Below are positions 1 to 64,000 of a stretch of DNA of 64,000 nucleotides, piece by piece. The stretch lies in NCBI RefSeq assembly GCF_014524545.1, contig NZ_CP053557.1, forward strand, positions 1,203,501-1,267,500. The letters run 5' to 3'. A program made the translations under genes and the position numbers. This DNA comes from Exiguobacterium sp. Helios. Its GTDB lineage: Bacteria; Bacillota; Bacilli; Exiguobacteriales; Exiguobacteriaceae. How positions within the stretch are numbered: position 1 is the first letter of the stretch; every line of letters starts with the position of its first letter. Under the pieces are notes generated by a model that saw only the letters and a list, made by a program, of their open reading frames with translations, had not been told where the DNA came from and did not search any database.

Positions 1-328
1 AATCGATGATTTCGGCAAACGGGCGCAATCCGGACGACTGTCGTCAAGCGAGATGCAGGGCGGAACGTTTACGGTCAACAATACCGGATCATTTGGTTCG
101 ATTCAGTCAGCACCGATTCTGAACTTCCCGCAAGCGGCGATTTTGTCGGTCGAATCAATCGTCAAACGTCCGGTTTGGGTGAACGGCATGTTCGCAGCAC
201 GCGATATGGTCAACCTTTGTATGTCGATTGACCACCGGGTACTCGACGGACTCGTTGCCGGTCAGTTCCTGCAGACGGTCAAACACGCACTCGAGTCAAT
301 CGACCCGAATCAACTGTCTTTATATTGA
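1..328 (+). CDS. 2-oxo acid dehydrogenase E2 (dihydrolipoamide acyltransferase), C-terminal part
   Basis: The reading frame is open from base 2 and ends at TGA 326-328, so the 5' part lies outside the window. The visible part is the end of the catalytic acyltransferase domain. It carries NNTGSFGS and the family active-site signature SIDHRVLDG (catalytic His with downstream Asp), followed by the C-terminal helix. These enzymes pass acyl groups from lipoyl-lysine to CoA in cytoplasmic pyruvate- or branched-chain-dehydrogenase complexes. I infer a branched-chain (bkdB-like) enzyme, but the specificity cannot be read from this fragment. No terminator is visible before the trp promoter, which begins 15 bases downstream. 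Confidence 0.85.
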   Translation, partial: IDDFGKRAQSGRLSSSEMQGGTFTVNNTGSFGSIQSAPILNFPQAAILSVESIVKRPVWVNGMFAARDMVNLCMSIDHRVLDGLVAGQFLQTVKHALESIDPNQLSLY

Positions 329-342
329 TTAAGACAAATCTA

Positions 343-371
343 TTGACAGAAAACGGTTTCCCACGTAACAT
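343..371 (+). promoter_or_regulatory. sigma-A promoter of the trp operon
   Basis: A perfect -35 TTGACA (343-348) lies 17 bp from -10 TAACAT (366-371). It sits directly in front of the first T-box leader, and transcription should start near 378. Confidence 0.75.
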
Positions 372-377
372 GAAGGA

Positions 378-655
378 CAATTAAAGAACATAGACGCAAT
401 GACGAAGAAAAGTAACCTATGAAACGATTGAAGAGAGCTGATGGGTGGTGCGAATCAGTATCGGGAAACAGGTGAATGGGCTTCTGAGCATCAGACCGAA
501 CTTACAGTAGGCTCTGACGGGTACCTTCCGTTATCAAGGACGACGAATCAGGGTGACCGGTTCGTTCGAGGGGACTAGTACTAGTCAACGAAGGTGGTAC
601 CGCGGGTTTTCCCGTCCTTCATGTTTAACATGAATGGATGGGGAAACCCTTTTCG
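378..655 (+). promoter_or_regulatory. T-box leader 1 (tRNA-Trp), with terminator
   Basis: A classical T-box riboswitch. AGTAA of the stem I loop is near 408; the AGAGAG...GGTGG stem I elements are at 432-450. The specifier loop reads GAA then TGG (477-479), a tryptophan codon. The T-box core AAGGTGGTACCGCGG is at 591-605. The terminator stem spans 604-649 and ends in T's (650-653). Uncharged tRNA-Trp is expected to stabilise the antiterminator and allow readthrough. This is the first of two T-boxes in series. Confidence 0.92.
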
Positions 656-659
656 TATT

Positions 660-942
660 TAAGTGAATAAGTAAATCGATGAATGAGTTAAGTAGTCAGA
701 CAAATCGTTGTTCCAGAGAGCGGGAGAGAGGTGGAACTTCCGTACAGCGATGTCTGATGAATGGTCTCATGAGAGCATGACTGAACGGTAAGTAGGTCGT
801 GACGGAAGCCCCCGTTATCTTAGGCTACGATGTCTCGTCAAGACGCATCGGAAGAGTGGGAACGTGTATCGTTCCAATTGTGAGGTGGCACCGCGAGTCT
901 ATCGTCCTCCATACGGCATTTGCTGTATGGAGGACTTTTTTT
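660..942 (+). promoter_or_regulatory. T-box leader 2 (tRNA-Trp), with terminator
   Basis: A second complete T-box downstream of the first. AGTAG is at 691, AGAGAG at 715-720 and GGTGG at 730-734. The specifier is GAA-TGG (TGG 762-764), again tryptophan. The core TGAGGTGGCACCGCG is at 881-895. The terminator hairpin GTCCTCCATAC/GTATGGAGGAC is at 904-935, followed by seven T's. No promoter is evident between the T-boxes, so transcripts must pass both tests before reaching trpE. Confidence 0.92.
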
Positions 943-961
943 ATATCAGGAGGCGAACAGG

Positions 962-2356
962 ATGATCGAGACAGAACAATTGATAATCGAGCAAATCGAA
1001 ATGAACGGCGATGAATTGACGCCAATCTCCATCTTTTTAAATCTGGAAGGAGACCGGAAATGTCTGCTTGAAAGCTCAGCGAGCGGCAGTAACGGTCGTT
1101 ACTCGATCATCGGCGTCAATCCGGTCGAATTGCTTCGGGCGGAAGGCAATCAAGTGACGCGGCACCATCTTCAGACGGAAGAAACCGTGACGATGACAGG
1201 GAATCCGGTCCGGCTGTTGCAACAGTCTGTGACACGGGGGACGACCGATGCCGACTTTCCGTTCTTAAGCGGCGCAATCGGCTATGTCGGCTATGATGCG
1301 ATTCGGGCGTATGAGAACATCGGAGCGGTACCGGACAGTGACCGCAATTTGCCGGACGCCTTGCTTGCCGTCTATGACGAAATTATTTTATATGACCACC
1401 TGGAACACCGGGTGCATTTAATTCATACGTCACTCGGTGGACTGACGGACCGGCAGGAGATGATTCGGAAACTGAAGCTCCGCAAAACCTTACTGGAACA
1501 AACCGGTCAGCAGACCCGGATCGAGCGCCCGCTTGAAAACATCGTCTATCAACCGCAGATTGAAAAAGAAACTTTTATATCACTCGTCGAACAGGCGAAA
1601 CAACATATTCGTCAGGGAGATGTGTTCCAACTGGTCCTGTCGCAACGGCTCGATGCGACATTCGCCGGCGACCCGTTCCACTTTTACCGGAAGCTGCGCC
1701 AGGACAATCCGAGCCCGTATCTCTTTTACATTGATTTAGGAGAAGTCATCGTCCTTGGTGCATCACCGGAAAGTCTGGTCCAGGTCAAAGGTCGTCATGT
1801 CACGACAAATCCGATTGCCGGGACACGGCCCCGCGGAAAAACGAAACAGGAAGACACGCAACTGGCGCATGATTTATTGAACGACGAGAAAGAACAGGCT
1901 GAACACCGGATGCTCGTTGACTTAGGACGAAATGATCTTGGTCAAGTCTGCCAGGTCGGTACCATCCATGTCTCGCGGGAAATGGAAATCGAACGGTTCA
2001 AAAATGTCATGCATCTCGTTTCCGTCGTCGAAGGAAGACTTGCGGAAGGACGTACAGGAGCGGACGCATTGATTTCCTGTCTGCCGGCAGGTACCGTCTC
2101 GGGAGCCCCGAAGATTCGGGCGATGCAGTTGATCAATCAATATGAGACAAAAAAACGGGAAGTCTATGCCGGAGCGGTCGGGTATTTTGATGTCAGCGGA
2201 AATCTTGATTTTGCGCTCGCCATCCGGACGATGGTCATCCAACACGGAAAAGCGTACGTTCAGGCCGGAGCGGGTATAGTCTATGATTCTGATCCGACCT
2301 TGGAGTATGAAGAGACGTTGCATAAAGCGAAGTCGTTACTGGAGGTCTGGAAATGA
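962..2356 (+). CDS. trpE: anthranilate synthase component I
   Basis: Converts chorismate to anthranilate with TrpG-supplied ammonia, the first committed step of tryptophan synthesis, in the cytoplasm. The protein is 464 residues, normal for the family. The N-terminal LLESS segment corresponds to the tryptophan feedback-binding site. The chorismate-binding domain includes TNPIAGTRPRG and PAGTVSGAPK. I chose ATG 962 because AGGAGG (948-953) lies 8 bases upstream; an in-frame extension to 920 would run into the T-box terminator. The stop overlaps the trpG start (ATGA), indicating translational coupling. Regulated by the two upstream T-boxes. Confidence 0.97.
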   Translation: MIETEQLIIEQIEMNGDELTPISIFLNLEGDRKCLLESSASGSNGRYSIIGVNPVELLRAEGNQVTRHHLQTEETVTMTGNPVRLLQQSVTRGTTDADFPFLSGAIGYVGYDAIRAYENIGAVPDSDRNLPDALLAVYDEIILYDHLEHRVHLIHTSLGGLTDRQEMIRKLKLRKTLLEQTGQQTRIERPLENIVYQPQIEKETFISLVEQAKQHIRQGDVFQLVLSQRLDATFAGDPFHFYRKLRQDNPSPYLFYIDLGEVIVLGASPESLVQVKGRHVTTNPIAGTRPRGKTKQEDTQLAHDLLNDEKEQAEHRMLVDLGRNDLGQVCQVGTIHVSREMEIERFKNVMHLVSVVEGRLAEGRTGADALISCLPAGTVSGAPKIRAMQLINQYETKKREVYAGAVGYFDVSGNLDFALAIRTMVIQHGKAYVQAGAGIVYDSDPTLEYEETLHKAKSLLEVWK

Positions 2357-2919
2357 TTGTACTGATTGACAACTATGATTCTTTTACCTATAACCTGTAT
2401 CAATATGCAGCCGTCTACGATGAGATCCGAGTCATCCGAAATGATGCGATTGAAGTGAGCGCGATTGCCGACTTGAATCCGGCTGGAATCATCTTATCGC
2501 CGGGACCGGGTCATCCGAGTGATGCCGGTATTTGCCTCGACGTGATTGAGACATACTCCGGAAAGATCCCGATACTCGGTGTCTGTCTCGGACACCAGGC
2601 AATCGGTCAAGCATTTGGCGGCCGTGTCATCGAAGCGGATGAGATCCGGCACGGAAAGACATCAACAATCCGGCAAACCGGACGATTGTTTACCGGTCTT
2701 CCGGAACAACTCGACGTCATGCGTTACCATTCCTTGATCGTCGAGCGGACGAGCTTACCGGAAGTACTGGAAGTGACCGCCGTGACCGATGACGGAACAA
2801 TCATGGCACTCGAACACCACACACATCCGACATACGGGATTCAGTTTCACCCGGAATCGATCGGAACCCCGTTTGGACAACAAATGATTCAACGATTTAT
2901 CGAACTGACGAAGGAGTGA
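2353..2919 (+). CDS. trpG: anthranilate synthase component II (glutamine amidotransferase)
   Basis: A class I glutamine amidotransferase of 188 residues that supplies ammonia to TrpE. The nucleophile elbow GVCLGHQAIG and the C-terminal catalytic HPES are present, along with the N-terminal DNYDSFTYNL typical of TrpG/PabA. It overlaps trpE by four bases. Since TrpG and PabA are nearly indistinguishable by sequence, it may also serve folate synthesis; that is inference. Confidence 0.96.
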   Translation: MIVLIDNYDSFTYNLYQYAAVYDEIRVIRNDAIEVSAIADLNPAGIILSPGPGHPSDAGICLDVIETYSGKIPILGVCLGHQAIGQAFGGRVIEADEIRHGKTSTIRQTGRLFTGLPEQLDVMRYHSLIVERTSLPEVLEVTAVTDDGTIMALEHHTHPTYGIQFHPESIGTPFGQQMIQRFIELTKE

Positions 2920-2924
2920 CAGGA

Positions 2925-3944
2925 ATGAAGGACGTATTGACGAAATTGACGAATGCCAATCATCTCCGCTTTGATGAAATGCAACAGGCGGCCCGCGCCT
3001 TATTTGCGGCAGATGTCACAGACAGTGAAATTGCAGCTTTTCTCGTTGCACTGAAAGCCAAAGGTGAAACGGCGGAAGAACTGGCCGGTCTTGCTTCCAT
3101 CATGCGGGAAGTCGCACTCGACATTCCGGTGACAGGAACGGATTTTATCGATAACTGCGGAACAGGCGGCGACGGTTCCCAATCCTTTAACATCAGTACG
3201 ACAGCGGCATTTGTTTTGGCCGGTGCCGGAGCCAAAGTAGCAAAACACGGAAACCGGAGTGTCTCAAGCAAAACGGGCAGTGCCGATGTACTCGAAGCAC
3301 TCGGTGTCCCGCTCGATGTGACGGCAGAAGACATTGCGAAGTTGCTTGAAGCAAACGGGATTGCGTTTCTGTTCGCCCAACGGATGCACCCGCGTGTCAA
3401 ACAGATCATGAAAGTCCGCCGCGATTTACGGATTCCGACAATCTTTAATCTGATTGGACCGCTAACGAATCCGGTACCATTAAAAACACAGTTACTCGGA
3501 ATTTACCGGGAAGATTTGCTTGAGACGATGGCCTTGACCTTACATCGGCTTGGACGAAAACGTGCCATCGTCTTACACGGAGCGTGTGGGATGGATGAAG
3601 CATCACTCGCAGGAACAAATCAATTGGTGCTGCTCGATCAAGGCGAGTTGATCCGGTTCAGTCTTCACCCGGAAGAAGTTGGACTGGCGGTCGCGCCACT
3701 CGAAGCCATCCGTGGCGGTACGGCTGCAGAAAATGCGGAAATCCTCTTGCGGGTCCTCCGCGGGGAAGCGGGTCCATACCGGGATACCGTCTTACTCAAT
3801 GCCGGAATCGCTTTGTTTGCGGAAGGGCGGGTCGAGACGATTCGCGAAGGAATCGAACGGTCGGCGGAAAGCATCGATTCCGGTCGGGCACTTGAAAAAT
3901 TACATTATTTACAACGGATGAAACAACAGGAGGCAATCGGATGA
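2925..3944 (+). CDS. trpD: anthranilate phosphoribosyltransferase
   Basis: Transfers the phosphoribosyl group of PRPP to anthranilate. The protein is 339 residues and contains the family PRPP/substrate signature DNCGTGGDGSQSFNIST and KHGNRSVSSKTGSADVLEALG. A GTG at 2916 is in frame, but its ribosome site would overlap it. ATG 2925 has AAGGAG (2911-2916) at the right distance, so I chose 2925. The stop overlaps the trpC start by four bases. Confidence 0.96.
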   Translation: MKDVLTKLTNANHLRFDEMQQAARALFAADVTDSEIAAFLVALKAKGETAEELAGLASIMREVALDIPVTGTDFIDNCGTGGDGSQSFNISTTAAFVLAGAGAKVAKHGNRSVSSKTGSADVLEALGVPLDVTAEDIAKLLEANGIAFLFAQRMHPRVKQIMKVRRDLRIPTIFNLIGPLTNPVPLKTQLLGIYREDLLETMALTLHRLGRKRAIVLHGACGMDEASLAGTNQLVLLDQGELIRFSLHPEEVGLAVAPLEAIRGGTAAENAEILLRVLRGEAGPYRDTVLLNAGIALFAEGRVETIREGIERSAESIDSGRALEKLHYLQRMKQQEAIG

Positions 3945-4717
3945 ATATATTAGACCGCATCATCGAGACGAAACGACAGGAAGTCGACCGTCTGAAAATC
4001 GACGGGGTCAGAGCGGCGGAACCCCGGAAGCTCAACCAGTCGATTCATCAATCACTTGGAGGGACGGATTTGTCCGTCATCGGCGAAATCAAACGGGCTT
4101 CACCGTCAAAGGGTGATATTTCATTGCATGTCGATCCTGTTGAACAGGCGAAACGGTATGCGGCAAGTGGGGCAACGGTCATCTCGGTCTTGACCGATCA
4201 AACGTATTTTAAAGGAAGCATGGAAGATTTAGCGGCCGTCACGAAAGCAGTCAACGTTCCGGTGCTGTGTAAAGACTTTATGATCGACCGGATCCAGATT
4301 GATCTCGCGAAAGCTCATGGTGCCAGTTTGATTCTGTTGATCGTTGCGGCGCTTGACGACGAAACCTTACACGATCTATACGCCTATGCTTATGCGAGTG
4401 GCCTCGAAGTATTGGTCGAAGTGCACGATGCGGCGGAGCTGGAACGGGCGGAACGGTTGCAGGCGAAAATTATCGGCATCAACAACCGGAACCTGAAGAA
4501 ATTCGAAGTCAGTCTCGACACGTCAATCGAGTTACTCAAAACGAAATCAACGGATGTCCGCTATATCAGTGAGAGCGGCATCAAGACCGTTGCTGAAGCG
4601 CAGATGCTTCACGCGGCAGGTGCAGATGGAATTTTAATCGGGGAAACGTTAATGCGGGCGGAAGATCCGGCAACTTTCATTCAAGCCGTCAACGGAGTGA
4701 AACATGACACGTATTAA
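3941..4717 (+). CDS. trpC: indole-3-glycerol-phosphate synthase
   Basis: A 258-residue TIM-barrel enzyme that closes the indole ring of CdRP. Family motifs seen include EIKRASPSKGDI, VLCKDFMID, INNRNLKKFEV and the phosphate-binding SESGI...GILIGETLM. The start overlaps the trpD stop. The 3' end overlaps trpF by 14 bases, consistent with coupled translation in the trp operon. TrpC and TrpF are separate proteins here, unlike the enterobacterial fusion. Confidence 0.96.
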   Translation: MNILDRIIETKRQEVDRLKIDGVRAAEPRKLNQSIHQSLGGTDLSVIGEIKRASPSKGDISLHVDPVEQAKRYAASGATVISVLTDQTYFKGSMEDLAAVTKAVNVPVLCKDFMIDRIQIDLAKAHGASLILLIVAALDDETLHDLYAYAYASGLEVLVEVHDAAELERAERLQAKIIGINNRNLKKFEVSLDTSIELLKTKSTDVRYISESGIKTVAEAQMLHAAGADGILIGETLMRAEDPATFIQAVNGVKHDTY

Positions 4718-5282
4718 GTTCTGTGGGCTGAAGCGGCAAGAAGACGTCCATTTCGCCGTTGAACGGGCGGACTATATCGGATTCGTCTTTGCTCCGAGCA
4801 AGCGGCAGGTCACATTGACGGAAGCAGCACGGCTTCGGGCAGAAATTCCGGAGACGGTCCAGGTCGTCGGTGTCTTCGTCTCTCCGACGAAACAGGAAGT
4901 CGAGGAAGCGATTGAGCAGGTCGGATTGGATTTAATTCAGCTTCACGGGCAGGTCCCGGATGAGCTGTACCGGGAGAAGCGGGTGCCGGTCATTCAGGCG
5001 CTCGCAGCCGGAACACAGATTACGGTTCATCCGGACGCCGATTATGTGTTATTTGATGCACTGGAAGCGGGAAGCGGTCAAACCTTTGATTGGACAACCG
5101 ATCTACGGGTCGATCAACCGATGTTCGTCGCAGGTGGTCTGCAGGCAGATAACGTCGGACAAGTGATTGAACGGTATCAGCCGTTTGCTGTTGATGTCTC
5201 AAGCGGTATTGAAACGAATGGTCAAAAAGATACGAAAAAAATGCAGGCATTTCATGATGCCGTAAAGGAGACTTTTAAATGA
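4704..5282 (+). CDS. trpF: phosphoribosylanthranilate isomerase
   Basis: A 192-residue TIM barrel that converts PRA to CdRP. The N-terminal [11 protein letters not shown] carries the catalytic Cys. [15 protein letters not shown] and the C-terminal [13 protein letters not shown] (phosphate site and catalytic Asp region) match the family. It starts inside trpC and its stop overlaps trpB (ATGA at 5279-5282). Confidence 0.96.
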
Positions 5283-6478
5283 CACGTTATTCACAACCTG
5301 ATGCACTGGGACAATACGGAATCTACGGAGGACGTTACATTCCGGAAACATTGATGCAGGCCGTTCTTGAGCTCGAACAAGCCTATGCCGAAGTGAAGGA
5401 AGATCCGGCGTTTCATGAACGGATGAATGATTTACTCGAAAATTATGTCGGACGAAAAACACCGCTTTATTACGCGGAACATTTGACGCGGGCGATCGGC
5501 GGCGCAAAAATCTACTTGAAACGCGAAGATTTGAACCATACCGGTGCCCATAAAATCAACAATACGATTGGGCAAGCACTACTCGCCGAACGGATGGGAA
5601 AACGGAAAATTGTTGCCGAGACCGGTGCCGGACAACACGGTGTCGCGACGGCGACCGTCTGTGCGCTACTTGATCTCGAATGCGTCATCTTTATGGGAGA
5701 AGAAGACATCCGGCGCCAGGAATTAAACGTCTTCCGGATGGAGTTGCTCGGCGCGAAAGTCGTTTCGGTAACGCAAGGAAGCCGGACGTTAAAAGATGCT
5801 GTCAATGAAGCGTTACGTTACTGGGTCAAACACGTCGACGATACGCATTACTTGATGGGATCGGTCCTCGGCCCCCACCCGTTCCCGGAAATCGTCCGTG
5901 ATTTCCAAGCGATCATCGGTAAGGAAACACGGGCGCAGATTCTTGAAAAAGAAGGCAAGTTACCGGAAGCCATCGTTGCCTGTGTCGGAGGCGGAAGCAA
6001 CGCAATTGGCATGTTCCATCCGTTTATCGACGATGAAGAAGTCGCATTGTACGGCATCGAAGCAGCCGGAAACGGACTCGAGACGGAGAAACATGCCGCC
6101 ACGATGTCTAAAGGTGAGGTCGGTGTCCTGCACGGCTCAATGATGTATCTCTTACAGGATGAGCATGGTCAAGTCACGGAAGCACACTCGATTTCAGCCG
6201 GACTGGACTATCCGGGAGTCGGACCGGAACACAGCCTGCTAAAAGACATCGGCCGTGTTCAGTACGAAGCAGTAACGGATCAACAGGCACTCGATGCCTT
6301 GCAACTGCTCTGTCAAAAAGAAGGCATCATTCCGGCACTGGAGTCGGCTCATGCCGTCGCACAGGCGACGGAACTCGCAAAAGGGATGCAACCGGAAGAA
6401 GTTGTCGTCATCTGTCTTTCAGGACGCGGCGATAAAGATGTCATGACCGTCAGAAATGCCTTGAAGGGGGAAGCATGA
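5279..6478 (+). CDS. trpB: tryptophan synthase beta chain
   Basis: A PLP-dependent enzyme of 399 residues that condenses indole and serine to tryptophan, acting in an alpha2beta2 complex with TrpA. The PLP lysine lies in [13 protein letters not shown] (Lys92). The phosphate-binding glycine loop [10 protein letters not shown] and [12 protein letters not shown] are intact. It is a standard TrpB1 type. The GGAG-like site GTAAAGGAG (about 5262-5270) precedes the start, and the stop overlaps trpA. Confidence 0.97.
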
Positions 6479-7257
6479 TGCGATTAGAAGAAGCAATCCG
6501 AACAGTTAATGCACGTGGTGAAAAAGCGTTTATCCCGTATGTCATGGGAGGAGACGGAGGCATCGATCGTCTGCCGGATATTTTAGCGTTTCTTGAACGA
6601 TCCGGTGCGACGGCGATTGAAGTCGGGGTGCCGTTTTCCGATCCGGTTGCCGATGGTCCGGTCATTCAGGAAGCAGGACTACGGGCACTGGCAGAGAAAA
6701 TCAGTTTGAAGGATGTCCTTGAGGCGATCCGGATTGCGCGTCAGTCAACTAGCGTGCCAATCGTCGTCATGACGTACTTGAATCCAATCTTCCGCTTCGG
6801 TATTGATTCCTTTTTATCGACGTGCCGTGAAGTCGGTGTCGACGGGTTGATCATTCCCGATCTGCCACTCGAACAAAGCGATCAGTTTTTTGCCGGACGC
6901 AATAAAACAGACATCGCACTCGTTCAACTGGTCTCGCTGACAAGTCCGATTGAACGAATTGAAAAACTTGCGACGCGCAGCGAAGGGTTCCTTTACGCCG
7001 TGACCGTTAACGGGACGACAGGGGGACAAACCAACTTCGGGGATTCACTTGAACAGCATTTGGCGAAAGTGGCGCAACTGAGTCCGGTTCCGGTCATGGC
7101 TGGCTTCGGGATCAGTACACCGGAACACGTCCGTCAGCTCAGTACAAGTGTCGCTGGTGTCATCGTTGGCAGTAAAATCGTCGAATTGTTGCAGCAAGGG
7201 GATGAAACGGCAATTGAACAATTGATGGCAGCCCGCCTGCCGGACGTGACGGTGTAA
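6475..7257 (+). CDS. trpA: tryptophan synthase alpha chain
   Basis: Cleaves indole-3-glycerol phosphate and channels indole to TrpB. A 260-residue TIM barrel with the catalytic Glu in [16 protein letters not shown] and the phosphate-site GFGIS. Two adjacent ATGs (6475 and 6478) are possible starts. The ribosome site AAGGGGG (6464-6470) favours 6475 or 6478 about equally. It is the last gene of the operon, followed by a hairpin at 7276-7309. Confidence 0.96.
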
Positions 7258-7275
7258 AAATAGGAGCATGACAAA

Positions 7276-7312
7276 ACGAGGGTACCGGATTTCATTCCGG
7301 CACCCTCGTTTG
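7276..7312. terminator. shared terminator between trpA and the converging PBP gene
   Basis: A 14-bp stem ACGAGGGTACCGGA / TCCGGCACCCTCGT (7276-7289, 7296-7309) with short T-runs on both strands. It most likely ends both converging units. Confidence 0.7.
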
Positions 7313-7327
7313 CTGTAGTATCACTTT

Positions 7328-9316
7328 TCATTTGTTGGCATGACTTTTTAAAACGTCTGCGACAAGACCCGATACATACGGGCTGCCCCGGTCTTCCTTC
7401 TCGACCGATTCAATCATGATCGCAACGAGCAAATCTTTCTTGTCATTGTCATAGCCGACGAAAAAGCCGTTTTCCTGACCGTTTTCTTCACCGGACTTCT
7501 TTAGTTCAGCTGTGCCGGTTTTGCCGGCAACTTTAATTTCAGGAATATCAGCCGGTAAGGAGTAGCCCGCATGAACGACATCATACAGATCGTCGCGGAT
7601 CATTGCAGCATCTTTTGCGTCGAGCACGTCTTTTTTCCAAACCTGCTTCGTTTTTTCTTCGGCCAGCAACGTCGGTCGATAAATTGTCCCGTCTGTCAGG
7701 AAGATTTCGTACATCGAAGCAAGGTGCAGGATGTTTGTCAGCATCTGTCCTTGTCCGTAAGATGTATCCATCAGCTGACCGTCGGAAGCAATCGAACCGT
7801 CGTTTGAAATTTGTGATGCCCGCATCGGATAAGTGAAGGGAATTTTTTCTCCGTACCCGAGTGCTTCAAGACCGGAAGTAAACGTTTTGGTTCCGATTTG
7901 TTCGAGTGTTGATTTGGCGAAGTAGATATTATCCGAGTAGACCAAGGCATTATGGAGATTGACCGGATCCGGTGTCTCGTGAATCCGTGTGACGTTGAAC
8001 CCGTCGACTTTTGTCTTTAACCCGTCAATCGTATACGCTTTTTCCGGATCGAGCGTTTGACTTTTTAAGCCGACCGCTGCCGTCAACGGTTTTTGGGTCG
8101 AGCCGGGAGCAAAGGCACTCGTAAACCGGTTTAACAGCGGTTGATCGGGATCGTTCGTCAACGTATCGAGACGGGCCTGTGAAATACCCGTTGTAAATTC
8201 CGACGGATCGAATCCGGGAGAACTTAGCAGGACACGGGTCTCACCGGTCCGGGGATCAATCGCGGTCGCAGTCCCCGGATCATCGTTCATCGTCGCATAG
8301 GTCGTTTGTTGTAACTTCCCGTCGATCGTCAGCTCGATATCCTGTCCATCCTTTGCTTCCGTCTCAGCGACGGTAACCGTTGTTTTATCCGGCTTAACGA
8401 TGTTGATTTGGGCACCGGACTTCCCGCGTAATGTTTCGTCGAGTACCTGCTCGAGACCGCGTTTTCCGACTTGTTCGCCTGCTTGGATCGTTTGTTTTGA
8501 TTGTTTGATGTCATCCGCTGTTGCGGAACCGGTATAGCCGATCAAATGGGAAGTCGCTTTCCCGAACGGATATGTCCGGACTTCCGTTTCCTTGACGCTG
8601 ATACCGTCGAGTTGCTTGAGGCGGTCGATTTTTGATTTGTCGTTTGCTGTATACGTCTTCAGCGGAACGAATTGTCCGTCCTTGACCCAACTGGCGCCGA
8701 GTGCATCTTCGATTGCAGAGACAGGACGGTCGAGCAGTTTGGCAAGCGCAGTAAGATCTTTGACTTTACCTGCAACGGCACCGACTTGGTAACCGGTGCC
8801 TGTCGTGGCGAGAGGCTGATTTTTGACATCAAGTAAATCACCACGTTTGGCATCGAGCGTCGTCAACTGGACTTGATCCTCTTTCTTGAAATCCTTTAAA
8901 ACAAACGAAGAATTCCAGTCAATGTACCAGTTTTCCGTATCTTGTTGTTTCTCGAACGTTAACGGGATGTCCTTTTTATAGGAAACCGGTCCGGCCAGTG
9001 TCTCAAAAGAGATTTTCACCGGTAAACTTGTCTGTTCCTTCTCTTCGTTTTCTGTGGTTTTCATTCGTTCGACAGAGATCTTTTCAATGGCAAGAGAATC
9101 AGCTAATTTTTTTGTCCGATCGACAAACTCTTTTTTACCGTATGTTTTTTGAGTTTCCTTGCTGGCATAATCAGCATACATTTTATCGTAATCTTGTTTT
9201 TCCCATAATTTGATATAGGCATCTAATCGTTCTTCAGGTGTCGGTTGATCTTGGCAACCGGCAAGGATGGTCAGTACGAAGCTTGTCGAAAGCAGAAGCG
9301 GGAGCGTATTCTTCAA
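7328..9316 (-). CDS. pbpC: MecA/PBP3-type penicillin-binding lipoprotein (transpeptidase)
   Basis: A class B penicillin-binding protein of 662 residues that cross-links peptidoglycan on the outer face of the membrane. The N-terminal signal ends in the lipobox LAGC. It is followed by an NTF2-like MecA N-terminal domain (about 20-140), a PBP dimer domain (about 150-310) and the transpeptidase domain. Active-site motifs STQK, YSDN (SxN) and KTGT are all intact. I chose TTG 9316 because AAAGGAGG stands 7 bases upstream; the longer frame to 9406 has no ribosome site. The name follows B. subtilis PbpC by architecture. Members often show low beta-lactam affinity, but that cannot be judged here. Confidence 0.88.
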   Translation of the reverse strand: MKNTLPLLLSTSFVLTILAGCQDQPTPEERLDAYIKLWEKQDYDKMYADYASKETQKTYGKKEFVDRTKKLADSLAIEKISVERMKTTENEEKEQTSLPVKISFETLAGPVSYKKDIPLTFEKQQDTENWYIDWNSSFVLKDFKKEDQVQLTTLDAKRGDLLDVKNQPLATTGTGYQVGAVAGKVKDLTALAKLLDRPVSAIEDALGASWVKDGQFVPLKTYTANDKSKIDRLKQLDGISVKETEVRTYPFGKATSHLIGYTGSATADDIKQSKQTIQAGEQVGKRGLEQVLDETLRGKSGAQINIVKPDKTTVTVAETEAKDGQDIELTIDGKLQQTTYATMNDDPGTATAIDPRTGETRVLLSSPGFDPSEFTTGISQARLDTLTNDPDQPLLNRFTSAFAPGSTQKPLTAAVGLKSQTLDPEKAYTIDGLKTKVDGFNVTRIHETPDPVNLHNALVYSDNIYFAKSTLEQIGTKTFTSGLEALGYGEKIPFTYPMRASQISNDGSIASDGQLMDTSYGQGQMLTNILHLASMYEIFLTDGTIYRPTLLAEEKTKQVWKKDVLDAKDAAMIRDDLYDVVHAGYSLPADIPEIKVAGKTGTAELKKSGEENGQENGFFVGYDNDKKDLLVAIMIESVEKEDRGSPYVSGLVADVLKSHANK

Positions 9317-9392
9317 GGGAAATCCTCCTTTACGGAAAGTTTGTCCTATAACCGTATCATTCTTTGCAAAGGATTTCATCTCGAACGAACGA

Positions 9393-9429
9393 CAAAAAAA
9401 ACTCACGCGAAGATAAACATTCGCGTGAG
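9393..9429 (-). terminator. terminator of the M23 peptidase gene
   Basis: A 10-bp perfect stem CTCACGCGAA / TTCGCGTGAG (9402-9411, 9420-9429). On the minus strand it is followed by eight T's. Confidence 0.85.
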
Positions 9430-9442
9430 AGGAGATCAGGTC

Positions 9443-10159
9443 TTAATTAAAATAGTTCAGCGGGTTGACGCTGTTTGCTGCAGAAGAAGCGCTGTAAACA
9501 TAGTTTCCACGGTGCATTTCGAAATGAAGGTGTGAGCCGAATGAGTTGCCGGTGTTGCCGATATTACCGATGCGTGAACCCTTGGCAACAGTTTGTCCAA
9601 CAGAAACAGCTCGACTGCTTAAGTGTGCATATACCGTCGTATAGGAAATTCCATTGACGGTATGCTTCATCATGATGTGGTTACCGTAAGCGCCGTAATA
9701 CCGGGAAGTGATGACTGTACCGGCAGCAGAAGCATAAACTGGTGTACCCGTTGGGGCAGCGATATCAATCCCGTTATGGAACGTGTAACCGTAAGTACCG
9801 CTAGCGGCACCATACCCTTGGGCAATCCGTCCGCTGGCTGGTCGTGAAAATCCGCTAGACGCTTTTGTAGATGTCGTAACACTGTATTTTTTAGCATATG
9901 TAGAAGAGATGTAACGGGATGTGCCGCCGTAAGAAATTTTTGTCCAAGATCCGGACACGCCTAAATAATTGAAAGTTTGACCAGAATTGACACTACCGAC
10001 GACTTTGTAAGCAGTCGAAGGACCCGTTCGAACCCGCAACCCGTCTGCGGTTACTTTTACTTTGTACGTTGTTGCTGCTTCAACTTTTTCTATACCCGTT
10101 GTAGCGAAACCAGAAACCATCAGTGCTGTCATTGTCATAGTTGTAATCATGCGTTTCAT
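9443..10159 (-). CDS. secreted SH3 domain / M23 (LytM-type) peptidase
   Basis: A predicted cell-wall endopeptidase of 238 residues. A signal peptide (about 1-27, ending near VEAA) is followed by a bacterial SH3 domain (about 30-85, ADGLRVRTGPSTAYKVVG), a short linker and an M23 domain. The zinc-site motifs are HNGIDIAAPTG (HxxxD) and HLHFE near the C terminus. I chose ATG 10159 because AGGAGG lies 9 bases upstream; the longer frame has no such site. It is monocistronic between two terminators. The role is peptidoglycan hydrolysis; the exact bond cut is unknown. Confidence 0.9.
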   Translation of the reverse strand: MKRMITTMTMTALMVSGFATTGIEKVEAATTYKVKVTADGLRVRTGPSTAYKVVGSVNSGQTFNYLGVSGSWTKISYGGTSRYISSTYAKKYSVTTSTKASSGFSRPASGRIAQGYGAASGTYGYTFHNGIDIAAPTGTPVYASAAGTVITSRYYGAYGNHIMMKHTVNGISYTTVYAHLSSRAVSVGQTVAKGSRIGNIGNTGNSFGSHLHFEMHRGNYVYSASSAANSVNPLNYFN

Positions 10160-10424
10160 GTAGAAGTTCCTCCTAAAGTGTGAAAGACGACGGACGATTA
10201 TGTAAGGGAACAAGACCCTTTCAAAGTTGTAAGATACAAAGCATATGTATTTAATATGTATAAATATTTTCTTGATAGAATGATTATAGCATCGCAAATA
10301 ACACAAAAATATTTCAGTTTCATTGCAAGATTATAGTTGTATAACATATATTGTAATGGAATATTTTTCATTTATTATCTGAATTTGTTTTAAATAAAAT
10401 AGAATGTATAGCTCTTTTTATGAA
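10160..10424. other. AT-rich intergenic region
   Basis: A long AT-rich leader/promoter region upstream of the M23 gene (minus strand). The stretch 10230-10430 is strongly AT-rich. No gene or RNA fold is recognised. A single-mismatch WalR-like direct repeat may lie at 10331-10346, which is not enough to call. Confidence 0.4.
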
Positions 10425-10469
10425 AAAATTTAAAAACCCGTGACGATGCGAGAGACACATCATCACGGG
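10425..10469 (-). terminator. terminator of the lipid kinase gene
   Basis: A 12-bp stem (10437-10448 with 10458-10469, CCCGTGAYGATG type). On the minus strand it is followed by TTTTTAAATTTTTTC. Confidence 0.85.
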
Positions 10470-10485
10470 GTATAGGCAAAAAGAA

Positions 10486-11376
10486 TTAGTTGGAAACGGG
10501 TGCGAAAACAGTTAAATGCTGGCTTAAGACCTGAACCGTAACAGGAAGATGACCCGCTGTGTCGCCGTCAGCATTAATCGGGAGACGTTCCTTTGAATCG
10601 ATATGAACTTCTTTTGTCGTAAAATATTCCACTTGATCAGCGTCAGAAATTTTTCCGGTTAATAGTTTCGGTAAGGCCTGTAAGGCATCAAAGAAACCAA
10701 GCTGTTTGACGATGAAGACATGCAACAGACCATCGTCGACACGGGCTTCTTTCGCAAACGATTCGAAACCGCCGACAGAATTGGTCAAGGAAATGATCAG
10801 GAGAGGCGTTTCACCATCAAACGATTTTTCTTTCGCCGTCAGTTGGATCGGATAGGGACTATGGTCTTTAAAGGCTTTTAGTCCTTCAATGAAGTAGGCG
10901 ACGGAACCAAGCGATGTTTTTTGTTCGACACTTACTTCTTCGACCGCTTCTGCAATCAAACCGACAGCGATGACGTTCATGAAATAATGATCATCATACT
11001 TACCGATGTCGAGCGGGCGGGACGGAGCATCCTCTAAAACGCTGATAGCTTCCTGCGGATCTGTCGGAATGTTCAATGCACGCGCTAAGTCATTGACCGT
11101 TCCGAGCGGCACGATGCCAAGCGTCGGTCGATGTTCTTGTTCCGCGATGCCGGTGATGACCTCATTAACCGTTCCATCCCCACCCATAGCGACGACGGCA
11201 TCATAATGCCCGACTGCAGCTTGTTTGGCAAATTCGGTTGCATCGCGTTCTTTTTCCGTAAAACGGACATCGACTTCCGTAAACCGTTGCGCCAATGTTC
11301 CTTCCGCAAATTCAGCGTGTTTCTTTCCAAGTTCTTTACCGGATGACGGATTGATGATGAGCATGACTTTTGACAC
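10486..11376 (-). CDS. diacylglycerol/lipid kinase family protein (DAGK catalytic domain)
   Basis: A soluble or membrane-associated lipid kinase of 296 residues. The N-terminal INPSSGK and the nucleotide-binding signature GGDGTVNEV (about 62-70) define the DAGK/YegS fold. GTVNDLARAL and the C-terminal beta-sandwich with NADGD are as in the family. The GTG start at 11376 is supported by AAAGGAGG 8 bases upstream. It could be a DgkB-like diacylglycerol kinase recycling lipid turnover products, or a YtlR/BmrU-like paralogue of unknown substrate. I leave it unnamed. Confidence 0.87.
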   Translation of the reverse strand: MSKVMLIINPSSGKELGKKHAEFAEGTLAQRFTEVDVRFTEKERDATEFAKQAAVGHYDAVVAMGGDGTVNEVITGIAEQEHRPTLGIVPLGTVNDLARALNIPTDPQEAISVLEDAPSRPLDIGKYDDHYFMNVIAVGLIAEAVEEVSVEQKTSLGSVAYFIEGLKAFKDHSPYPIQLTAKEKSFDGETPLLIISLTNSVGGFESFAKEARVDDGLLHVFIVKQLGFFDALQALPKLLTGKISDADQVEYFTTKEVHIDSKERLPINADGDTAGHLPVTVQVLSQHLTVFAPVSN

Positions 11377-11443
11377 AAATGATTCCTCCTTTGATTCTAC
11401 CTGTTCCTATTTTCCCAAGATTCCATAAACATAATCCTGGACA

Positions 11444-11485
11444 GAAAAAAACCTTGGACATCACGAAGATTCGTCATGTCCAAGG
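11444..11485 (-). terminator. terminator of the symporter gene
   Basis: A long stem built on CCTTGGACAT / ATGTCCAAGG (11452-11485). A T7 run follows on the minus strand. Confidence 0.85.
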
Positions 11486-11496
11486 AAACGATGAAA

Positions 11497-12972
11497 TTAG
11501 CGACGGGCGATTGGAGGAGGGGATGCTTCTCCTGCTGCCGGACGAACGGTTTCTTCTTCGTCCCAACACTCTGTATTTTCGATACCGAGTGCTTTCGCCG
11601 AGAAGACCGGATCGAGTCCTTTTTTCCGTTGTTCCTGGTAATCGTTGATGACTTTGAGGGCGATACCGCCTAAGAGTGAGATGGCCGTCAAGTTGATCAA
11701 CGTCATACCTGCCATGAAGAGGTCAGCGAAGCTCCAAACCATTCCCAGACTGAGGACGGAACCGATGAAAACAAAGGCCATTGTCGCAATCCGGAATCCG
11801 AAGACAGCAGCCGGACTGTTTTTGATGAATTCGATGTTTGTTTCACCGTAGTAGTAACTGCCGACGATTGAACTGAAAGCGAACAAGAAGACACAGATTG
11901 CGATGAAGGCAGGAGCGACGGCACCCAGTTGTTCACCTAATGCGTTCTGTAACATCGCGATTCCTTCCCCGTTACCTGTCGCATAACTGTCACTGAGAAG
12001 AACGATGGCAGCTGTTGCTGTACAAACGATCAACGTATCAAGGAAAACACCAAGTGTTTGTAGGAATCCTTGTTTGGCCGGGTGAGAAACTTCGGCCGCC
12101 GCGGCAGCGTTCGGTGCAGAACCCATACCGGCTTCGTTTGAGAACAGACCCCGTTTGACACCAAGCGAAATCGCAGCTCCGACCGATCCGCCGAAAGCTT
12201 GCTCGATGCCGAAAGCGCTCTTGAAGATCATAGCGAAGACGCCGGGAAGTTCCGTCAGGTTCGTGACGACGACGAACAGAGCAGCAATCAGGTAAAGACC
12301 GGCCATGACAGGGACGACGATGGCTGAGAACTTCGCTACCCGGTGAACACCACCGAAGATGACCAGTCCTGTCAAGACAACGAGTACACCGCCGACGACA
12401 GCTTTATTGATACCAAAGGCATTATCAAATGCGGCCGCAATCGTGTTCGATTGAACGGAATTGAAGATTAAGCCGAACGTGACGGCGATTAAGATGGCGA
12501 AGACAACACCGAGCGCACGGTTTTTTAAACCCTTTTCGATGTAGTAGGCGGGACCGCCGCGGTAGGCATTCGTTTTACTGTCGCGGACTTTATAGACTTG
12601 AGCAAGCGTACTTTCAATTAAAGCAGTTGCGCCTCCGAGTAATGCAACCATCCACATCCAGAAGACGGCACCGGGTCCGCCGAGCGTAAGGGCAATCGTA
12701 ACACCGGCGAGGTTACCAGTTCCGATTCGTGTAGCGGCACCGATGAAGAAGGACTGTAAAGAGGTAATGCTTTGTCCTTCATCGTCCGTTGTTTTCTCGT
12801 TTTTATCGAGTGTGACACGGAACATTTCTTTTAAGTACCGGAACTGAATGAATTTTGTCCGAATCGTAAAGTAGATGCCGACTCCGATCAGTGCCGCGAT
12901 TAAAACATAAGACCATAATAAGTTGTTGGCAAAATCGACTCCTGATTGTACTGCTTGTTGAAAGGCATCCAT
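11497..12972 (-). CDS. sodium:alanine (AGCS family) amino acid symporter
   Basis: An integral membrane protein of 491 residues with about 10-11 hydrophobic helices. Family hallmarks include IGVGIYFTIRTKFIQFR near the N terminus, GTGNLAGVTIAL, the GGPGAVFWMW segment and KRGLFSNEAGMGSAPNAAA. AGCS proteins import alanine, glycine or glutamine with sodium or protons. The substrate is not readable from sequence. ATG 12972 has AGGAGG at a good distance. It is a single gene with its own terminator. Confidence 0.92.
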   Translation of the reverse strand: MDAFQQAVQSGVDFANNLLWSYVLIAALIGVGIYFTIRTKFIQFRYLKEMFRVTLDKNEKTTDDEGQSITSLQSFFIGAATRIGTGNLAGVTIALTLGGPGAVFWMWMVALLGGATALIESTLAQVYKVRDSKTNAYRGGPAYYIEKGLKNRALGVVFAILIAVTFGLIFNSVQSNTIAAAFDNAFGINKAVVGGVLVVLTGLVIFGGVHRVAKFSAIVVPVMAGLYLIAALFVVVTNLTELPGVFAMIFKSAFGIEQAFGGSVGAAISLGVKRGLFSNEAGMGSAPNAAAAAEVSHPAKQGFLQTLGVFLDTLIVCTATAAIVLLSDSYATGNGEGIAMLQNALGEQLGAVAPAFIAICVFLFAFSSIVGSYYYGETNIEFIKNSPAAVFGFRIATMAFVFIGSVLSLGMVWSFADLFMAGMTLINLTAISLLGGIALKVINDYQEQRKKGLDPVFSAKALGIENTECWDEEETVRPAAGEASPPPIARR

Positions 12973-13121
12973 CTGAAAAATTCCTCCTAATGTGTTGTAG
13001 CAAAATGGCTATACGCTAAATTATACGAATTTTCAGATAATATGCAAGGTGAATTTTGAAACTTTTTTTCATAAATTAACACGGTTAACTATTTAAAAAG
13101 TAGAGAATTTGAACTGTTTTT

Positions 13122-13159
13122 GAAAAATAAAAGAGACCTGTCGACTAAATCGACAGGTC
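13122..13159 (-). terminator. terminator of the ABC-F gene
   Basis: A stem GACCTGTCGA / TCGACAGGTC (13135-13144, 13150-13159). It is followed on the minus strand by TCTTTTATTTTT. Confidence 0.8.
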
Positions 13160-13188
13160 ATAAAATCACATAATTTAGGAGGAATGAC

Positions 13189-15048
13189 TCATTCCGAAGC
13201 TAAAAATTGTTCGTATTGCGCATCGAGCTGTTGGACAAGTTCTTCACGGATAGAAAAAAGTTTCACCGTCTCTTCATAATCCGTCGTTTCAGCAAGTTGC
13301 CGATCAAGCATCTTCAGTTCCTGTTCCAATCGTTCGATCGTCTCTTCTACTTGACGTGTTGTCTGTACTGGAATAGAAGGAGATGGTCGTTTTTTAGCAG
13401 AGACGACGTTCTTCGGTATTTTGGCGTCAGGCGACTGTGTTTGCCGTTTGGTTGACGCATAGACATAGGGACCGGGAAACAGCTCCATCGTCTGATCAAG
13501 CCAAAGGGTCTTCGTAAACAGCCGGTTCAAGAAATAGCGGTCGTGCGAAACGGCGATCAACGTTCCGTCAAACGATTCGAGTGCCTCTTCAAGCGCATCA
13601 CGTGATTCGATGTCGAGATGATTGGTCGGCTCATCCAAAATCAGTACGTTCAAATCGGAGTGGACCAGAACCGCGAGCATCAGCCGCATGCGTTCGCCAC
13701 CACTTAACGCCTCGACCGGTAAGAAGACCCGGGGGCCAAAAAACAAGAACTGGGCGAGACGCTGCCGCGCCGTTCCTTCATCGAGATCAACGGTCGTGCG
13801 AAAAACGTCAATCAAACGTTCACCGGGCGGGAAGTCAACTCGTTGCGACAGGTAGCCGATTTTCACTGACGGTCCACGCGTAATCAGACCGCTTGTCGGT
13901 TCGAGATGGCCTAACAGGAGATGCAATAGTGTGGATTTTCCGCTTCCGTTTGCGCCGACGATGGCGATTCGATCTTTTGCCGAAATCTCAAAGTTTAATG
14001 AATGAAACAACGGTTGTTTAGAGAAGGCAATACTGACATCCTCGACGCGGTAAACCATCCGGCTCGTTTTTCCATGTGCTGCAAACGCAAGATCGGGGGT
14101 CTCGGCGTCAAGCCTTGGGCGTTTGATCCGTTCGATCCGTGCGAGTGCCCGTTCCATCGATTTTGCTTTTCGGAATAGTTTTTCGCTTGGTGGTGACGCT
14201 TCGTTTGCCCATTGCCGCAGACGGCGGATCGCTTCCTTCATCTGCTTGATCTTCTTCTGTTGTTCCTGGTAAGCATGGAATTGCTCAAGTAGAAGGCGTT
14301 CCTTTTCCTTCACGTAAAACGTGTAATTTCCCTGGTACAGCTGAATCTGCCCCTCCTCCAGTTCAGCGATGCGCGTCACGACCGCATCAAGAAACACACG
14401 ATCGTGGGAGACGATCAGGACAGCCCCGGCATAATCGGCTAAAAAGGATTCCAGCCACTCGACGGCGTCTAAATCCAGATGGTTCGTCGGTTCGTCGAGG
14501 ATCAACAACTCCGGCTCGGTCAACAACATCCTTCCGAGGCAGATTTTGGTCTGTTCGCCGCCGCTGAGCTGCTCAAACGGACGGTCCAAAAGGGCATGCA
14601 ACTGCAAGCCGTTAATCATCCGGTCGATTTTGGAATCCAGCAAATACCCGCCTTGGCGCTCAAAAGCTTCGGTCTCTTGCGTGTAGCGTTCGAGCAACTG
14701 ATCGATTTGATCCGTTTTTGTCGCCATGTCCCGTTCGATTTGTTGCAGGGAGCGTTGTAAATCGACAAGCGTGGCGAAGGCAGTCCACAGGACATCACGC
14801 CCCGTCATTACGTTGTCGAACACGGGAAGTTGTGCCAAATAACCGATGGAGAGCCCGCTTTTTTGATAAATCGTTCCGCTGTCTTCGGAATCAAGACGGG
14901 CAATCAAACGTAAGAGCGTCGTTTTACCGCTTCCGTTTCGGCCGATCAAGCCGATGCGGTCTTGGTGCTCGATAAAGAGGGAGACGTCCGTTAAGATATC
15001 GTCGCCTCCGAATTGTTTTGTCAGGTGTTGGATGTCGCAGATCATCAT
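13189..15048 (-). CDS. ABC-F family ATPase (ribosome-associated, candidate antibiotic-resistance type)
   Basis: A soluble tandem ATPase of 619 residues without membrane segments. NBD1 has GRNGSGKTT, LSGGEQ and LILDEPTNHLD. NBD2 has GANGSGKST, LSGGERMR and LILDEPTNHLD. They are separated by a long charged linker (about 235-310, two predicted helices), the element that enters the ribosomal E/P site in this family. A coiled C-terminal tail (about 555-619) follows. ABC-F proteins rescue stalled ribosomes or displace ribosome-targeting antibiotics. The upstream leader ORF and attenuator suggest drug- or stalling-induced expression, which favours a protection role (inference). ATG 15048 is preceded by AGAGAGGAC. 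Confidence 0.88.
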   Translation of the reverse strand: MMICDIQHLTKQFGGDDILTDVSLFIEHQDRIGLIGRNGSGKTTLLRLIARLDSEDSGTIYQKSGLSIGYLAQLPVFDNVMTGRDVLWTAFATLVDLQRSLQQIERDMATKTDQIDQLLERYTQETEAFERQGGYLLDSKIDRMINGLQLHALLDRPFEQLSGGEQTKICLGRMLLTEPELLILDEPTNHLDLDAVEWLESFLADYAGAVLIVSHDRVFLDAVVTRIAELEEGQIQLYQGNYTFYVKEKERLLLEQFHAYQEQQKKIKQMKEAIRRLRQWANEASPPSEKLFRKAKSMERALARIERIKRPRLDAETPDLAFAAHGKTSRMVYRVEDVSIAFSKQPLFHSLNFEISAKDRIAIVGANGSGKSTLLHLLLGHLEPTSGLITRGPSVKIGYLSQRVDFPPGERLIDVFRTTVDLDEGTARQRLAQFLFFGPRVFLPVEALSGGERMRLMLAVLVHSDLNVLILDEPTNHLDIESRDALEEALESFDGTLIAVSHDRYFLNRLFTKTLWLDQTMELFPGPYVYASTKRQTQSPDAKIPKNVVSAKKRPSPSIPVQTTRQVEETIERLEQELKMLDRQLAETTDYEETVKLFSIREELVQQLDAQYEQFLASE

Positions 15049-15072
15049 ATGAAATGTCCTCTCTGGCGCATC

Positions 15073-15102
15073 AAAAAAAGGAGAGCGCAAACAGCACTCT
15101 CC
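15073..15102 (-). terminator. attenuator hairpin in the ABC-F leader
   Basis: GGAGAGTGC / GCGCTCTCC (15080-15088 with 15094-15102) forms a 9-bp stem with a G-U pair. A T7 run follows on the minus strand, ending only about 25 bases before the ABC-F start codon. This position makes it a transcription attenuator rather than an end-of-operon terminator. Confidence 0.85.
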
Positions 15103-15174
15103 TTGACTCGTGGAAGATGCGCTTTGCTTTATTTTTCAGGTATGAGGTTCGTTAAAAAAGGGCAGACTAGTCCC

Positions 15175-15255
15175 TTAGAACGCCATTCCATGAAAAATCG
15201 CGCGCAACAGATACAGTTGTTCCATCAACCAATGCTTACACGCAGCAAAACCCAT
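15175..15255 (-). CDS. 26-residue leader peptide upstream of the ABC-F gene
   Basis: An ORF with ATG 15255 and TAA 15175-15177, preceded by AAAAGGTGGTGTGGAGAC (a GGTGG/GGAG ribosome site). The peptide starts MGFAACKHW and ends FHGMAF. It includes an LLRAIF stretch. It lies between a likely promoter (TGGTAAAAT near 15290-15300) and the attenuator at 15073-15102. A five-bp AAGGG/CCCTT hairpin with T's overlaps its stop codon. The arrangement resembles the ribosome-stalling leaders known for vmlR, lsa/vga-like and msr genes. Translation has not been shown. Confidence 0.6.
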   Translation of the reverse strand: MGFAACKHWLMEQLYLLRAIFHGMAF

Positions 15256-15326
15256 GTCTCCACACCACCTTTTCCGATTCAATACATCTATTTTACCATG
15301 CCTGACAGAAAAGAAAACGTTAATCT

Positions 15327-16208
15327 TTATTTAAATAAGCCGGCAATCGAGTTGAAGAATGCACTGAGACCATCAAACAACTTCGCAAAAAATCCTTTTG
15401 TCTCTTCTGAGGTCGCGAAGGCCTGGATATCTTGTCCGGCATCTTTTAGACCACTCTCGATTTGACCCCAGTTCAGGTCCGCTTGTTCCATTTGATTAAA
15501 CAGTCCGGTCAACCGGTCCATCTGAGCATCGGATAAATTGATGTTATTGTTTTGGATGACTTGGACGATGACGTTTTCAATCTCGACCTTCGTTTCCGGC
15601 TGTTGTTTCGCGATTTCCGCTTTGATTTCATTCATCAAGTCGGCGACTTTATCCGTCCCGACCGTTTTCCCGACATCGGATGTCACAGAGAGTTCTTGCT
15701 GGGCAAGGTCTTTTCGTTCATCCGTCAGTTTGATGCCGGTCTCGGCAGATGTTTGATCATACGCTTTCATGATCCCGGTCAAAGCCGAAGTTCCGGTTAC
15801 CTTGTACGGGGACGTGATCGTAATGTCCGCATCCGTTACACCCGCTGTGACGAGGGCGTTGAGGTACATGTCTTTTGTGACCCAGGTGATGTTTTCGGTC
15901 GCGACAGATAATCCATCACCTTTTTCAGCCAACTCAATTTTAGCGGAAGAGTACATGCCGCCACCCCGTTGTGATTGGGGAATGTTTTTCCCGAGATATT
16001 TTTCTTCATCCGCAGATGTTGCAATAATCGGAGTAATGCCTTCCGGTGCATTCAGACGGGACAAGACCCACGATTTATCCTTTGCCCCAAGTGATTCGCC
16101 AAGGGTGACGATTGTTTTGTCGACCACTTGTTCAGCAGATGCGGTCGTCGGTAGCAGTAAGGTAGTAGCAAGTAATGCCGAAGCGGTCCATGTCATGGTT
16201 TTATTCAT
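15327..16208 (-). CDS. ypuA: YpuA-like secreted protein (DUF1002)
   Basis: A 293-residue exported protein of the DUF1002/YpuA family. A signal peptide (1-25, cleaved near TASA) is followed by an acidic, alanine-rich domain with the family segments LGESLGAKDK, GMYSSAKIEL, YLNALVTAGVTDADI and the long C-terminal helix region. The biochemical function of the family is unknown; it acts outside the membrane. ATG 16208 has TGGAGG upstream. No separate terminator is visible before the ABC-F leader downstream, so readthrough into that leader is possible. Confidence 0.85.
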   Translation of the reverse strand: MNKTMTWTASALLATTLLLPTTASAEQVVDKTIVTLGESLGAKDKSWVLSRLNAPEGITPIIATSADEEKYLGKNIPQSQRGGGMYSSAKIELAEKGDGLSVATENITWVTKDMYLNALVTAGVTDADITITSPYKVTGTSALTGIMKAYDQTSAETGIKLTDERKDLAQQELSVTSDVGKTVGTDKVADLMNEIKAEIAKQQPETKVEIENVIVQVIQNNNINLSDAQMDRLTGLFNQMEQADLNWGQIESGLKDAGQDIQAFATSEETKGFFAKLFDGLSAFFNSIAGLFK

Positions 16209-16399
16209 AAAAGTTCCTCCATAAGTTAAGTATCAGGTACTAAATTTAGTCTAATCGACCGGCGACAGAAGAGAATCGGTCTCAAGGACGAGCCGTCATC
16301 CACCTTCCGTCATGTTCCATTGTACAAAAAAATGGAGTGAAATGACGAGAATGGGTCAATTCCACATCAAATCATGATAAACTCAAAACAAATCAAATA

Positions 16400-16497
16400 G
16401 CGACCACTAGGGGAGTCAGTAGGCTGACTGAGACGACGGAGACGTTCGGACCCTTTGAACCTGATTAAGTTTGGACTTACGGAGGGAAGTGGCGTGG
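16400..16497 (+). promoter_or_regulatory. TPP riboswitch (THI element)
   Basis: Conserved thi-box features are present: CTGAGA (16428-16433), ACCCTTTGAACCTGAT (16450-16465) and GGAGGGAAGTGG closing the P1 side. It is followed by a terminator hairpin. It lies directly upstream of tenA, so thiamine pyrophosphate should repress tenA transcription. Confidence 0.95.
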
Positions 16498-16522
16498 ACG
16501 ATCCTCTTTTTATGGTCTTTTC

Positions 16523-16555
16523 ACGTCATGCCTGACATCAGGTGTGGCGTTTTTT
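16523..16555 (+). terminator. expression-platform terminator of the TPP riboswitch
   Basis: A stem ACGTCATGCCTGA / TCAGGTGTGGCGT (16523-16535, 16538-16550) with six T's. The hairpin ends 23 bases before the tenA start. Confidence 0.85.
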
Positions 16556-16577
16556 GATTACAAAAGGGGGAACCAAC

Positions 16578-17273
16578 ATGACATTCAGTGAAGAAATCCG
16601 GCAAGCGGCAAAACGGTATTGGGACAGCAGCTTTACCCATCCATTCGTGACAGGGATTGCGGATGGAACACTACCAGAAGCAAAATTTCGCCATTACGTC
16701 CTACAGGATGCCTATTACTTAAAACATTTCGCGAAAATTCAGGCGCGGGCCGCGTCGAAGGCACAGGACTTCGCGACGATTGCCGAACTCGCGGAACATG
16801 CGACGTCGACCTATGCTGCAGAACTCAGTCTGCATCAATCGTTTTTTGAACCGCTTGGGATTTCGGACAAGACACTGGCAGAGTTTGAACCAGCACCGAC
16901 CGCATATGCGTATATTTCGCATATGCACCATGCAAGTGAAGGGACGCTTGGGGAGACCATCGCTGCGATTTTACCGTGTTACTGGCTTTACTATGAGATT
17001 GGACAACAGTTACAGGCAGCGACACCGGCTTCACCGATTTATCAGCAATGGATTGCGACATACAGTTCCGAATGGTTCGAGCGGGTGGTCTTTGAACAGA
17101 TTGACCGGTTAAATGAGTTGGCAGAGAAGGCGAGTGAACAAGAACGCGTCCGGATGAAACAACATTTCGTCAGAAGCTGTTATTACGAATTGATGTTTTG
17201 GCAGATGGGCTGGGCGGAAGAAACGTTTGAACGGCAGTACGAACAGACGATGGAAATGACATCATCCAAGTAA
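16578..17273 (+). CDS. tenA: aminopyrimidine aminohydrolase / thiaminase II
   Basis: Hydrolyses aminomethyl-pyrimidine from degraded thiamine so that the pyrimidine can be salvaged. The all-alpha protein has 231 residues with LQDAYYLKHF and the active-site Cys134 in LPCYWLYYEIG. I chose ATG 16578, with AAAAGGGGG upstream; the frame extends to 16542 but that part lies in the riboswitch terminator. It is controlled by the TPP riboswitch and is alone in its transcription unit, so it acts in salvage rather than in a thi operon. Confidence 0.95.
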   Translation: MTFSEEIRQAAKRYWDSSFTHPFVTGIADGTLPEAKFRHYVLQDAYYLKHFAKIQARAASKAQDFATIAELAEHATSTYAAELSLHQSFFEPLGISDKTLAEFEPAPTAYAYISHMHHASEGTLGETIAAILPCYWLYYEIGQQLQAATPASPIYQQWIATYSSEWFERVVFEQIDRLNELAEKASEQERVRMKQHFVRSCYYELMFWQMGWAEETFERQYEQTMEMTSSK

Positions 17274-17285
17274 GGAAGGAAATAC

Positions 17286-17324
17286 AAACACCGGATCCGA
17301 CGATAAGCGGATCCGGTGTTTGTT
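17286..17324. terminator. shared terminator between tenA and spo0M
   Basis: A palindromic stem CACCGGATCCG / CGGATCCGGTG flanked by AAA and TTTGTT (17286-17324). The two converging genes end on either side. Confidence 0.8.
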
Positions 17325-17340
17325 CTATAGAAAACATCAA

Positions 17341-18114
17341 TCAACTGTGGTGTTCAATCAAATCGGCGAGACGTTGTTTCACGAGTGACGGATTCGTTAA
17401 GTCCTGGTTCGATAATGAAAGTTTCGTCATCGTCTCATCGGTTCCTGCCATTTCACTGAACAGCGAACCGAGACTGTGGGCACGGCGGTCGATTTGGACG
17501 ACGATGTCGATGCCGAACCGGTCTTGCAACAGGATAACTTCGATTTCGTCCAGCTTGTGAGCATAATGAGTACCGCGGGCAGAATACTCAAGTTCCTGCG
17601 CGATCGGCAAATCTTTCCGGAAGCGGCCCGGCAATTTCTCTGTATCAGCTTTCTTGAGGCGGAATCCGAGGTTTTCCATCGCTTCAAGGATGACCGATTG
17701 GTAGTCATTCGCTTTGACGACGACAGCATCGTGGTCAGAAGGGTCAACCGCCTGCGCGATATCAAGACCCGTCTCGATCCACGACTTCGATTGGCTGACG
17801 GAAAGTGGTGTATTAAAAGGGACTTGAAGCGTAAACGGTATTTCCCGTTCGACGTCTGCTTCAATCGTAAACGGGGCTTCATTTAATGCAAACCGGTCCA
17901 GTGTGAACGTCGTGAATGCCGTGCTGTCCCCGACTTCTTGTTTGTACTGGGTATTGAAGGCGAGATAAATCCGGGCGATTTCCTGATCGACGTTACCGCC
18001 CTTAATATGAACGACTCCTTGAATCGTTCCACCGGGTTCACAGTGATCTTGTTCGAGTCGTGTATCGACCGTTGCGGCACCAATGCCGATTTGTGAAAGA
18101 ATTTTTTTGAACAT
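17341..18114 (-). CDS. spo0M: Spo0M-like arrestin-fold protein
   Basis: A 257-residue soluble protein of the SpoOM family. The beta-sandwich N-terminal part includes the family stretches DTRLEQDHCEPGG and GVVHIKGGNVDQ. The C-terminal part has PLGRF-type QELEY and GIDIVVQIDRR. In B. subtilis Spo0M influences sporulation and the cell envelope. Here it sits in a genome region with no sporulation genes, so a non-sporulation role is likely (inference). ATG 18114 has AAAGGAGG upstream. A candidate ECF-sigma promoter lies at 18174-18200. Confidence 0.9.
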   Translation of the reverse strand: MFKKILSQIGIGAATVDTRLEQDHCEPGGTIQGVVHIKGGNVDQEIARIYLAFNTQYKQEVGDSTAFTTFTLDRFALNEAPFTIEADVEREIPFTLQVPFNTPLSVSQSKSWIETGLDIAQAVDPSDHDAVVVKANDYQSVILEAMENLGFRLKKADTEKLPGRFRKDLPIAQELEYSARGTHYAHKLDEIEVILLQDRFGIDIVVQIDRRAHSLGSLFSEMAGTDETMTKLSLSNQDLTNPSLVKQRLADLIEHHS

Positions 18115-18173
18115 GTTGTGTTCCTCCTTTAAATTAAGTATGACGACTAAAAATAAAGCTTGCTTGCTTGTCG

Positions 18174-18200
18174 AACGCGGGTGAATTTGCTACAGTTTCG
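18174..18200 (-). promoter_or_regulatory. candidate ECF-sigma promoter of spo0M
   Basis: On the minus strand, CGAAAC is separated by 17 bp from CGTT. The ECF consensus is TGAAAC then CGTA/CGTC. The -10 is imperfect, so confidence is limited. Confidence 0.35.
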
Positions 18201-18232
18201 AAAGACCAAACAAAAAAAGGACGGGACGATAC

Positions 18233-19417
18233 GTGGAACTAGACCAATTAAAAGACCTGCTCACTGAAAAACTGCAGGCAACTTCACTCATACACGCGAC
18301 GATTAGTGGTCCGCGCCAAAAATCAAACGATCTGCGTCGAATCAAGTTAAAACCGATTCTACTTAGAGATACGTATGCAATCCAGTTAGAGTTTCAACAT
18401 GAACGGATCATTAAGCATGAGAATTTAAGTATAGAAGAATTTATTTTGCGAATGGACGACTATTTTAACGAATTTCGTCAATTTTTATTCCGTTTCGAGA
18501 CGGAAGAAGTCCAGTTCCAACTCTCGAAGAAAATGAAAGTTTCACTGAAGACGACAGGCAAGGAACCGGTAAAGGCCGAACTGTCTCACAATCGAAAGAA
18601 AAGCCATTTGTTAGAAGACGGCGTGCCGGTACCGTTTTTGATTCGTCTTGGTGTAATGACGGAAGAAGGACAGGTCAAGCGTCAAAAATATGATAAGTTT
18701 AAACAAATCAATCGTTTTCTTGAATTCGTCGAAGACAGTATCGCAGTATTGCCGCAAGGGCGTACGTTACGGATTTTGGATTTTGGATGCGGTAAATCGT
18801 ATCTGACGTTTGCTCTCTATCATTACTTGAAAATCGTCAAGGGATTTGATTTAAACGTCACCGGTCTTGATCTCAAAAAAGAAGTCATCGAGGATTGTAC
18901 AGCCATCGCTGCTGATTTAGGGTATGATGATTTATCGTTCCGTGTCGGTGATGTCCATGATTACGACCAGGATACGGAAGTTGATTTAATGGTGACGCTA
19001 CATGCTTGTGACGTTGCGACGGATGTCGCGCTTGCCCGGGCAGTCGACTGGAATGCATCGGTCATTCTCAGTGTCCCGTGTTGTCAGAAGGAGTTGAACC
19101 GTCAGCTGGACTGTTCACCGCTTGACGTCATGCTGCAACATGGATTGATTCAAGAAAAGTTTGCTTCGCTCGCAACGGATTCCATCCGGGCAGAGTTGTT
19201 GACATTGGTCGGCTACGATACGCAACTGCTTGAGTTCATTGATTTAGAAAACACGCCGAAAAATATCTTGATTCGGGCTTATAAAAATCCGAAGCAGCCA
19301 ACGGAAGAAAAAATTGACCGGTATATCGCTTTCCGAGACCTGTTACACGCTAAACCGTATTTAGAACGTGAATTGAGCGGCAGACTTGGACAGATTTCAC
19401 CGAAACTCGTACAATAA
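18233..19417 (+). CDS. class I SAM-dependent methyltransferase
   Basis: A 394-residue cytoplasmic protein. The first 170 residues are an uncharacterised N-terminal domain. The Rossmann methyltransferase domain begins at about 178 with the SAM loop [15 protein letters not shown], then VTGLDLKK and [16 protein letters not shown] segment follows, recalling METTL25/RRNAD1-type proteins. The substrate is unknown; RNA is plausible but unproven. The start is GTG 18233 behind AAAAAAAGGAC. The next gene, a bacilliredoxin, follows after 34 bases without a terminator, so the two are probably cotranscribed. Confidence 0.8.
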
Positions 19418-19451
19418 AGAAGACAACGATTTAAAGGGGGAAACAAATACA

Positions 19452-19877
19452 ATGGATTTCCAAATGTATTTTGAAGATGTCGTTCAAACGGCACGTAAAG
19501 AAGCAGCAGCTGCTGGTTTTGAAGAATTAACGACGGTCGAGAGCGTCGATGAAGCGATGAAGCGTGACGGTTTGACGCTTGTCCTCGTCAATTCGGTGTG
19601 CGGATGTGCCGGTGGGATTGCTCGTCCGGCTGCCGCTTACATCAACCGGATGGAAGGTGTAAAACCGGATCATTTCGTGACGGTATTTGCAGGGCAAGAC
19701 CGGGAAGCAACAGATCGGGCGCGTGAATACTTCGAAGGATATCCGCCATCATCGCCATCATTCGCATTGATGCAAGATGGAAACATCCTGTCGATGGTCG
19801 AACGGTTTGACATCGAATCGTTTACTGCAGAAGAAGTCGTCGAAAAGTTAGAGTCATTGATTGAAATCTACGCGTAA
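19452..19877 (+). CDS. brxB: bacilliredoxin, BrxA/BrxB (YphP/YqiW) family
   Basis: A 141-residue thioredoxin-fold protein that removes bacillithiol from S-bacillithiolated proteins. The CGC active site (Cys50-Gly-Cys52) lies in [23 protein letters not shown] and [10 protein letters not shown] are family signatures. The sequence is closer to BrxB. It lacks the C-terminal cysteine seen in some members. ATG 19452 follows AAAGGGGGAAAC; the frame opens further upstream into the preceding gene. Confidence 0.9.
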
Positions 19878-19888
19878 CAGTGAAAAAG

Positions 19889-19920
19889 AGGCTAACGTGA
19901 AAACGTTGGTCTTTTTTTGT
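19889..19920 (+). terminator. terminator after the bacilliredoxin gene
   Basis: A stem GGCTAACGT / ACGTTGGTC with two G-U pairs, followed by TTTTTTTG. Confidence 0.75.
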
Positions 19921-19945
19921 TTGAACAGAAATAAAACAAAAATAA

Positions 19946-19961
19946 ATGTAAGCGATAACAA
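19946..19961. promoter_or_regulatory. cre site (CcpA operator)
   Basis: ATGTAAGCGATAACAA matches the consensus WTGNAANCGNWWNCAW at every position. It lies about 200 bases upstream of the amino acid ABC transporter operon. Confidence 0.6.
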
Positions 19962-20160
19962 AAAAGTATTGATCAAAGAAAGCGAATAAATTCAGGTTTT
20001 ATGCACTATTTTCATATTTTTATGCTTTACAATGAATAAATATTCGTATATTCTAAAAGCAATAAATCAGGTCGAACTTTTTAGTATTGAATTAGAAAAA
20101 AACATAAGTCATACTATTGTTAAAGTTCTGACAATTGAGCGTTGGAAGGGGAATTTATTG

Positions 20161-20937
20161 ATGAAGAAACTAGTAGCAACGGCAATGGCAGGAATTCTCG
20201 CAGTCACGATGGCAGCATGTGGGGCCTCGGAGGAATCAAAAGGCGACACGACGAAGAAGAACGATAAAGTATTGACGATGGGAACATCAGCGGATTACTT
20301 CCCGTTCGAGTATATCGATACAGCGAAAGGTGATGACATCGTCGGGTTTGATGTAGCAATCGCCAAAGAAGTCACAAAAAATCTCGGTTACGAGTTGAAA
20401 ATCGAAGACATGGAGTTCGGAAGCCTGCTCGGAGCACTCAGTGCAGGACGTGTTGATTTCGTCATGGCAGGTATGACGCCGACAGACGAGCGGAAGAAAA
20501 ATGCCGATTTTACGGATATCTACTTCCAGTCAAAAAACCTTGTCATGACGAAGGATAAAGCGATCGCGGCAGATGATGAATTAAAAGGCAAGAAAGTAGG
20601 TGTCCAGCTCGGATCAATCCAGGAAGCATTAGCGAAAGACCGGTACAAAGACAGTGAAGCGGTCTCGTTAAACAAGATTCCAGAAATCATTCAAGAATTG
20701 AACACAGGCCGGATCGACGCGCTGATCATTGAAGACGCCGTCGCCGTCAAATATATGGATCAAGACGAGTCATTGAAGACATACGAAATCAAGGAAGACG
20801 GACCAACCGGTTCTGCTGTCGCCTTCAAAAAAGGAGACAAGATGCGTGACGACTTCAACAAAGAGTTGAAGAAGATGATCGACAACGGAGACATCGACAA
20901 ACTCGCAGAAGAATGGTTCCAAAAAGAAGCAAAATAA
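20161..20937 (+). CDS. polar amino acid ABC transporter, substrate-binding lipoprotein
   Basis: A 258-residue lipoprotein with a signal peptide ending at AACG (lipid-modified Cys about 20). The mature part is a two-lobed SBP family 3 domain: LTMGTSADYFPFEYID, GFDVAIAKEV, GRVDFVMAGMTPTDERKK. These residues bind the alpha-amino and carboxyl groups of polar amino acids. The sequence resembles ArtP-type (arginine) proteins, but specificity is inferred only. ATG 20161 follows GGAAGGGG. It is the first gene of a three-gene importer. Confidence 0.92.
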   Translation: MKKLVATAMAGILAVTMAACGASEESKGDTTKKNDKVLTMGTSADYFPFEYIDTAKGDDIVGFDVAIAKEVTKNLGYELKIEDMEFGSLLGALSAGRVDFVMAGMTPTDERKKNADFTDIYFQSKNLVMTKDKAIAADDELKGKKVGVQLGSIQEALAKDRYKDSEAVSLNKIPEIIQELNTGRIDALIIEDAVAVKYMDQDESLKTYEIKEDGPTGSAVAFKKGDKMRDDFNKELKKMIDNGDIDKLAEEWFQKEAK

Positions 20938-20949
20938 GAGTAGTGCATA

Positions 20950-20976
20950 GGGGTGGGGGTAACCTCATCCCTTTTG
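20950..20976 (+). terminator. intercistronic hairpin with U-run (partial terminator)
   Basis: GGGGTGGGG pairs with CCTCATCCC (20950-20958 with 20963-20971) around a GTAA tetraloop, then TTTTG. It sits between the binding-protein and permease genes. It could lower downstream expression or stabilise the upstream mRNA, a common stoichiometry device in binding-protein operons. Confidence 0.6.
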
Positions 20977-20997
20977 TGCGACGTTAGGAGATTGGTT

Positions 20998-21654
20998 ATG
21001 ATAGACTTTACAAAGATTCAAGATTCAATCCCATATATTCTGCAAGGAATTCCGGTTCTGTTTCAAGTCGTCATCGTCGCAGCAATTGCCGGGATGCTGA
21101 TCGGAATCGTAGTCGCAGCGCTGAAGATTACAAAAAGTATGTTTCTTCGATTCCTAGGTCATGCCTATACGGCAGTCTTCCGCGGAACACCATTGATCTT
21201 GCAACTGGCGATCATTCATTTTGGATTGCCGCAGTTGACAGGGTATGTAACAACAGGCTATCAATCCGCCATCATCGCCTTTTCCCTAAACTCCGGTGCC
21301 TATATCTCGGAGATTATCCGGGCCGGAATTCAAGCGGTCGACCGGGGACAATGGGAAGCTGCGGATGCCCTCGGGATTCCTTACATGAAACAGTTACGGT
21401 CGATCATCTTGCCGCAAGCATTTAAAAACATCTTACCGGCCATCATGAATGAATTGATCACCTTAACAAAAGAATCCGCTTTGATTTCGACGGTTGGTGT
21501 ACTCGATGTCATGCGCCGGGCACAGGTCGTCGGTGGAGAAAAAGCCTTGTATTTTGAACCGTTATTGTTTGCGGGGTTCGTCTATTTCGTACTTGTCATG
21601 GGATTGTCCTTGATTGGTCAACAAGTCGAAAAAGCTATGAGAAAGAGTGGTTAA
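20998..21654 (+). CDS. polar amino acid ABC transporter, permease
   Basis: A 218-residue HisM/GlnP-type membrane permease with about five helices. The inner-membrane permease signature is clear: [24 protein letters not shown] and the EAA-loop [15 protein letters not shown]. It forms the channel, probably as a homodimer, for the substrate-binding lipoprotein upstream and the ATPase downstream. I chose ATG 20998, with TAGGAG 7 bases upstream, over the longer frame from 20953. Confidence 0.92.
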
Positions 21655-21658
21655 TCAG

Positions 21659-22390
21659 ATGGAACCTATGATTCAAGTGACTGATCTGTATAAGCAGTTT
21701 GGAAAATTAGAAGTCTTAAAAGGGATCACGACGACGGTCGGACGCGGAGAAGTGGTTGCCGTCATCGGTCCGTCGGGATCCGGTAAATCAACGTTTTTAC
21801 GTTGTATCAATCTGTTGGAACAGCCTACAAGCGGGACGATTAATGTCGATGGATTTGAACTGACGAAACCAAAAGCGAATATCGCGAAAGCGCGTCAAAA
21901 CATCGGTATGGTCTTCCAACAGTTTAATCTTTTCCCGCATAAGTCTGTGCTCGATAACCTGATTTACGCACCAATCAACGTGTTAGGTCTTTCAAAAGAC
22001 GCGGCTGTCAAGCGGGCGGAAGTGTTGCTTGATCGGGTCGGTTTGGCCGAAAAACGGGACAACTTCCCGAACCAGCTGTCAGGCGGTCAAAAACAACGGG
22101 TCGCCATTGCCCGGGCGCTGGCGATGGAACCAAATGTCATGCTGTTTGACGAGCCGACATCGGCCCTTGATCCGGAAATGGTCAACGAAGTACTGGATGT
22201 CATGAAACAGCTCGCCGAAAGCGGAATGACGATGGTCATCGTTACGCACGAAATGGGCTTCGCAAAAGAAGTCGCAGATCGTGTCCTGTTCCTGGATGAG
22301 GGTATTTTGATGGAAGAGGGCAGTCCGGTGGAACTGTTTGACCATCCGAAAACGGATCGGGCAAAAAAATTCCTCGAAAAAGTATTATGA
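21659..22390 (+). CDS. polar amino acid ABC transporter, ATP-binding protein
   Basis: A 243-residue importer ATPase. Walker [11 protein letters not shown]-loop [10 protein letters not shown], signature LSGGQKQR, Walker [13 protein letters not shown] and H-loop VTHE are all intact. The preceding gene ends at 21654. GTG 21647 (overlapping the permease) and ATG 21668 are alternative starts; ATG 21659 has the best-spaced GAGTGG. It is the last gene of the unit and is followed by a strong terminator. Confidence 0.92.
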
Positions 22391-22394
22391 TGAA

Positions 22395-22430
22395 AAGCGT
22401 CGACTCGATTAAACGAGTCGGCGTTTTTTG
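22395..22430 (+). terminator. terminator of the amino acid ABC operon
   Basis: A stem CGTCGACTCG / CGAGTCGGCG (22398-22407, 22414-22423) with TTTTTT. Confidence 0.85.
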
Positions 22431-22446
22431 AAAGGGTGATGTTACG

Positions 22447-23049
22447 TTGTATGAAGAAACCAAAAAATTTGTCGAGAGATTCCATGCAAATGATTTTTCC
22501 GGTCATGACTTTGCCCACATCGAACGGGTCCGGACGATGGCGTTACGGATTGCCGAAATCGAAGGAGGCGATGTTCAGATTATTGAACTCGCCGCCCTAC
22601 TGCACGATGTAGCCGACAGTAAGCTCGGCGGAACGAGTGACAGCGTCGATCAGCATCTACGGCCACTCGTATCGGAACAGGACCGCCTGTATATTCTCGA
22701 CATCATCAACAGCTTGTCATTTAAAAGGGGTGACCGTCCGCCGATGAAGACGATTGAAGGGAAGATTGTCCAGGATGCAGACCGATTGGATGCGATTGGC
22801 GCCATCGGTATCGCCCGGACATTTCAATTTGCCGGTCAATTCAAGGAACCGATGTATGTGCCGGGACTCGTTCCCCGCGAGCCGGGTGACCGGACGGGAA
22901 AGACGAGTGCCTTACACCATTTCGATGAAAAATTATTCCGCTTAAAAGAGTTGATGAACACGAAGACGGCGAAAATCATCGCTGAAGATCGTCACCAGTA
23001 TATGCTGGAATTCGTCGAACGGTTCAAACAGGAATGGGAAGGTCGGTAA
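22447..23049 (+). CDS. HD-domain phosphohydrolase (YpgQ/YedJ-like)
   Basis: A 200-residue soluble metal-dependent hydrolase. The HD-fold metal ligands are HDFAHIERV (near the N terminus) and LLHDVADSK, with the later DADRLDAIGAIG segment. B. subtilis YpgQ of this group cleaves pyrophosphate from dNTPs. The same activity here is inference. TTG 22447 is the only in-frame start near AAAGGGTGATG. The ATG at 22451 is out of frame. Confidence 0.85.
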   Translation: MYEETKKFVERFHANDFSGHDFAHIERVRTMALRIAEIEGGDVQIIELAALLHDVADSKLGGTSDSVDQHLRPLVSEQDRLYILDIINSLSFKRGDRPPMKTIEGKIVQDADRLDAIGAIGIARTFQFAGQFKEPMYVPGLVPREPGDRTGKTSALHHFDEKLFRLKELMNTKTAKIIAEDRHQYMLEFVERFKQEWEGR

Positions 23050-23054
23050 CTAGA

Positions 23055-23097
23055 ACGAAACAGGGATCCGCTCCAAATGGAACGGATCCCTGTTCGT
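23055..23097. terminator. shared terminator between the HD hydrolase and ZIP genes
   Basis: A stem CAGGGATCCG / CGGATCCCTG (23061-23070, 23083-23092) extended by GAAA/TTCG. Confidence 0.75.
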
Positions 23098-23810
23098 TAA
23101 CTTAAGATGACAGCTGTAATCAGACCAAGTGAAGCGAACAGACCTACAATCGCACCGCCCTCTTCATGGGCTTCCGGCATCATCGTCGAAGCGAGCATGG
23201 CAATGATACCGCCGCTTGCAAAGGCACCGATCATCGCAAACTGCATATCCGGTAATTCCGCTAAAATGGAATAACCGGCAAGGGAGGCAAGTGCGGAAAT
23301 CAACCAGACGATTCCCCACATGACAAGAATTTTCTTCTTCGAGAAGCCGTCTTTTTGTAAGCCGGTTGTACTCGACAGACCTTCCGGGATGTTACTGACA
23401 AAAATCGCTGCGACAAGAGCGGCGCTGACATTTCCGGATAACAAACTGGCACCGATCATGATCGATTCCGGAATCGCATCCAGAATCGTCCCGAAGAAGA
23501 TGGCCGTTCCTGTACCTTCGTTACCGCCGGACGATCGTTTTCGTTTACTGGCACCACGGGAGGAAACGAACATGTCAAAACCGGTGAACACGAGTGAACC
23601 GACGATAAAGGACACACCGACAACCATCGTCGTGGATTTGTTTAAGGCTTCATCCAATAATTCAAACGTCGCCGCCCCGATTAAAATGCCCGTTCCAAAC
23701 GACATCACATACCCGATCAACCGTTGTTTAAGAGGGATGAACAAACCGATTAATGCCCCGATGACGACAGCCCCTCCTGCGATTGCCCCCCACATAAAAG
23801 CGATTCCCAT
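23097..23810 (-). CDS. ZIP family metal transporter
   Basis: A 237-residue membrane protein with about seven to eight helices. Family motifs lie in helices 4-5: LDAIPESIMIGASLL and FVSNIPEGLSSTTGLQ, which carry the metal-binding His/Glu/Asn residues (the first site reads IPES rather than HNxxEG). A cytoplasmic charged loop follows helix 3 (SSRGASKRKRSSGG). It probably imports zinc or another divalent metal; the substrate is not determinable. ATG 23810 has TAAGGAGG upstream. The frame extends 51 codons further without a ribosome site. Confidence 0.87.
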   Translation of the reverse strand: MGIAFMWGAIAGGAVVIGALIGLFIPLKQRLIGYVMSFGTGILIGAATFELLDEALNKSTTMVVGVSFIVGSLVFTGFDMFVSSRGASKRKRSSGGNEGTGTAIFFGTILDAIPESIMIGASLLSGNVSAALVAAIFVSNIPEGLSSTTGLQKDGFSKKKILVMWGIVWLISALASLAGYSILAELPDMQFAMIGAFASGGIIAMLASTMMPEAHEEGGAIVGLFASLGLITAVILS

Positions 23811-23918
23811 TTCTATATCCTCCTTACTCATAACTATCTGTATTACTATTTTCCTAAAAAAATGATTGATAAACATAGCTAAATGGAAAAATAAGAAGGG
23901 GCGGACAGAAAATAATTT

Positions 23919-23941
23919 AAAAAGTCTCCCGTCGTGGAGAC
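23919..23941 (-). terminator. terminator after fadH
   Basis: GTCTCC / GGAGAC (23924-23929, 23936-23941) with TTTTT on the minus strand. The stem is short. Confidence 0.6.
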
Positions 23942-23959
23942 GGAAGACTGAGAAAAGCA

Positions 23960-24724
23960 TCAAAACGGTTGTTTATTTAACCAATGTCCACCGTCGAGGG
24001 CGATACATTCCCCATTTAAGTAGCTCGCCTGATCGGACAGCATCCAAGTCGCAAGACCGGCGATTTCTTCCGGTGTCCCGAATCGTCCGAGCGGGACGTT
24101 CCGCCGAATCCGTTCCGCATGTTCCGGAGACATGGCGAGTTTATCGGCTCCACCGGTCCGTTCAATCGGTCCGGGACTGATGGCATTGATCCGGGCCCCG
24201 TATTTGTAACCCCATTCGACAGCAAGTGTCCGCGTCAGGTTCAGGACGCCGGCTTTTGCAGCGGCACTCGGTGCGACACCTGGACCTGCCTGCCAAGCAT
24301 ATGAGGCGACGATATTCAAGATTTGTCCGCCTGATACATTGTCCTCCTGCCAGCCTTTGACGAGGGCATGCGAACAGTTGAATGTCCCGTTCAAGACGAT
24401 ATCAATGACTGTTTTCCATCCATTTGGCGAAAGTTCATCAGTCGGACAGATGAAATTGCCGGCAGCGTTATTGATCAGTGCTTCAAGTTGTCCGTATTGT
24501 TGCCGGGTTTGATTGACAGCAGCGAGGCAAGCGTCCGGATCCCGAACGTCCATTTGAATGACACTGTGTTTTCCGTCAATCGCCTGTAAGTCCTGATCGG
24601 TTTGTTGCAACCGTTCGGCATTCCGTCCGGTCACGACGACATTCCAGCCGGCTTCTTTTAAAGCGATGGCCATCGCTTTCCCCATACCGCTCGTGCCGCC
24701 GGTGACAAGTACTGTTTTTGTCAT
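23960..24724 (-). CDS. fadH: 2,4-dienoyl-CoA reductase (SDR family)
   Basis: A short-chain dehydrogenase of 254 residues that reduces 2,4-dienoyl-CoA with NADPH during breakdown of unsaturated fatty acids. It has the cofactor loop TGGTSGMGKA, INNAAGNFICP, a PNGWK segment and GPIERTGGA, which together match B. subtilis YkuF/FadH closely. The typical SDR Tyr-xxx-Lys is modified in this subgroup (region SAAAKAG). ATG 24724 follows AAGGGGG. A near-perfect FadR operator lies 22 bases upstream, consistent with induction by long-chain acyl-CoA. Confidence 0.92.
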   Translation of the reverse strand: MTKTVLVTGGTSGMGKAMAIALKEAGWNVVVTGRNAERLQQTDQDLQAIDGKHSVIQMDVRDPDACLAAVNQTRQQYGQLEALINNAAGNFICPTDELSPNGWKTVIDIVLNGTFNCSHALVKGWQEDNVSGGQILNIVASYAWQAGPGVAPSAAAKAGVLNLTRTLAVEWGYKYGARINAISPGPIERTGGADKLAMSPEHAERIRRNVPLGRFGTPEEIAGLATWMLSDQASYLNGECIALDGGHWLNKQPF

Positions 24725-24745
24725 GTATAAAACCCCCTTATAAAC

Positions 24746-24763
24746 TGAATGAATAACCATTCA
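24746..24763. promoter_or_regulatory. FadR operator upstream of fadH
   Basis: TGAATGAATAACCATTCA differs at one position from the B. subtilis FadR consensus TGAATGANTANTCATTCA. It lies in the fadH promoter region. Confidence 0.75.
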
Positions 24764-24774
24764 ATATAAGTATT

Positions 24775-24803
24775 CAAAAAAGAAGGAGTAAACTCCTTCT
24801 TTT
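24775..24803 (-). terminator. terminator of ppaC
   Basis: A stem AGAAGGAGT / ACTCCTTCT (24781-24789, 24792-24800). T's follow on the minus strand. Confidence 0.8.
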
Positions 24804-24812
24804 AAACGGAAA

Positions 24813-25748
24813 TTATTCGACTGCTGCTGCTGTATTCGTCAAGACCGGAACAACTTGTTTTTTCCGTGAAACGACACCTTCAAGATAGAGGAGATGATTT
24901 GTTGCATCAAGTCCGAAGGCCCGTTCGACCAGTGATGCTTCAGGTCCGAGAACAAGCGCGACCGAGTTGTTCGTCAAGATATCGGTGACGAGCAACATGT
25001 ACAAGTCCAATTCTTTTTCAGCAATCAAGGATTCGATCCGTGTTTCGAGTTCTGCTTGACGAAGCAAAACTTCTGCCGTATCAACTGTGTTTGCTTGTGC
25101 GATTTCGACTTTGAATGGTCCCATCGAAAACTCTTTTGCATCAAGTGCGATCAACTCATCAACCGTTTTCATTGATAAATCAGCACCGGCTTTTAACATA
25201 TCGAGACCATAGACGTTGGCATCGACGCCGGCAATCGTCGCGAGTTCACGTGCTGCGATGACGTCTTGCTCCGTACATGTCGGCGACTTGAACAGTAACG
25301 AGTCGGAAACGATGGCTGACAACATCAGACCGGCGATTTCCGGTTTAATCGCAACACCGTGTTCTTTGTACATTTTGTTTAGGATCGTCGTCGTACAACC
25401 AACCGGTTCTGCCCGGTAATAAAGCGGATCAGACGTCTCGAAGTTGGCAATCCGGTGATGATCGATGACTTCCATCACTTTGACGGCATCGATATCATCG
25501 GCACTTTGTTGACGTTCATTGTGGTCAACGAGAATGACGTGTTGTGCTTCTTTTGATACTTCTGTCACGAGGCGGGGACGAGCGACTTTGAAGTAATCGA
25601 GCGCAAATTGTGTTTCTCCGTTAATTTCACCAAGACGAACGGCTTCAGCATGAACACCGAGCTCTTTTTTTAATTCGGCATAGGCGATGGCCGATGCAAT
25701 CGTATCCGTGTCCGGATTTTTATGACCAAATACTAAAACTTTTTCCAT
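24813..25748 (-). CDS. ppaC: manganese-dependent inorganic pyrophosphatase
   Basis: A family II pyrophosphatase of 311 residues with DHH and DHHA2 domains. It drives biosynthesis by hydrolysing pyrophosphate in the cytoplasm. Metal-binding motifs are [13 protein letters not shown] (9-20), LVDHNE and VIDHHR. The C-terminal domain has SRKKQVVP, including the substrate-binding SRKKQ. There is no CBS insert, so the enzyme is the unregulated type. The start has AGGAG upstream. Confidence 0.96.
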
Positions 25749-25804
25749 GTGTATTCACTCCTAAATGATTGATGTCTCGCCCATTAGTGTACCATAAGTC
25801 AGTT

Positions 25805-26890
25805 TTAGACGGCGTTCATTTTCAAGAGGATTCCGGCGATTTTTTCGCTCCAGTACGGATCGGAGGCATAAAAAACGTTCATTCCGCGTGCCTTGTTTCC
25901 AAGAAACGGACCGCGGTAATATTTCCCGTCTTTAGCAAGGTAGTCACGGGCGATGAAGCGACCTGTTTGACGGATCGAGTCTTCAAAGGAAGTATAGGCC
26001 GTCGCATTTTGACCGGGAGCGATATCCGTTGCATTGACTCCAAAGAGATTAAACTTATCTTTTGCGATGTCGGACCGTCCGTAATCCGATTCATGAATCG
26101 CATGGGCGAGTAAATAGGCCGCATTGATTTGATAGGTACGTTCGACTTGCTTAAACGTCTTGCCCGTACCGATCAAAGGACTGTCGGGAGCATTTTTTTT
26201 AATGTAGGCATCCAGTTGCTTTGCTGTCAGGGCGGTCGGTTTCCGTAAATCCTGCGTCAACGTTTTGGATTCGACATACTGCATCGTTCGGTCGTCTAAC
26301 GATGCCGGTGCTTCACCGGCCGTAATTAAACCACCGAGACCGGCATCGGCGACGATATAATGCAAGAGACGCGCGCCTTGTTTTTCATAATAGGACCGAT
26401 TACTGGATTGTTCGAGCGGATAAAGAGTCAACCGGTCCGAAGCGACATAACCGGTCAGACCGGCAATCTCGACCCGACTGACCGAATCCGTATAGGCAAG
26501 TAAAGCGAGTCGGCTGCCGGGCGCGACATACGTATGTCGTTTTTTCAACGCCCGGTCCGAATAAATACTTAAGGTCTGATTTGAATTGACGATTCCAATC
26601 CCGCTTCCGGTCAAATAGAGATACCGTTCATCGGACGTCCGTTTGATGGCGCCACGGCGTCCGTTGATAAATGCTTTCGCTTCGGTGACGGAATCGAATT
26701 CTTCTTCCTGGATGACTTTTCCGTCCCGGTAGAGTTCCGCGACGTATGGGGAAGCCGGAGGAAGAATGGTTTGAGGTTTATCCCGTAACAACAGGAACAA
26801 TCCGCAACCGAGTAAGAAAAAAAGGACAAGCCCCTTGAAGGAGCCCGTTCGACGGACCGGGCGAGTAGGGCGAATCGTACGTTTAGTCAA
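25805..26890 (-). CDS. membrane-anchored glucosaminidase-domain protein
   Basis: A predicted cell-wall N-acetylglucosaminidase of 361 residues. An N-terminal basic stretch and one transmembrane helix (about 17-36) are followed by an SH3-like/SPOR-like region. A C-terminal glucosaminidase domain (about 215-361) carries INAAYLLAHAIHESDYGRSDIA (conserved Glu) and NLFGVNATD, as in LytD-type enzymes. I chose TTG 26890 because GAAGGACG lies 8 bases upstream; TTG 26923 lacks a site. It is probably monocistronic and acts outside the membrane on glycan strands. Confidence 0.83.
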   Translation of the reverse strand: MTKRTIRPTRPVRRTGSFKGLVLFFLLGCGLFLLLRDKPQTILPPASPYVAELYRDGKVIQEEEFDSVTEAKAFINGRRGAIKRTSDERYLYLTGSGIGIVNSNQTLSIYSDRALKKRHTYVAPGSRLALLAYTDSVSRVEIAGLTGYVASDRLTLYPLEQSSNRSYYEKQGARLLHYIVADAGLGGLITAGEAPASLDDRTMQYVESKTLTQDLRKPTALTAKQLDAYIKKNAPDSPLIGTGKTFKQVERTYQINAAYLLAHAIHESDYGRSDIAKDKFNLFGVNATDIAPGQNATAYTSFEDSIRQTGRFIARDYLAKDGKYYRGPFLGNKARGMNVFYASDPYWSEKIAGILLKMNAV

Positions 26891-26968
26891 AAAATCACGT
26901 CCTTCAAAAAAATCAATCGACAACCTGGGTAAAGAATAGGTAACCTAACAAAGAATGGGGGGAAGTCT

Positions 26969-27922
26969 GTGTTTATCGGATATCGAACGTTAAAGACCGC
27001 TGTCGCAGCGGCACTGGCGATGTGGATTGCGGAAACGATGCAACTGGATTACTACGTTTTTGCAGCCATCATCGCTATTTTGAGCATTCAGGCGACAAGA
27101 AAAAAATCATTCCGTTCGTCTTATGAACGGATTATGGCTTCGGTTCTCGCGATCGGACTTGGTTTTGTGATCTTCGAAGTCATCGGATACCGTCCGATTT
27201 CCATTGCACTCTATTTCATTTTATTTCTTCCACTGACACAACGCCTCCGCCTACAGGACGGTTTTATCACAAGTGTCGTCATCCTGACCCATCTGTATGT
27301 CGCACGCCAATTAAACCTCAGCATCTTTTTAAACGAATTGTATTTGTTGCTGATTGGTGTCGGGGTCGGATTACTCGTTAATATGTACATGCCGAGTCTC
27401 GACCGGACGATTGCCGAGCGGCGACTGCAAATCGATCAACGGATTGCCGCCTTGTTCTTCGAAGTGGCCGCAGCGATCGAGACGGGGCGGATCAACCAAC
27501 ATTCGCTGACGCTACATGAGACGGAACGGCTGTTGAAAGAGGGGAAGGATGCTTCCTTGAAACGGATGGGGAATGCCATCGGTCGGCGAAATGATGATGA
27601 AGACTATCTGTATTTCCGAATGCGCGAACAACAGTTTGAATTGTTAAGTGGAATCGTCCGCAACGTCGATGATTTAGTCCTTGTCGTAGAAGAAGGAAAA
27701 AAAGTCGCCGACCTGTTCCGGACGATTGGCGACAATGTCCGCCCCGATGCCGACGCGACACTATTTTTGATGGAACTCAAACGTCTACTCGAAGAATTTC
27801 GCGAGTCACCGTTACCGAAGACACGCGATGAGTTCGAAGTCCGGTCCGCTCTGTTGCACATGTTGCAGGAAGCGGAACAGTATTTGAAACTGAAGCAACG
27901 ATTCGTCGATCAGAAGAGGTAG
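26969..27922 (+). CDS. aromatic acid exporter family / FUSC-like membrane protein (YqjA-like)
   Basis: A 317-residue protein with about five to six N-terminal helices (1-140). A cytoplasmic helical domain (150-317) follows, as in the ArAE_1/DUF939 family. YRTLKTAVAAALAMWIAE at the N terminus is characteristic. Function in Firmicutes is unproven; export of aromatic acids is inferred from fold. GTG 26969 follows GGGGGGAAG. With the peptidase T-like gene and rnz downstream it recalls the yqjA-yqjE-yqjK neighbourhood of Bacillus. Its 3' end overlaps a small converging gene by 13 bases. Confidence 0.75.
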   Translation: MFIGYRTLKTAVAAALAMWIAETMQLDYYVFAAIIAILSIQATRKKSFRSSYERIMASVLAIGLGFVIFEVIGYRPISIALYFILFLPLTQRLRLQDGFITSVVILTHLYVARQLNLSIFLNELYLLLIGVGVGLLVNMYMPSLDRTIAERRLQIDQRIAALFFEVAAAIETGRINQHSLTLHETERLLKEGKDASLKRMGNAIGRRNDDEDYLYFRMREQQFELLSGIVRNVDDLVLVVEEGKKVADLFRTIGDNVRPDADATLFLMELKRLLEEFRESPLPKTRDEFEVRSALLHMLQEAEQYLKLKQRFVDQKR

Positions 27923-28017
27923 AACATCGTCGACGCAAAAGTACCGAGTAAGAAAATTGCTAAAATCGTAATCGTGGTCCATTTGATGATCCGTTGTTGT
28001 TTTGATGGTTTTGCCAT
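27910..28017 (-). CDS. 35-residue single-pass membrane protein (possible Prli42-like)
   Basis: ATG 28017 is preceded by AAAGGAG and ends at TGA 27910-27912. The peptide begins MAKPSKQQRIIKW (strongly basic). A single hydrophobic helix of about 20 residues follows, and the peptide ends at FYLF. It has its own promoter (28057-28085). Size and layout match the stressosome-associated miniprotein Prli42 of Listeria and Bacillus, but similarity is at the level of topology only. It overlaps the 3' end of the converging upstream gene. Confidence 0.65.
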   Translation of the reverse strand: MAKPSKQQRIIKWTTITILAIFLLGTFASTMFYLF

Positions 28018-28056
28018 AATAAAACGACTCCTTTCATAGAACGATTGATTATAGCC

Positions 28057-28085
28057 ATTGTACAAACAACGCTTGCGAAGTGCAA
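28057..28085 (-). promoter_or_regulatory. promoter of the 35-residue membrane protein
   Basis: On the minus strand: -35 TTGCAC, 17-bp spacer, -10 TACAAT. It is 40 bases upstream of the start codon. Confidence 0.6.
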
Positions 28086-28098
28086 ATCTGCCTATAGA

Positions 28099-28107
28099 TG
28101 GTATACT
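28099..28107 (+). promoter_or_regulatory. extended -10 promoter of the peptidase T-like gene
   Basis: TGGTATACT is an extended -10 (TGn TATACT) 44 bases upstream of the start. No good -35 is seen. Confidence 0.45.
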
Positions 28108-28150
28108 AAAAAAGCGCTAGTCGAACTGAAAAAATGAGGAGGAATGCAAC

Positions 28151-29275
28151 ATGGTGAATGAGCAACGTGTACTTGATACCTTTTTAGAACTGGTCCAGAT
28201 TGACTCGGAATCAAAAGAGGAAGCACAAATCTGTGCCCACTTAAAAGAAACGTTTACGACACTCGGCTGTGACGTATTCGAAGATGACGCTTCATCCAAA
28301 ACCGAACATAAAGGAAACAACTTGATCATCACGCTTCCGGCAACAAAAGACGGAGTCGATAAGATTTATTTCACTTCCCATATGGATACGGTTTTTCCGG
28401 GACAGGGAATCAAACCAATCATCGAAGACGGATATGTTAAAACCGATGGAACAACGATTCTTGGGGCAGATGATAAAGCGGGACTCGCTTCATTAATCGA
28501 ACTGGTCCATGTCTTGAACGAAACGAATCAACCGCATGGGAAAATTCAATTCGTCATCACGGTCGGCGAAGAGTCCGGTTTAGTGGGTGCGATGGTTTTG
28601 GATCCATCGAAGATTGATGCAGACTACGGTTTTGCTTTGGATTCAGACGGTAAAGTCGGCGATATCATTACGGCTGCACCAACTCAAGCGAAAGTAAATG
28701 CAAAAATTTACGGCAAAACAGCTCATGCTGGTGTTGCACCTGAAAAAGGAATCTCTGCCATCACGATTGCAGCAAAAGCAATCGCTAAAATGCCGCTCGG
28801 CCGGATCGATGAAGAGACAACGGCGAATATCGGACGCTTCAGCGGTGGTGGTCCATCGACCAATATCGTCTGTGACTACGTCGAAATCTTTGCGGAAGCA
28901 CGCTCACTCGTTGCACCTAAAATGGAAGCCCAAACGGCGAAGATGAAAGCGGCGTTCGAAGACGTTGCTGCTGAATTCGGAGGGCGTGCGGAAGTCGAAG
29001 TCAAAGTCATGTATCCTGGTTTCAAATTCGAAGACGGCGATCAAGTCGTCGAAGTGGCAAAAGCCGCGATTACACAACTCGGTCGGACACCACGTCTCTT
29101 GCATTCTGGTGGGGGATCAGATGCAAACGTGATTGCCGGTTTCGGGATTCCAACCGTCAATTTGGCTGTTGGTTACGAAGATATTCATACGACAAATGAA
29201 AAAATGCCGATTGAAGAACTTGTTAAAACGGCAGAATTATGCGTAACGTTAGTCGATTACATCACAAATAAATGA
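28151..29275 (+). CDS. peptidase T-like M20 family metallopeptidase
   Basis: A dinuclear zinc aminopeptidase-type protein of 374 residues. Metal/active-site motifs: SHMDTV (His/Asp), GADDKAGLA, GEESGLVG (catalytic and ligand Glu), ALDSDG, and a C-terminal HSGGGSDAN. A dimerisation domain (about 175-280) sits between. It resembles B. subtilis YqjE more than tripeptidase PepT. The substrate is uncertain. ATG 28151 follows GAGGAGG. It is monocistronic with a perfect terminator. Confidence 0.88.
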   Translation: MVNEQRVLDTFLELVQIDSESKEEAQICAHLKETFTTLGCDVFEDDASSKTEHKGNNLIITLPATKDGVDKIYFTSHMDTVFPGQGIKPIIEDGYVKTDGTTILGADDKAGLASLIELVHVLNETNQPHGKIQFVITVGEESGLVGAMVLDPSKIDADYGFALDSDGKVGDIITAAPTQAKVNAKIYGKTAHAGVAPEKGISAITIAAKAIAKMPLGRIDEETTANIGRFSGGGPSTNIVCDYVEIFAEARSLVAPKMEAQTAKMKAAFEDVAAEFGGRAEVEVKVMYPGFKFEDGDQVVEVAKAAITQLGRTPRLLHSGGGSDANVIAGFGIPTVNLAVGYEDIHTTNEKMPIEELVKTAELCVTLVDYITNK

Positions 29276-29286
29276 TGACAGACTAA

Positions 29287-29322
29287 AAAGAGTGTACCGC
29301 AACGTTGCGGTACACTCTTTGT
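29287..29322. terminator. perfect palindromic terminator
   Basis: AAAGAGTGTACCGCAA is repeated inverted across CG|TTGCGG (29287-29320), giving a 16-17 bp perfect stem. It serves the peptidase gene and the small converging gene. Confidence 0.85.
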
Positions 29323-29332
29323 CGTTGTACGA

Positions 29333-29512
29333 TTAAGTTAATTGTGGACGTTCGAAATATTCCATTGACTCAAGAACAAGTTCTTCCGTACATAGTAAGG
29401 TTGTTGCAATATCTTGAATTTGGATTGATTTCCCATACTGTTGCCGATAGTTCTCGTTTAACATCCGGGCACTTTGTACGATTCGTGCATAAGTCCGTTC
29501 GATTTTGGTCAT
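29333..29512 (-). CDS. 59-residue protein resembling a sigma-70 region 3 segment
   Basis: ATG 29512 is preceded by AAAGGTGG. The stop is TAA 29333-29335. It has no signal peptide or membrane segment. Residues 20-50 read QQYGKSIQIQDIATTLLCTEE then LVLESMEY. This follows the pattern of sigma-70 region 3 or a helix-turn-helix (IxDIAxxLxxxxExVLE). No other sigma regions are present. The function is unknown; it might be a small regulator. It shares a terminator with the M20 peptidase gene and is divergent from rnz. Confidence 0.6.
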   Translation of the reverse strand: MTKIERTYARIVQSARMLNENYRQQYGKSIQIQDIATTLLCTEELVLESMEYFERPQLT

Positions 29513-29619
29513 GGAAAAACCACCTTTCGAATCAGTATGGGTACAGTTTATCATGCTTCCACTCGAGAAAGGTGTATTTTGTGTATAAAAATTGCTAATT
29601 TTACGAAAAGGGGAAAAAG

Positions 29620-30525
29620 ATGGAATTTTATTTTTTAGGAACAGGTGCCGGGATGCCGTCCAAACAACGGAATGTTTCATCCATCGCACTGTTACATCCG
29701 AAGATGACCTGGTTATTTGATTGCGGTGAAGCAACGCAACATCAGATGTTGCACAGTCCGATCAAACCGCGTAAGGTCAGTACGATTTTCATCACACATC
29801 TGCACGGTGATCATATCTTTGGACTACCGGGTTTTATCAGTACCCGGGCTGCACTCGAAGGTACGACGTTGTTGACGATCTATGGACCAAAAGGATTAAA
29901 GGAGTGGTTGGAGGCGACATTACGGGTCACCGGGACGTATCTGCGTTATCCGCTCGATATCATTGAAGTCGAAGCCGGTCAGACATATGAGCAGGAAGGA
30001 TTTCAAATTCACGTCGAAGCGTTGGAACATCGCTTTTTGGCGTACGGTTACCGGATTGAAGGTCAGGAAGAAAAGGGGGCCTTACGCGTCGAAGCGTTAC
30101 AACAACTAGGCATTCCTTCTGGACCACTCTATCGGCAAATCAAACAGCAGGAAACGTTTGTATTTGAGGGGATCGAACACCGGTCGACTGATTTTCTTGG
30201 AGACCCGAAGCCGGGCATTAAGTTGGCGGTGTTAGGAGATACGGTGCCGTGCGACGGGAGTATCCGTTTGGCACAAGAAGTAGATGTCCTTGTGCATGAG
30301 GCGACATTTGCTGACTCGGAACAAGACCATGCCGGACGCTTCGGTCATTCGACAGCAAGGCAAGCTGCTGAGATTGCCTTGAAAGCACAGGCTAAAAAAC
30401 TGTTGTTGACGCATATTTCTGCACGGTATGTCGATCAAGAACAACGGTTGGAAGCGGAGGCGCGGGAAGTATTTGAAGAGTCATACCTCATGACGGATCA
30501 TCAATCTGTCGTGATTAAGGGGTAA
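29620..30525 (+). CDS. rnz: ribonuclease Z (tRNA 3'-endonuclease)
   Basis: A metallo-beta-lactamase-fold enzyme of 301 residues that trims tRNA 3' ends lacking encoded CCA. The zinc motif HLHGDH is at 60-65. The N-terminal FLGTGAGMPSKQRN and the PGIKLAVLGDT segment are typical of long-exosite bacterial RNase Z. The C-terminal HISARY carries a metal-site His. ATG 29620 follows AAAAGGGG. Only five bases separate its stop from the next gene, so it heads a unit running into the ECF cluster. Confidence 0.96.
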   Translation: MEFYFLGTGAGMPSKQRNVSSIALLHPKMTWLFDCGEATQHQMLHSPIKPRKVSTIFITHLHGDHIFGLPGFISTRAALEGTTLLTIYGPKGLKEWLEATLRVTGTYLRYPLDIIEVEAGQTYEQEGFQIHVEALEHRFLAYGYRIEGQEEKGALRVEALQQLGIPSGPLYRQIKQQETFVFEGIEHRSTDFLGDPKPGIKLAVLGDTVPCDGSIRLAQEVDVLVHEATFADSEQDHAGRFGHSTARQAAEIALKAQAKKLLLTHISARYVDQEQRLEAEAREVFEESYLMTDHQSVVIKG

Positions 30526-30530
30526 ACAAC

Positions 30531-31427
30531 ATGGACTTTCTCATCCAATGGTCACTGTTTCTGTTAGCAAGTATCATTCTTGGTTTCTTTTTAGAAAAAC
30601 GGACGGAAAAGGAACAATATCTTTATTTGAAATTCGTTTTTTATGCATGTTTAGGAGCGGTATCGTTCCCTGTCTATGATATTCAGTTGCCGCTGGGAAT
30701 TATCTTATTTCTAATTGTTCTGCATCCGAAAAAAAATTCCCGGTACAAACGCTATATGGCCTTATTCGGTTTTCTTTTTTTCCTGCTTCAGCTCATCCTG
30801 GGACCGTTCGATACGTTTACGCTCCGGGAAGAGACGCAACAAATGGGTCAGGTCACGATTACGGACGAATCTTTTGATACGCTGATGACGCACATCGACC
30901 GTCGGATCGGAGACGACTCGCTGCGACTGGAACAAAGTCAATTGTTGTTTGACCAGGGTGGCAACCTGCGGAATGCAACATTTGAGTTGATCGCGAAAAG
31001 TCCGAAGCGTTTCATCCGGTACGAAGTGACCTATCAGGAAGTGACCGGTACATTGACGTACCGTCCCCGGGAAGAAGTATTGACCCGTTCGCTCGAGTCC
31101 TACTATCAAAAATTGATCGATGCCTCGACCTCGTTTCAAATGTTGAAGACTTTATCCATCAAGCAGATTCTCCATGAATCGAAGACACCGTATGCCGAGA
31201 TGGATTTGGATGGTCTGTACGAAACGTTCAGCTTACAGGATGCTACGGTCCTGTTGATTAACGATCAAGGCGAATTGATCCCGTATGTCAATACCGGAGA
31301 AGATGTGTTAGCCAACGCGATTCGGTTGACATATCTTCGCTCCGATGGACAATCGTTACGGGAGAAAAAAATACTTTTATACAATTACAGTTTTGAGACC
31401 TCAAGACGCAAAGGAGTCGTACGATGA
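30531..31427 (+). CDS. membrane protein of unknown function
   Basis: A 298-residue protein that I do not recognise. The first 95 residues contain about four hydrophobic segments (5-18, 30-50, 53-66, 77-93), with a charged EKRTEKEQ loop. Residues 100-298 form a soluble, mostly polar domain without cysteines or clear motifs. It starts 5 bases after rnz and overlaps the DUF4430 lipoprotein gene by four bases (ATGA). It is therefore very likely translated together with the transporter genes and may assist that transporter. Confidence 0.7.
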   Translation: MDFLIQWSLFLLASIILGFFLEKRTEKEQYLYLKFVFYACLGAVSFPVYDIQLPLGIILFLIVLHPKKNSRYKRYMALFGFLFFLLQLILGPFDTFTLREETQQMGQVTITDESFDTLMTHIDRRIGDDSLRLEQSQLLFDQGGNLRNATFELIAKSPKRFIRYEVTYQEVTGTLTYRPREEVLTRSLESYYQKLIDASTSFQMLKTLSIKQILHESKTPYAEMDLDGLYETFSLQDATVLLINDQGELIPYVNTGEDVLANAIRLTYLRSDGQSLREKKILLYNYSFETSRRKGVVR

Positions 31428-31834
31428 AAAAATGGATATTGATGAGTGGCATTTTCCTGCTTGCAGGATGTGCGGAACAACCGACAGACCAAACTGCTGA
31501 AACTAAGGCATGTGAACGTTCGGTCGAAGTATCGGTCGTCAATCATGCGAATGATAAGACATTATATGAAAAAGACATGTGTCTCAAAGCATCTGAGACG
31601 GCGCTTGATGCGCTAGAAGAAACGGATCTTCCGGTCGTCAAAACCGGTAAGGGTGAAATGGCATACGTAACGGCCGTTGACGGTATCCGTGAAAAATCAG
31701 CCGGAGCAAGCAGTGGCTGGGTATTTGGCGTCAATGACAAACCGGCACAAGTCGGGGCAGGGGCGTACGAACTAAAAGACGGCGACCGTCTGGAATGGCG
31801 ATTTGAAAAAGATGCAATGGCTTATTTTCAGTAA
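31424..31834 (+). CDS. DUF4430 surface lipoprotein (transcobalamin-like domain)
   Basis: A 136-residue protein with a lipoprotein signal (1-16, lipobox LLAGC). The mature region is a single DUF4430 domain (about 35-136) with ALDALEET, TAVDGI, SGWVFGVNDKP and ELKDGDRLEWRF. This domain is related to the C-terminal domain of transcobalamin/intrinsic factor. Two cysteines (KACERS and DMCLKA) could form a disulfide. Its placement directly before ECF T, A and S genes suggests it presents a ligand, perhaps a corrinoid, to the transporter (inference). Confidence 0.8.
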   Translation: MKKWILMSGIFLLAGCAEQPTDQTAETKACERSVEVSVVNHANDKTLYEKDMCLKASETALDALEETDLPVVKTGKGEMAYVTAVDGIREKSAGASSGWVFGVNDKPAQVGAGAYELKDGDRLEWRFEKDAMAYFQ

Positions 31835-32510
31835 GGCGGAACGGGAGCGACTTCATCCACTGAATGTCGCTCTTTTTTTAGTGGCGATGTTATCGGTCCC
31901 GTTCTTTTTACAGACGCATGTCAGCATGCTGATTGTTTTGACCGGACAATTATTGTTTTTTGCATGGATTCGGCAATGGAGCGTCCTGCGTTACCTGACG
32001 TTACCTCTGATTTATATCGGAATGATGTATGCCCCTCTGCTCGTCGGTGCGTCCGTTGATCCATACGGGATTTGGCTGACCGGTCTGACGGTTGCCCTAT
32101 TCGTGACATCGAGTCAACTGACTTTTACCTTGGTCCGGCTCGAGCAAATGGGTCCGTTATTCCGAATTTTACCGCGACTGACGCGCTTAACGGGGATGGT
32201 CCTGGCTATCATCCCCTCGTTGCTCCGTACGTGGCCGGAAGTGAAGATGAGCCACGCCAAACAACCAGTGGCAGAAAAGATGGAACGGGTTGCGTTGTAT
32301 CATCTGTTACCTGTTGAAGCAGTCCCAAGTCCGTTACGTCGCTTGACGCGTTCTGATCTGTTGATCGGACTTGTGATTACAGGCATGTACATCGCATTCT
32401 GGTCTCCTGTTGCGGTCGTGTCAGCGTTAGTTTTACCCGGATTAGTGATGTTCTCAAAAGGAGGAATACGGGATGCCTACCATCATTACCGACGAAGAAA
32501 GTTCACTTGA
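31803..32510 (+). CDS. ECF transporter T component (EcfT/CbiQ-like)
   Basis: A 235-residue membrane protein with about five to six helices (about 20-36, 42-55, 60-78, 82-100, 128-145, 196-222). A cytoplasmic helical loop lies at about 146-190. EcfT proteins couple the ATPases to the S component through this loop. The canonical Ala-Arg-Gly coupling motif is not obvious (AKQP is found in its place). The start is inside the preceding gene: TTG 31803 or ATG 31812. It overlaps the ATPase gene by 38 bases. Confidence 0.7.
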   Translation: MKKMQWLIFSKAERERLHPLNVALFLVAMLSVPFFLQTHVSMLIVLTGQLLFFAWIRQWSVLRYLTLPLIYIGMMYAPLLVGASVDPYGIWLTGLTVALFVTSSQLTFTLVRLEQMGPLFRILPRLTRLTGMVLAIIPSLLRTWPEVKMSHAKQPVAEKMERVALYHLLPVEAVPSPLRRLTRSDLLIGLVITGMYIAFWSPVAVVSALVLPGLVMFSKGGIRDAYHHYRRRKFT

Positions 32511-33438
32511 ACGGTTGGAACAACTGGCTCAGGCAGTTGGAGCCGAAGTGATTCATCCGGACCGTCTGTTGCATGGGCGTGTCCGCGATATGTTAGCGAC
32601 AACCAGTTTATTTGTCGCAGGTGAACTGGCGACATTACTTGGCTTAGAAGCTTTTTTTGACCGGGAGACAAGTGAACTGTCATCGGGAGAACAGCAACTC
32701 GTTTCGCTCGGCTATACATTGTCTGGTTTACCGGAACGGATTTTCTTGGCGGAACCATTTTTATTTTTAGATCAAGTCCGTAAAAACCGCTTGATGCTGT
32801 TGTTTGAGGAAATCGAGCGCCGTTTTTCCTGTCACATCACTTATTCCATGGTACACCAACCACGACTAAAACAGCAGAGCGGAACGGGACCGGTCAAAGG
32901 AAGGGTCATCGACGAGATGTCACGCATCCGGCACCGCTATCCGTTGCAGTCAAAATACGCTTTGCTGGTCGAACAGATGTCGTTTCGGTTAGGAGAACGG
33001 GTAGCCTTGATTGGGGCCAACGGAAGTGGGAAATCAACTTTGTTACGTCTGTTACTCGGTGTTGACCGGCCGCTTTACGGCAAGGTCAAGCGAACCGGGG
33101 AAAAATGTTATGTTCCGGCACATCCGGCCTTGGCACCTGTCCTCGACAAGCCGGCCGCTACTTTTTCCGAGCAAAAACAACAATTGATGGAACGGCTTGC
33201 CTGGACGGAAGAAGCCTGTTATTTTGATGAACCGACGGCGGGTTTAACCAATCAGCAACGCTCTGATTTTATTCAAACCATGCTACATCATCCGGACAAG
33301 TTGATTATTCTTGCTACACACGATCCCGACCTGATTTTTTGTGCGACCCGTGTCGTGTATCTTGTCCAGGGCGAGATTGCCTTTGATGGTCCGGCGTCGC
33401 TGTTCATCGAGCAAAGCAGGTTGTACGAATGGAACTGA
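32473..33438 (+). CDS. ECF transporter ATPase, asymmetric fused A component
   Basis: A 321-residue protein made of two unequal ABC halves. Residues 1-140 keep a signature-like LSSGEQQLVSLGYTLS and a Walker B remnant (RIFLAEPFLFLD) but have no Walker A. Residues 165-321 carry an intact Walker A (GANGSGKST), Walker B (CYFDEPTAG) and H-loop (ATHD), while the signature is reduced to FSEQKQQL. Together they could form one complete composite ATP site and one dead site. Normal EcfA and EcfA' are about 280 residues each. ATG 32473 follows AAAGGAGG. Confidence 0.8.
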   Translation: MPTIITDEESSLERLEQLAQAVGAEVIHPDRLLHGRVRDMLATTSLFVAGELATLLGLEAFFDRETSELSSGEQQLVSLGYTLSGLPERIFLAEPFLFLDQVRKNRLMLLFEEIERRFSCHITYSMVHQPRLKQQSGTGPVKGRVIDEMSRIRHRYPLQSKYALLVEQMSFRLGERVALIGANGSGKSTLLRLLLGVDRPLYGKVKRTGEKCYVPAHPALAPVLDKPAATFSEQKQQLMERLAWTEEACYFDEPTAGLTNQQRSDFIQTMLHHPDKLIILATHDPDLIFCATRVVYLVQGEIAFDGPASLFIEQSRLYEWN

Positions 33439-33995
33439 TCGGCGCAGCAGTCCTCCTCATCAGTTTAATTGTTCTTTGTTTCGAGAAACGTCCGATTTCA
33501 GAGTCGATGCTTCGGTTCATCGCACTGGTCACGGCAGCGGCGATTGTCGGAAGGCTGATTTTTGCAAGTATTCCGAATGTCCAGCCGGCGACTGCACTGA
33601 TTCTCTTGGTTGCAGCCTGTATAGGACCGATTTCCGGTACAATCGTCGGGATGCTCGTTGTCGTCTTGACGAGTTTATTTTTAGGAAGCGGTCCCTTTGT
33701 GTTATTCCAAATCGTGGCGTACATGGTCGTCAGTCTTCTCTGTGTCTTACCGGGTATGCGAACGAGATGGGTCTTAACCATCTATGGACTGGCGGCAGGT
33801 TTTTTTTATGGCTGGATCAGCAATTTAGGTTTTCTGATTTTTACCGATTTTTCGCGAGAAGCGTTTTGGACACTGCTCTTGACGGGAGGTCTGTTTGATT
33901 TAGTACACGGCGTTTCAAATGCCGTCTTCATCTGGTTGTTGTATCCGATTTTTTTGCGGATTTTGCACTCGTTTGATGGAAATGAGGGTACATGA
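33429..33995 (+). CDS. ECF transporter S component (vitamin-binding membrane protein)
   Basis: A 188-residue protein with six hydrophobic helices. The region IFASIPNVQPATALILLVAA followed by GPISGTIVG and FLGSGPFVLFQ matches the CbrT-type S-component pattern for cobalamin or corrinoid uptake. S components bind the vitamin and topple in the membrane during transport. The start overlaps the ATPase gene by ten bases. Specificity for cobalamin is inferred from this similarity and from the DUF4430 neighbour. Confidence 0.78.
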   Translation: MELIGAAVLLISLIVLCFEKRPISESMLRFIALVTAAAIVGRLIFASIPNVQPATALILLVAACIGPISGTIVGMLVVVLTSLFLGSGPFVLFQIVAYMVVSLLCVLPGMRTRWVLTIYGLAAGFFYGWISNLGFLIFTDFSREAFWTLLLTGGLFDLVHGVSNAVFIWLLYPIFLRILHSFDGNEGT

Positions 33996-34027
33996 TAAGT
34001 AATCCCATTCGATTGGAGTGAAGCGTG

Positions 34028-34402
34028 ATGCTTAGTTCGCCGCTGTCCATAACGTATCTCGTCGGGTTGTTACTTATTGCGGGTTTGGGTCTGGCATTTG
34101 GAAGTATCTTATTGTTGAAGGGAACGGTTCGGGGGCGTTATGCAGGATTTTATTTACTGGCAGCAGCCATTTTCCCCGGAGCGATGCTGATTACTTCCGT
34201 CGAAGGCGGACTGGTCGGACATCTCTTTTTTGAGAAAGAATTGTTCCTGTCGATCGTCGCCTGGTTGTTAGTCCTGTCGAGTGGTTACCTCGTCATGGTG
34301 ACGGGCGCTGTCACGCTTCGGTACGTGTACCGTTATACCTCCATTCCGAAAAACGTTCAAAAATGGATGACGGACCATTTTCATCGTCCGAAACCAAATT
34401 AA
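34028..34402 (+). CDS. small membrane protein of unknown function
   Basis: A 124-residue protein with three predicted helices (about 8-26, 36-55, 72-97) and a basic C-terminal tail ending HFHRPKPN. I do not recognise the family. ATG 34028 is favoured over GTG 34025 by GGAG at 34015-34018. It follows the S-component gene by 32 bases without a terminator, so it may be the last member of the ECF unit, though a link to transport is not shown. Confidence 0.6.
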   Translation: MLSSPLSITYLVGLLLIAGLGLAFGSILLLKGTVRGRYAGFYLLAAAIFPGAMLITSVEGGLVGHLFFEKELFLSIVAWLLVLSSGYLVMVTGAVTLRYVYRYTSIPKNVQKWMTDHFHRPKPN

Positions 34403-34410
34403 ACGAAACA

Positions 34411-34455
34411 AGACGTCCATCGCTTTCCGGAAAGGAAAGGATGGACGTCTTTTCT
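34411..34455. terminator. terminator closing the ECF unit
   Basis: A stem AGACGTCCATC / GATGGACGTCT (34411-34421, 34440-34450) with an inner CTTTCC/GGAAAG and TTTT. Confidence 0.85.
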
Positions 34456-34464
34456 GTGTTCGGA

Positions 34465-35277
34465 TTAGTTGGAAACAGCGAATTCTTCGACCGGTGTCTC
34501 TTGTTGTTGCTGATCCGGATTTTGAATTCGTCCAGTCACTTCCGTTAGGAGACGGCGGGGCAACAGTTTAGCGAACGTCACCATGGCGCGGTTACTTGCT
34601 CCCGGTACGACGACACGTTTTCCTTTTAACGTTCCCCGGTATCCGGCAAAGGCGACGAGGTGAGACGGCATGCTTTTAAAAGGTAATGTGATTTGGGCAC
34701 GATCAAAGAAGTTCGTATCCGTTGGTCCCGGGCAAAGGCAGGTGACCGTGACACCTGAACCGTCGAGCTCGGAAGCGAGTGCTTCGGACAACGATAAGAC
34801 ATACGCTTTAGTGGCATAGTAGACGCTCATATACGGTCCCGGCATGAAGGCGGCAACAGAGGCAACGTTCAGGATACGGCCGAATCCGCGATCAAGCATG
34901 CCCGGTACTAAACGTTTTGTCAGTTCCGTCAAGGCGACGACGTTGACGTGAATCGAATTTAAATCTTCTGACGGATCGATTTCCGCGAAACGGCCTGATG
35001 TCGCAAAGCCGGCATTGTTGAACAATAAATCAACCGTCAGTTCATGTTCCTCGAGGAAACTGAGCACACGGGAGACGCTGTCTGCTTGTGAGAGATCGAC
35101 AGCGAATGTGTACGCCTTGATTTGGTAACGTTTTTCAAGAACATGTTTCAGCTCGGTCAGTTTCTTTTCGTTGCGGGCAATCAACACACAATCAAACCCG
35201 TCGCGTGCCGCCAATACGGCCAAATCAAGACCGATCCCACCGGAAGCACCTGTAATCAAAGCAGTTTTTCGTAACAT
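34465..35277 (-). CDS. short-chain dehydrogenase/reductase (DltE/YqjQ-like)
   Basis: A 270-residue NAD(P)-dependent oxidoreductase. The N-terminal cofactor loop TGASGGIGLDLA, NNAG at about 88-91 and the catalytic YYATKAY (Tyr-x3-Lys) with upstream Ser are intact. The C-terminal tail is Gln-rich. The substrate is unknown. ATG 35277 is placed 6 bases after GGAGGAG. It stands alone, divergent from an MFS transporter gene. Confidence 0.87.
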   Translation of the reverse strand: MLRKTALITGASGGIGLDLAVLAARDGFDCVLIARNEKKLTELKHVLEKRYQIKAYTFAVDLSQADSVSRVLSFLEEHELTVDLLFNNAGFATSGRFAEIDPSEDLNSIHVNVVALTELTKRLVPGMLDRGFGRILNVASVAAFMPGPYMSVYYATKAYVLSLSEALASELDGSGVTVTCLCPGPTDTNFFDRAQITLPFKSMPSHLVAFAGYRGTLKGKRVVVPGASNRAMVTFAKLLPRRLLTEVTGRIQNPDQQQQETPVEEFAVSN

Positions 35278-35433
35278 GTCATACTCCTCCATTCAATTGA
35301 TGACTCATTCTCTAATCTTTATCATTCCCTATTGTTCCCTTGATTCCTGCTTGATAAGCATCTCCTTTTAGAAGTCCGGTCATTCACTGTATGATAAGAG
35401 AATGGTACAAACACAGAAAGCGAGCTGAGTGTC

Positions 35434-36894
35434 TTGAGGAAAAATGTCACGATTGCCTTATTATTAGCTACATTTTTGGCAGCGATTGAAGGAACGATTG
35501 TTGCGACGGCAACGCCCGTCATGGCGAGTGAGTTAAACGGTGCTAAACTCGTCAGTTGGATTTTTGCCGGATTCTTACTGTTCATGGCGGTATCGACACC
35601 GATTTACGGAAAGATGGCAGATTTGTACGGAAGAAAACGAGTCCTGTTGTTTGGAATCGGAGTTTTCACGGTCGCATCGCTTGCGTGTGGACTGGCGCAA
35701 ACGATGGAAACGCTGATTCTGTTCCGTGCCGCGCAAGGAATTGGGGCCGGAGCCGTCCTGCCGATTGCGATGACGATTATCGGGGATTTGTATACATACG
35801 AGGAACGCGGGAAAATCCAAGGCGTTTTAAGTGCAGTTTGGGGAATCTCCGGTGTTGCCGGTCCGCTGGTCGGCGGGTTTTTAGTCGAGACGTTATCATG
35901 GCGCTATATCTTTTTGTTGAATGTTCCGTTTGCTTTGATTTCCTTTATTATGATTGTCCTGTTTTATAAAGAAAATGTTACCGAAACGTCACGTAAGATT
36001 GATTACCGGGGAGCGATTTTATTTGCGACCGGGATGAGTGCCTTACTGTACGGGTTACTTTCGGGAAGTGAAACTGAATCCTTTGCCGAACCGCTGATTT
36101 TAATCAGTTTTGCGGTCAGTCTGGTCCTGTTGTTTTGGTTTTACCGGGTCGAGAAAAAAGCAGCTGACCCATTATTGCCACCTGCGGTCATCCGTCACCC
36201 CGTCATTCTCGTCATCAATCTGGCCGTCTTCTTTTCTGCCTGGGTACTTGTCTCGATGTCGGCATATATCCCGATTTTTGCGCAAGGCGTTCTCGGGAAA
36301 AGTCCGACCGAAGCCGGCTTCATGCTGATGCCCTTATCGTTGTTTTGGACACTGACGGCAATCGTTGGCGGACGTACGATTGGCATCGCCTCACCACGCT
36401 ACCGGACGATGACCGGAATGGGATTACTCGTCATCGGAATGGCAATTTTAATCGGAATCGGACGGGAATCAAGTGACGTTTTCATTTATTTGGCTGTTTC
36501 GTTGATTGGAATCGGTTTTGGACTGGCGCAACCGGTCTTCATGGTTGTCTTGCAGACATCGGTCGACTGGTCACTCCGTGGATCGGCGACTGCCGTCAAC
36601 TCATTTTTGAGTACGACCGGTCAAACGCTTGGTGTGGCGATCTTCGGGACGTTATTTAACGTCTCGATCATCCAGGCCTTTTCCGACTCAAAACTATTGA
36701 ACGGCTATTCGATTGATCCGTTTTTTCAATCCGGTACCGCATCGCGTTATGGAACGGATGTTCAGACAGCAGCGGAGCAGGCACTGGCAAATGGGTTGCA
36801 TCTCGTCTTCATTGGCGGACTTATCTGCGCCATCCTCGCCTTTTTCATGACATTCCGTCTGCCGAAAGTCCGTCCGGAAGATCCGACGAATTAA
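35434..36894 (+). CDS. MFS transporter, DHA2 (14-TM drug efflux) family
   Basis: A 486-residue membrane protein with about 14 helices. Diagnostic motifs are LAAIEGTIVATATPVM (helix 1), GKMADLYGRKRV (MFS motif A) and GAVLPIAMTIIGD (motif B/C region), followed by GVAGPLVGGFL. Members export drugs and dyes in exchange for protons. The substrate is unknown. The start TTG 35434 has only a weak site (GAGCTGAG), so modest translation is possible. It is followed by a bidirectional terminator. Confidence 0.88.
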   Translation: MRKNVTIALLLATFLAAIEGTIVATATPVMASELNGAKLVSWIFAGFLLFMAVSTPIYGKMADLYGRKRVLLFGIGVFTVASLACGLAQTMETLILFRAAQGIGAGAVLPIAMTIIGDLYTYEERGKIQGVLSAVWGISGVAGPLVGGFLVETLSWRYIFLLNVPFALISFIMIVLFYKENVTETSRKIDYRGAILFATGMSALLYGLLSGSETESFAEPLILISFAVSLVLLFWFYRVEKKAADPLLPPAVIRHPVILVINLAVFFSAWVLVSMSAYIPIFAQGVLGKSPTEAGFMLMPLSLFWTLTAIVGGRTIGIASPRYRTMTGMGLLVIGMAILIGIGRESSDVFIYLAVSLIGIGFGLAQPVFMVVLQTSVDWSLRGSATAVNSFLSTTGQTLGVAIFGTLFNVSIIQAFSDSKLLNGYSIDPFFQSGTASRYGTDVQTAAEQALANGLHLVFIGGLICAILAFFMTFRLPKVRPEDPTN

Positions 36895-36895
36895 A

Positions 36896-36945
36896 AAATA
36901 CCAGTCAGACAATCTTCTAACAGAAGACTGCTGACTGGTATTTAT
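36896..36945. terminator. shared terminator between the MFS and DMT genes
   Basis: A long imperfect stem beginning ACCAGTCAG and closing CTGACTGGT (about 36899-36939), with T-rich sequence on the plus strand. Confidence 0.8.
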
Positions 36946-36948
36946 TTT

Positions 36949-37842
36949 TTATTCCGCCGTCGTCGCGGCATTTTGTTTGGCGAATTGTTCCCGGATATCC
37001 CGTTCATTCCGCCGGAGGAACAGACCGATTCCGATGAGAAGTAAGGCGGCACCGGTAATTTGAATCCAAGTCAACGATTCCTGGAACAGGAAATAACCGA
37101 AAATCATGCCCCAGACGGCTTCACCGAGAATCGTAATGCTGACGATACTGGCACTGACACGCGACAAGGCCCAGTTAAACAGGTTGTGACCAAGCAGCGT
37201 CGGGAAGACAGCGAGTAAAATATAGATGCGCCAATCGATTTGGAAAGAAGCGACCAGATTGACGGACTGAATGAGCGAGAACAGTAACAAGACGACGGAA
37301 GACACGGCATAGACACCGAACGAATACGTATTCGTCGAGACACTCGTCCGGACGTGCTGACCGAGCAGCCAGTAACCGGCGACAAGGATCGTCGCGAGCA
37401 GGGCCAGTCCGTCTCCAATCAGCGCTCTTGGACCGACCGCGATATCACCATAAGCGACAAGTCCGCCGCCGAGCAACGCGACACCGACGAAAAAGAGGGC
37501 TTTTCGTGACGGGTGTTGTTTAAAGAAGACAGCGTTCCCGATCAAAACGAAAATCGGACTCGCGGTTACGAAGAGCGTCGAGCTGGCAACTGTCGTATAA
37601 TCAAGGGACAGGAACCACAGCCAAAAATGACCGGCTAAGAGAATTCCGCTTAAAATCATATGTCGGATTGTCGTTGAACTGAGACTAAGTAATTCTTTCA
37701 GATGAATCAACGGTAACAGCAAGAGCGTCGAAAACAACATCCGGAAAAAAGCGACGGCTTCGATCGGGGTTTCGGCCCATTTAACAAAAATTGCAGATGT
37801 CGAGATAAAAAAGAGAGCCATGAATAAAGTGAAATAGGGCAT
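36949..37842 (-). CDS. EamA/DMT family transporter
   Basis: A 297-residue membrane protein of two EamA repeats, ten helices. ISTSAIFVKWAETPIEAVAFFRMLFS is the typical first-repeat start, and the second repeat has LGHNLFNWALSRVSASIVSI. Members export metabolites such as amino acids. The substrate is unknown. ATG 37842 follows CGGAGG. The frame extends upstream into the divergent topB promoter without a ribosome site. Confidence 0.87.
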   Translation of the reverse strand: MPYFTLFMALFFISTSAIFVKWAETPIEAVAFFRMLFSTLLLLPLIHLKELLSLSSTTIRHMILSGILLAGHFWLWFLSLDYTTVASSTLFVTASPIFVLIGNAVFFKQHPSRKALFFVGVALLGGGLVAYGDIAVGPRALIGDGLALLATILVAGYWLLGQHVRTSVSTNTYSFGVYAVSSVVLLLFSLIQSVNLVASFQIDWRIYILLAVFPTLLGHNLFNWALSRVSASIVSITILGEAVWGMIFGYFLFQESLTWIQITGAALLLIGIGLFLRRNERDIREQFAKQNAATTAE

Positions 37843-37885
37843 GTTAACCTCCGCGTGTCTGAAGTAAGGAAAAGAGGGTGAATCA

Positions 37886-40003
37886 ATGCAATTAATCATT
37901 GCGGAAAAACCGAAACAAGCTGAAAAACTGGCAGCACCGTATCCATCGGTCAAACGGGACGGATATATTGAAATCAAACCATGTGACCGGTTTCCGGCAG
38001 GAGCGAAACTGGCGTATGCCGTCGGACATTTATGTGAGCTGCAGGAACCGGCGCATTATGACGCCAAATGGAAACGATGGAACTATGATCATCTCCCGAT
38101 TATTCCGGAACGGTTTGACTACCGGTTATCCCGCGGAAAAAGCAAAGCGTTCCAAGTCATCAAGAAATTACTGAACGAACGGACGACGACTTCCATCATT
38201 ATAGCATCGGATGCCGAGCGAGAGGGAGAGGCAATCGTCCGATTGATTCTCCGGCTGGCGAACAATGCGAAACCGATTCAACGTCTTTGGATTTCCAGTC
38301 TGACACCGCAGGCCGTCGATCACGGTTTTGCTCATCTACTGGATGGTAAGGAAACCGAAAATCTGTTTCATGAAGCGATGAGCCGTGCCTGTGCCGATTG
38401 GTTGATCGGGATGAATGCTTCCCGTGCCTATACGACGCTGCTCAAGAAAAAAGGCATCGTTGACGTCTTTTCACTGGGGCGGGTCCAGACGCCGACATTA
38501 TCCTTGATCGTCGAACGGGAAAAGCAGATTGAGAATTTCCGTCCGGAAACGTTTTTTGAAGTCGAGGCGGACTTTACCCGGTATAAAGGGAAGTACATCA
38601 ATGCTAAAAAACAAACGAAGCTTACAGAACGGAGCCTCGCAGAAGCAATTGTCGCCCGAACAACAGGAAACGGTACCGTAGCAGCGGTCGAAAAGACGGA
38701 ACAAGTCGAAAAACCGCCGTTCTGGTTCAGTTTGTCATTGTTGCAAACGGAAGCGAGCCGGCGTTTCGGACTCGGCGCAAAGGAAACGCTTGATATTGCG
38801 CAAAAACTGTATATCCGGGGCTGGATCAGTTATCCGCGGACGGATTCATCCTTTGTCTCAAAAGATGAAGCCGGTCAGTTCCCGACGATTTTAAAACGAC
38901 TTCTGAAACAGCCGGAGTATACCGAACTGACGGATATCGTGACGAACAACATTACGAACAATAAACGGTACGTCAATTCAGCGAAGGTCAGCGATCATTA
39001 TGCGATCATCCCGACGGAAGAAGCGGGAGCTGTTGCGAAACTGACAGGACGTGATGCACAAGTCTACGATTTGATCGTCCGTCGTTTCCTGGCGGCGTTT
39101 GCCCCGGATGCCCGGTCGGAAAAAACGGAAATCATCACGGAACGGGAACAGGACCGCTTCATCACAAAAGGCAGCCGGTCGCTTGAGTTAGGATTCAAGA
39201 AAGTCTTGAAGATTGAAGCGAAAGAGCAGGAACTGCCGGCACTTGAAATCGGACAAAAGATGCCGATTAAAAGCGCGAAGTTACTCGAGAAACAAACGGA
39301 ACCGCCAAAACGCTACACGGAAGGAACTTTGATTCTCGGGATGAAAACGGCCGGAAAAGTGCTTGAAAATGAACTTCAAGCCATCATGAAGGAAATCGAG
39401 GGACTGGGAACGGAGGCGACCCGAGCCGGTATCATTGACGGGTTGAAACGACGTGAATACATTCAAGTGAAGAAAAAAGAACTGTATCCGACAGCGAAAG
39501 GCCGGATTCTGATTGAAGCTGTCAGCGGAAGTATTCTCGCCTCGCCGGAGATGACGGCGAAATGGGAAAGCCGGCTCGACCAAATCGGGAAGGGTGAGGC
39601 TTCAGCGGCCCAGTTCGTTGATCAAGCGAAGAAGCTGTCGCAACATTTAGTCCAGGATGCGAAAACACGGGTCGAACAATTGGAAGTCGATCCGACCCAG
39701 GTACCGGCAAAACGGGCGCGGGGCGCAACGAACCGGCCGGTTGGCATCTGTCCGGTCTGTCAGGCAGAGTTGCTCGATCGGGGCAAGTTTTACGGGTGTA
39801 GTGCCTATCAGAAGAACAATTGCGGGTTTACCCTGCCGAAGACGATTCTCGGGGCGCGCCTGACGCAAACCGAACTGAAAAAAATGCTCGCGAACGGCAA
39901 AACAAAGCCGCTTGAGATGAAAAAAAACGGTCGGACCTTCCAGGCGATGCTGTATTTGGAACAACACCAATTGAAATTCGAGTTTGTGAAGGGAGAAGCT
40001 TGA
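37886..40003 (+). CDS. topB: DNA topoisomerase III (type IA)
   Basis: A 705-residue type IA topoisomerase that decatenates and relaxes negatively supercoiled DNA. The TOPRIM domain has IIAEKPKQAEKLA and ASDAEREGEAI (acidic metal site). The active-site tyrosine is Tyr316 in GWISYPRTDSS. A C-terminal four-cysteine zinc-ribbon-like segment (CPVCQ...CSAYQKNNC, about 615-640) follows the core. ATG 37886 has AGAGGGTG upstream. Its stop overlaps the start of the next small gene. Confidence 0.96.
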   Translation: MQLIIAEKPKQAEKLAAPYPSVKRDGYIEIKPCDRFPAGAKLAYAVGHLCELQEPAHYDAKWKRWNYDHLPIIPERFDYRLSRGKSKAFQVIKKLLNERTTTSIIIASDAEREGEAIVRLILRLANNAKPIQRLWISSLTPQAVDHGFAHLLDGKETENLFHEAMSRACADWLIGMNASRAYTTLLKKKGIVDVFSLGRVQTPTLSLIVEREKQIENFRPETFFEVEADFTRYKGKYINAKKQTKLTERSLAEAIVARTTGNGTVAAVEKTEQVEKPPFWFSLSLLQTEASRRFGLGAKETLDIAQKLYIRGWISYPRTDSSFVSKDEAGQFPTILKRLLKQPEYTELTDIVTNNITNNKRYVNSAKVSDHYAIIPTEEAGAVAKLTGRDAQVYDLIVRRFLAAFAPDARSEKTEIITEREQDRFITKGSRSLELGFKKVLKIEAKEQELPALEIGQKMPIKSAKLLEKQTEPPKRYTEGTLILGMKTAGKVLENELQAIMKEIEGLGTEATRAGIIDGLKRREYIQVKKKELYPTAKGRILIEAVSGSILASPEMTAKWESRLDQIGKGEASAAQFVDQAKKLSQHLVQDAKTRVEQLEVDPTQVPAKRARGATNRPVGICPVCQAELLDRGKFYGCSAYQKNNCGFTLPKTILGARLTQTELKKMLANGKTKPLEMKKNGRTFQAMLYLEQHQLKFEFVKGEA

Positions 40004-40419
40004 TGCATTACGATTTGATGGAAAATAGAACCTTTATACCGATGTTTGAACAATTTTTAAAAGAAGGGACAAAACTGACGGTCTGGTTTCCGAACGAAGT
40101 GACGATTGGACAAGCGGATGCCTTGATCGAGGAAGCGGAGGAATTATTCGGAGTGACGGCAGAAGTCATCGATGATCCCCAATCGTTTGGGAAATCATTA
40201 TTGTTACCGTATTTGACGGAACGGGAAACCCGGGAAGACGATTTCGTCCGCTATGAAACGGTCATGACGGAAGAAGTGAAGGCCATCTTACGGGAAATCA
40301 CCTTACCGATGATGGCGGACGGTGACTTTGCCGTCCTGTATTCTTACCGGATTGATGCCCCGAACGGTTTTTTGTTTGTTGAAGATTGGTTTAATGCGGA
40401 AGTTTCCTTAGAAACTTAA
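40003..40419 (+). CDS. hypothetical acidic protein downstream of topB
   Basis: A 138-residue protein with many Glu/Asp residues and no membrane segment. I do not recognise it. ATG 40003 follows GAAGGGAG and overlaps the topB stop, so it is probably translated with topB. The Trp- and Phe-containing ends (LTVWFPNEV, FLFVEDWFNAE) suggest a compact alpha/beta fold. Confidence 0.65.
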   Translation: MHYDLMENRTFIPMFEQFLKEGTKLTVWFPNEVTIGQADALIEEAEELFGVTAEVIDDPQSFGKSLLLPYLTERETREDDFVRYETVMTEEVKAILREITLPMMADGDFAVLYSYRIDAPNGFLFVEDWFNAEVSLET

Positions 40420-40429
40420 CAAAAAACGG

Positions 40430-40486
40430 AAACCCTTCTTGTTCGTGTTGCGTAAAAGTAACTATCACACGAAACGAGGAGGGTTT
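40430..40486 (+). promoter_or_regulatory. long inverted repeat that pairs with the ribosome site of the next gene
   Basis: Arm 1 AAACCCTTCTTGTTCGTG (40430-40447) pairs with arm 2 CACGAAACGAGGAGGGTTT (40468-40486), separated by 20 bases. Arm 2 contains GAGGAGGG, the ribosome site of the gene at 40489. No U-run follows, so this is not a normal terminator. Transcripts reading through from topB would have the site hidden. Confidence 0.6.
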
Positions 40487-40488
40487 GT

Positions 40489-41010
40489 ATGTCGTTATCA
40501 GGAATCGCTTCATTGCTTAACGGCAACCGACTGTTGCTGTACATCGAAGGTGACGGCTTTTTTTCCGGAATGCCGGTTTTTATGATGCTTTTTTTTGGGA
40601 TCATCGTATGTATTTTCGTAATCGGTCTGTTTTCGATGATCACACAGGGGGCCTCGACACACAGTCTGACCCAGTCGCTTCGTCACCACGCGTCGGAACT
40701 CGTGACACCATCGCAAGACGGTGCCGAACGATATCTTGACTATCTCCGTTCGTTGCCGTCGTTTCCAGTCGAAAAAACGAATCTGGAGCCGTTCCGGTTG
40801 GCGAAAGGAATTGCATCGTTGATTCATCAGACGGATCAAGTGCAGGCGACGACGAAACAAGCTGTTTCGGCCCAATATGCGCGGCTTGGCATTTTGGACG
40901 GGGATCCACTTGCAGATGAAGAACCTGTCCGGCGTCATTCGAGTACGCATCATCATCAGATGTATGTCAATCAACAAAATACAGAGATTACGAACCATTC
41001 TAATTTTTAA
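40489..41010 (+). CDS. single-pass membrane protein of unknown function
   Basis: A 173-residue protein. One strong hydrophobic helix lies at about 27-50 (PVFMMLFFGIIVCIFVIGLF). It is followed by a soluble helical part, and a His/Asn/Gln-rich tail (about 148-173, including THHHQ). I do not recognise the family. ATG 40489 has GAGGAGGG, which lies in the 3' arm of the inverted repeat at 40430-40486. Confidence 0.65.
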   Translation: MSLSGIASLLNGNRLLLYIEGDGFFSGMPVFMMLFFGIIVCIFVIGLFSMITQGASTHSLTQSLRHHASELVTPSQDGAERYLDYLRSLPSFPVEKTNLEPFRLAKGIASLIHQTDQVQATTKQAVSAQYARLGILDGDPLADEEPVRRHSSTHHHQMYVNQQNTEITNHSNF

Positions 41011-41016
41011 ATGGCT

Positions 41017-41049
41017 GTCCGTTCCGTCTATCGGAGCGGGCTTTTTTTG
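41017..41049 (+). terminator. terminator of the 173-residue membrane protein gene
   Basis: A stem GTCCGTTCCG / CGGAGCGGGC (G-U pairs) followed by seven T's. Confidence 0.8.
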
Positions 41050-41238
41050 TAAAAATCTCCAAATGAACGAAATTTTCTCCTGTTTTGTGACATCTGTTTG
41101 TAACATACAACCGTTTAGATTAAAGTTAGATGAAAAGTGGTCTTTTTTGAGCATATTTAGTGGTTTTGCTTAAAAAAGCTTTAGAATGAGGTTTAGAAAC
41201 GATTAATTTAAGTTTTTACAGTAGAGGGGGATGAATAG

Positions 41239-43809
41239 ATGAAGTCATGGCTTAATCGAACGATTGGACGCCAAATTATGTCTGCCTTCTATATGATTAT
41301 ATTGACACTCGTGCTGACCTCAGCCGGCGTTTATTTTTATACGAAAAGTCAGGTTCAGACATCACGTCAGGAACTGCTGACATTAAACGATCATCGGACA
41401 CGCGCGACGAACTTATATGAATCATGGCAAAGTCTTCAGTATGAAATGCGCGGATTCGTCTTATTAGGCGATGAAGCAATGCTGGAAGAAATTGAACGTA
41501 AAAAAACGAACATCAATCAACAAACAACGTGGTTTGAGAAAAATGCCCGTTTTAAAGAAGAAAAACAGTATGCAAAAGATGCCCGATCGCTTTATACGGC
41601 GTATACGCAACGCGTCATGCCGAGTCTGACGAACTACGTCGCTGCTAAAAAAGACGGGGACGTAACCGAACCGTTCTTGCAGATGGCAACGCTCGGAAAA
41701 GTCACGAAAGCACCGACACTCGATCCAAAACGGAAGTTCAATATCAAAACGAAAAGTGCAGCGGATATGAGTTCAAGCATCGTCGATATGGAAACAGTAT
41801 TCACGAAGTACCGCAACTCATTAAACAAACAAGAGCTCGCGGCGCAAGAAAAGCTGGGAAAACAGGTTAACGCTTCACAGGTGCTGGGGTTCATTAATTT
41901 GGCTGTTCTCCTGCTGATCATTGCGTTGCTTGTCCGTCCATTTGTCTCGCGTTTGACCGGACAATTGCGTCAGTTGAATCGGGAAAGCAGCCGTCTCGCA
42001 CAAGGCGAGGATGCGACACCAATCAAAGTTGTGAATCCACAGGATGAAGTCGGTGAATTAACGACAACTTTCAATCAGATGGCAGCATCGATTTCTTCCC
42101 AAAAGATGCAACTCGTTTCAAGTAACGATGAGTTGCAAAGTCAGCAGGAAGAACTCGTCGCGCAGCAAGAAGAATTACAGATGCAGCAAGAAGAACTCGA
42201 GGAAGCACTTGATATTACATTGCGGAACGAAACCCATCTGCGATACCGCAATGAATTGACGGAAACACTCGCTTCCCGTGAAACATTGACGGCTTACCCC
42301 GCAATCATTGAAAAATTAATTACGATCACCGATGCCGAGCTTGGTGCCATCGTCTTCCTTGACGACGACCGTTATACGGATATCGTGTCGTACGGGATGA
42401 CACCGGATCAGGAACATCAGTTGTTACACTCTTCGATTTCGTTACTTGAACGGGCACGGATGCACAAACATGCCGTCCGTTCGACGAAACAAGTGACGAG
42501 TGATCATCCGCTGCCTTACCCGTACAGCATGTATGAAACGGTGGTTCCTGTCATGGATCCGTCAACTAACACGATGATTGCCAGCATTTATCTAGTCCGT
42601 TATCGGGATCAGTTCAATGAAGATCAAACGGAAGAAATCTGGTCGTTCTCGCGTCAACTGGCCTTGTCATTGCTTCGGATGCGGGTCTTTGATGAGATTG
42701 AGCGGGAACGCGAGAAAACATCGAAACTGTTGCATTCGATCCGTGAAGCTGTCATTTATATCGAAGGCGACAAGATTTTTGCCAATAAACCATTGCTTGC
42801 TTTGTTCCATCATCCGTCTCACGATCAATTTGATGAGGGATTGATGACGCTCGATGTCAAGATTGAAGAATTGGCCGTCCAGGTCGATCAACATGAAGCG
42901 TTCCTCGAATATATGAGTCGGGTCTGTCGTCATGAGATTCCGACTGAAGGCTTGTCCTTATCCTTAAACAAAGAGGAACGGTTCGTTCAAGTGTACGCGG
43001 AAGGAATTCAGTACGGCGGCCGTTTCCGCGGAACGATGCTCGTACTGCGGGATGTGACGATTGAGACCGGTATCGACCGGATGAAGTCGGAGTTCGTCTC
43101 GACGGTGTCTCATGAGTTGCGGACGCCGCTTGCGTCAATCTTCGGGTATACCGAGCTGATGCTGGCGAAAGACTTACCGGTCGATCGTCAACAGCGGTAT
43201 TTGACGACGATTCATTCGGAGACACAGCGTCTGACGAGTCTCGTCAACGACTTCCTGGATGTTCAGCGGATGGAATCGAGTCAGCAACACTATCAGTTCG
43301 AAAAACTCGATCTTGGAAACTTGATTCAGGAAGTCGCGGAATTTCATGCCGGTTCAACGAGCAACCATCAACTGACGCTTGAAACCGGGGATCAGCCGCT
43401 TCGTTGGATTGAAGCGGACGAACCGAAAATGCGGCAGTTGTTTGGGAATTTAATTAATAATGCCATCAAGTATTCACCGGATGGCGGGGAGATTGAGCTT
43501 AAGCTCGAAGCATTGGATGACCGGTTACGGATTCAGGTTATCGATGAAGGAATCGGGATTCCGCAACACGCGTTGCCTGAACTGTTTAGTAAATTTTACC
43601 GGGTCGATAATTCAGACAGTCGGAAAATTGGCGGTACCGGTCTCGGCCTCGCGATTTGTCAGGAAATCGTCCGTGCCCACGAGGGTTTGATCCATGTGGA
43701 ATCAACAGAAGGACGCGGCTCGATCTTTACGATCGAATTGCCGTTCGTGCAGGTGAGTTCACTTGAAACAATTACTGGAATGGAACATGCGAAAGACCAT
43801 AAAAGATAA
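41239..43809 (+). CDS. multidomain sensor histidine kinase
   Basis: An 856-residue transmembrane kinase. Helix 1 (about 13-33) and helix 2 (about 215-235) enclose a CHASE3-like sensor domain. HAMP (about 236-290) is followed by a Q/E-rich coiled coil (ELQSQQEELVAQQEELQ type repeats, about 294-330), a GAF-like domain (about 345-490) and a PAS-like domain (about 500-605). HisKA has the phosphorylated His625 in VSHELRTPL. The HATPase has NLINNAIKYS, DEGIGIP and GGTGLGLAI. No response regulator gene is adjacent, so it is an orphan kinase. The unit has its own terminator. Confidence 0.9.
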   Translation: MKSWLNRTIGRQIMSAFYMIILTLVLTSAGVYFYTKSQVQTSRQELLTLNDHRTRATNLYESWQSLQYEMRGFVLLGDEAMLEEIERKKTNINQQTTWFEKNARFKEEKQYAKDARSLYTAYTQRVMPSLTNYVAAKKDGDVTEPFLQMATLGKVTKAPTLDPKRKFNIKTKSAADMSSSIVDMETVFTKYRNSLNKQELAAQEKLGKQVNASQVLGFINLAVLLLIIALLVRPFVSRLTGQLRQLNRESSRLAQGEDATPIKVVNPQDEVGELTTTFNQMAASISSQKMQLVSSNDELQSQQEELVAQQEELQMQQEELEEALDITLRNETHLRYRNELTETLASRETLTAYPAIIEKLITITDAELGAIVFLDDDRYTDIVSYGMTPDQEHQLLHSSISLLERARMHKHAVRSTKQVTSDHPLPYPYSMYETVVPVMDPSTNTMIASIYLVRYRDQFNEDQTEEIWSFSRQLALSLLRMRVFDEIEREREKTSKLLHSIREAVIYIEGDKIFANKPLLALFHHPSHDQFDEGLMTLDVKIEELAVQVDQHEAFLEYMSRVCRHEIPTEGLSLSLNKEERFVQVYAEGIQYGGRFRGTMLVLRDVTIETGIDRMKSEFVSTVSHELRTPLASIFGYTELMLAKDLPVDRQQRYLTTIHSETQRLTSLVNDFLDVQRMESSQQHYQFEKLDLGNLIQEVAEFHAGSTSNHQLTLETGDQPLRWIEADEPKMRQLFGNLINNAIKYSPDGGEIELKLEALDDRLRIQVIDEGIGIPQHALPELFSKFYRVDNSDSRKIGGTGLGLAICQEIVRAHEGLIHVESTEGRGSIFTIELPFVQVSSLETITGMEHAKDHKR

Positions 43810-43823
43810 GCAGACTGAAACAG

Positions 43824-43858
43824 AAGCAGACAACGGACTATCCGTCGTCTGCTTTTTT
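43824..43858 (+). terminator. terminator of the histidine kinase gene
   Basis: AGCAGAC-AACGGA / TCCGTCGTCTGCT followed by TTTTTTG. Confidence 0.85.
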
Positions 43859-43940
43859 GTGTAATCCGATTCGGAAGAAACAGAAACGGGAAAAGTAAAA
43901 AACAGGGTGCATGATATCATTCAAAAAGGAGGAATTCACC

Positions 43941-45116
43941 ATGAAAAATATACGGCCGCCTTGTTAGGTTCGACTTCGCCGGAATATCCGTCTGCTGTAC
44001 CTGATTCGCTTTTTGACAGCCTGTCTGCCCGCGTATGTCATCGAGCGCTTGTTTTGGGAACAACGTGGAATGACGGTGGAGGACGTCGTGTATGCTGAAA
44101 TCGTATTTGCGTTGACGATGGTTGTTCTCGAAGTGCCGTTTGGTCTGGTCGCTGACCGGTTGGGACGAAAAATCAGCTTCGTAACGGGTGTGCTGTTTGA
44201 AACATTATCGTTTTGGATATTGCTTCAGGCATATGAACTGTCGTCCTTTTTACTTGCCATGGTGCTGGCTGGAATCGGAAGTGCTGCTGTCAGCGGAGCG
44301 GAAGAGGCCTTGATTTACGAAACGATGAAGCAACTTTTACAAAAGGAACGTTTTGAGAAAACGATTAGCCGTCTGAATGCGACAAGTCTTGCAGCAGCCG
44401 GTGTTGCAGCGCTGATTGGAGCTTGGCTTGCGACATCGTATGAGCTGACAGTGCATTATGACCTCTCTCTTGGCTGTTTGATGCTGGCTTTCTTCGCCAG
44501 TTGCCTGTTGATTGAACCGGACACGTCCGGACGAACAGTGGTTCCTGTTACGCGTCGCGACCGGTGTCGGTGGCAGGTATTTCCTTCTTTTGCCCGGATT
44601 ACGTTGTTCAGCATTTCATTTGGTACGACGATCACTTTCTTGGATGAGTTTTGGCAATTGTATGTCCGGGATCGAGAAATTGCGGTCTCCTGGTTTGGCA
44701 CGATTTTGATTGGACTGATGGTTGCCCAAGCACTCGGTAATCTTTTGCCGAAACCGAACCGTCCGTTTGTTCCTCTCAGCGTTCTCTTGCTCGTGTATGC
44801 TGGCGGATTCATATTACTTTCCCTGATCGATAGTCCATGGTCGGTGCTTGTCTTATTTGGTTTGTTTCTAATTTATGGCTGGTCCGAACCGGTCCTGACA
44901 ACGTGGTTGCAGGGCAATTTGACAGATGACTCGCGGGCGACAGGGAGCTCGATGGTCTCGATGCTTGAGAGCCTTGTGACAATCGGCGTTGGACTGGGTT
45001 TCGGACAAATTAGTCAAGACGCCGGTCTTGACGGAGCCTATTTCTATCTCGGACTCGTCTGTGGAGCAATCGGGGCAGGACTCTTGATACGATATCGAAA
45101 AAGTCGAAATGTGTAA
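43941..45116 (+). pseudogene. MFS transporter with an early in-frame TAG
   Basis: A strong ribosome site AAAAGGAGG (43925-43933) precedes ATG 43941, but codon 9 is TAG (43965-43967). The same frame then stays open to 45116 and encodes a 12-TM MFS protein. It starts at helix 1 (RNIRLLYLIRFLTACLPAYVI), then VPFGLVADRLGRK (motif A) and GAEEALIYETM. The next possible initiator is TTG 44013, which has no ribosome site and lies within helix 1. The gene may be inactivated, expressed by readthrough, or start at a rare codon. If functional, it would be an efflux pump of 350-390 residues. A sequencing error is also possible. Confidence 0.6.
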
Positions 45117-45120
45117 GGAA

Positions 45121-45162
45121 AAAGAAGTATTTCCGGTATGAAGTCCGGAAATACTTCTTTTT
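45121..45162. terminator. shared terminator between two converging MFS genes
   Basis: AAAGAAGTATTTCCGG / CCGGAAATACTTCTTTTT, a 16-bp near-perfect stem. Confidence 0.85.
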
Positions 45163-45176
45163 GGTTATGTCTTGTC

Positions 45177-46355
45177 TTATGAAACATGCTGTTTATCCTG
45201 CACTGAAACAGTATGGCGCAAACGTCGGGCGGAAGAGAACATCAGCAGGGCGACCGCGGCCGCAATCCAGTAGACCGTCTCGATGCTTAACCGGTCTGCA
45301 AGCAGTCCGAATAACAAACTGCCGAGACAAAAGCTGAGCGTATATACTGTTTGTTGCATGCTGTAGACATACGGCAAACGGGCGGAAGGCGTCGCTTCCT
45401 GTAAACGTGTATTGAGCTCGATTGCCCGTAGTTGGCTCGAGGCCCCTTGCAACACACAGGCGACAATCGCAAAGACCACATGCGGTGCGAACGCAAACAA
45501 GACGGTTGCTCCGACCGATAATGCGACACTAAGCGTTAACAGGGAGGCGGACTTGGTCCGGCGGAGCATGTAATAACTACCACCGATCATGCTGAGCAGA
45601 TAAAACGCATTTAAGATGCCCCACCAGCTGTCAGACACATGAAGATGCGTGTCGATATAGACGAGGAACAACGCTGAAATCCAAGCCGTACTGGCAAAGG
45701 CATCGATGCCGAGCAACGTTGTATTCAAGCGGGCCGGCTCAGTCGTCCACGTATAGCGGAAGCTAGAGCGGAACGACGGTGTTTCCTGCGTTTCTTGGAC
45801 AGGATCCGCGAGTTCACGGACTTGATGACGAAACAGAGCAGTCCAGATGCTCGCTAGGACAAACAGGAAAAACGAAATCGTCAGGACCAGATCGGCAGAA
45901 CCGAGACTGACAAAAATCGCGCCAAGCGGCCACATGACGAGTTGGACGACTTGATTTGTTCCCTGGACCAGACTGTTAGCTTTTTGAAGGTTGTCTGTGA
46001 TCCGCGGCAGGAAAGCACTCTCAAGCGGCCGGGCAAACCCGTCGAGAAAGGCAATCCAGACGACGCATCCTAACAGATAACCGAACGGTAAATCAAGAAA
46101 CACAATCAGACCGAGGCTGATCGTTTTTAAAAGCTGACTGTATAACAAGAGCGAAGCATGACGAAACCGTCTTGCGACATCGGCAAAGAAAAATCCACTG
46201 AGCGTCATGCCTGCCGTCACGGCAACCGGGAATAGGGCGGCAGTACTTGCTTGTCCGGTCTGAGCGTACAGGGTAGCAATGAGAGCGACGATGTAGAGCG
46301 CGTCTCCCGCATTTGCTACCCACTGGCTGACCAGTAAAGTTGTAAATCGGTTCAT
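45177..46355 (-). CDS. MFS transporter (MFS_3, macrolide-efflux-like)
   Basis: A 392-residue membrane protein with about 12 helices. It begins SQWVANAGDALYIVALI, typical of the MefA/MFS_3 group, and has FARPLESAFLPRITDN. Efflux of a drug or metabolite is likely, with unknown substrate. ATG 46355 follows TGGAGG. It has its own strong promoter (46445-46473), although the operon ending at 46502 shows no terminator and may read into it. Confidence 0.85.
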   Translation of the reverse strand: MNRFTTLLVSQWVANAGDALYIVALIATLYAQTGQASTAALFPVAVTAGMTLSGFFFADVARRFRHASLLLYSQLLKTISLGLIVFLDLPFGYLLGCVVWIAFLDGFARPLESAFLPRITDNLQKANSLVQGTNQVVQLVMWPLGAIFVSLGSADLVLTISFFLFVLASIWTALFRHQVRELADPVQETQETPSFRSSFRYTWTTEPARLNTTLLGIDAFASTAWISALFLVYIDTHLHVSDSWWGILNAFYLLSMIGGSYYMLRRTKSASLLTLSVALSVGATVLFAFAPHVVFAIVACVLQGASSQLRAIELNTRLQEATPSARLPYVYSMQQTVYTLSFCLGSLLFGLLADRLSIETVYWIAAAVALLMFSSARRLRHTVSVQDKQHVS

Positions 46356-46444
46356 CTATAAAACCTCCACATCGTTCGTATTTAGTTAGTGGGTAGGTAA
46401 TCTAGATGGATTTACATTGGTCGGCCTCATTTCGCTTTTTTTTG

Positions 46445-46473
46445 ATTGTATAAGGAAAAAAATGGATTGTCAA
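46445..46473 (-). promoter_or_regulatory. sigma-A promoter of the MFS gene
   Basis: On the minus strand: -35 TTGACA (perfect), 17-bp spacer, -10 TACAAT. Confidence 0.75.
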
Positions 46474-46501
46474 TGGAGTCCGGGAAATGAAGTCGATGTT
46501 C

Positions 46502-47632
46502 TTAGACCGGGCGTTGTTTTTTGAGAGCCCGCATATTGAGTGCGACGAACAGGAGGACAAAACCTGCCAATACGACAAGATCGAGCCAAATGTCTTGAAG
46601 CCCGTAGCCCCGAGTCATGATATTTTGCAGAGCATGCGCGGCATAAGTCAATGGCATCAACCGGTTAATGATTTCGACCCATACGGGCGCATCACCCAAA
46701 TCAAACAACCCGCTGAAGAAAATCTGGGGCACGATTGCTAACGGAATGAACTGGATCAGTTGAAATTCAGTCCGGGAAAAACTCGACAGCAGTAAACCAA
46801 GCGACAAGGCGACACTTGCCGTCAGGAGATTGACGAACAAAAGTAAGAAGTAGTTTCCCTGTTGCGTCACGTCAAGCACGTTGACGATGAATAACTGAAT
46901 AAGAATCGTCTGGATCGTGACGAATAAAAAGAAACCGACAAAATAACCGAAGACGATACTCGAGCGTTTGAGCGGCGTCGCAAGCGTCCGTTCGAGTGTA
47001 CCGCTCGACCGCTCCCGTAAAAAGCTGACACCGGCAATGATGAAGACAAATAGGAAGATGAAAAACCCCATCAAGGCAGGAGCGATTTGATCAAATAATT
47101 CAGCATCCGGATTGCCGTATAAAAATTGGATGTCGGGTTTGGTAAGAGTGGGTGATGCAGGCTGCGGCGTATCGAATGTTTGATTCGTTAATTGCGTCAA
47201 TTGTTGTTGCAACTGTTGAACGGTTGCCGAGAGTTTCGTGTTGGCTGTGAGTGCTTGTTTTCCTTGAATCGTGATCAAGGTTTCTTGAATGAGTTGGAGC
47301 GCTGCGGCGTTTTTTGAAATGTCGCCGCCTTCAATTAAAATTTTCGGCTGATTCTTTTGAAAGGTGATCAAGCCATCAATCTGTCGATCCTTCATGGCAG
47401 TGATACCAGCCGCTTTGCTTGAAAAGGTGCGGATATCTGTTTTGGTTTTCAGTGTATCTTGAAAGGTCACCGGTAAATCGACCGTACCGATTGTCACATC
47501 GTCCGAGCTCGAACCGAGAATCGTCGACAGTAAGAACAGAACAAATAAGGGAGCGAGAAACATCATGGCAATCGTCCGTTTATCCCGAAAAATTTGTGAA
47601 ATGACACGTTCCGCTACCGTCAGAATTTGCAT
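46502..47632 (-). CDS. ABC-2 type exporter permease (YhgE/DrrB-like)
   Basis: A 376-residue membrane protein. One N-terminal helix (about 20-40) is followed by a long extracytoplasmic domain (about 45-185). The domain contains a Gln-rich segment (QQLQQQLTQLTNQ). Five to six C-terminal helices follow. FLRERSSGTLERTLATPLKRS is the ABC-2 cytoplasmic signature. It forms an exporter with the ATPase encoded just upstream (overlap ATGA). The substrate is unknown. It is the last gene of the eight-gene minus-strand unit. Confidence 0.87.
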   Translation of the reverse strand: MQILTVAERVISQIFRDKRTIAMMFLAPLFVLFLLSTILGSSSDDVTIGTVDLPVTFQDTLKTKTDIRTFSSKAAGITAMKDRQIDGLITFQKNQPKILIEGGDISKNAAALQLIQETLITIQGKQALTANTKLSATVQQLQQQLTQLTNQTFDTPQPASPTLTKPDIQFLYGNPDAELFDQIAPALMGFFIFLFVFIIAGVSFLRERSSGTLERTLATPLKRSSIVFGYFVGFFLFVTIQTILIQLFIVNVLDVTQQGNYFLLLFVNLLTASVALSLGLLLSSFSRTEFQLIQFIPLAIVPQIFFSGLFDLGDAPVWVEIINRLMPLTYAAHALQNIMTRGYGLQDIWLDLVVLAGFVLLFVALNMRALKKQRPV

Positions 47633-48333
47633 TATACTCGCTCCTTTTGAATGAAAGCTTCATCGATGGAACCAAAACGTTGAATCAAATCATTGGGGGT
47701 ACCGGCTTCGATTAGACGACCATGTTGGATCAACAATAACCGGTCGCACCGCTCAGCTTCATCCATGACATGTGTCGTGACGAGTACCGTTACACCGGAC
47801 TGGCGCAGTTGTTCAAACTCATGCCAAAATGTTTTCTTAAGCGCGGGATCAATCCCGACCGTCGGTTCATCGAGCAACAGAAGACTCGGTTCGTGGATCA
47901 AGGCGATGGCCAGACTGAGTCGTCGTTTCATTCCACCGGAAAATTGATGGATCGGACGATCGGCATCTTTCTTCAAATCGACGAATTCAAGGACGGTTTC
48001 GATACGTGCTCGAAGACGTGCTTTTTTTAAACCGTATAGTTTTCCGAAATATCGCAGATTTCCGCGCGCCGTTAAGTCTTCATAAAGCGCATCCGACTGT
48101 GCCATGTAGCCGATGTTCTCCGCTTGGGCGAGCGAGGGTTGTTTGGTGCCGAGAACCATGATCGTCCCGGTCGTTGGTTGTTGCAGACCAATCAACGACT
48201 TGATTAAAGTCGTTTTTCCGGAACCGCTCGGACCAATTAAACCGACAATTTCACCTTGACCAATTGAAAACTGGACATCGCTCAAGACCGTGCGTTTCCC
48301 GAACGTTTGGGAGTAATGGGTTACGTCAATCAT
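47632..48333 (-). CDS. ABC exporter ATP-binding protein
   Basis: A 233-residue ATPase with Walker A GPSGSGKTT, signature FSGGMKRRL, Walker B LLLLDEPTVGIDP and H-loop TTHVMDEAE, as in DrrA/CcmA-type exporters. Its stop overlaps the start of the permease gene. It begins 23 bases after the half-size MFS gene, without a terminator. Confidence 0.9.
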   Translation of the reverse strand: MIDVTHYSQTFGKRTVLSDVQFSIGQGEIVGLIGPSGSGKTTLIKSLIGLQQPTTGTIMVLGTKQPSLAQAENIGYMAQSDALYEDLTARGNLRYFGKLYGLKKARLRARIETVLEFVDLKKDADRPIHQFSGGMKRRLSLAIALIHEPSLLLLDEPTVGIDPALKKTFWHEFEQLRQSGVTVLVTTHVMDEAERCDRLLLIQHGRLIEAGTPNDLIQRFGSIDEAFIQKERV

Positions 48334-48356
48334 ACGATCACATCCCTTCTACTTCT

Positions 48357-48944
48357 TTATACCCGCTTCGACACCCGATGATGAATCTTCCGTATGTTTT
48401 TTCCTGAACGTGGACGGTCCCACAGTAAACGCAACGTTACATAAAAATAGACGGCAGAGATGATGTAAAACAGACTGCCGATCGTTAAAAAATCAATCAG
48501 ATAACCGGCAGCTATGATTCCAAGTGCCGACCATAAGGACGTCTTGAAATGATAGCGGCCGATTGTCCGGCCAACCGTCGTTAAGGCAAGTTCCTGCCGG
48601 GCAAGGATTGTTTTTTCCGTGTTCTTTTGCAACGCACCAAGTATCCCCATGATGATTTGAATCAGGTAGACGTGACTGATGGACGTCACAATCGGTACGT
48701 ACAATAAAACCAGTGCCATGCCAAACGTGTGGGTGACAAGCAATGAGCGGTCGCCGAACCGGTCACTCAGGCGGCCGATTCCGAGGTAAGCGAACGCTGA
48801 AGTCAGCGTGAAGAGACCGTAGGCAAGACCGAACTGGGCATAGGAATCTCCAATTTGCCGGACAAGCAATAAATAAAACGGGAAAATGATACTGCTGCTC
48901 ATTAAAATCATGCTTTGAATACGAACAAAAAGTGAATAGTTCAT
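48357..48944 (-). CDS. half-size MFS-like membrane protein
   Basis: A 195-residue protein with six hydrophobic helices. YLGIGRLSDRFGDRSLLV is an MFS motif A, placed after helix 2. The length is half of a normal MFS transporter. It looks intact rather than cut: the start has AAGGAG and the ends abut neighbours on both sides. ATG 48947 (three bases upstream) is an alternative start but is too close to the ribosome site. It may work as a dimer or regulate another carrier (inference). Confidence 0.75.
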   Translation of the reverse strand: MNYSLFVRIQSMILMSSSIIFPFYLLLVRQIGDSYAQFGLAYGLFTLTSAFAYLGIGRLSDRFGDRSLLVTHTFGMALVLLYVPIVTSISHVYLIQIIMGILGALQKNTEKTILARQELALTTVGRTIGRYHFKTSLWSALGIIAAGYLIDFLTIGSLFYIISAVYFYVTLRLLWDRPRSGKNIRKIHHRVSKRV

Positions 48945-48954
48945 CATCGTCTCC

Positions 48955-50382
48955 TTACTTAAAATAGTCGAGATAAAATTGGTTCATGAAAAGGCCATCG
49001 GGATCCTGCTTTTGTTTGGCTTCTTTAAAAGTAGCAGCATTCGGATAGGCGTCATGGAACTGCTTGCGTGTTGCGAACGGATAGTACGGCAGGTAGTAAC
49101 TGCCCTGATGTGCGAGTGTCGCATCAATCAACTTTTGGACAATCCGTTTCGTTTCGTTGATTGATATCGGATCCGTTTCCGTATTGATCAGCCAGACGAG
49201 GGCAAACATATCCTGTTTCGCATAGGACAAGGCAGCTGTTTCATCCTGCTCGACATACCGGATCGTGATATTCAAGACATTCAGTTCCTCGGCTGTCAAA
49301 ATCGACCGCAATTGATCGATGTAGGAAACAAACGAATCAACCGGCACGAAGTATTCCTGGAGTAATTCGGTTCGACCGGGACTCGTATATTCCATAAACG
49401 CACTGTCGGAACGCATGACATTGTTACGGGATTCGAACGTTCCACTCTGCTTCAGGAAATACGATTTCTGAAATGACCAAAGCTGATTTTTTCCGAAGTC
49501 GCTGTACCGGGAGATGCCGAGTAATGCTTTCGGCAAAGCGATGATGGTTTCTTGCTTGAGCGGTTCCTCTTCAATCGGAGTTGTCCGCTCTGTTTTACGA
49601 TAGTTCGTGACATACATGTCTTTGAAAAATCCGTCCGGCGCGACAGAAATACGTCCGATGTGCATACGGACGTCATCGTCACCGAGGACATGTTGCCGGA
49701 AATAAGCCGGATAATCCTGATAATTCAAGGCGACAGTCTGCTCGGCGTACCATTCATCGTTTGTCAGTTTCAAAGTAACGTTCAAAATGATACCGAAGAG
49801 ACCATATCCGCCGGGGACCAGGCGGAATAAATCCGCATGTTCCGTCCGGCTGACGTTGACGACGGAACCGTCCGCTTGCAACAGCCGAAACGAATCGACC
49901 GTATCAAGCAGGGAACCGTAACGGATATCCCGGCCGTGGACATTGACGCTGAGTGCGCCGCCTACTGTAAAGATATTCTGCGACTGCATGACTTGAATTG
50001 CTAGACCGTCCGGCTGAATCCGGTCTTGAATTTCACCCCAGGTGGCGCCGCTTTGGACGGTAATCCGTTTCGTTCTGGGAGTATAATCTAGAATCTGATC
50101 GTACTTGGTCATATCAAGGACTGTCGTGTCCGGCAGGTATGTCTGCCCGCCTTGACTGTGTTGCATACCGGCAATCGACACCGTCTCCTGGCGTTGTTTT
50201 GCTTGCTCAATCCAGGACTTCAGGTCATCCGTCGAAGTTGCCGACCGAATCTGTTTGACACGGGTCGGGAGTAAGTTCGACTGATCGGAACTGGTGAGGA
50301 CCGGGTGTTGATAAGTCCAAATGGAAAAACTAAAAACCGTCACATAAATTACAATGACGGCACCAATGATTATTCGCTTCAT
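48955..50382 (-). CDS. membrane-anchored FAD-binding oxidoreductase (PCMH type)
   Basis: A 475-residue protein with an N-terminal signal-anchor (about 3-22). The PCMH FAD-binding domain (about 45-215) includes VSIAGMQHSQGGQTY, DMTKYDQIL and a GGALSVNVHGRD loop where FAD is held. The C-terminal domain is cytokinin-dehydrogenase/BBE-like (YYLPYYPFAT near the end). It probably oxidises a sugar, alcohol or lactone at the outer membrane face. The natural substrate is unknown. It is coupled by a 4-base overlap to the upstream peptide-type permease, an unusual pairing. Confidence 0.85.
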   Translation of the reverse strand: MKRIIIGAVIVIYVTVFSFSIWTYQHPVLTSSDQSNLLPTRVKQIRSATSTDDLKSWIEQAKQRQETVSIAGMQHSQGGQTYLPDTTVLDMTKYDQILDYTPRTKRITVQSGATWGEIQDRIQPDGLAIQVMQSQNIFTVGGALSVNVHGRDIRYGSLLDTVDSFRLLQADGSVVNVSRTEHADLFRLVPGGYGLFGIILNVTLKLTNDEWYAEQTVALNYQDYPAYFRQHVLGDDDVRMHIGRISVAPDGFFKDMYVTNYRKTERTTPIEEEPLKQETIIALPKALLGISRYSDFGKNQLWSFQKSYFLKQSGTFESRNNVMRSDSAFMEYTSPGRTELLQEYFVPVDSFVSYIDQLRSILTAEELNVLNITIRYVEQDETAALSYAKQDMFALVWLINTETDPISINETKRIVQKLIDATLAHQGSYYLPYYPFATRKQFHDAYPNAATFKEAKQKQDPDGLFMNQFYLDYFK

Positions 50383-51410
50383 ATATCCTCCTGGGATTTG
50401 ATTGAAATGTCGACCGGATCAAACGGGTGAAACAAATGGGCTGTCGCCGCTTCCGCTTCAGCGAGCAGAGTAGTTGAACTACTTATTTGCTGTCGGCGCA
50501 AGCGGTAAGCGCGCTCGAGGCGGCTGGTCAGTAAGTTGGCAAAGAACACGAGCAAAGCTAAAGCAATCGCCGGAACTAAAAACAGATGGTTGATCCACGA
50601 AACGGCTGAGAATTGCAGGAAATAGTAGCCGAACTGGGATGCCCATTCAAAAATGATCGGGGCCGCGCCACCTTCGAATAAGACGAGTGTTCCGCCAAAA
50701 AACAAGCCGAACAACGAGAGATGGATCAGGACCATTAATGTCTGAACGAACTGTTGCATGAAGACAATCGTTAGCGTCGGCAACAGATGCGGCCAAATAT
50801 GTACCCGAAACTGATGTCCAGGACGTCCGCCGAGTGTGCGGGCGACAAGCATGAATTCTTGTGCAAGCAATTGCCGGGTCTCACCGATTAAATACAGCAC
50901 CAATGCCGGTAAACCGAGTACCGTTAAGACACTGACTTCGAGGAAGACACGCGAGAACGCGGACGGAACCGAGGCGGGATCTATAAATAGGAAAGCCGGC
51001 AATAAAATAAACAAGGCGAGCAACGAAATCGGAATGATCAAGAAACCGTCCAGCAAAAGACGTAATGCCGTATACAGCCGTTTTCCCCGGAAAGCGAGCG
51101 GGACACCGATCAGCAAGGCGAGAACGATTCGGGCGAAGGCGACGCTGACACAAACACCAATCGTCCACTTGGCCCCTTCAATCATCACCTGAAACAAATC
51201 GTTTCCGGAACGGTCCGTCCCAAACCAACGATCCGTGGAGGGTTCGAGTGGTGAGGTGGCGATAAATGTTCCGTCTTTCGAATAGAGATTTTGAATTTGA
51301 TCGACCTGTCCGTCACGAAACACGGCATTACCGAAACTGAGTAACAACAATGTTCCAAAGAACAACAGGCACATCCAAAAGATGAAGTCATATCTCAAAA
51401 CACGTCTCAT
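50379..51410 (-). CDS. DppC/OppC-like ABC permease
   Basis: A 343-residue membrane permease with about six helices. WFGTDRSGNDLFQVMIEGAK matches the N-terminal DppC motif (GTDxxGRD). The EAA-like loop is present at about 200 (VARTLGGRPGHQFRVHIWPHLLP). The C-terminal tail (about 310-343) is long and polar. It pairs with the DppB-like permease upstream (4-base overlap). No binding protein or ATPase for it is encoded nearby. ATG 51410 has AAAGGAGAG upstream. Confidence 0.85.
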   Translation of the reverse strand: MRRVLRYDFIFWMCLLFFGTLLLLSFGNAVFRDGQVDQIQNLYSKDGTFIATSPLEPSTDRWFGTDRSGNDLFQVMIEGAKWTIGVCVSVAFARIVLALLIGVPLAFRGKRLYTALRLLLDGFLIIPISLLALFILLPAFLFIDPASVPSAFSRVFLEVSVLTVLGLPALVLYLIGETRQLLAQEFMLVARTLGGRPGHQFRVHIWPHLLPTLTIVFMQQFVQTLMVLIHLSLFGLFFGGTLVLFEGGAAPIIFEWASQFGYYFLQFSAVSWINHLFLVPAIALALLVFFANLLTSRLERAYRLRRQQISSSTTLLAEAEAATAHLFHPFDPVDISIKSQEDI

Positions 51411-52273
51411 GAAATCTCTCCTTTCCACGAGCGGGGGATACAAAGTTCTGCCACCGTATCTAATATGAAAAAGGGCAGATAGATTAAAAGCAATAAAACA
51501 AGCAGTATCGAAAAATCCTGATTGATTAAGATAAAACGAAACAGTCCCTGGACGTTAAAAGTATACTCGATGACGACCAGACTCGAAAGAATCGTAATGA
51601 TGTTCGTCCGGAAAAACAGATAAAAACGATAAAACAGATTTGGCATCAAATGTTGCCAAAACAGCCGGGACGAGTGGATACCTTTTGCGCGGGCCAACTC
51701 CAGGTAGCTTGCATGCTGTTCTTCCTGAATCCGACCGGTCAGCCATTTGATGAAGAAAAAAACGGTCGTTAAGGATAATGTCAAAATCGGCAGGAAACGG
51801 ATTGAATCGCTAAATCCGCCGGCAATCTCGATTTGATCAAATCCGGTCGTCTTGAATAAAATGACGATGATGAATTGTGAAAAAATGATCCAAAATAAAT
51901 CAGGAATCATTTCCAGGAGTCGGGCAGTTTGCGTCAAGACGGAACGGATTTTTGCTCCGGCCCGGTAAAATAAAAACGCATAAAGTAAAGCCGCAATCGA
52001 TGAACAAAGCAGAGCGCTACTGAAGATGACGAGCGTCTCCTGAATGAACGGCTGAAGATCCGGAAGTAACAGTCTGTTTTCTCCAGCCGTTGCATTGTAA
52101 TACGTTAATGGATGTGAAGACGTCAACAGACTGAGCTGTTGTTGCACTGCGTTGAAATACTTCGGGAAATCCGGTCGCATCTGAACAATCAGATGCGGTA
52201 AAGCACTGATGACGACCAGAACAAAGAAGGCGAACACGAGTTGAGTGGTTTTACGGATGAGAAATGACGGCAT
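51407..52273 (-). CDS. DppB-like ABC permease
   Basis: A 288-residue membrane protein with about six helices. The EAA loop is ASYLELARAKGIHSSRLFWQHLMPNL, as in peptide-type permeases. A large extracytoplasmic loop lies at about 33-80, and the C terminus is short. It forms a heterodimer with the next gene product (overlap ATGA). ATG 52273 follows AGGAGGG. Confidence 0.85.
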   Translation of the reverse strand: MPSFLIRKTTQLVFAFFVLVVISALPHLIVQMRPDFPKYFNAVQQQLSLLTSSHPLTYYNATAGENRLLLPDLQPFIQETLVIFSSALLCSSIAALLYAFLFYRAGAKIRSVLTQTARLLEMIPDLFWIIFSQFIIVILFKTTGFDQIEIAGGFSDSIRFLPILTLSLTTVFFFIKWLTGRIQEEQHASYLELARAKGIHSSRLFWQHLMPNLFYRFYLFFRTNIITILSSLVVIEYTFNVQGLFRFILINQDFSILLVLLLLIYLPFFILDTVAELCIPRSWKGEIS

Positions 52274-52296
52274 ATTGTCCCTCCTGCAAGTACGGT

Positions 52297-53364
52297 TTAA
52301 CCGATAGCTTGAATATGATCATTACCAATTTGAATCAATTGGCTATTTCGGTGTTTTCGACGTGTGACGTACCGTTCGAATTGACCGGTTGGAATATAGG
52401 TGTCCCGCGTCGACAGGGTCGATAACGTCAACAGGATTTGTTTCAGTTGAGGCTGCCCTTCCTGAAGCTTTAAATGGGTCATCCGGTTGTTTGCGTCGAG
52501 ATGGTTTAAAAACAGTTCAACTTTACAGCCTTCTTTAATCAGCTCACTTGCGAGAAACGCTGTCTGATCAATGAACGTCTCAAAGTTCGTATGCAGTCCG
52601 TAACCGCTTGGTCCGGACAGATTCAAGGCGAGGCTGAACGTATCCTGATTGCTCGTCTCAAAGACCTTGGTCTGCAGACGGCCGGTCTTGGCTGTCGCAT
52701 ACCAGTCGATTTCTTTCGACGGCTCAGCCGTATACGGTTTTGCCCCCAGTTGAACGAGCTTATTTTTCAGTGGAGAGTACCGGTCGGCACGATCCCCGAT
52801 CCGAAGCCGATGCAACAGGAGTGGTGTCGCCTGTGCCGTCAGCGAAGGTAAGACCGTGAAATGAGGAAATGCATCAAAGGTAAACAGATACACGCCCATC
52901 CGCCACGGCAGCCGGATTGTCAGGTTGAGTTCGTCAAAATGCGCCGGTCCCCGCCGCATCGCCTGAATCGGGATTTCAATTTGTTCGTCCGATCCGATGA
53001 CGGCATGATACGTATGCGGGTGGAGCGGATCCATGTCAGGGAAAATGAGACCGTTATCCGTGTGCAGCCGAAGGGTGGTCTTCAGTCCTAATTTTTCAAG
53101 GGCTTCAAGACCGAACAGCTGCAAACGCAACGCAGTCGACTCCTGATTAAACATCAGCGGTTCGTAATGTTTCCATTCCAAGGCAACGTCGCGCTTCAAT
53201 TGTTTTTCAGTCTGCCCGACAACGTAGTGAACGGTGGCGATTGCTGCGAATAAAAAACCGAGTAAGGACAATCCCGGGATGAATAAGAAAACGAACGTTA
53301 AAATGACATAAACGGAAAAGAGCCGGCGTTCCAGCCAAAATGGAACCGAACGTTCGATGTGCAT
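52297..53364 (-). CDS. DUF58 domain protein
   Basis: A 355-residue protein with two N-terminal hydrophobic helices (about 14-52) and a large soluble domain. The DUF58 core is KEIDWYATAKTGRLQTKVFE (the family pattern R-x-I-x-W-x-x-x-A-x-x-x-x-L). Usually DUF58 proteins pair with MoxR ATPases and a transglutaminase-like membrane protein. Here the third partner is missing. ATG 53364 lies 4 bases downstream of the moxR stop, with GGGGTGATG upstream. Confidence 0.87.
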   Translation of the reverse strand: MHIERSVPFWLERRLFSVYVILTFVFLFIPGLSLLGFLFAAIATVHYVVGQTEKQLKRDVALEWKHYEPLMFNQESTALRLQLFGLEALEKLGLKTTLRLHTDNGLIFPDMDPLHPHTYHAVIGSDEQIEIPIQAMRRGPAHFDELNLTIRLPWRMGVYLFTFDAFPHFTVLPSLTAQATPLLLHRLRIGDRADRYSPLKNKLVQLGAKPYTAEPSKEIDWYATAKTGRLQTKVFETSNQDTFSLALNLSGPSGYGLHTNFETFIDQTAFLASELIKEGCKVELFLNHLDANNRMTHLKLQEGQPQLKQILLTLSTLSTRDTYIPTGQFERYVTRRKHRNSQLIQIGNDHIQAIG

Positions 53365-53368
53365 GACA

Positions 53369-54292
53369 TCACCCCATTTCAACCGGGACCGGAATGTCAT
53401 CAAGCAGATGCAGTAATAAATCGGCTTTCGTCGTTTTGATGCCGCCTTCAAGCGTTAACATTAAACGATGGGACAAGACATGTTTCGCCAAGTATTTGAT
53501 GTCTTCCGGAATGATGAAATCGCGTCCGTTGAGGAAGGCATAACTTTGTGATGCCCGAAGTAAAGCAATCGCACCACGGGGACTGACGCCGACTTCGACG
53601 AGAGCATGGTGACGGGTTGCCTGGACGATCGACAATAGATAATCGAGTACATCCTGAGACGCATGAACGCGCCGTGCTTCTTCCTGCCATGTAATCAAGT
53701 CGCCGCCTGTCGCGATACCGATGGCTTGTTTCCGGACGTTCGCCAATACTTCGTTCAACAGTTGGCGTTCGTGTTCAAGATCAGGATATCCGACTTCAAT
53801 CGCCACCATGAAGCGGTCGAGCTGGGCATCCGGAAGCGGGAAGGTTCCGGCGGATTCAATTGGATTTTGCGTGGCGATGACAAAAAACGGAGCCGGCATC
53901 TGGTACGTTGTCCCGCCGATTGAGACTTGACGCTCTTCCATCGCTTCGAGCAAAGCAGACTGGGTCCGCGGAACAGCCCGGTTGATTTCGTCAATCAAAA
54001 CGATGTTCGCAAACAGAGGACCGCGCTTATTCTCAAACTCCTGGGTTTTCATGTTAAAGAAGTCGGAACCGATGACGTCAGACGGCAGCAGGTCGGCCGT
54101 GAACTGAATCCGGGAGAAGGCACTGTCGAAACTGTTGGCCAGGGCTTTAGCGAGCATCGTTTTTCCGGTACCCGGTACATCTTCAAGGAGGATATGACCT
54201 TCGGCGATCAATGCCGTTAAACACAAATCGATGACATCAGACTTTCCGAGATAGATCGTATTGAGCTGGTCTTTTAATTGTTGTAATTTCAA
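53369..54292 (-). CDS. MoxR family AAA ATPase
   Basis: A 307-residue AAA+ chaperone-like ATPase. Walker A DVPGTGKT, Walker B VLIDEINRA, sensor IATQNPIESAGTFPLP and the arginine-finger region are intact. MoxR proteins help mature metal-containing or membrane complexes and often act with DUF58 proteins. The start is TTG 54292, with CGGAGG 8 bases upstream. It is the first gene of the eight-gene minus-strand unit. Confidence 0.93.
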   Translation of the reverse strand: MKLQQLKDQLNTIYLGKSDVIDLCLTALIAEGHILLEDVPGTGKTMLAKALANSFDSAFSRIQFTADLLPSDVIGSDFFNMKTQEFENKRGPLFANIVLIDEINRAVPRTQSALLEAMEERQVSIGGTTYQMPAPFFVIATQNPIESAGTFPLPDAQLDRFMVAIEVGYPDLEHERQLLNEVLANVRKQAIGIATGGDLITWQEEARRVHASQDVLDYLLSIVQATRHHALVEVGVSPRGAIALLRASQSYAFLNGRDFIIPEDIKYLAKHVLSHRLMLTLEGGIKTTKADLLLHLLDDIPVPVEMG

Positions 54293-54516
54293 TATGTACG
54301 CCTCCGTCTAGTGGAATGAACTTCAAACAGCCGTTTTGAAAAGGATTTAAGAAACAAAGCAACTTAAGGAAAAAATACCCAATATTATTAACTGAATTTT
54401 AGCACAAATCGAAAACAAGAAGAAACTATTTCTGATTCACTATAAAATGCCAGACGATTACTGACTGAAAGGGAAGGGTACATGAGTAAAAGAACAGATA
54501 AAGGGAGGCCATTTTT
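54293..54516. other. divergent promoter region between moxR and the NAD(P)-binding gene
   Basis: A 224-base AT-rich gap. On the minus strand there are TAAAAT and GGGTAT elements, and on the plus strand a TATAAA, but no clear -35 partners. No RNA fold or operator was recognised. Confidence 0.4.
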
Positions 54517-55131
54517 ATGAAACTGATTATTTTCGGAGCAACCGGACAAACCGGGCAGGAGTTGGTCAAACAGGCGATTGCCCATGGACATACGGTGACG
54601 GCATTCGTCCGTAATGCAGACAAACTCGAGTTGACGGACGAGAAACTGCGTGTCATGGAAGGAGACGTACTTAACCAGGACGCAGTGAATCAAGCGATGC
54701 AGGGACAAGAGGCAGTATTGACGGCCTTAGGGACCGAGAGTCTCGCATACAGTGGATTTTTAGAACGGAGCCTCTTGCGAATCGTGAATGCGATGAAGGT
54801 GAACGGGGTCGAACGGATCGGATACGTCGCTTCTGCGGGAGTCGACCAGGAACTGCCCGGTGCTCAGGGGTTACTTGCTCAACAGATTCTAAAAAATCCC
54901 TTAAAGGATCACCGGCAGGCGATTGAACTGTTGAAACAGGCGGACGTCGCCTATACGGTCGCCCGGCCGCTTCGTCTGATGAACGGTCCGTTGACCGGCT
55001 TGTATCGCCAAACAGAGAGCGGGGTCCCGGAGCAGGCAAAACAAATCAACCGGGCAGATGTCGCTCACTTTTTACTGGAAGCAATCGAACAGGACGAACA
55101 TGTCCGCAGCAGCATCGGACTCGCCGAATAA
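54517..55131 (+). CDS. NAD(P)-binding (NmrA/SDR-like) protein
   Basis: A 204-residue atypical short-chain dehydrogenase. The glycine-rich loop IIFGATGQTGQELV at the N terminus binds NAD(P). VLTALGTES and YVASAGVD follow the NmrA/flavin-reductase-like family. There is no Tyr-x3-Lys. It could be a redox sensor or reductase. ATG 54517 follows AGGGAGG. The unit is monocistronic with a strong terminator. Confidence 0.82.
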   Translation: MKLIIFGATGQTGQELVKQAIAHGHTVTAFVRNADKLELTDEKLRVMEGDVLNQDAVNQAMQGQEAVLTALGTESLAYSGFLERSLLRIVNAMKVNGVERIGYVASAGVDQELPGAQGLLAQQILKNPLKDHRQAIELLKQADVAYTVARPLRLMNGPLTGLYRQTESGVPEQAKQINRADVAHFLLEAIEQDEHVRSSIGLAE

Positions 55132-55136
55132 AAAGA

Positions 55137-55188
55137 AACCGGTTGTTCAGTGGACGGAAACGTCCTGTGAACAACCGGTTTTTTTTTG
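55137..55188. terminator. strong terminator shared with the amylase gene
   Basis: AACCGGTTGTTCA / TGAACAACCGGTT with eight T's on the plus strand. A smaller GGACG/CGTCC hairpin sits in the loop. Confidence 0.9.
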
Positions 55189-55191
55189 AAC

Positions 55192-57001
<1,810 letters not shown>

Positions 57002-57028
57002 AAAGGAGGTGTAAAAATGAGGAGGTAA
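57002..57028 (+). other. three-codon minigene with full ribosome site
   Basis: AAAGGAGGTG (57002-57011) precedes ATG-AGG-AGG-TAA (57017-57028), 39 bases before the nuclease start. The two sense codons after ATG are AGG, rare arginine codons. It may be a translation-control leader or chance. Confidence 0.4.
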
Positions 57029-57067
57029 GACGAGCACATACATATGTAACCAAGGGGGAAACACAGT

Positions 57068-57889
57068 ATGAATTGGAAGTCGAAAATCAGCGGGGCGCTT
57101 GTCGCTGCACTTGCACTCGGGTCAATTTCGTTTACACCAGTCATCGCTAAAACAGAACCAACGAAAATCGTTGCCGGACCTCAGATGGTCACGTCACAAT
57201 CGACAATCGACGCGTACTACCTACCAGCGTCGGGTAAGACAGGAGCAGCATTAAAAGCCTCACTGCACGATATCATCGATAACCATACGCAAGTATCATA
57301 CGATACGGTTTGGACTGCTCTGAAGGAAACGGATCAAGATCCGAACAATGCAAATAATGTCATCGAACTTTACACGGGTAAATCGATTGCCAAGAGCAGT
57401 AATGGTGGGAACGTCGGTCAATGGAACCGGGAGCATGTCTGGGCAAAGTCGCACGGTGATTTTGGAACAAGCAACGGACCGGGAACAGATCTGCATCATC
57501 TTCGGGCAGAAGACGTCGTCGTCAACAGCGCACGGGGGAATCTTGATTTTGATAACGGCGGAACGAAGTATGCCGGGTGTGACTGCTACCGCGACAGCGA
57601 TTCATGGGAACCACCGACACGTGTCAAAGGCGATATCGCACGCATGATCTTCTACATGGCAGTACGCTATGAAGGCGGCGGTGAAATTGATTTAGAAGCA
57701 TCAGAAAACGTCAGCAACGGCACGAATCCACTTCATGGCAAATTGTCGACGCTAAAAGCATGGAACAAACTTGATCCGGTCGATGCGACGGAAATCAGAC
57801 GAAACGATATCATCTTTGAGAAGTGGCAGAAAAACCGGAATCCGTTTATCGATCACCCGGAATACGTGACATCAATTTGGGGAAATTAA
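57068..57889 (+). CDS. secreted endonuclease I family nuclease
   Basis: A 273-residue exported nuclease. A signal peptide (1-28) is followed by the EndA/Bsn-type domain: NREHVWAKSHG (catalytic His, Mg site), TDLHHLRAEDVVVNSARGN and KNRNPFIDHPEYV. Members degrade extracellular DNA or RNA for nutrition. ATG 57068 follows AAGGGGGAAAC. It is near the B. subtilis Bsn ribonuclease in size, so RNA may be the preferred substrate (inference). Confidence 0.92.
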   Translation: MNWKSKISGALVAALALGSISFTPVIAKTEPTKIVAGPQMVTSQSTIDAYYLPASGKTGAALKASLHDIIDNHTQVSYDTVWTALKETDQDPNNANNVIELYTGKSIAKSSNGGNVGQWNREHVWAKSHGDFGTSNGPGTDLHHLRAEDVVVNSARGNLDFDNGGTKYAGCDCYRDSDSWEPPTRVKGDIARMIFYMAVRYEGGGEIDLEASENVSNGTNPLHGKLSTLKAWNKLDPVDATEIRRNDIIFEKWQKNRNPFIDHPEYVTSIWGN

Positions 57890-57905
57890 TGTCAGGCAGA
57901 TAAGG

Positions 57906-57947
57906 AAGAGCGACACACCGATTTTTTGCGGAAGTGTCGCTCTTTTT
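57906..57947 (+). terminator. terminator of the nuclease gene
   Basis: AAGAGCGACAC / GTGTCGCTCTT (57906-57916, 57934-57944) followed by TTTTT. Confidence 0.85.
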
Positions 57948-57962
57948 GCTGAGAAAACGAGT

Positions 57963-57990
57963 TGAAACCTTTTGAGTGGTGAGGCGTATA
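57963..57990 (+). promoter_or_regulatory. ECF (sigma-W-type) promoter of the YdcF gene
   Basis: TGAAAC (57963-57968), 16 bp, CGTATA (57985-57990). This is the exact B. subtilis sigma-W pattern TGAAAC-N16-CGTA. It lies 52 bases upstream of the start codon. Confidence 0.7.
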
Positions 57991-58041
57991 GAAAGAGGTG
58001 ATAAAAAGACAGCAGGATCTTACCACTGAGGGGACATAATT

Positions 58042-58629
58042 ATGAAGAATACAGTTAAACATATCATACGCCGTTTTTATAAAACCGGTCTTGGATTACT
58101 CTTATTGCTCACCGTATTCTGGTTCAGTATCGGTTGGTTCGTCGCAAAGGGGGAACGACCGCTTGCGAACGGAAAACATCCTTACGTCATCGTGCTTGGA
58201 GCCGGTGTCAAAGGGGAGAAACCCTCGTTGATTTTAAGCAACCGGATTGAGGCAGCTGTCCGGTACGGAAAACAATTTCCGGATACAACATTCATCTTAA
58301 GCGGAGGACAAGGGGACGGAGAAGCGATTTCGGAAGCGGAAGCGATGCGACGGGGAATGCTTCAAGGTGGAATCAGTGAAGAACGGTTGTTGCTGGAAGA
58401 TCAATCGACATCGACGACTGAAAATCTGACGTTTTCAAAACGACTGTTACCGGAATCGGAAAACCGTGTCTCGATCGTGACGTCGGACTTCCATTTGTAC
58501 CGTGCCCGAAAAGAGGCGGAACAGATGGACTTAAAGACCGACGCCGTTCCGGCTGAGACACCACTGTCTGGCGTCTTGCGTTACGGAATGCGGGAACGTG
58601 TTGCGATTGTCGTAAAATACTTCCAATGA
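58042..58629 (+). CDS. YdcF/SanA family (DUF218) membrane protein
   Basis: A 195-residue protein with one N-terminal helix (about 13-33) and a DUF218 domain outside the membrane. It has VIVLGAGVKGEKPS and LSGGQGDGEAISEAEAMRRG, then LEDQSTSTTENLTFSK, which are the family signatures. SanA/ElyC members affect envelope integrity. The sigma-W-type promoter supports an envelope-stress role. ATG 58042 follows TGAGGGG. Confidence 0.88.
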   Translation: MKNTVKHIIRRFYKTGLGLLLLLTVFWFSIGWFVAKGERPLANGKHPYVIVLGAGVKGEKPSLILSNRIEAAVRYGKQFPDTTFILSGGQGDGEAISEAEAMRRGMLQGGISEERLLLEDQSTSTTENLTFSKRLLPESENRVSIVTSDFHLYRARKEAEQMDLKTDAVPAETPLSGVLRYGMRERVAIVVKYFQ

Positions 58630-58630
58630 A

Positions 58631-58665
58631 AAAAAAACCTTCCCGGATTGTCCCGGAAAGGTTTC
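58631..58665 (-). terminator. terminator of the YtxH-like gene
   Basis: AACCTTTCCGG / CCGGGAAGGTT with eight T's on the minus strand. It may also end the YdcF gene on the plus strand. Confidence 0.8.
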
Positions 58666-58671
58666 ATTAAA

Positions 58672-59214
58672 TTATTTATTTTGCTGTGACTGATCTTGTT
58701 TCGAATCATCGTGTTGCGTGTTGTTCGGTTGGTGCTCAGGAGGCGCCTCCTCTTTTCCGAGTGCCACATCTTTCGCTTCAACGACTTTACTGCTGATCGA
58801 GTTGAGATCTCCTTTAGCTTCAGTGACCGTATCTTTGACGGACGACGCATCAGTCTTGACGGTATCAAGCTCCGTGTTGACTTTGTCATACACGTTTTGG
58901 ACGTCGGATGCGACTTCCTGGATGATGCTTGAAGCGCTTTTCACTTGGTTGATGACTTGTGATGCTTTGCCTGACGGATCTTCTTTAATCGATGAAGCGA
59001 GCGTTGAGACAGAGTCTTTAGCACCGCGCAGGCTTTGTTTCGTATTTTGACGGCTAGATGAGCTGAGTAACGTCAGAAGACCGCCGACGACTGCACCTAG
59101 CAGCATTCCTGTAAGTAAACTGACTTGACGACCAGATGAAGTTTCCTGATCGAACTGGCGATTCGGATTTTCGGCATGTACAGCATGAGGATCGTTTGGT
59201 AAGTTTGGTTGCAT
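58672..59214 (-). CDS. YtxH-like general-stress protein
   Basis: A 180-residue protein. A disordered N-terminal part and one hydrophobic helix (about 30-50, LLTGMLLGAVVGGLLTLL) are followed by a long Ser/Val/Asp-rich coiled-coil-prone region. The C-terminal tail is Gln/Asn/His-rich. The pattern is that of YtxH-domain proteins, which are common in the Bacillales stress regulon. ATG 59214 follows AAGGGAGTG. A sigma-B-type promoter lies 45 bases upstream. Confidence 0.78.
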   Translation of the reverse strand: MQPNLPNDPHAVHAENPNRQFDQETSSGRQVSLLTGMLLGAVVGGLLTLLSSSSRQNTKQSLRGAKDSVSTLASSIKEDPSGKASQVINQVKSASSIIQEVASDVQNVYDKVNTELDTVKTDASSVKDTVTEAKGDLNSISSKVVEAKDVALGKEEAPPEHQPNNTQHDDSKQDQSQQNK

Positions 59215-59258
59215 GATTGACACTCCCTTAAAGTATGATTTGACACCATGATAGGAAT

Positions 59259-59283
59259 ATACCCTTATCTCACAACTAAAAAC
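59259..59283 (-). promoter_or_regulatory. sigma-B-type promoter of the YtxH-like gene
   Basis: On the minus strand GTTTTT, 13 bp, GGGTAT, versus the consensus GTTTAA-N12/14-GGGTAT. Confidence 0.65.
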
Positions 59284-59300
59284 ATGCATTTGTAATACAA

Positions 59301-59330
59301 CAAAAAGACCATCCAATGATATGATGGTCT
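59301..59330 (-). terminator. terminator of the YtzI-like gene
   Basis: AGACCATC / GATGGTCT (59306-59313, 59323-59330), TTTTTG on the minus strand. Confidence 0.75.
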
Positions 59331-59347
59331 GAGACGATTTGATGGTG

Positions 59348-59518
59348 TTACGGCCGGTGCTTGTCATCGTGCTTTTCAGTTAATTTACGGTTGATTTCAT
59401 CGTAATCGATTTCGATGTCATCCTTGTTGCCTTTATAGCCGTAACCCTTTGAAATCACGAGGATTGAAGCGACTAAGACGAAGACAATGATTAGAATGGA
59501 GACGACATAAAGCCACAT
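59348..59518 (-). CDS. YtzI-like small membrane protein (56 residues)
   Basis: ATG 59518 follows AAAGGGGGAATGG and ends at TAA 59348-59350. One N-terminal helix (about 2-23) is followed by SKGYGYKGNKDD, a YtzI-like start of the cytoplasmic tail. The C terminus is charged and rich in Lys/His/Asp. Function is unknown. The similarity to YtzI is at the level of pattern. Confidence 0.65.
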   Translation of the reverse strand: MWLYVVSILIIVFVLVASILVISKGYGYKGNKDDIEIDYDEINRKLTEKHDDKHRP

Positions 59519-59639
59519 GATCCATTCCCCCTTTCATTCTTCTATAGTATGACGGAAAAAGCAGCTTTCGTCTAAACGAAAATGTAAATTGTATGCTAAA
59601 CTATTTTCAATGAATATGTGGATAGAGCGAGGTGACGAC

Positions 59640-60743
59640 ATGAGTATACTGGTCGTAGATGATGAGTTTACGAATTTGATGATTTTAGAACGATTGCTTG
59701 AAAATGAAGGATACGATGTGGTCAAGGCGATGAGCGGGGAAGAAGCGCTAGAGCTGATGGAAGATCCGTTGTTCATTGAAACACTGGACGTTGTATTACT
59801 TGACGTCGAAATGCCTGGAATCAGTGGCATTGATGCGACACGTCTGATTCGTAAACGGTTTGGCCTGGATGAGTTACCGATCGTCATCGTATCAGGTCGA
59901 TCGAATGAGGAAGATATTGCAGACGGACTTGATGCCGGTGCTTCCGATTACACGACGAAACCGATTCGGAAAACGGAACTGCTCGCCCGTGTCCGAAATG
60001 CGATGTCGCTCAAACAGGCGATTGACGCCCGAAAGCGCTACGAAAAAGTCTTGCAGGAAGACTTTGATTTAGCACAAAAGCTTCAGCAAAGCGTGTTAAG
60101 TGCAAACATCGAGGACGAAGACATCCGGATCATGGCGACATACATTCCGTCGAAAAAGCTGGCAGGCGATATGTATGCCTGGTACCGGATTTCGCCGAAA
60201 AAATACGGAATCATTTTATTTGATGTCATGGGACACGGTGTATCGTCTGCGTTGATTACGATGGGAATGAGTTCGATTTTATTTGAACTCGTGCACCGCA
60301 TCGGAGATCCGGCGAAAGTTCTCGAGGAATTAAACAAACAGATGAGCCGCCTGTTCCCGGGCGATGAAACAGAAATTTACTTTACGGCCGTGTACTTGTA
60401 CATCGAACTGGATGAGATGAAACTCAGTTATGCAAATGCCGGGCATCCACCGGGCTTGCTGCGGATGGGGAATCAAATCATTCCGCTTGAAAATACGGGA
60501 TTACCAGTCGGGATGTTCGAAGATTCTGAGTATACGAGCCAGACGATTGACCTCGTTTCGCCAGGTTGTGTCTACTTGTATACAGATGGCTTCATGGAAT
60601 TGTACAGTAAGGGAATCGATGAAGGAATCAGTGCGATTCGTGAATTGATTCAGGAACAGGGACCGGCGATTCATCAATTGATTCAACCGGATCAAAGTGA
60701 TGATGCGGACGATTTATGTCTCGTGACCATCGAAATCAACTAA
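59640..60743 (+). CDS. response regulator with PP2C (SpoIIE/RsbU-like) phosphatase output
   Basis: A 367-residue signalling protein. The receiver domain (1-120) has phosphorylatable Asp55 in LLDVEMPG and the conserved Lys in TTKPIRK. A linker helix (about 125-160) leads to a SpoIIE-type PPM phosphatase domain (about 165-367) with ILFDVMGHGVSSAL, YANAGHPP and YLYTDGFMELY. Such proteins dephosphorylate anti-anti-sigma or STAS partners. No rsbV/rsbW-like gene is in the window. ATG 59640 follows GAGGTGAC. The nearby Hpt protein and the orphan kinase could feed it. Confidence 0.92.
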   Translation: MSILVVDDEFTNLMILERLLENEGYDVVKAMSGEEALELMEDPLFIETLDVVLLDVEMPGISGIDATRLIRKRFGLDELPIVIVSGRSNEEDIADGLDAGASDYTTKPIRKTELLARVRNAMSLKQAIDARKRYEKVLQEDFDLAQKLQQSVLSANIEDEDIRIMATYIPSKKLAGDMYAWYRISPKKYGIILFDVMGHGVSSALITMGMSSILFELVHRIGDPAKVLEELNKQMSRLFPGDETEIYFTAVYLYIELDEMKLSYANAGHPPGLLRMGNQIIPLENTGLPVGMFEDSEYTSQTIDLVSPGCVYLYTDGFMELYSKGIDEGISAIRELIQEQGPAIHQLIQPDQSDDADDLCLVTIEIN

Positions 60744-60748
60744 TCTGC

Positions 60749-60852
60749 AAAAAAACCACTTTCCTTTTGATGGACTTAGGTAGAGGGCCGAAGAGACAGT
60801 CGTCTCAACACGCGTTTCTAGGCTAAGGCATTCAAAAGTAAGTGGTTTTTTG
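60749..60852. ncRNA. structured palindromic element of about 100 nt (candidate RNA or complex bidirectional terminator)
   Basis: The outer arms are ACCACTTTCCTTTTGATG (60756-60773) and CATTCAAAAGTAAGTGGT (60829-60846), followed outward by A/T-runs on both sides. Nested inside are CTTAG/CTAAG, TAGA/TCTA and a GAGACAGTCGTCTC hairpin (60793-60806), with an asymmetric internal loop GGGCCGAA opposite AACACGCGTT. It lies between two converging genes and has T-runs on both strands. I do not recognise it as a known family. Confidence 0.5.
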
Positions 60853-60870
60853 TCCATCCATTCATACGCA

Positions 60871-61806
60871 CTAAAAGAAACGGCGGCGCCATAAAATAAA
60901 GGCGGCTAAGCCAGAGAAGAAAATCATCATGCCGAAGACAATCCAAAAGCCCATGACTTCGCCTTCCCACGGCACATGAACGTTCATCCCGAACATTCCG
61001 GAAATCATGGTCGGGATCGAGATGACAATCGTGATCGACGCGAGAAACTTCATGACGAAGTTGACATTGTTTGAGATGACGGAACCAAACGTATCCATCG
61101 TTGAGCTGATAATATCTTTATAGATTTGGGCCATTTCCATGGCCTGGCGGTGTTCAACGAACACATCTTCGAGCAGGTCTTCATCGTCTTCGTGTTTTTC
61201 AAGACTCGGTGTTTTGATGATCCGGTCGAGTACTCCGTCGTTTGACTTCAAGGAAGTCATGAAATACACAAGTGATTTTTGTAAATTCATTAATTGGAAA
61301 ATTTCTTGATTTCGCATCGAACGTTGTAATTCTTCCTCGAGCTCATCCATCCGGCGGTCGATTTGCCGCAGGAACCGGAGATACGAAGAACTGACTTTAT
61401 ATAAGATTTGAAAGACGAATCGGGAACGGTAATTCGTCCGGAACGCGCGGAGTTTTCCGCTTGAGAATAACGTCAGGACATCCAACTGTTGCGAACAGAC
61501 GGTGATGAAGTGTCTTGACGTCACGATGATACCGAGTGGAATCGTATTGTAACGGCGTCCGGATGATTCTTCTTCAATGTAAGGAACGTCGACAATCATC
61601 AACAAACCTTCATCATCTTTCTCGAAACGAGGTTTTTCCTCGACATCAAGTGGGTCATAAATAAAATCCTCAGGAATTTTCGTAGCAGCGATGACTTGAT
61701 CGGCTTCGTCTTTTGTCGGATTGACAAGATGAATCCAGGAACCTTTCGTAAACTCCTGAATTTCGTTGACTGCCCCCGTCACATCACTTCGATAAATCGT
61801 CAACAT
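60871..61806 (-). CDS. corA: CorA-type magnesium transporter
   Basis: A 311-residue member of the CorA Mg/Co/Ni channel family. A large cytoplasmic domain (1-240) precedes two C-terminal helices (about 250-270 and 287-305). The selectivity motif GMN is at 273-275 and the protein ends in basic WRRRFF. It forms a pentameric channel in the membrane. ATG 61806 follows AGGAGGG. No magnesium riboswitch is visible upstream. Confidence 0.95.
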   Translation of the reverse strand: MLTIYRSDVTGAVNEIQEFTKGSWIHLVNPTKDEADQVIAATKIPEDFIYDPLDVEEKPRFEKDDEGLLMIVDVPYIEEESSGRRYNTIPLGIIVTSRHFITVCSQQLDVLTLFSSGKLRAFRTNYRSRFVFQILYKVSSSYLRFLRQIDRRMDELEEELQRSMRNQEIFQLMNLQKSLVYFMTSLKSNDGVLDRIIKTPSLEKHEDDEDLLEDVFVEHRQAMEMAQIYKDIISSTMDTFGSVISNNVNFVMKFLASITIVISIPTMISGMFGMNVHVPWEGEVMGFWIVFGMMIFFSGLAAFILWRRRFF

Positions 61807-61925
61807 TGTCTATCCCTCCTGCTCTTCACTTTTTTATTATAGGAATACTATATCGACCGTGTAAATGATTCTCAGATTTTTTTTTAAAACGAATAGTGAT
61901 AATATAGAAAAGAGGAGGGGAAAAG

Positions 61926-62291
61926 ATGCCTTTTTTTAATGAAAAGAAGTTAGAAGAACTACGTCTGATTGCAGGCGGTGATGATGTATTCTTGCAAAAA
62001 ATCGGTGAGACGTATATTGCCCAGTTTGATCGGAAGTTTCCGGAATTGAAGGATGCGGTCGAAGCAAACGATGCCGAACAGACGGAAAAATTAGCTCATT
62101 TACTTAAGGGTGCCTCCTATTCCGTTGCGGCGGATGACTTAGCGGATGACTTTGAATTGCTGGAAAAAGAGGCGGAGACAGGCTCAGTCGAGAATGCGGC
62201 CGGTGTTTTGACCCGGATTGAAGACTGCATGGTAGATTTCAGAAAAATTTGGCTGAATGTATTTCTCGGAAAAAACAGTGATTTCGTTTAA
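61926..62291 (+). CDS. Hpt (histidine phosphotransfer) domain protein
   Basis: A 121-residue four-helix phosphotransfer protein. The phosphorylated His58 sits in EKLAHLLKGASYSV. Hpt proteins relay phosphate between kinases and response regulators. Free-standing Hpt proteins are uncommon in Bacillales. ATG 61926 follows GAGGAGGGG. Confidence 0.85.
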   Translation: MPFFNEKKLEELRLIAGGDDVFLQKIGETYIAQFDRKFPELKDAVEANDAEQTEKLAHLLKGASYSVAADDLADDFELLEKEAETGSVENAAGVLTRIEDCMVDFRKIWLNVFLGKNSDFV

Positions 62292-62302
62292 TAAAATACG
62301 TC

Positions 62303-62350
62303 TAAACAAATAACCGTTTCCTGATTAGTCAGGAGACGGTTATTTGTTTA
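62303..62350. terminator. long bidirectional terminator between the Hpt gene and cheV
   Basis: TAAACAAATAACCG...TCCTGA pairs with TCAGGA...CGGTTATTTGTTTA, a stem of about 22 bp. Confidence 0.85.
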
Positions 62351-62362
62351 GGAAACTATTAG

Positions 62363-63241
62363 TCAGAGCACGTATGTATCGACGGTTTCAATCAGTCGAC
62401 CGATTTCTGGTTTTGTAATCTGTGCGTTCACACCGACAGATTCGCCTTTATGACGGAGGTCATCCGAAATCAAGGATGAGAAGACGACGATTGGTAACTC
62501 CGCATAACGATCATCTTCACGCAATCGTTTCGTCAAATGCAGTCCATCCATCTTCGGCATCTCGATGTCGGTAATCAAGAGATCGCAGTCGCTGCCTGCC
62601 TCAAACGCGTCCAATGCATCTTTACCATTGATGAACCATTTCAAGCCATGATAACCGGCTTCCTCCAGCGTTTCAATAATGAGAGTCCGGAGCATTTCCG
62701 AATCTTCCGCAATCCAAATCGTTTTGTTCGACCGGTTGCGGGGTGAAACACGGCGGCCTTCTTCGCGGGCAAAGATGTCTTTGCGGGAAAGTTCCAGCGC
62801 AATTTTCTCATAATCAAGCAAGATAATCATCTTGTCTCCCGTCTTGACGACACCATTCGTCAATCCTTCGATGCCGCGGGCAAGTTCGTTTGGTGTATCA
62901 ATCTGTTCCCATGAAATACGACGGATTTCCGTTACGGAATCGACACGGAGGACACTCTTCTCGCCGTTAAACTCACAGATGATCAAGCGATCATCCGTTG
63001 TTTCTTCGTGGGCCACACCAATGACAGTCGGTAAATCGATGACCGTCATGACTTCACCCCGAAGCTCGATCAACCCTTTGACGGCGTCCGGTGTTCCGGG
63101 TAATGGTGTCATCGGTAACGGAACGATGATTTCCCGGACTTTCATGACATTGATGCCGAACGTATACGGTCCGCAATGAAAAATAACGATTTCCAATTCA
63201 TTTGTTCCAGCTTCTAATAAAATATCGTGTTGATTGTACAC
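62363..63241 (-). CDS. cheV: chemotaxis coupling/adaptation protein CheV
   Basis: A 292-residue fusion of a CheW-like domain (1-155, with GTNELEIVIF, VPLPMTPLPGTPD and GLIELRGEVMTVIDLP) and a receiver domain (170-292, LLITDIEMPKMDG with the phosphorylatable Asp). It links receptors to CheA and aids adaptation. I chose GTG 63241 because GGAAAGGGG lies 8 bases upstream; the longer frame to 63268 has no site. Confidence 0.95.
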   Translation of the reverse strand: MYNQHDILLEAGTNELEIVIFHCGPYTFGINVMKVREIIVPLPMTPLPGTPDAVKGLIELRGEVMTVIDLPTVIGVAHEETTDDRLIICEFNGEKSVLRVDSVTEIRRISWEQIDTPNELARGIEGLTNGVVKTGDKMIILLDYEKIALELSRKDIFAREEGRRVSPRNRSNKTIWIAEDSEMLRTLIIETLEEAGYHGLKWFINGKDALDAFEAGSDCDLLITDIEMPKMDGLHLTKRLREDDRYAELPIVVFSSLISDDLRHKGESVGVNAQITKPEIGRLIETVDTYVL

Positions 63242-63335
63242 GTAATTGAGCCCCTTTCCATCCTGCACTGCACTTCTGACTAGTTATCGGCAGAAAGAAG
63301 CGATTCTTCCACATCAAAAAGAATAAAAAAGTTAT

Positions 63336-63349
63336 TGAAATCGCTTTCA
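63336..63349. promoter_or_regulatory. cre site upstream of gapN
   Basis: TGAAATCGCTTTCA fits TGNAANCGNNNNCA. It lies 21 bases upstream of the gapN -35, a position compatible with activation by CcpA, and about 95 bases upstream of cheV. Confidence 0.6.
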
Positions 63350-63369
63350 TTTTATGTTAAGCAAAAAGT

Positions 63370-63399
63370 TTGGCATTTGTCTGACCAATTGATTACAAT
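63370..63399 (+). promoter_or_regulatory. sigma-A promoter of gapN
   Basis: -35 TTGGCA (63370-63375), 18 bp, -10 TACAAT (63394-63399). Confidence 0.65.
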
Positions 63400-63456
63400 A
63401 GGCTATGCAGCCACACACTGAAGTGAGAGAGAAAAAATAAATGGAGGTCGAGTGGA

Positions 63457-64000
63457 ATGACTACAGCAACAACATACACATACTTATTAGACGGGCAATG
63501 GCAGGAAAGTGAATCCAATGAAACCATTGAAATTTCTTCCCCTTATAAAGAAGATACAGTCGGTCGCGTTCAAGCGATGACAAAATCAGAAGTAGACCGG
63601 GCTATTTCGTCTGCTAAAACAGCACAAGCGCAGTGGGCGAAAGTCCCTGCCAACAAACGGGCCGAATTGCTTCATGCCTGGGCAACGGAGTTAGAAAAAC
63701 GTGCGGACGAAATTGGTAAAGTCATCATGCGTGAAGTTGGTAAAGGGCTTGCTGACGGAATCAAAGAAGTCAAACGGACGGCGGAAATCATCCGTTATAC
63801 AGCAGAAGAAGGCCTTCGTTTTGACGGTCAAATGATGCAAGGAGACTCATTCCCGGGTGGAAGTGCTAAAAAAATCGCAATCATTAAAAAAGCACCGCTC
63901 GGCGTCGTACTGGCGATTTCACCGTTTAACTATCCAGTCAATCTTGCGGCTGCGAAACTTGCACCGGCTTTGATGACAGGAAACGCCGTCGTCTTCAAAC
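63457..64000 (+). CDS. gapN: NADP-dependent glyceraldehyde-3-phosphate dehydrogenase (non-phosphorylating), 5' part
   Basis: An aldehyde dehydrogenase family enzyme whose first 181 residues are in the window. It oxidises G3P directly to 3-phosphoglycerate and makes NADPH. RTAEIIRYTAEEGLRFDGQ, GGSAKKIAIIKKAPLG and ISPFNYPVNLA match GapN. The catalytic Cys/Glu lie beyond the window edge. ATG 63457 follows GGAGGTCGAGTGGA. Confidence 0.92.
   Translation, partial: MTTATTYTYLLDGQWQESESNETIEISSPYKEDTVGRVQAMTKSEVDRAISSAKTAQAQWAKVPANKRAELLHAWATELEKRADEIGKVIMREVGKGLADGIKEVKRTAEIIRYTAEEGLRFDGQMMQGDSFPGGSAKKIAIIKKAPLGVVLAISPFNYPVNLAAAKLAPALMTGNAVVFK

Follow-up and report, generated by a model that had tools for sequence, protein, structure and literature searches.

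Contig NZ_CP053557.1 of Exiguobacterium sp. Helios carries, in the 64,000-nt stretch that we analysed (the window), an ABC-F protein gene preceded by a short leader open reading frame (ORF), a weak hairpin and an intrinsic terminator, here called T2. The initial annotation had set out these parts in this order without stating a strand; the order is confirmed, and the whole locus lies on the minus strand (Table 1), with a DUF1002 gene upstream of the leader on the same strand. The 26-codon ORF behind a good ribosome-binding site and the strong terminator shortly before the ABC-F gene were both recovered, the end of T2 (U tract included) being separated from the ABC-F start codon (ATG at 15048) by 24 nt. 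Upstream of the leader is an extended −10 element; a good −35 hexamer is absent, and a sigma-70 scan of the window did not report this −10. Transcription may start near 15283, a position tentatively deduced from the extended −10. The weak hairpin, AAGGG-ACUAGUCUG-CCCUU followed by a U run, has a 5-bp stem (predicted −5.9 kcal/mol); its first bases are the final two bases of the leader stop codon, and a 50-nt spacer separates the hairpin element from T2. The 253-nt leader as a whole is more stably folded than its shuffled versions in 199 of 200 cases (z = −3.3).

Table 1 Features of the leader and the ABC-F gene, in window positions
Feature	Position	Strand	Remarks
Extended −10 promoter element TGGTAAAAT	15290..15298	−	Read from sequence
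Leader ribosome-binding site AAGGTGGTG	15263..15271	−	7 nt 5′ of leader ATG
Anti-antiterminator 5′ arm (leader start region)	15244..15263	−	Pairs with 15109–15128
Leader peptide ORF MGFAACKHWLMEQLYLLRAIFHGMAF, 26 codons	15175..15255	−	ATG at 15255 to TAA at 15175
Leader codons R18-A19-I20-F21	15193..15204	−	Shows the widest conservation within the leader; proposed ribosome stall site
Helix B 5′ arm (codon I20 to near the stop)	15178..15198	−	Pairs with 15131–15150
Conserved element AAGGGACTAGTCTGCCCTTTTTT	15154..15176	−	Weak hairpin and T tract; putative pause signal for RNA polymerase
Helix B 3′ arm (just past the element)	15131..15150	−	Predicted in genus genomes
Segment X, anti-antiterminator 3′ arm	15109..15128	−	Part 15113–15123 is the antiterminator 5′ arm
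Antiterminator 3′ arm, also terminator 5′ arm	15093..15102	−	Pairs with 15113–15123
Intrinsic terminator T2 and U tract	15073..15104	−	Hairpin part 15104–15078; AAGGAGAGTGC-TGTTT-GCGCTCTCCTT
ABC-F ribosome-binding site AGAGAGGA	15057..15064	−	Read from sequence
ABC-F protein gene, 619 aa	13189..15048	−	NF000355 match

The ABC-F protein scores 460 bits against the NCBIfam model for 'ribosomal protection-like ABC-F' (NF000355, cut-off 380) and falls far under the cut-off of every named resistance ABC-F family compared (Vga, Lsa, Sal, Msr, OptrA and CplR). The solved structure closest by sequence is 8buu, and the linker between the two ATPase domains is apparently shorter than in the 8buu protein. 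Five more ABC-F-like genes occur in the genome, the nearest 38% identical. Within the genus the gene is present in all 19 species genomes (the window's included), at 58–97% identity in the others. The protein plausibly confers resistance, and would do so by ribosome protection.

Every one of the 19 genus genomes has the leader in this position, with 0–2 of its 26 residues changed (five in the most divergent genome), and the leader ribosome-binding site keeps its position throughout. Six genomes of a sister genus have a VKFVGRTHWTTEHLYILRAIFHDVA leader, and the same order of parts recurs in Halobacillus, Gottfriedia, Bacillus and Paenibacillus, so the layout is not due to chance. Among 13 distinct leader DNAs, codon changes in the leader frame are 13 synonymous and 11 non-synonymous (p = 1.3e-4, with 19% synonymous expected), a bias that the other two frames lack (5/21 and 3/22). 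Together with the conserved start, stop and ribosome-binding site, this bias supports translation of the leader.

Near codons 18–23, leaders of several other genera contain the motif RAIF[H/A] (for example, YVIRAIFHGAKF, YIVRAIFAVIFF, NICRAIFHAIF and YLCRAIFHVTV), and looser forms (RALFH and RANFH) occur in leaders of Halobacillus and Bacillus. The initial annotation did not recognise the peptide as a known stalling leader. MGFAACKHWLMEQLYLLRAIFHGMAF contains no R/K-X-R/K arrest motif of the kind found in macrolide RXR-type leaders (ErmD, TlrB and MefE), and its 26 codons set it apart from the upstream ORFs (uORFs) of three to four codons of the VmlR, Lsa and CplR type. The conservation pattern suggests that a ribosome probably stalls at R18-A19-I20-F21. 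We rate the RAIF-type leaders as a new class and a candidate arrest peptide, which offers a new candidate for resolving the drug and peptide specificities of arrest.

When distant relatives are compared, the most conserved DNA of the region is the weak hairpin. It does overlap the leader stop codon, as had been noted, and it is a sequence-conserved element rather than a poor terminator. Its consensus, from 52 non-redundant sites, is the 25-letter AACGGGANMAGTCTGYCCWTTTTTAA. We searched genomes with the pattern GGGNNNNGTCTGYCCNTTTTT, using the reversed pattern as a control. Within the order, 12 of 38 genomes contain the pattern (0 control matches); among 398 Bacilli genomes it gives 104 matches, spread over 87 genomes and 40 genera, compared with 2 for the control. 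A sample of the phylum composed mostly of non-Bacilli contains just 8 matching genomes among 398, counting the window's; two loci from this sample, L222 and L226, resemble genuine leaders. Positions that the search left unconstrained are also conserved (A−2 in 90%, A+3 in 85% and A+6 in 75%). Copies within the genus have GGC instead of GGG in 8 of 19 genomes, and AGC in one.

Across Bacilli, many mutually unrelated antibiotic-resistance genes stand behind the element. At least 83 of the 99 distinct element sites examined precede genes for ABC-F proteins (66, after removal of one ordinary transporter), Erm (5), RlmA-type methylase (4), Cfr (4), Mef-type pumps (3) or Mph (1), where genes were grouped by similarity clustering and each cluster was named from one representative. 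Plasmid records confirm mef(F)–msr(G) (two records) and ErmD (one record) downstream of the element. A strong terminator follows the element at 63 of 74 non-redundant sites, compared with 3 of 370 shuffles. The leader peptides at these sites belong to several classes with no relation to one another (RAIF, WFVVE, RLR, Cfr-type and others) that broadly track the ABC-F tree; the element cuts across that tree. Conservation of the element as protein can be rejected: some leaders run through it in one of two frames (NGxSLPFF or xxVCPFL) and others end ahead of it, and it must therefore be conserved as nucleic acid.

Searches for related RNAs and partners were negative within their scope. Against Rfam 15, neither leader nor element was matched, whether with gathering thresholds for the window or with E ≤ 1 for six loci. 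No sequence complementary to the loop AGUCUG, as a kissing or pseudoknot partner, was convincingly enriched near the sites, and searching for the ErmD-type leader in phages returned no match. Among the open papers searched, none that is relevant contains the element sequence (the one match was unrelated), although older work on erm(D) and erm(K) may mention it. Elsewhere in the window are two tandem T-box leaders (390–912) and a plus-strand TPP riboswitch (16399–16504) followed by an ORF (16542–17273) that resembles a TenA/thiaminase-type gene. At another locus (L181), a strong Rfam match to ncr1575 (1995–2211) lies on the same contig piece as an element before a Cfr gene.

Several element sites precede genes of other kinds. 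Those before gcvT, ribD, MscS-like, integrase-like and similar genes (L131, L132, L135, L143, L146, L160, L194 and L204) were taken as probable chance terminators. In L125 (element near 1500, with a WFVVE-type leader) and L157, the element precedes a class-I SAM methyltransferase of no specific family that weakly matches UbiG and is a candidate rRNA methylase or drug-modifying enzyme. In L168 and L182, the element and a possible very short leader (MPTTTL and MPSNSL, respectively) stand before a gene for a small Cys-rich protein, a candidate ribosome-related resistance gene whose product weakly matches RluA-type proteins at its C terminus; the leader RNA there is highly complementary to the RNA directly past the element. 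The leader MVNYYDSTVGLAY of L224, from outside the Bacilli sample, stops exactly at an element copy (684), and the longest open frame 501 nt downstream resembles a GNAT acetyltransferase. In L164, a short-chain dehydrogenase gene follows the element and a leader (TGSVCPFF frame) that shows good complementarity to the RNA past the element; this is either chance or an unexpected target. On the mobilizable E. acetylicum plasmid pEYLC1.1 (L119, L217 and L219), from the genus of the window, mef(F)–msr(G) comes after an ErmD-like leader and this element, with a TnsE gene nearby; a similar leader accompanies mef(F)–msr(G) on a Macrococcoides canis plasmid (L220).

Two functions could be considered for the element: ending transcription or delaying it. 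Across 53 non-redundant sites, only a 3-bp core of its hairpin is conserved, the next pair, beside the T tract, is usually a C–U or C–A mismatch, and the median stability is −4.8 kcal/mol, which is too weak for a plain terminator. We also regard as unlikely the related possibility that the hairpin is a first intrinsic terminator, T1, in series with T2. The hairpin is indeed followed by five to six Ts, its stem reaches 5 bp in the window copy, and two adjacent terminators are described for erm(K) (PMC4335068); however, the small conserved core, the adjoining mismatch and the low stability argue against a terminator at this place, and a plain terminator would leave the conserved loop GTCTG unexplained.

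Other properties point to a pause. The RNA directly past the element is complementary to the leader at most sites (mean of −38.3 kcal/mol compared with −30.0 kcal/mol for swapped pairs); at ErmD-type loci, leader pairing with the segment tested was not above background. The T tract lies at the published distance of the NusG motif from a hairpin (TTNTTT at −11 to −6 of the RNA end, with the hairpin 11–12 nt upstream; PMC12288461). It is TTTTTT, an exact fit, in the window and at 63% of non-redundant sites; at 35% it is ATTTTT, with A at the first T of the motif, which counts against the pause reading. The first half of the element (GG, then TG about nine bases on) resembles the elemental pause consensus G−10 Y−1 G+1, as quoted in that review. 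In tlrB, a NusG-dependent pause at the hairpin apex gives the ribosome time to begin the leader while the ribosome-binding site is still exposed (PMC6851288); the pause in vmlR comes after the uORF hairpin and ahead of the terminator (PMC9226507). The sequence and position of the element fit an RNA polymerase pause site as in these two systems, and the RNA 3′ end is predicted near 15149. On the basis of the weak hairpin, the leader-complementary RNA past the element, the NusG-motif spacing and the tlrB and vmlR precedents, we propose that the element is a pause module. We further lean towards the view that it is a general, sequence-specific RNA polymerase pause module that Bacilli reuse to couple transcription to antibiotic-sensing leaders, that has passed among resistance genes differing in chemistry while the sensor peptide was exchanged, and that could be used for finding so far unrecognized genes for resistance to ribosome-targeting drugs.

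In the RNA ahead of the ABC-F gene, three mutually exclusive helices can form: an anti-antiterminator (leader start with segment X), whose 5′ arm partially overlaps the leader ribosome-binding site; an antiterminator (X with the terminator 5′ arm); and T2. In an alignment of 22 sequences, which we made ourselves with a structure taken from one member and in which related sequences are counted repeatedly, the anti-antiterminator has 18 pairs, 7 of them with a compensatory change, and 87% of cells paired; the antiterminator has 10 pairs, 1 of them compensatory, and 94.5% of cells paired; and T2 has compensatory changes in 5 of 11 pairs. These changes are strong, but not independent, support for the anti-antiterminator and terminator helices. 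The evidence for a further helix, B, is weaker, with no compensatory pair in the same alignment.

This complementarity also bears on whether the leader ORF might simply encode a small functional protein, with T2 merely lowering expression. The strong conservation of the peptide across the genus would suit such a protein, but the leader DNA also complements the stretch ahead of T2, with compensatory changes between the two, and in front of other resistance genes this position is taken by leader peptides of unrelated sequence; we find this explanation hardly credible. Regulation of the ABC-F gene mainly at translation, by hiding its ribosome-binding site as in classical erm translation attenuation, has a precedent in tlrB and cplR, which mix transcription and translation attenuation (PMC6851288 and PMC10201436). 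We consider it quite unlikely here, as no hairpin stands out over the ABC-F ribosome-binding site and the strong T2 precedes that site.

Folding of transcripts cut before the T2 3′ arm agrees with a switch. With the leader free, the leader start pairs with X in nearly all genomes; with the leader masked, X pairs with the terminator 5′ arm in nearly every genome. At equilibrium, T2 remains dominant even when the leader is masked (P of 0.93–1.00), so the switch must be kinetic, set by the order of synthesis. Folding and compensatory changes together support a model in which a mutually exclusive terminator and antiterminator are switched by the position of the ribosome. A single ribosome placed at RAIF leaves the helix between leader start and X mostly intact in most genomes; release of X by one stalled ribosome alone is thus unsupported, and queued ribosomes or an earlier stall are needed. 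This requirement is the weakest step of the model.

We favour, with a probability of roughly 0.8, a ribosome-controlled transcription attenuator of the ABC-F gene built round a conserved RNA polymerase pause module. An attenuation mechanism had already been suggested for this locus, and the conserved coding leader, the exclusive helices and the compensatory changes all support it. In the proposed sequence of events, in which we infer the pausing, the stalling and the induction by drug, RNA polymerase would transcribe the leader ORF and then pause at the element, AAGGGACUAGUCUGCCCUUUUUU. By analogy with tlrB, the pause would precede synthesis of the 3′ arm that hides the leader ribosome-binding site, allowing a ribosome to start the leader. 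Without drug, the ribosome would complete the leader and depart, the leader start would pair with X, and X would be unable to pair with the terminator 5′ arm, so that T2 would form and transcription would end. With drug, the ribosome would stall in the leader, probably at R18-A19-I20-F21, with more ribosomes queued behind it, and the leader would be kept unpaired; X would then pair with the terminator 5′ arm once this was made, and RNA polymerase would continue into the ABC-F gene.

On this reading, the leader would sense an antibiotic. It could instead sense slow translation in general, caused by amino-acid shortage or stress, given that any stall in the leader could produce readthrough. That the leader lacks a run of any single amino acid, and that sister loci with the element precede genes against ribosome-targeting drugs (Erm, Cfr, Mef and Mph), makes general sensing very unlikely in our judgement. 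As for which drug the attenuator might sense, a 20-residue arrest peptide would suit a sequence-dependent elongation inhibitor better than blockers of the first steps, although we offer this as a lead only. As a further lead, Ala next to last, with Ile20 in the P site, would fit the context rules of phenicols and oxazolidinones.

Taken singly, the locus is a new member of an already known type of attenuator. The shared element, which is apparently undescribed, gives it a wider meaning, as does the RAIF leader class. Attenuators of resistance genes have so far been studied individually, and pausing has been shown to matter for tlrB and vmlR. If our proposal is true, an element common to about 100 leaders that differ in peptide and gene makes pausing a general and testable part of inducible resistance in Bacilli, and provides a simple DNA pattern that predicts drug-inducible resistance genes, including functionally uncharacterized ones.

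Among the closest parallels is vmlR of Bacillus subtilis (PMC9226507), an ABC-F gene of the same superfamily with which the locus has in common a uORF, an anti-antiterminator, an antiterminator and a terminator. The NusG-dependent pause of vmlR, which comes after the uORF hairpin and before the later arms, matches the placement of the element here; by comparison with its published description, vmlR differs in having a three-codon uORF (MIN) and the pause motif TTATTT, in place of 26 codons and a different, widely shared element. The initial likening of the locus to vmlR and lsa thus holds for the RNA logic and fails for the peptide, which has 26 codons with RAIF rather than the uORFs of three to four codons (MIN and MAGN) of those leaders (PMC10201436).

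B. subtilis tlrB (also yxjB; PMC6851288) likewise combines a terminator with an antibiotic-induced stall and a pause that allows leader translation before the ribosome-binding site is hidden. It differs in its leader (MIIQFIRYR) with an RXR stall motif, in its methyltransferase gene and in a terminator hairpin that begins inside the region covered by the stalled ribosome. The same conserved element as here is found with the MTHSMRLRFPTLNQ-type leaders of erm(D)/erm(K) and mef(F)–msr(G), including those on a Bacillus licheniformis ErmD plasmid and on E. acetylicum and Macrococcoides plasmids. For erm(K), transcription attenuation has been published, as cited in PMC4335068. These loci differ in having a macrolide RLR leader that ends about 42 nt before the element, and in the resistance genes that follow. 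Finally, cplR, vmlR2 and lsa(A) are inducible ABC-F genes with uORF-based attenuation (PMC10201436), as we propose here; whereas their uORFs of three to four codons suit blockers of early elongation, the long leader of this locus suggests a sequence-dependent elongation inhibitor.
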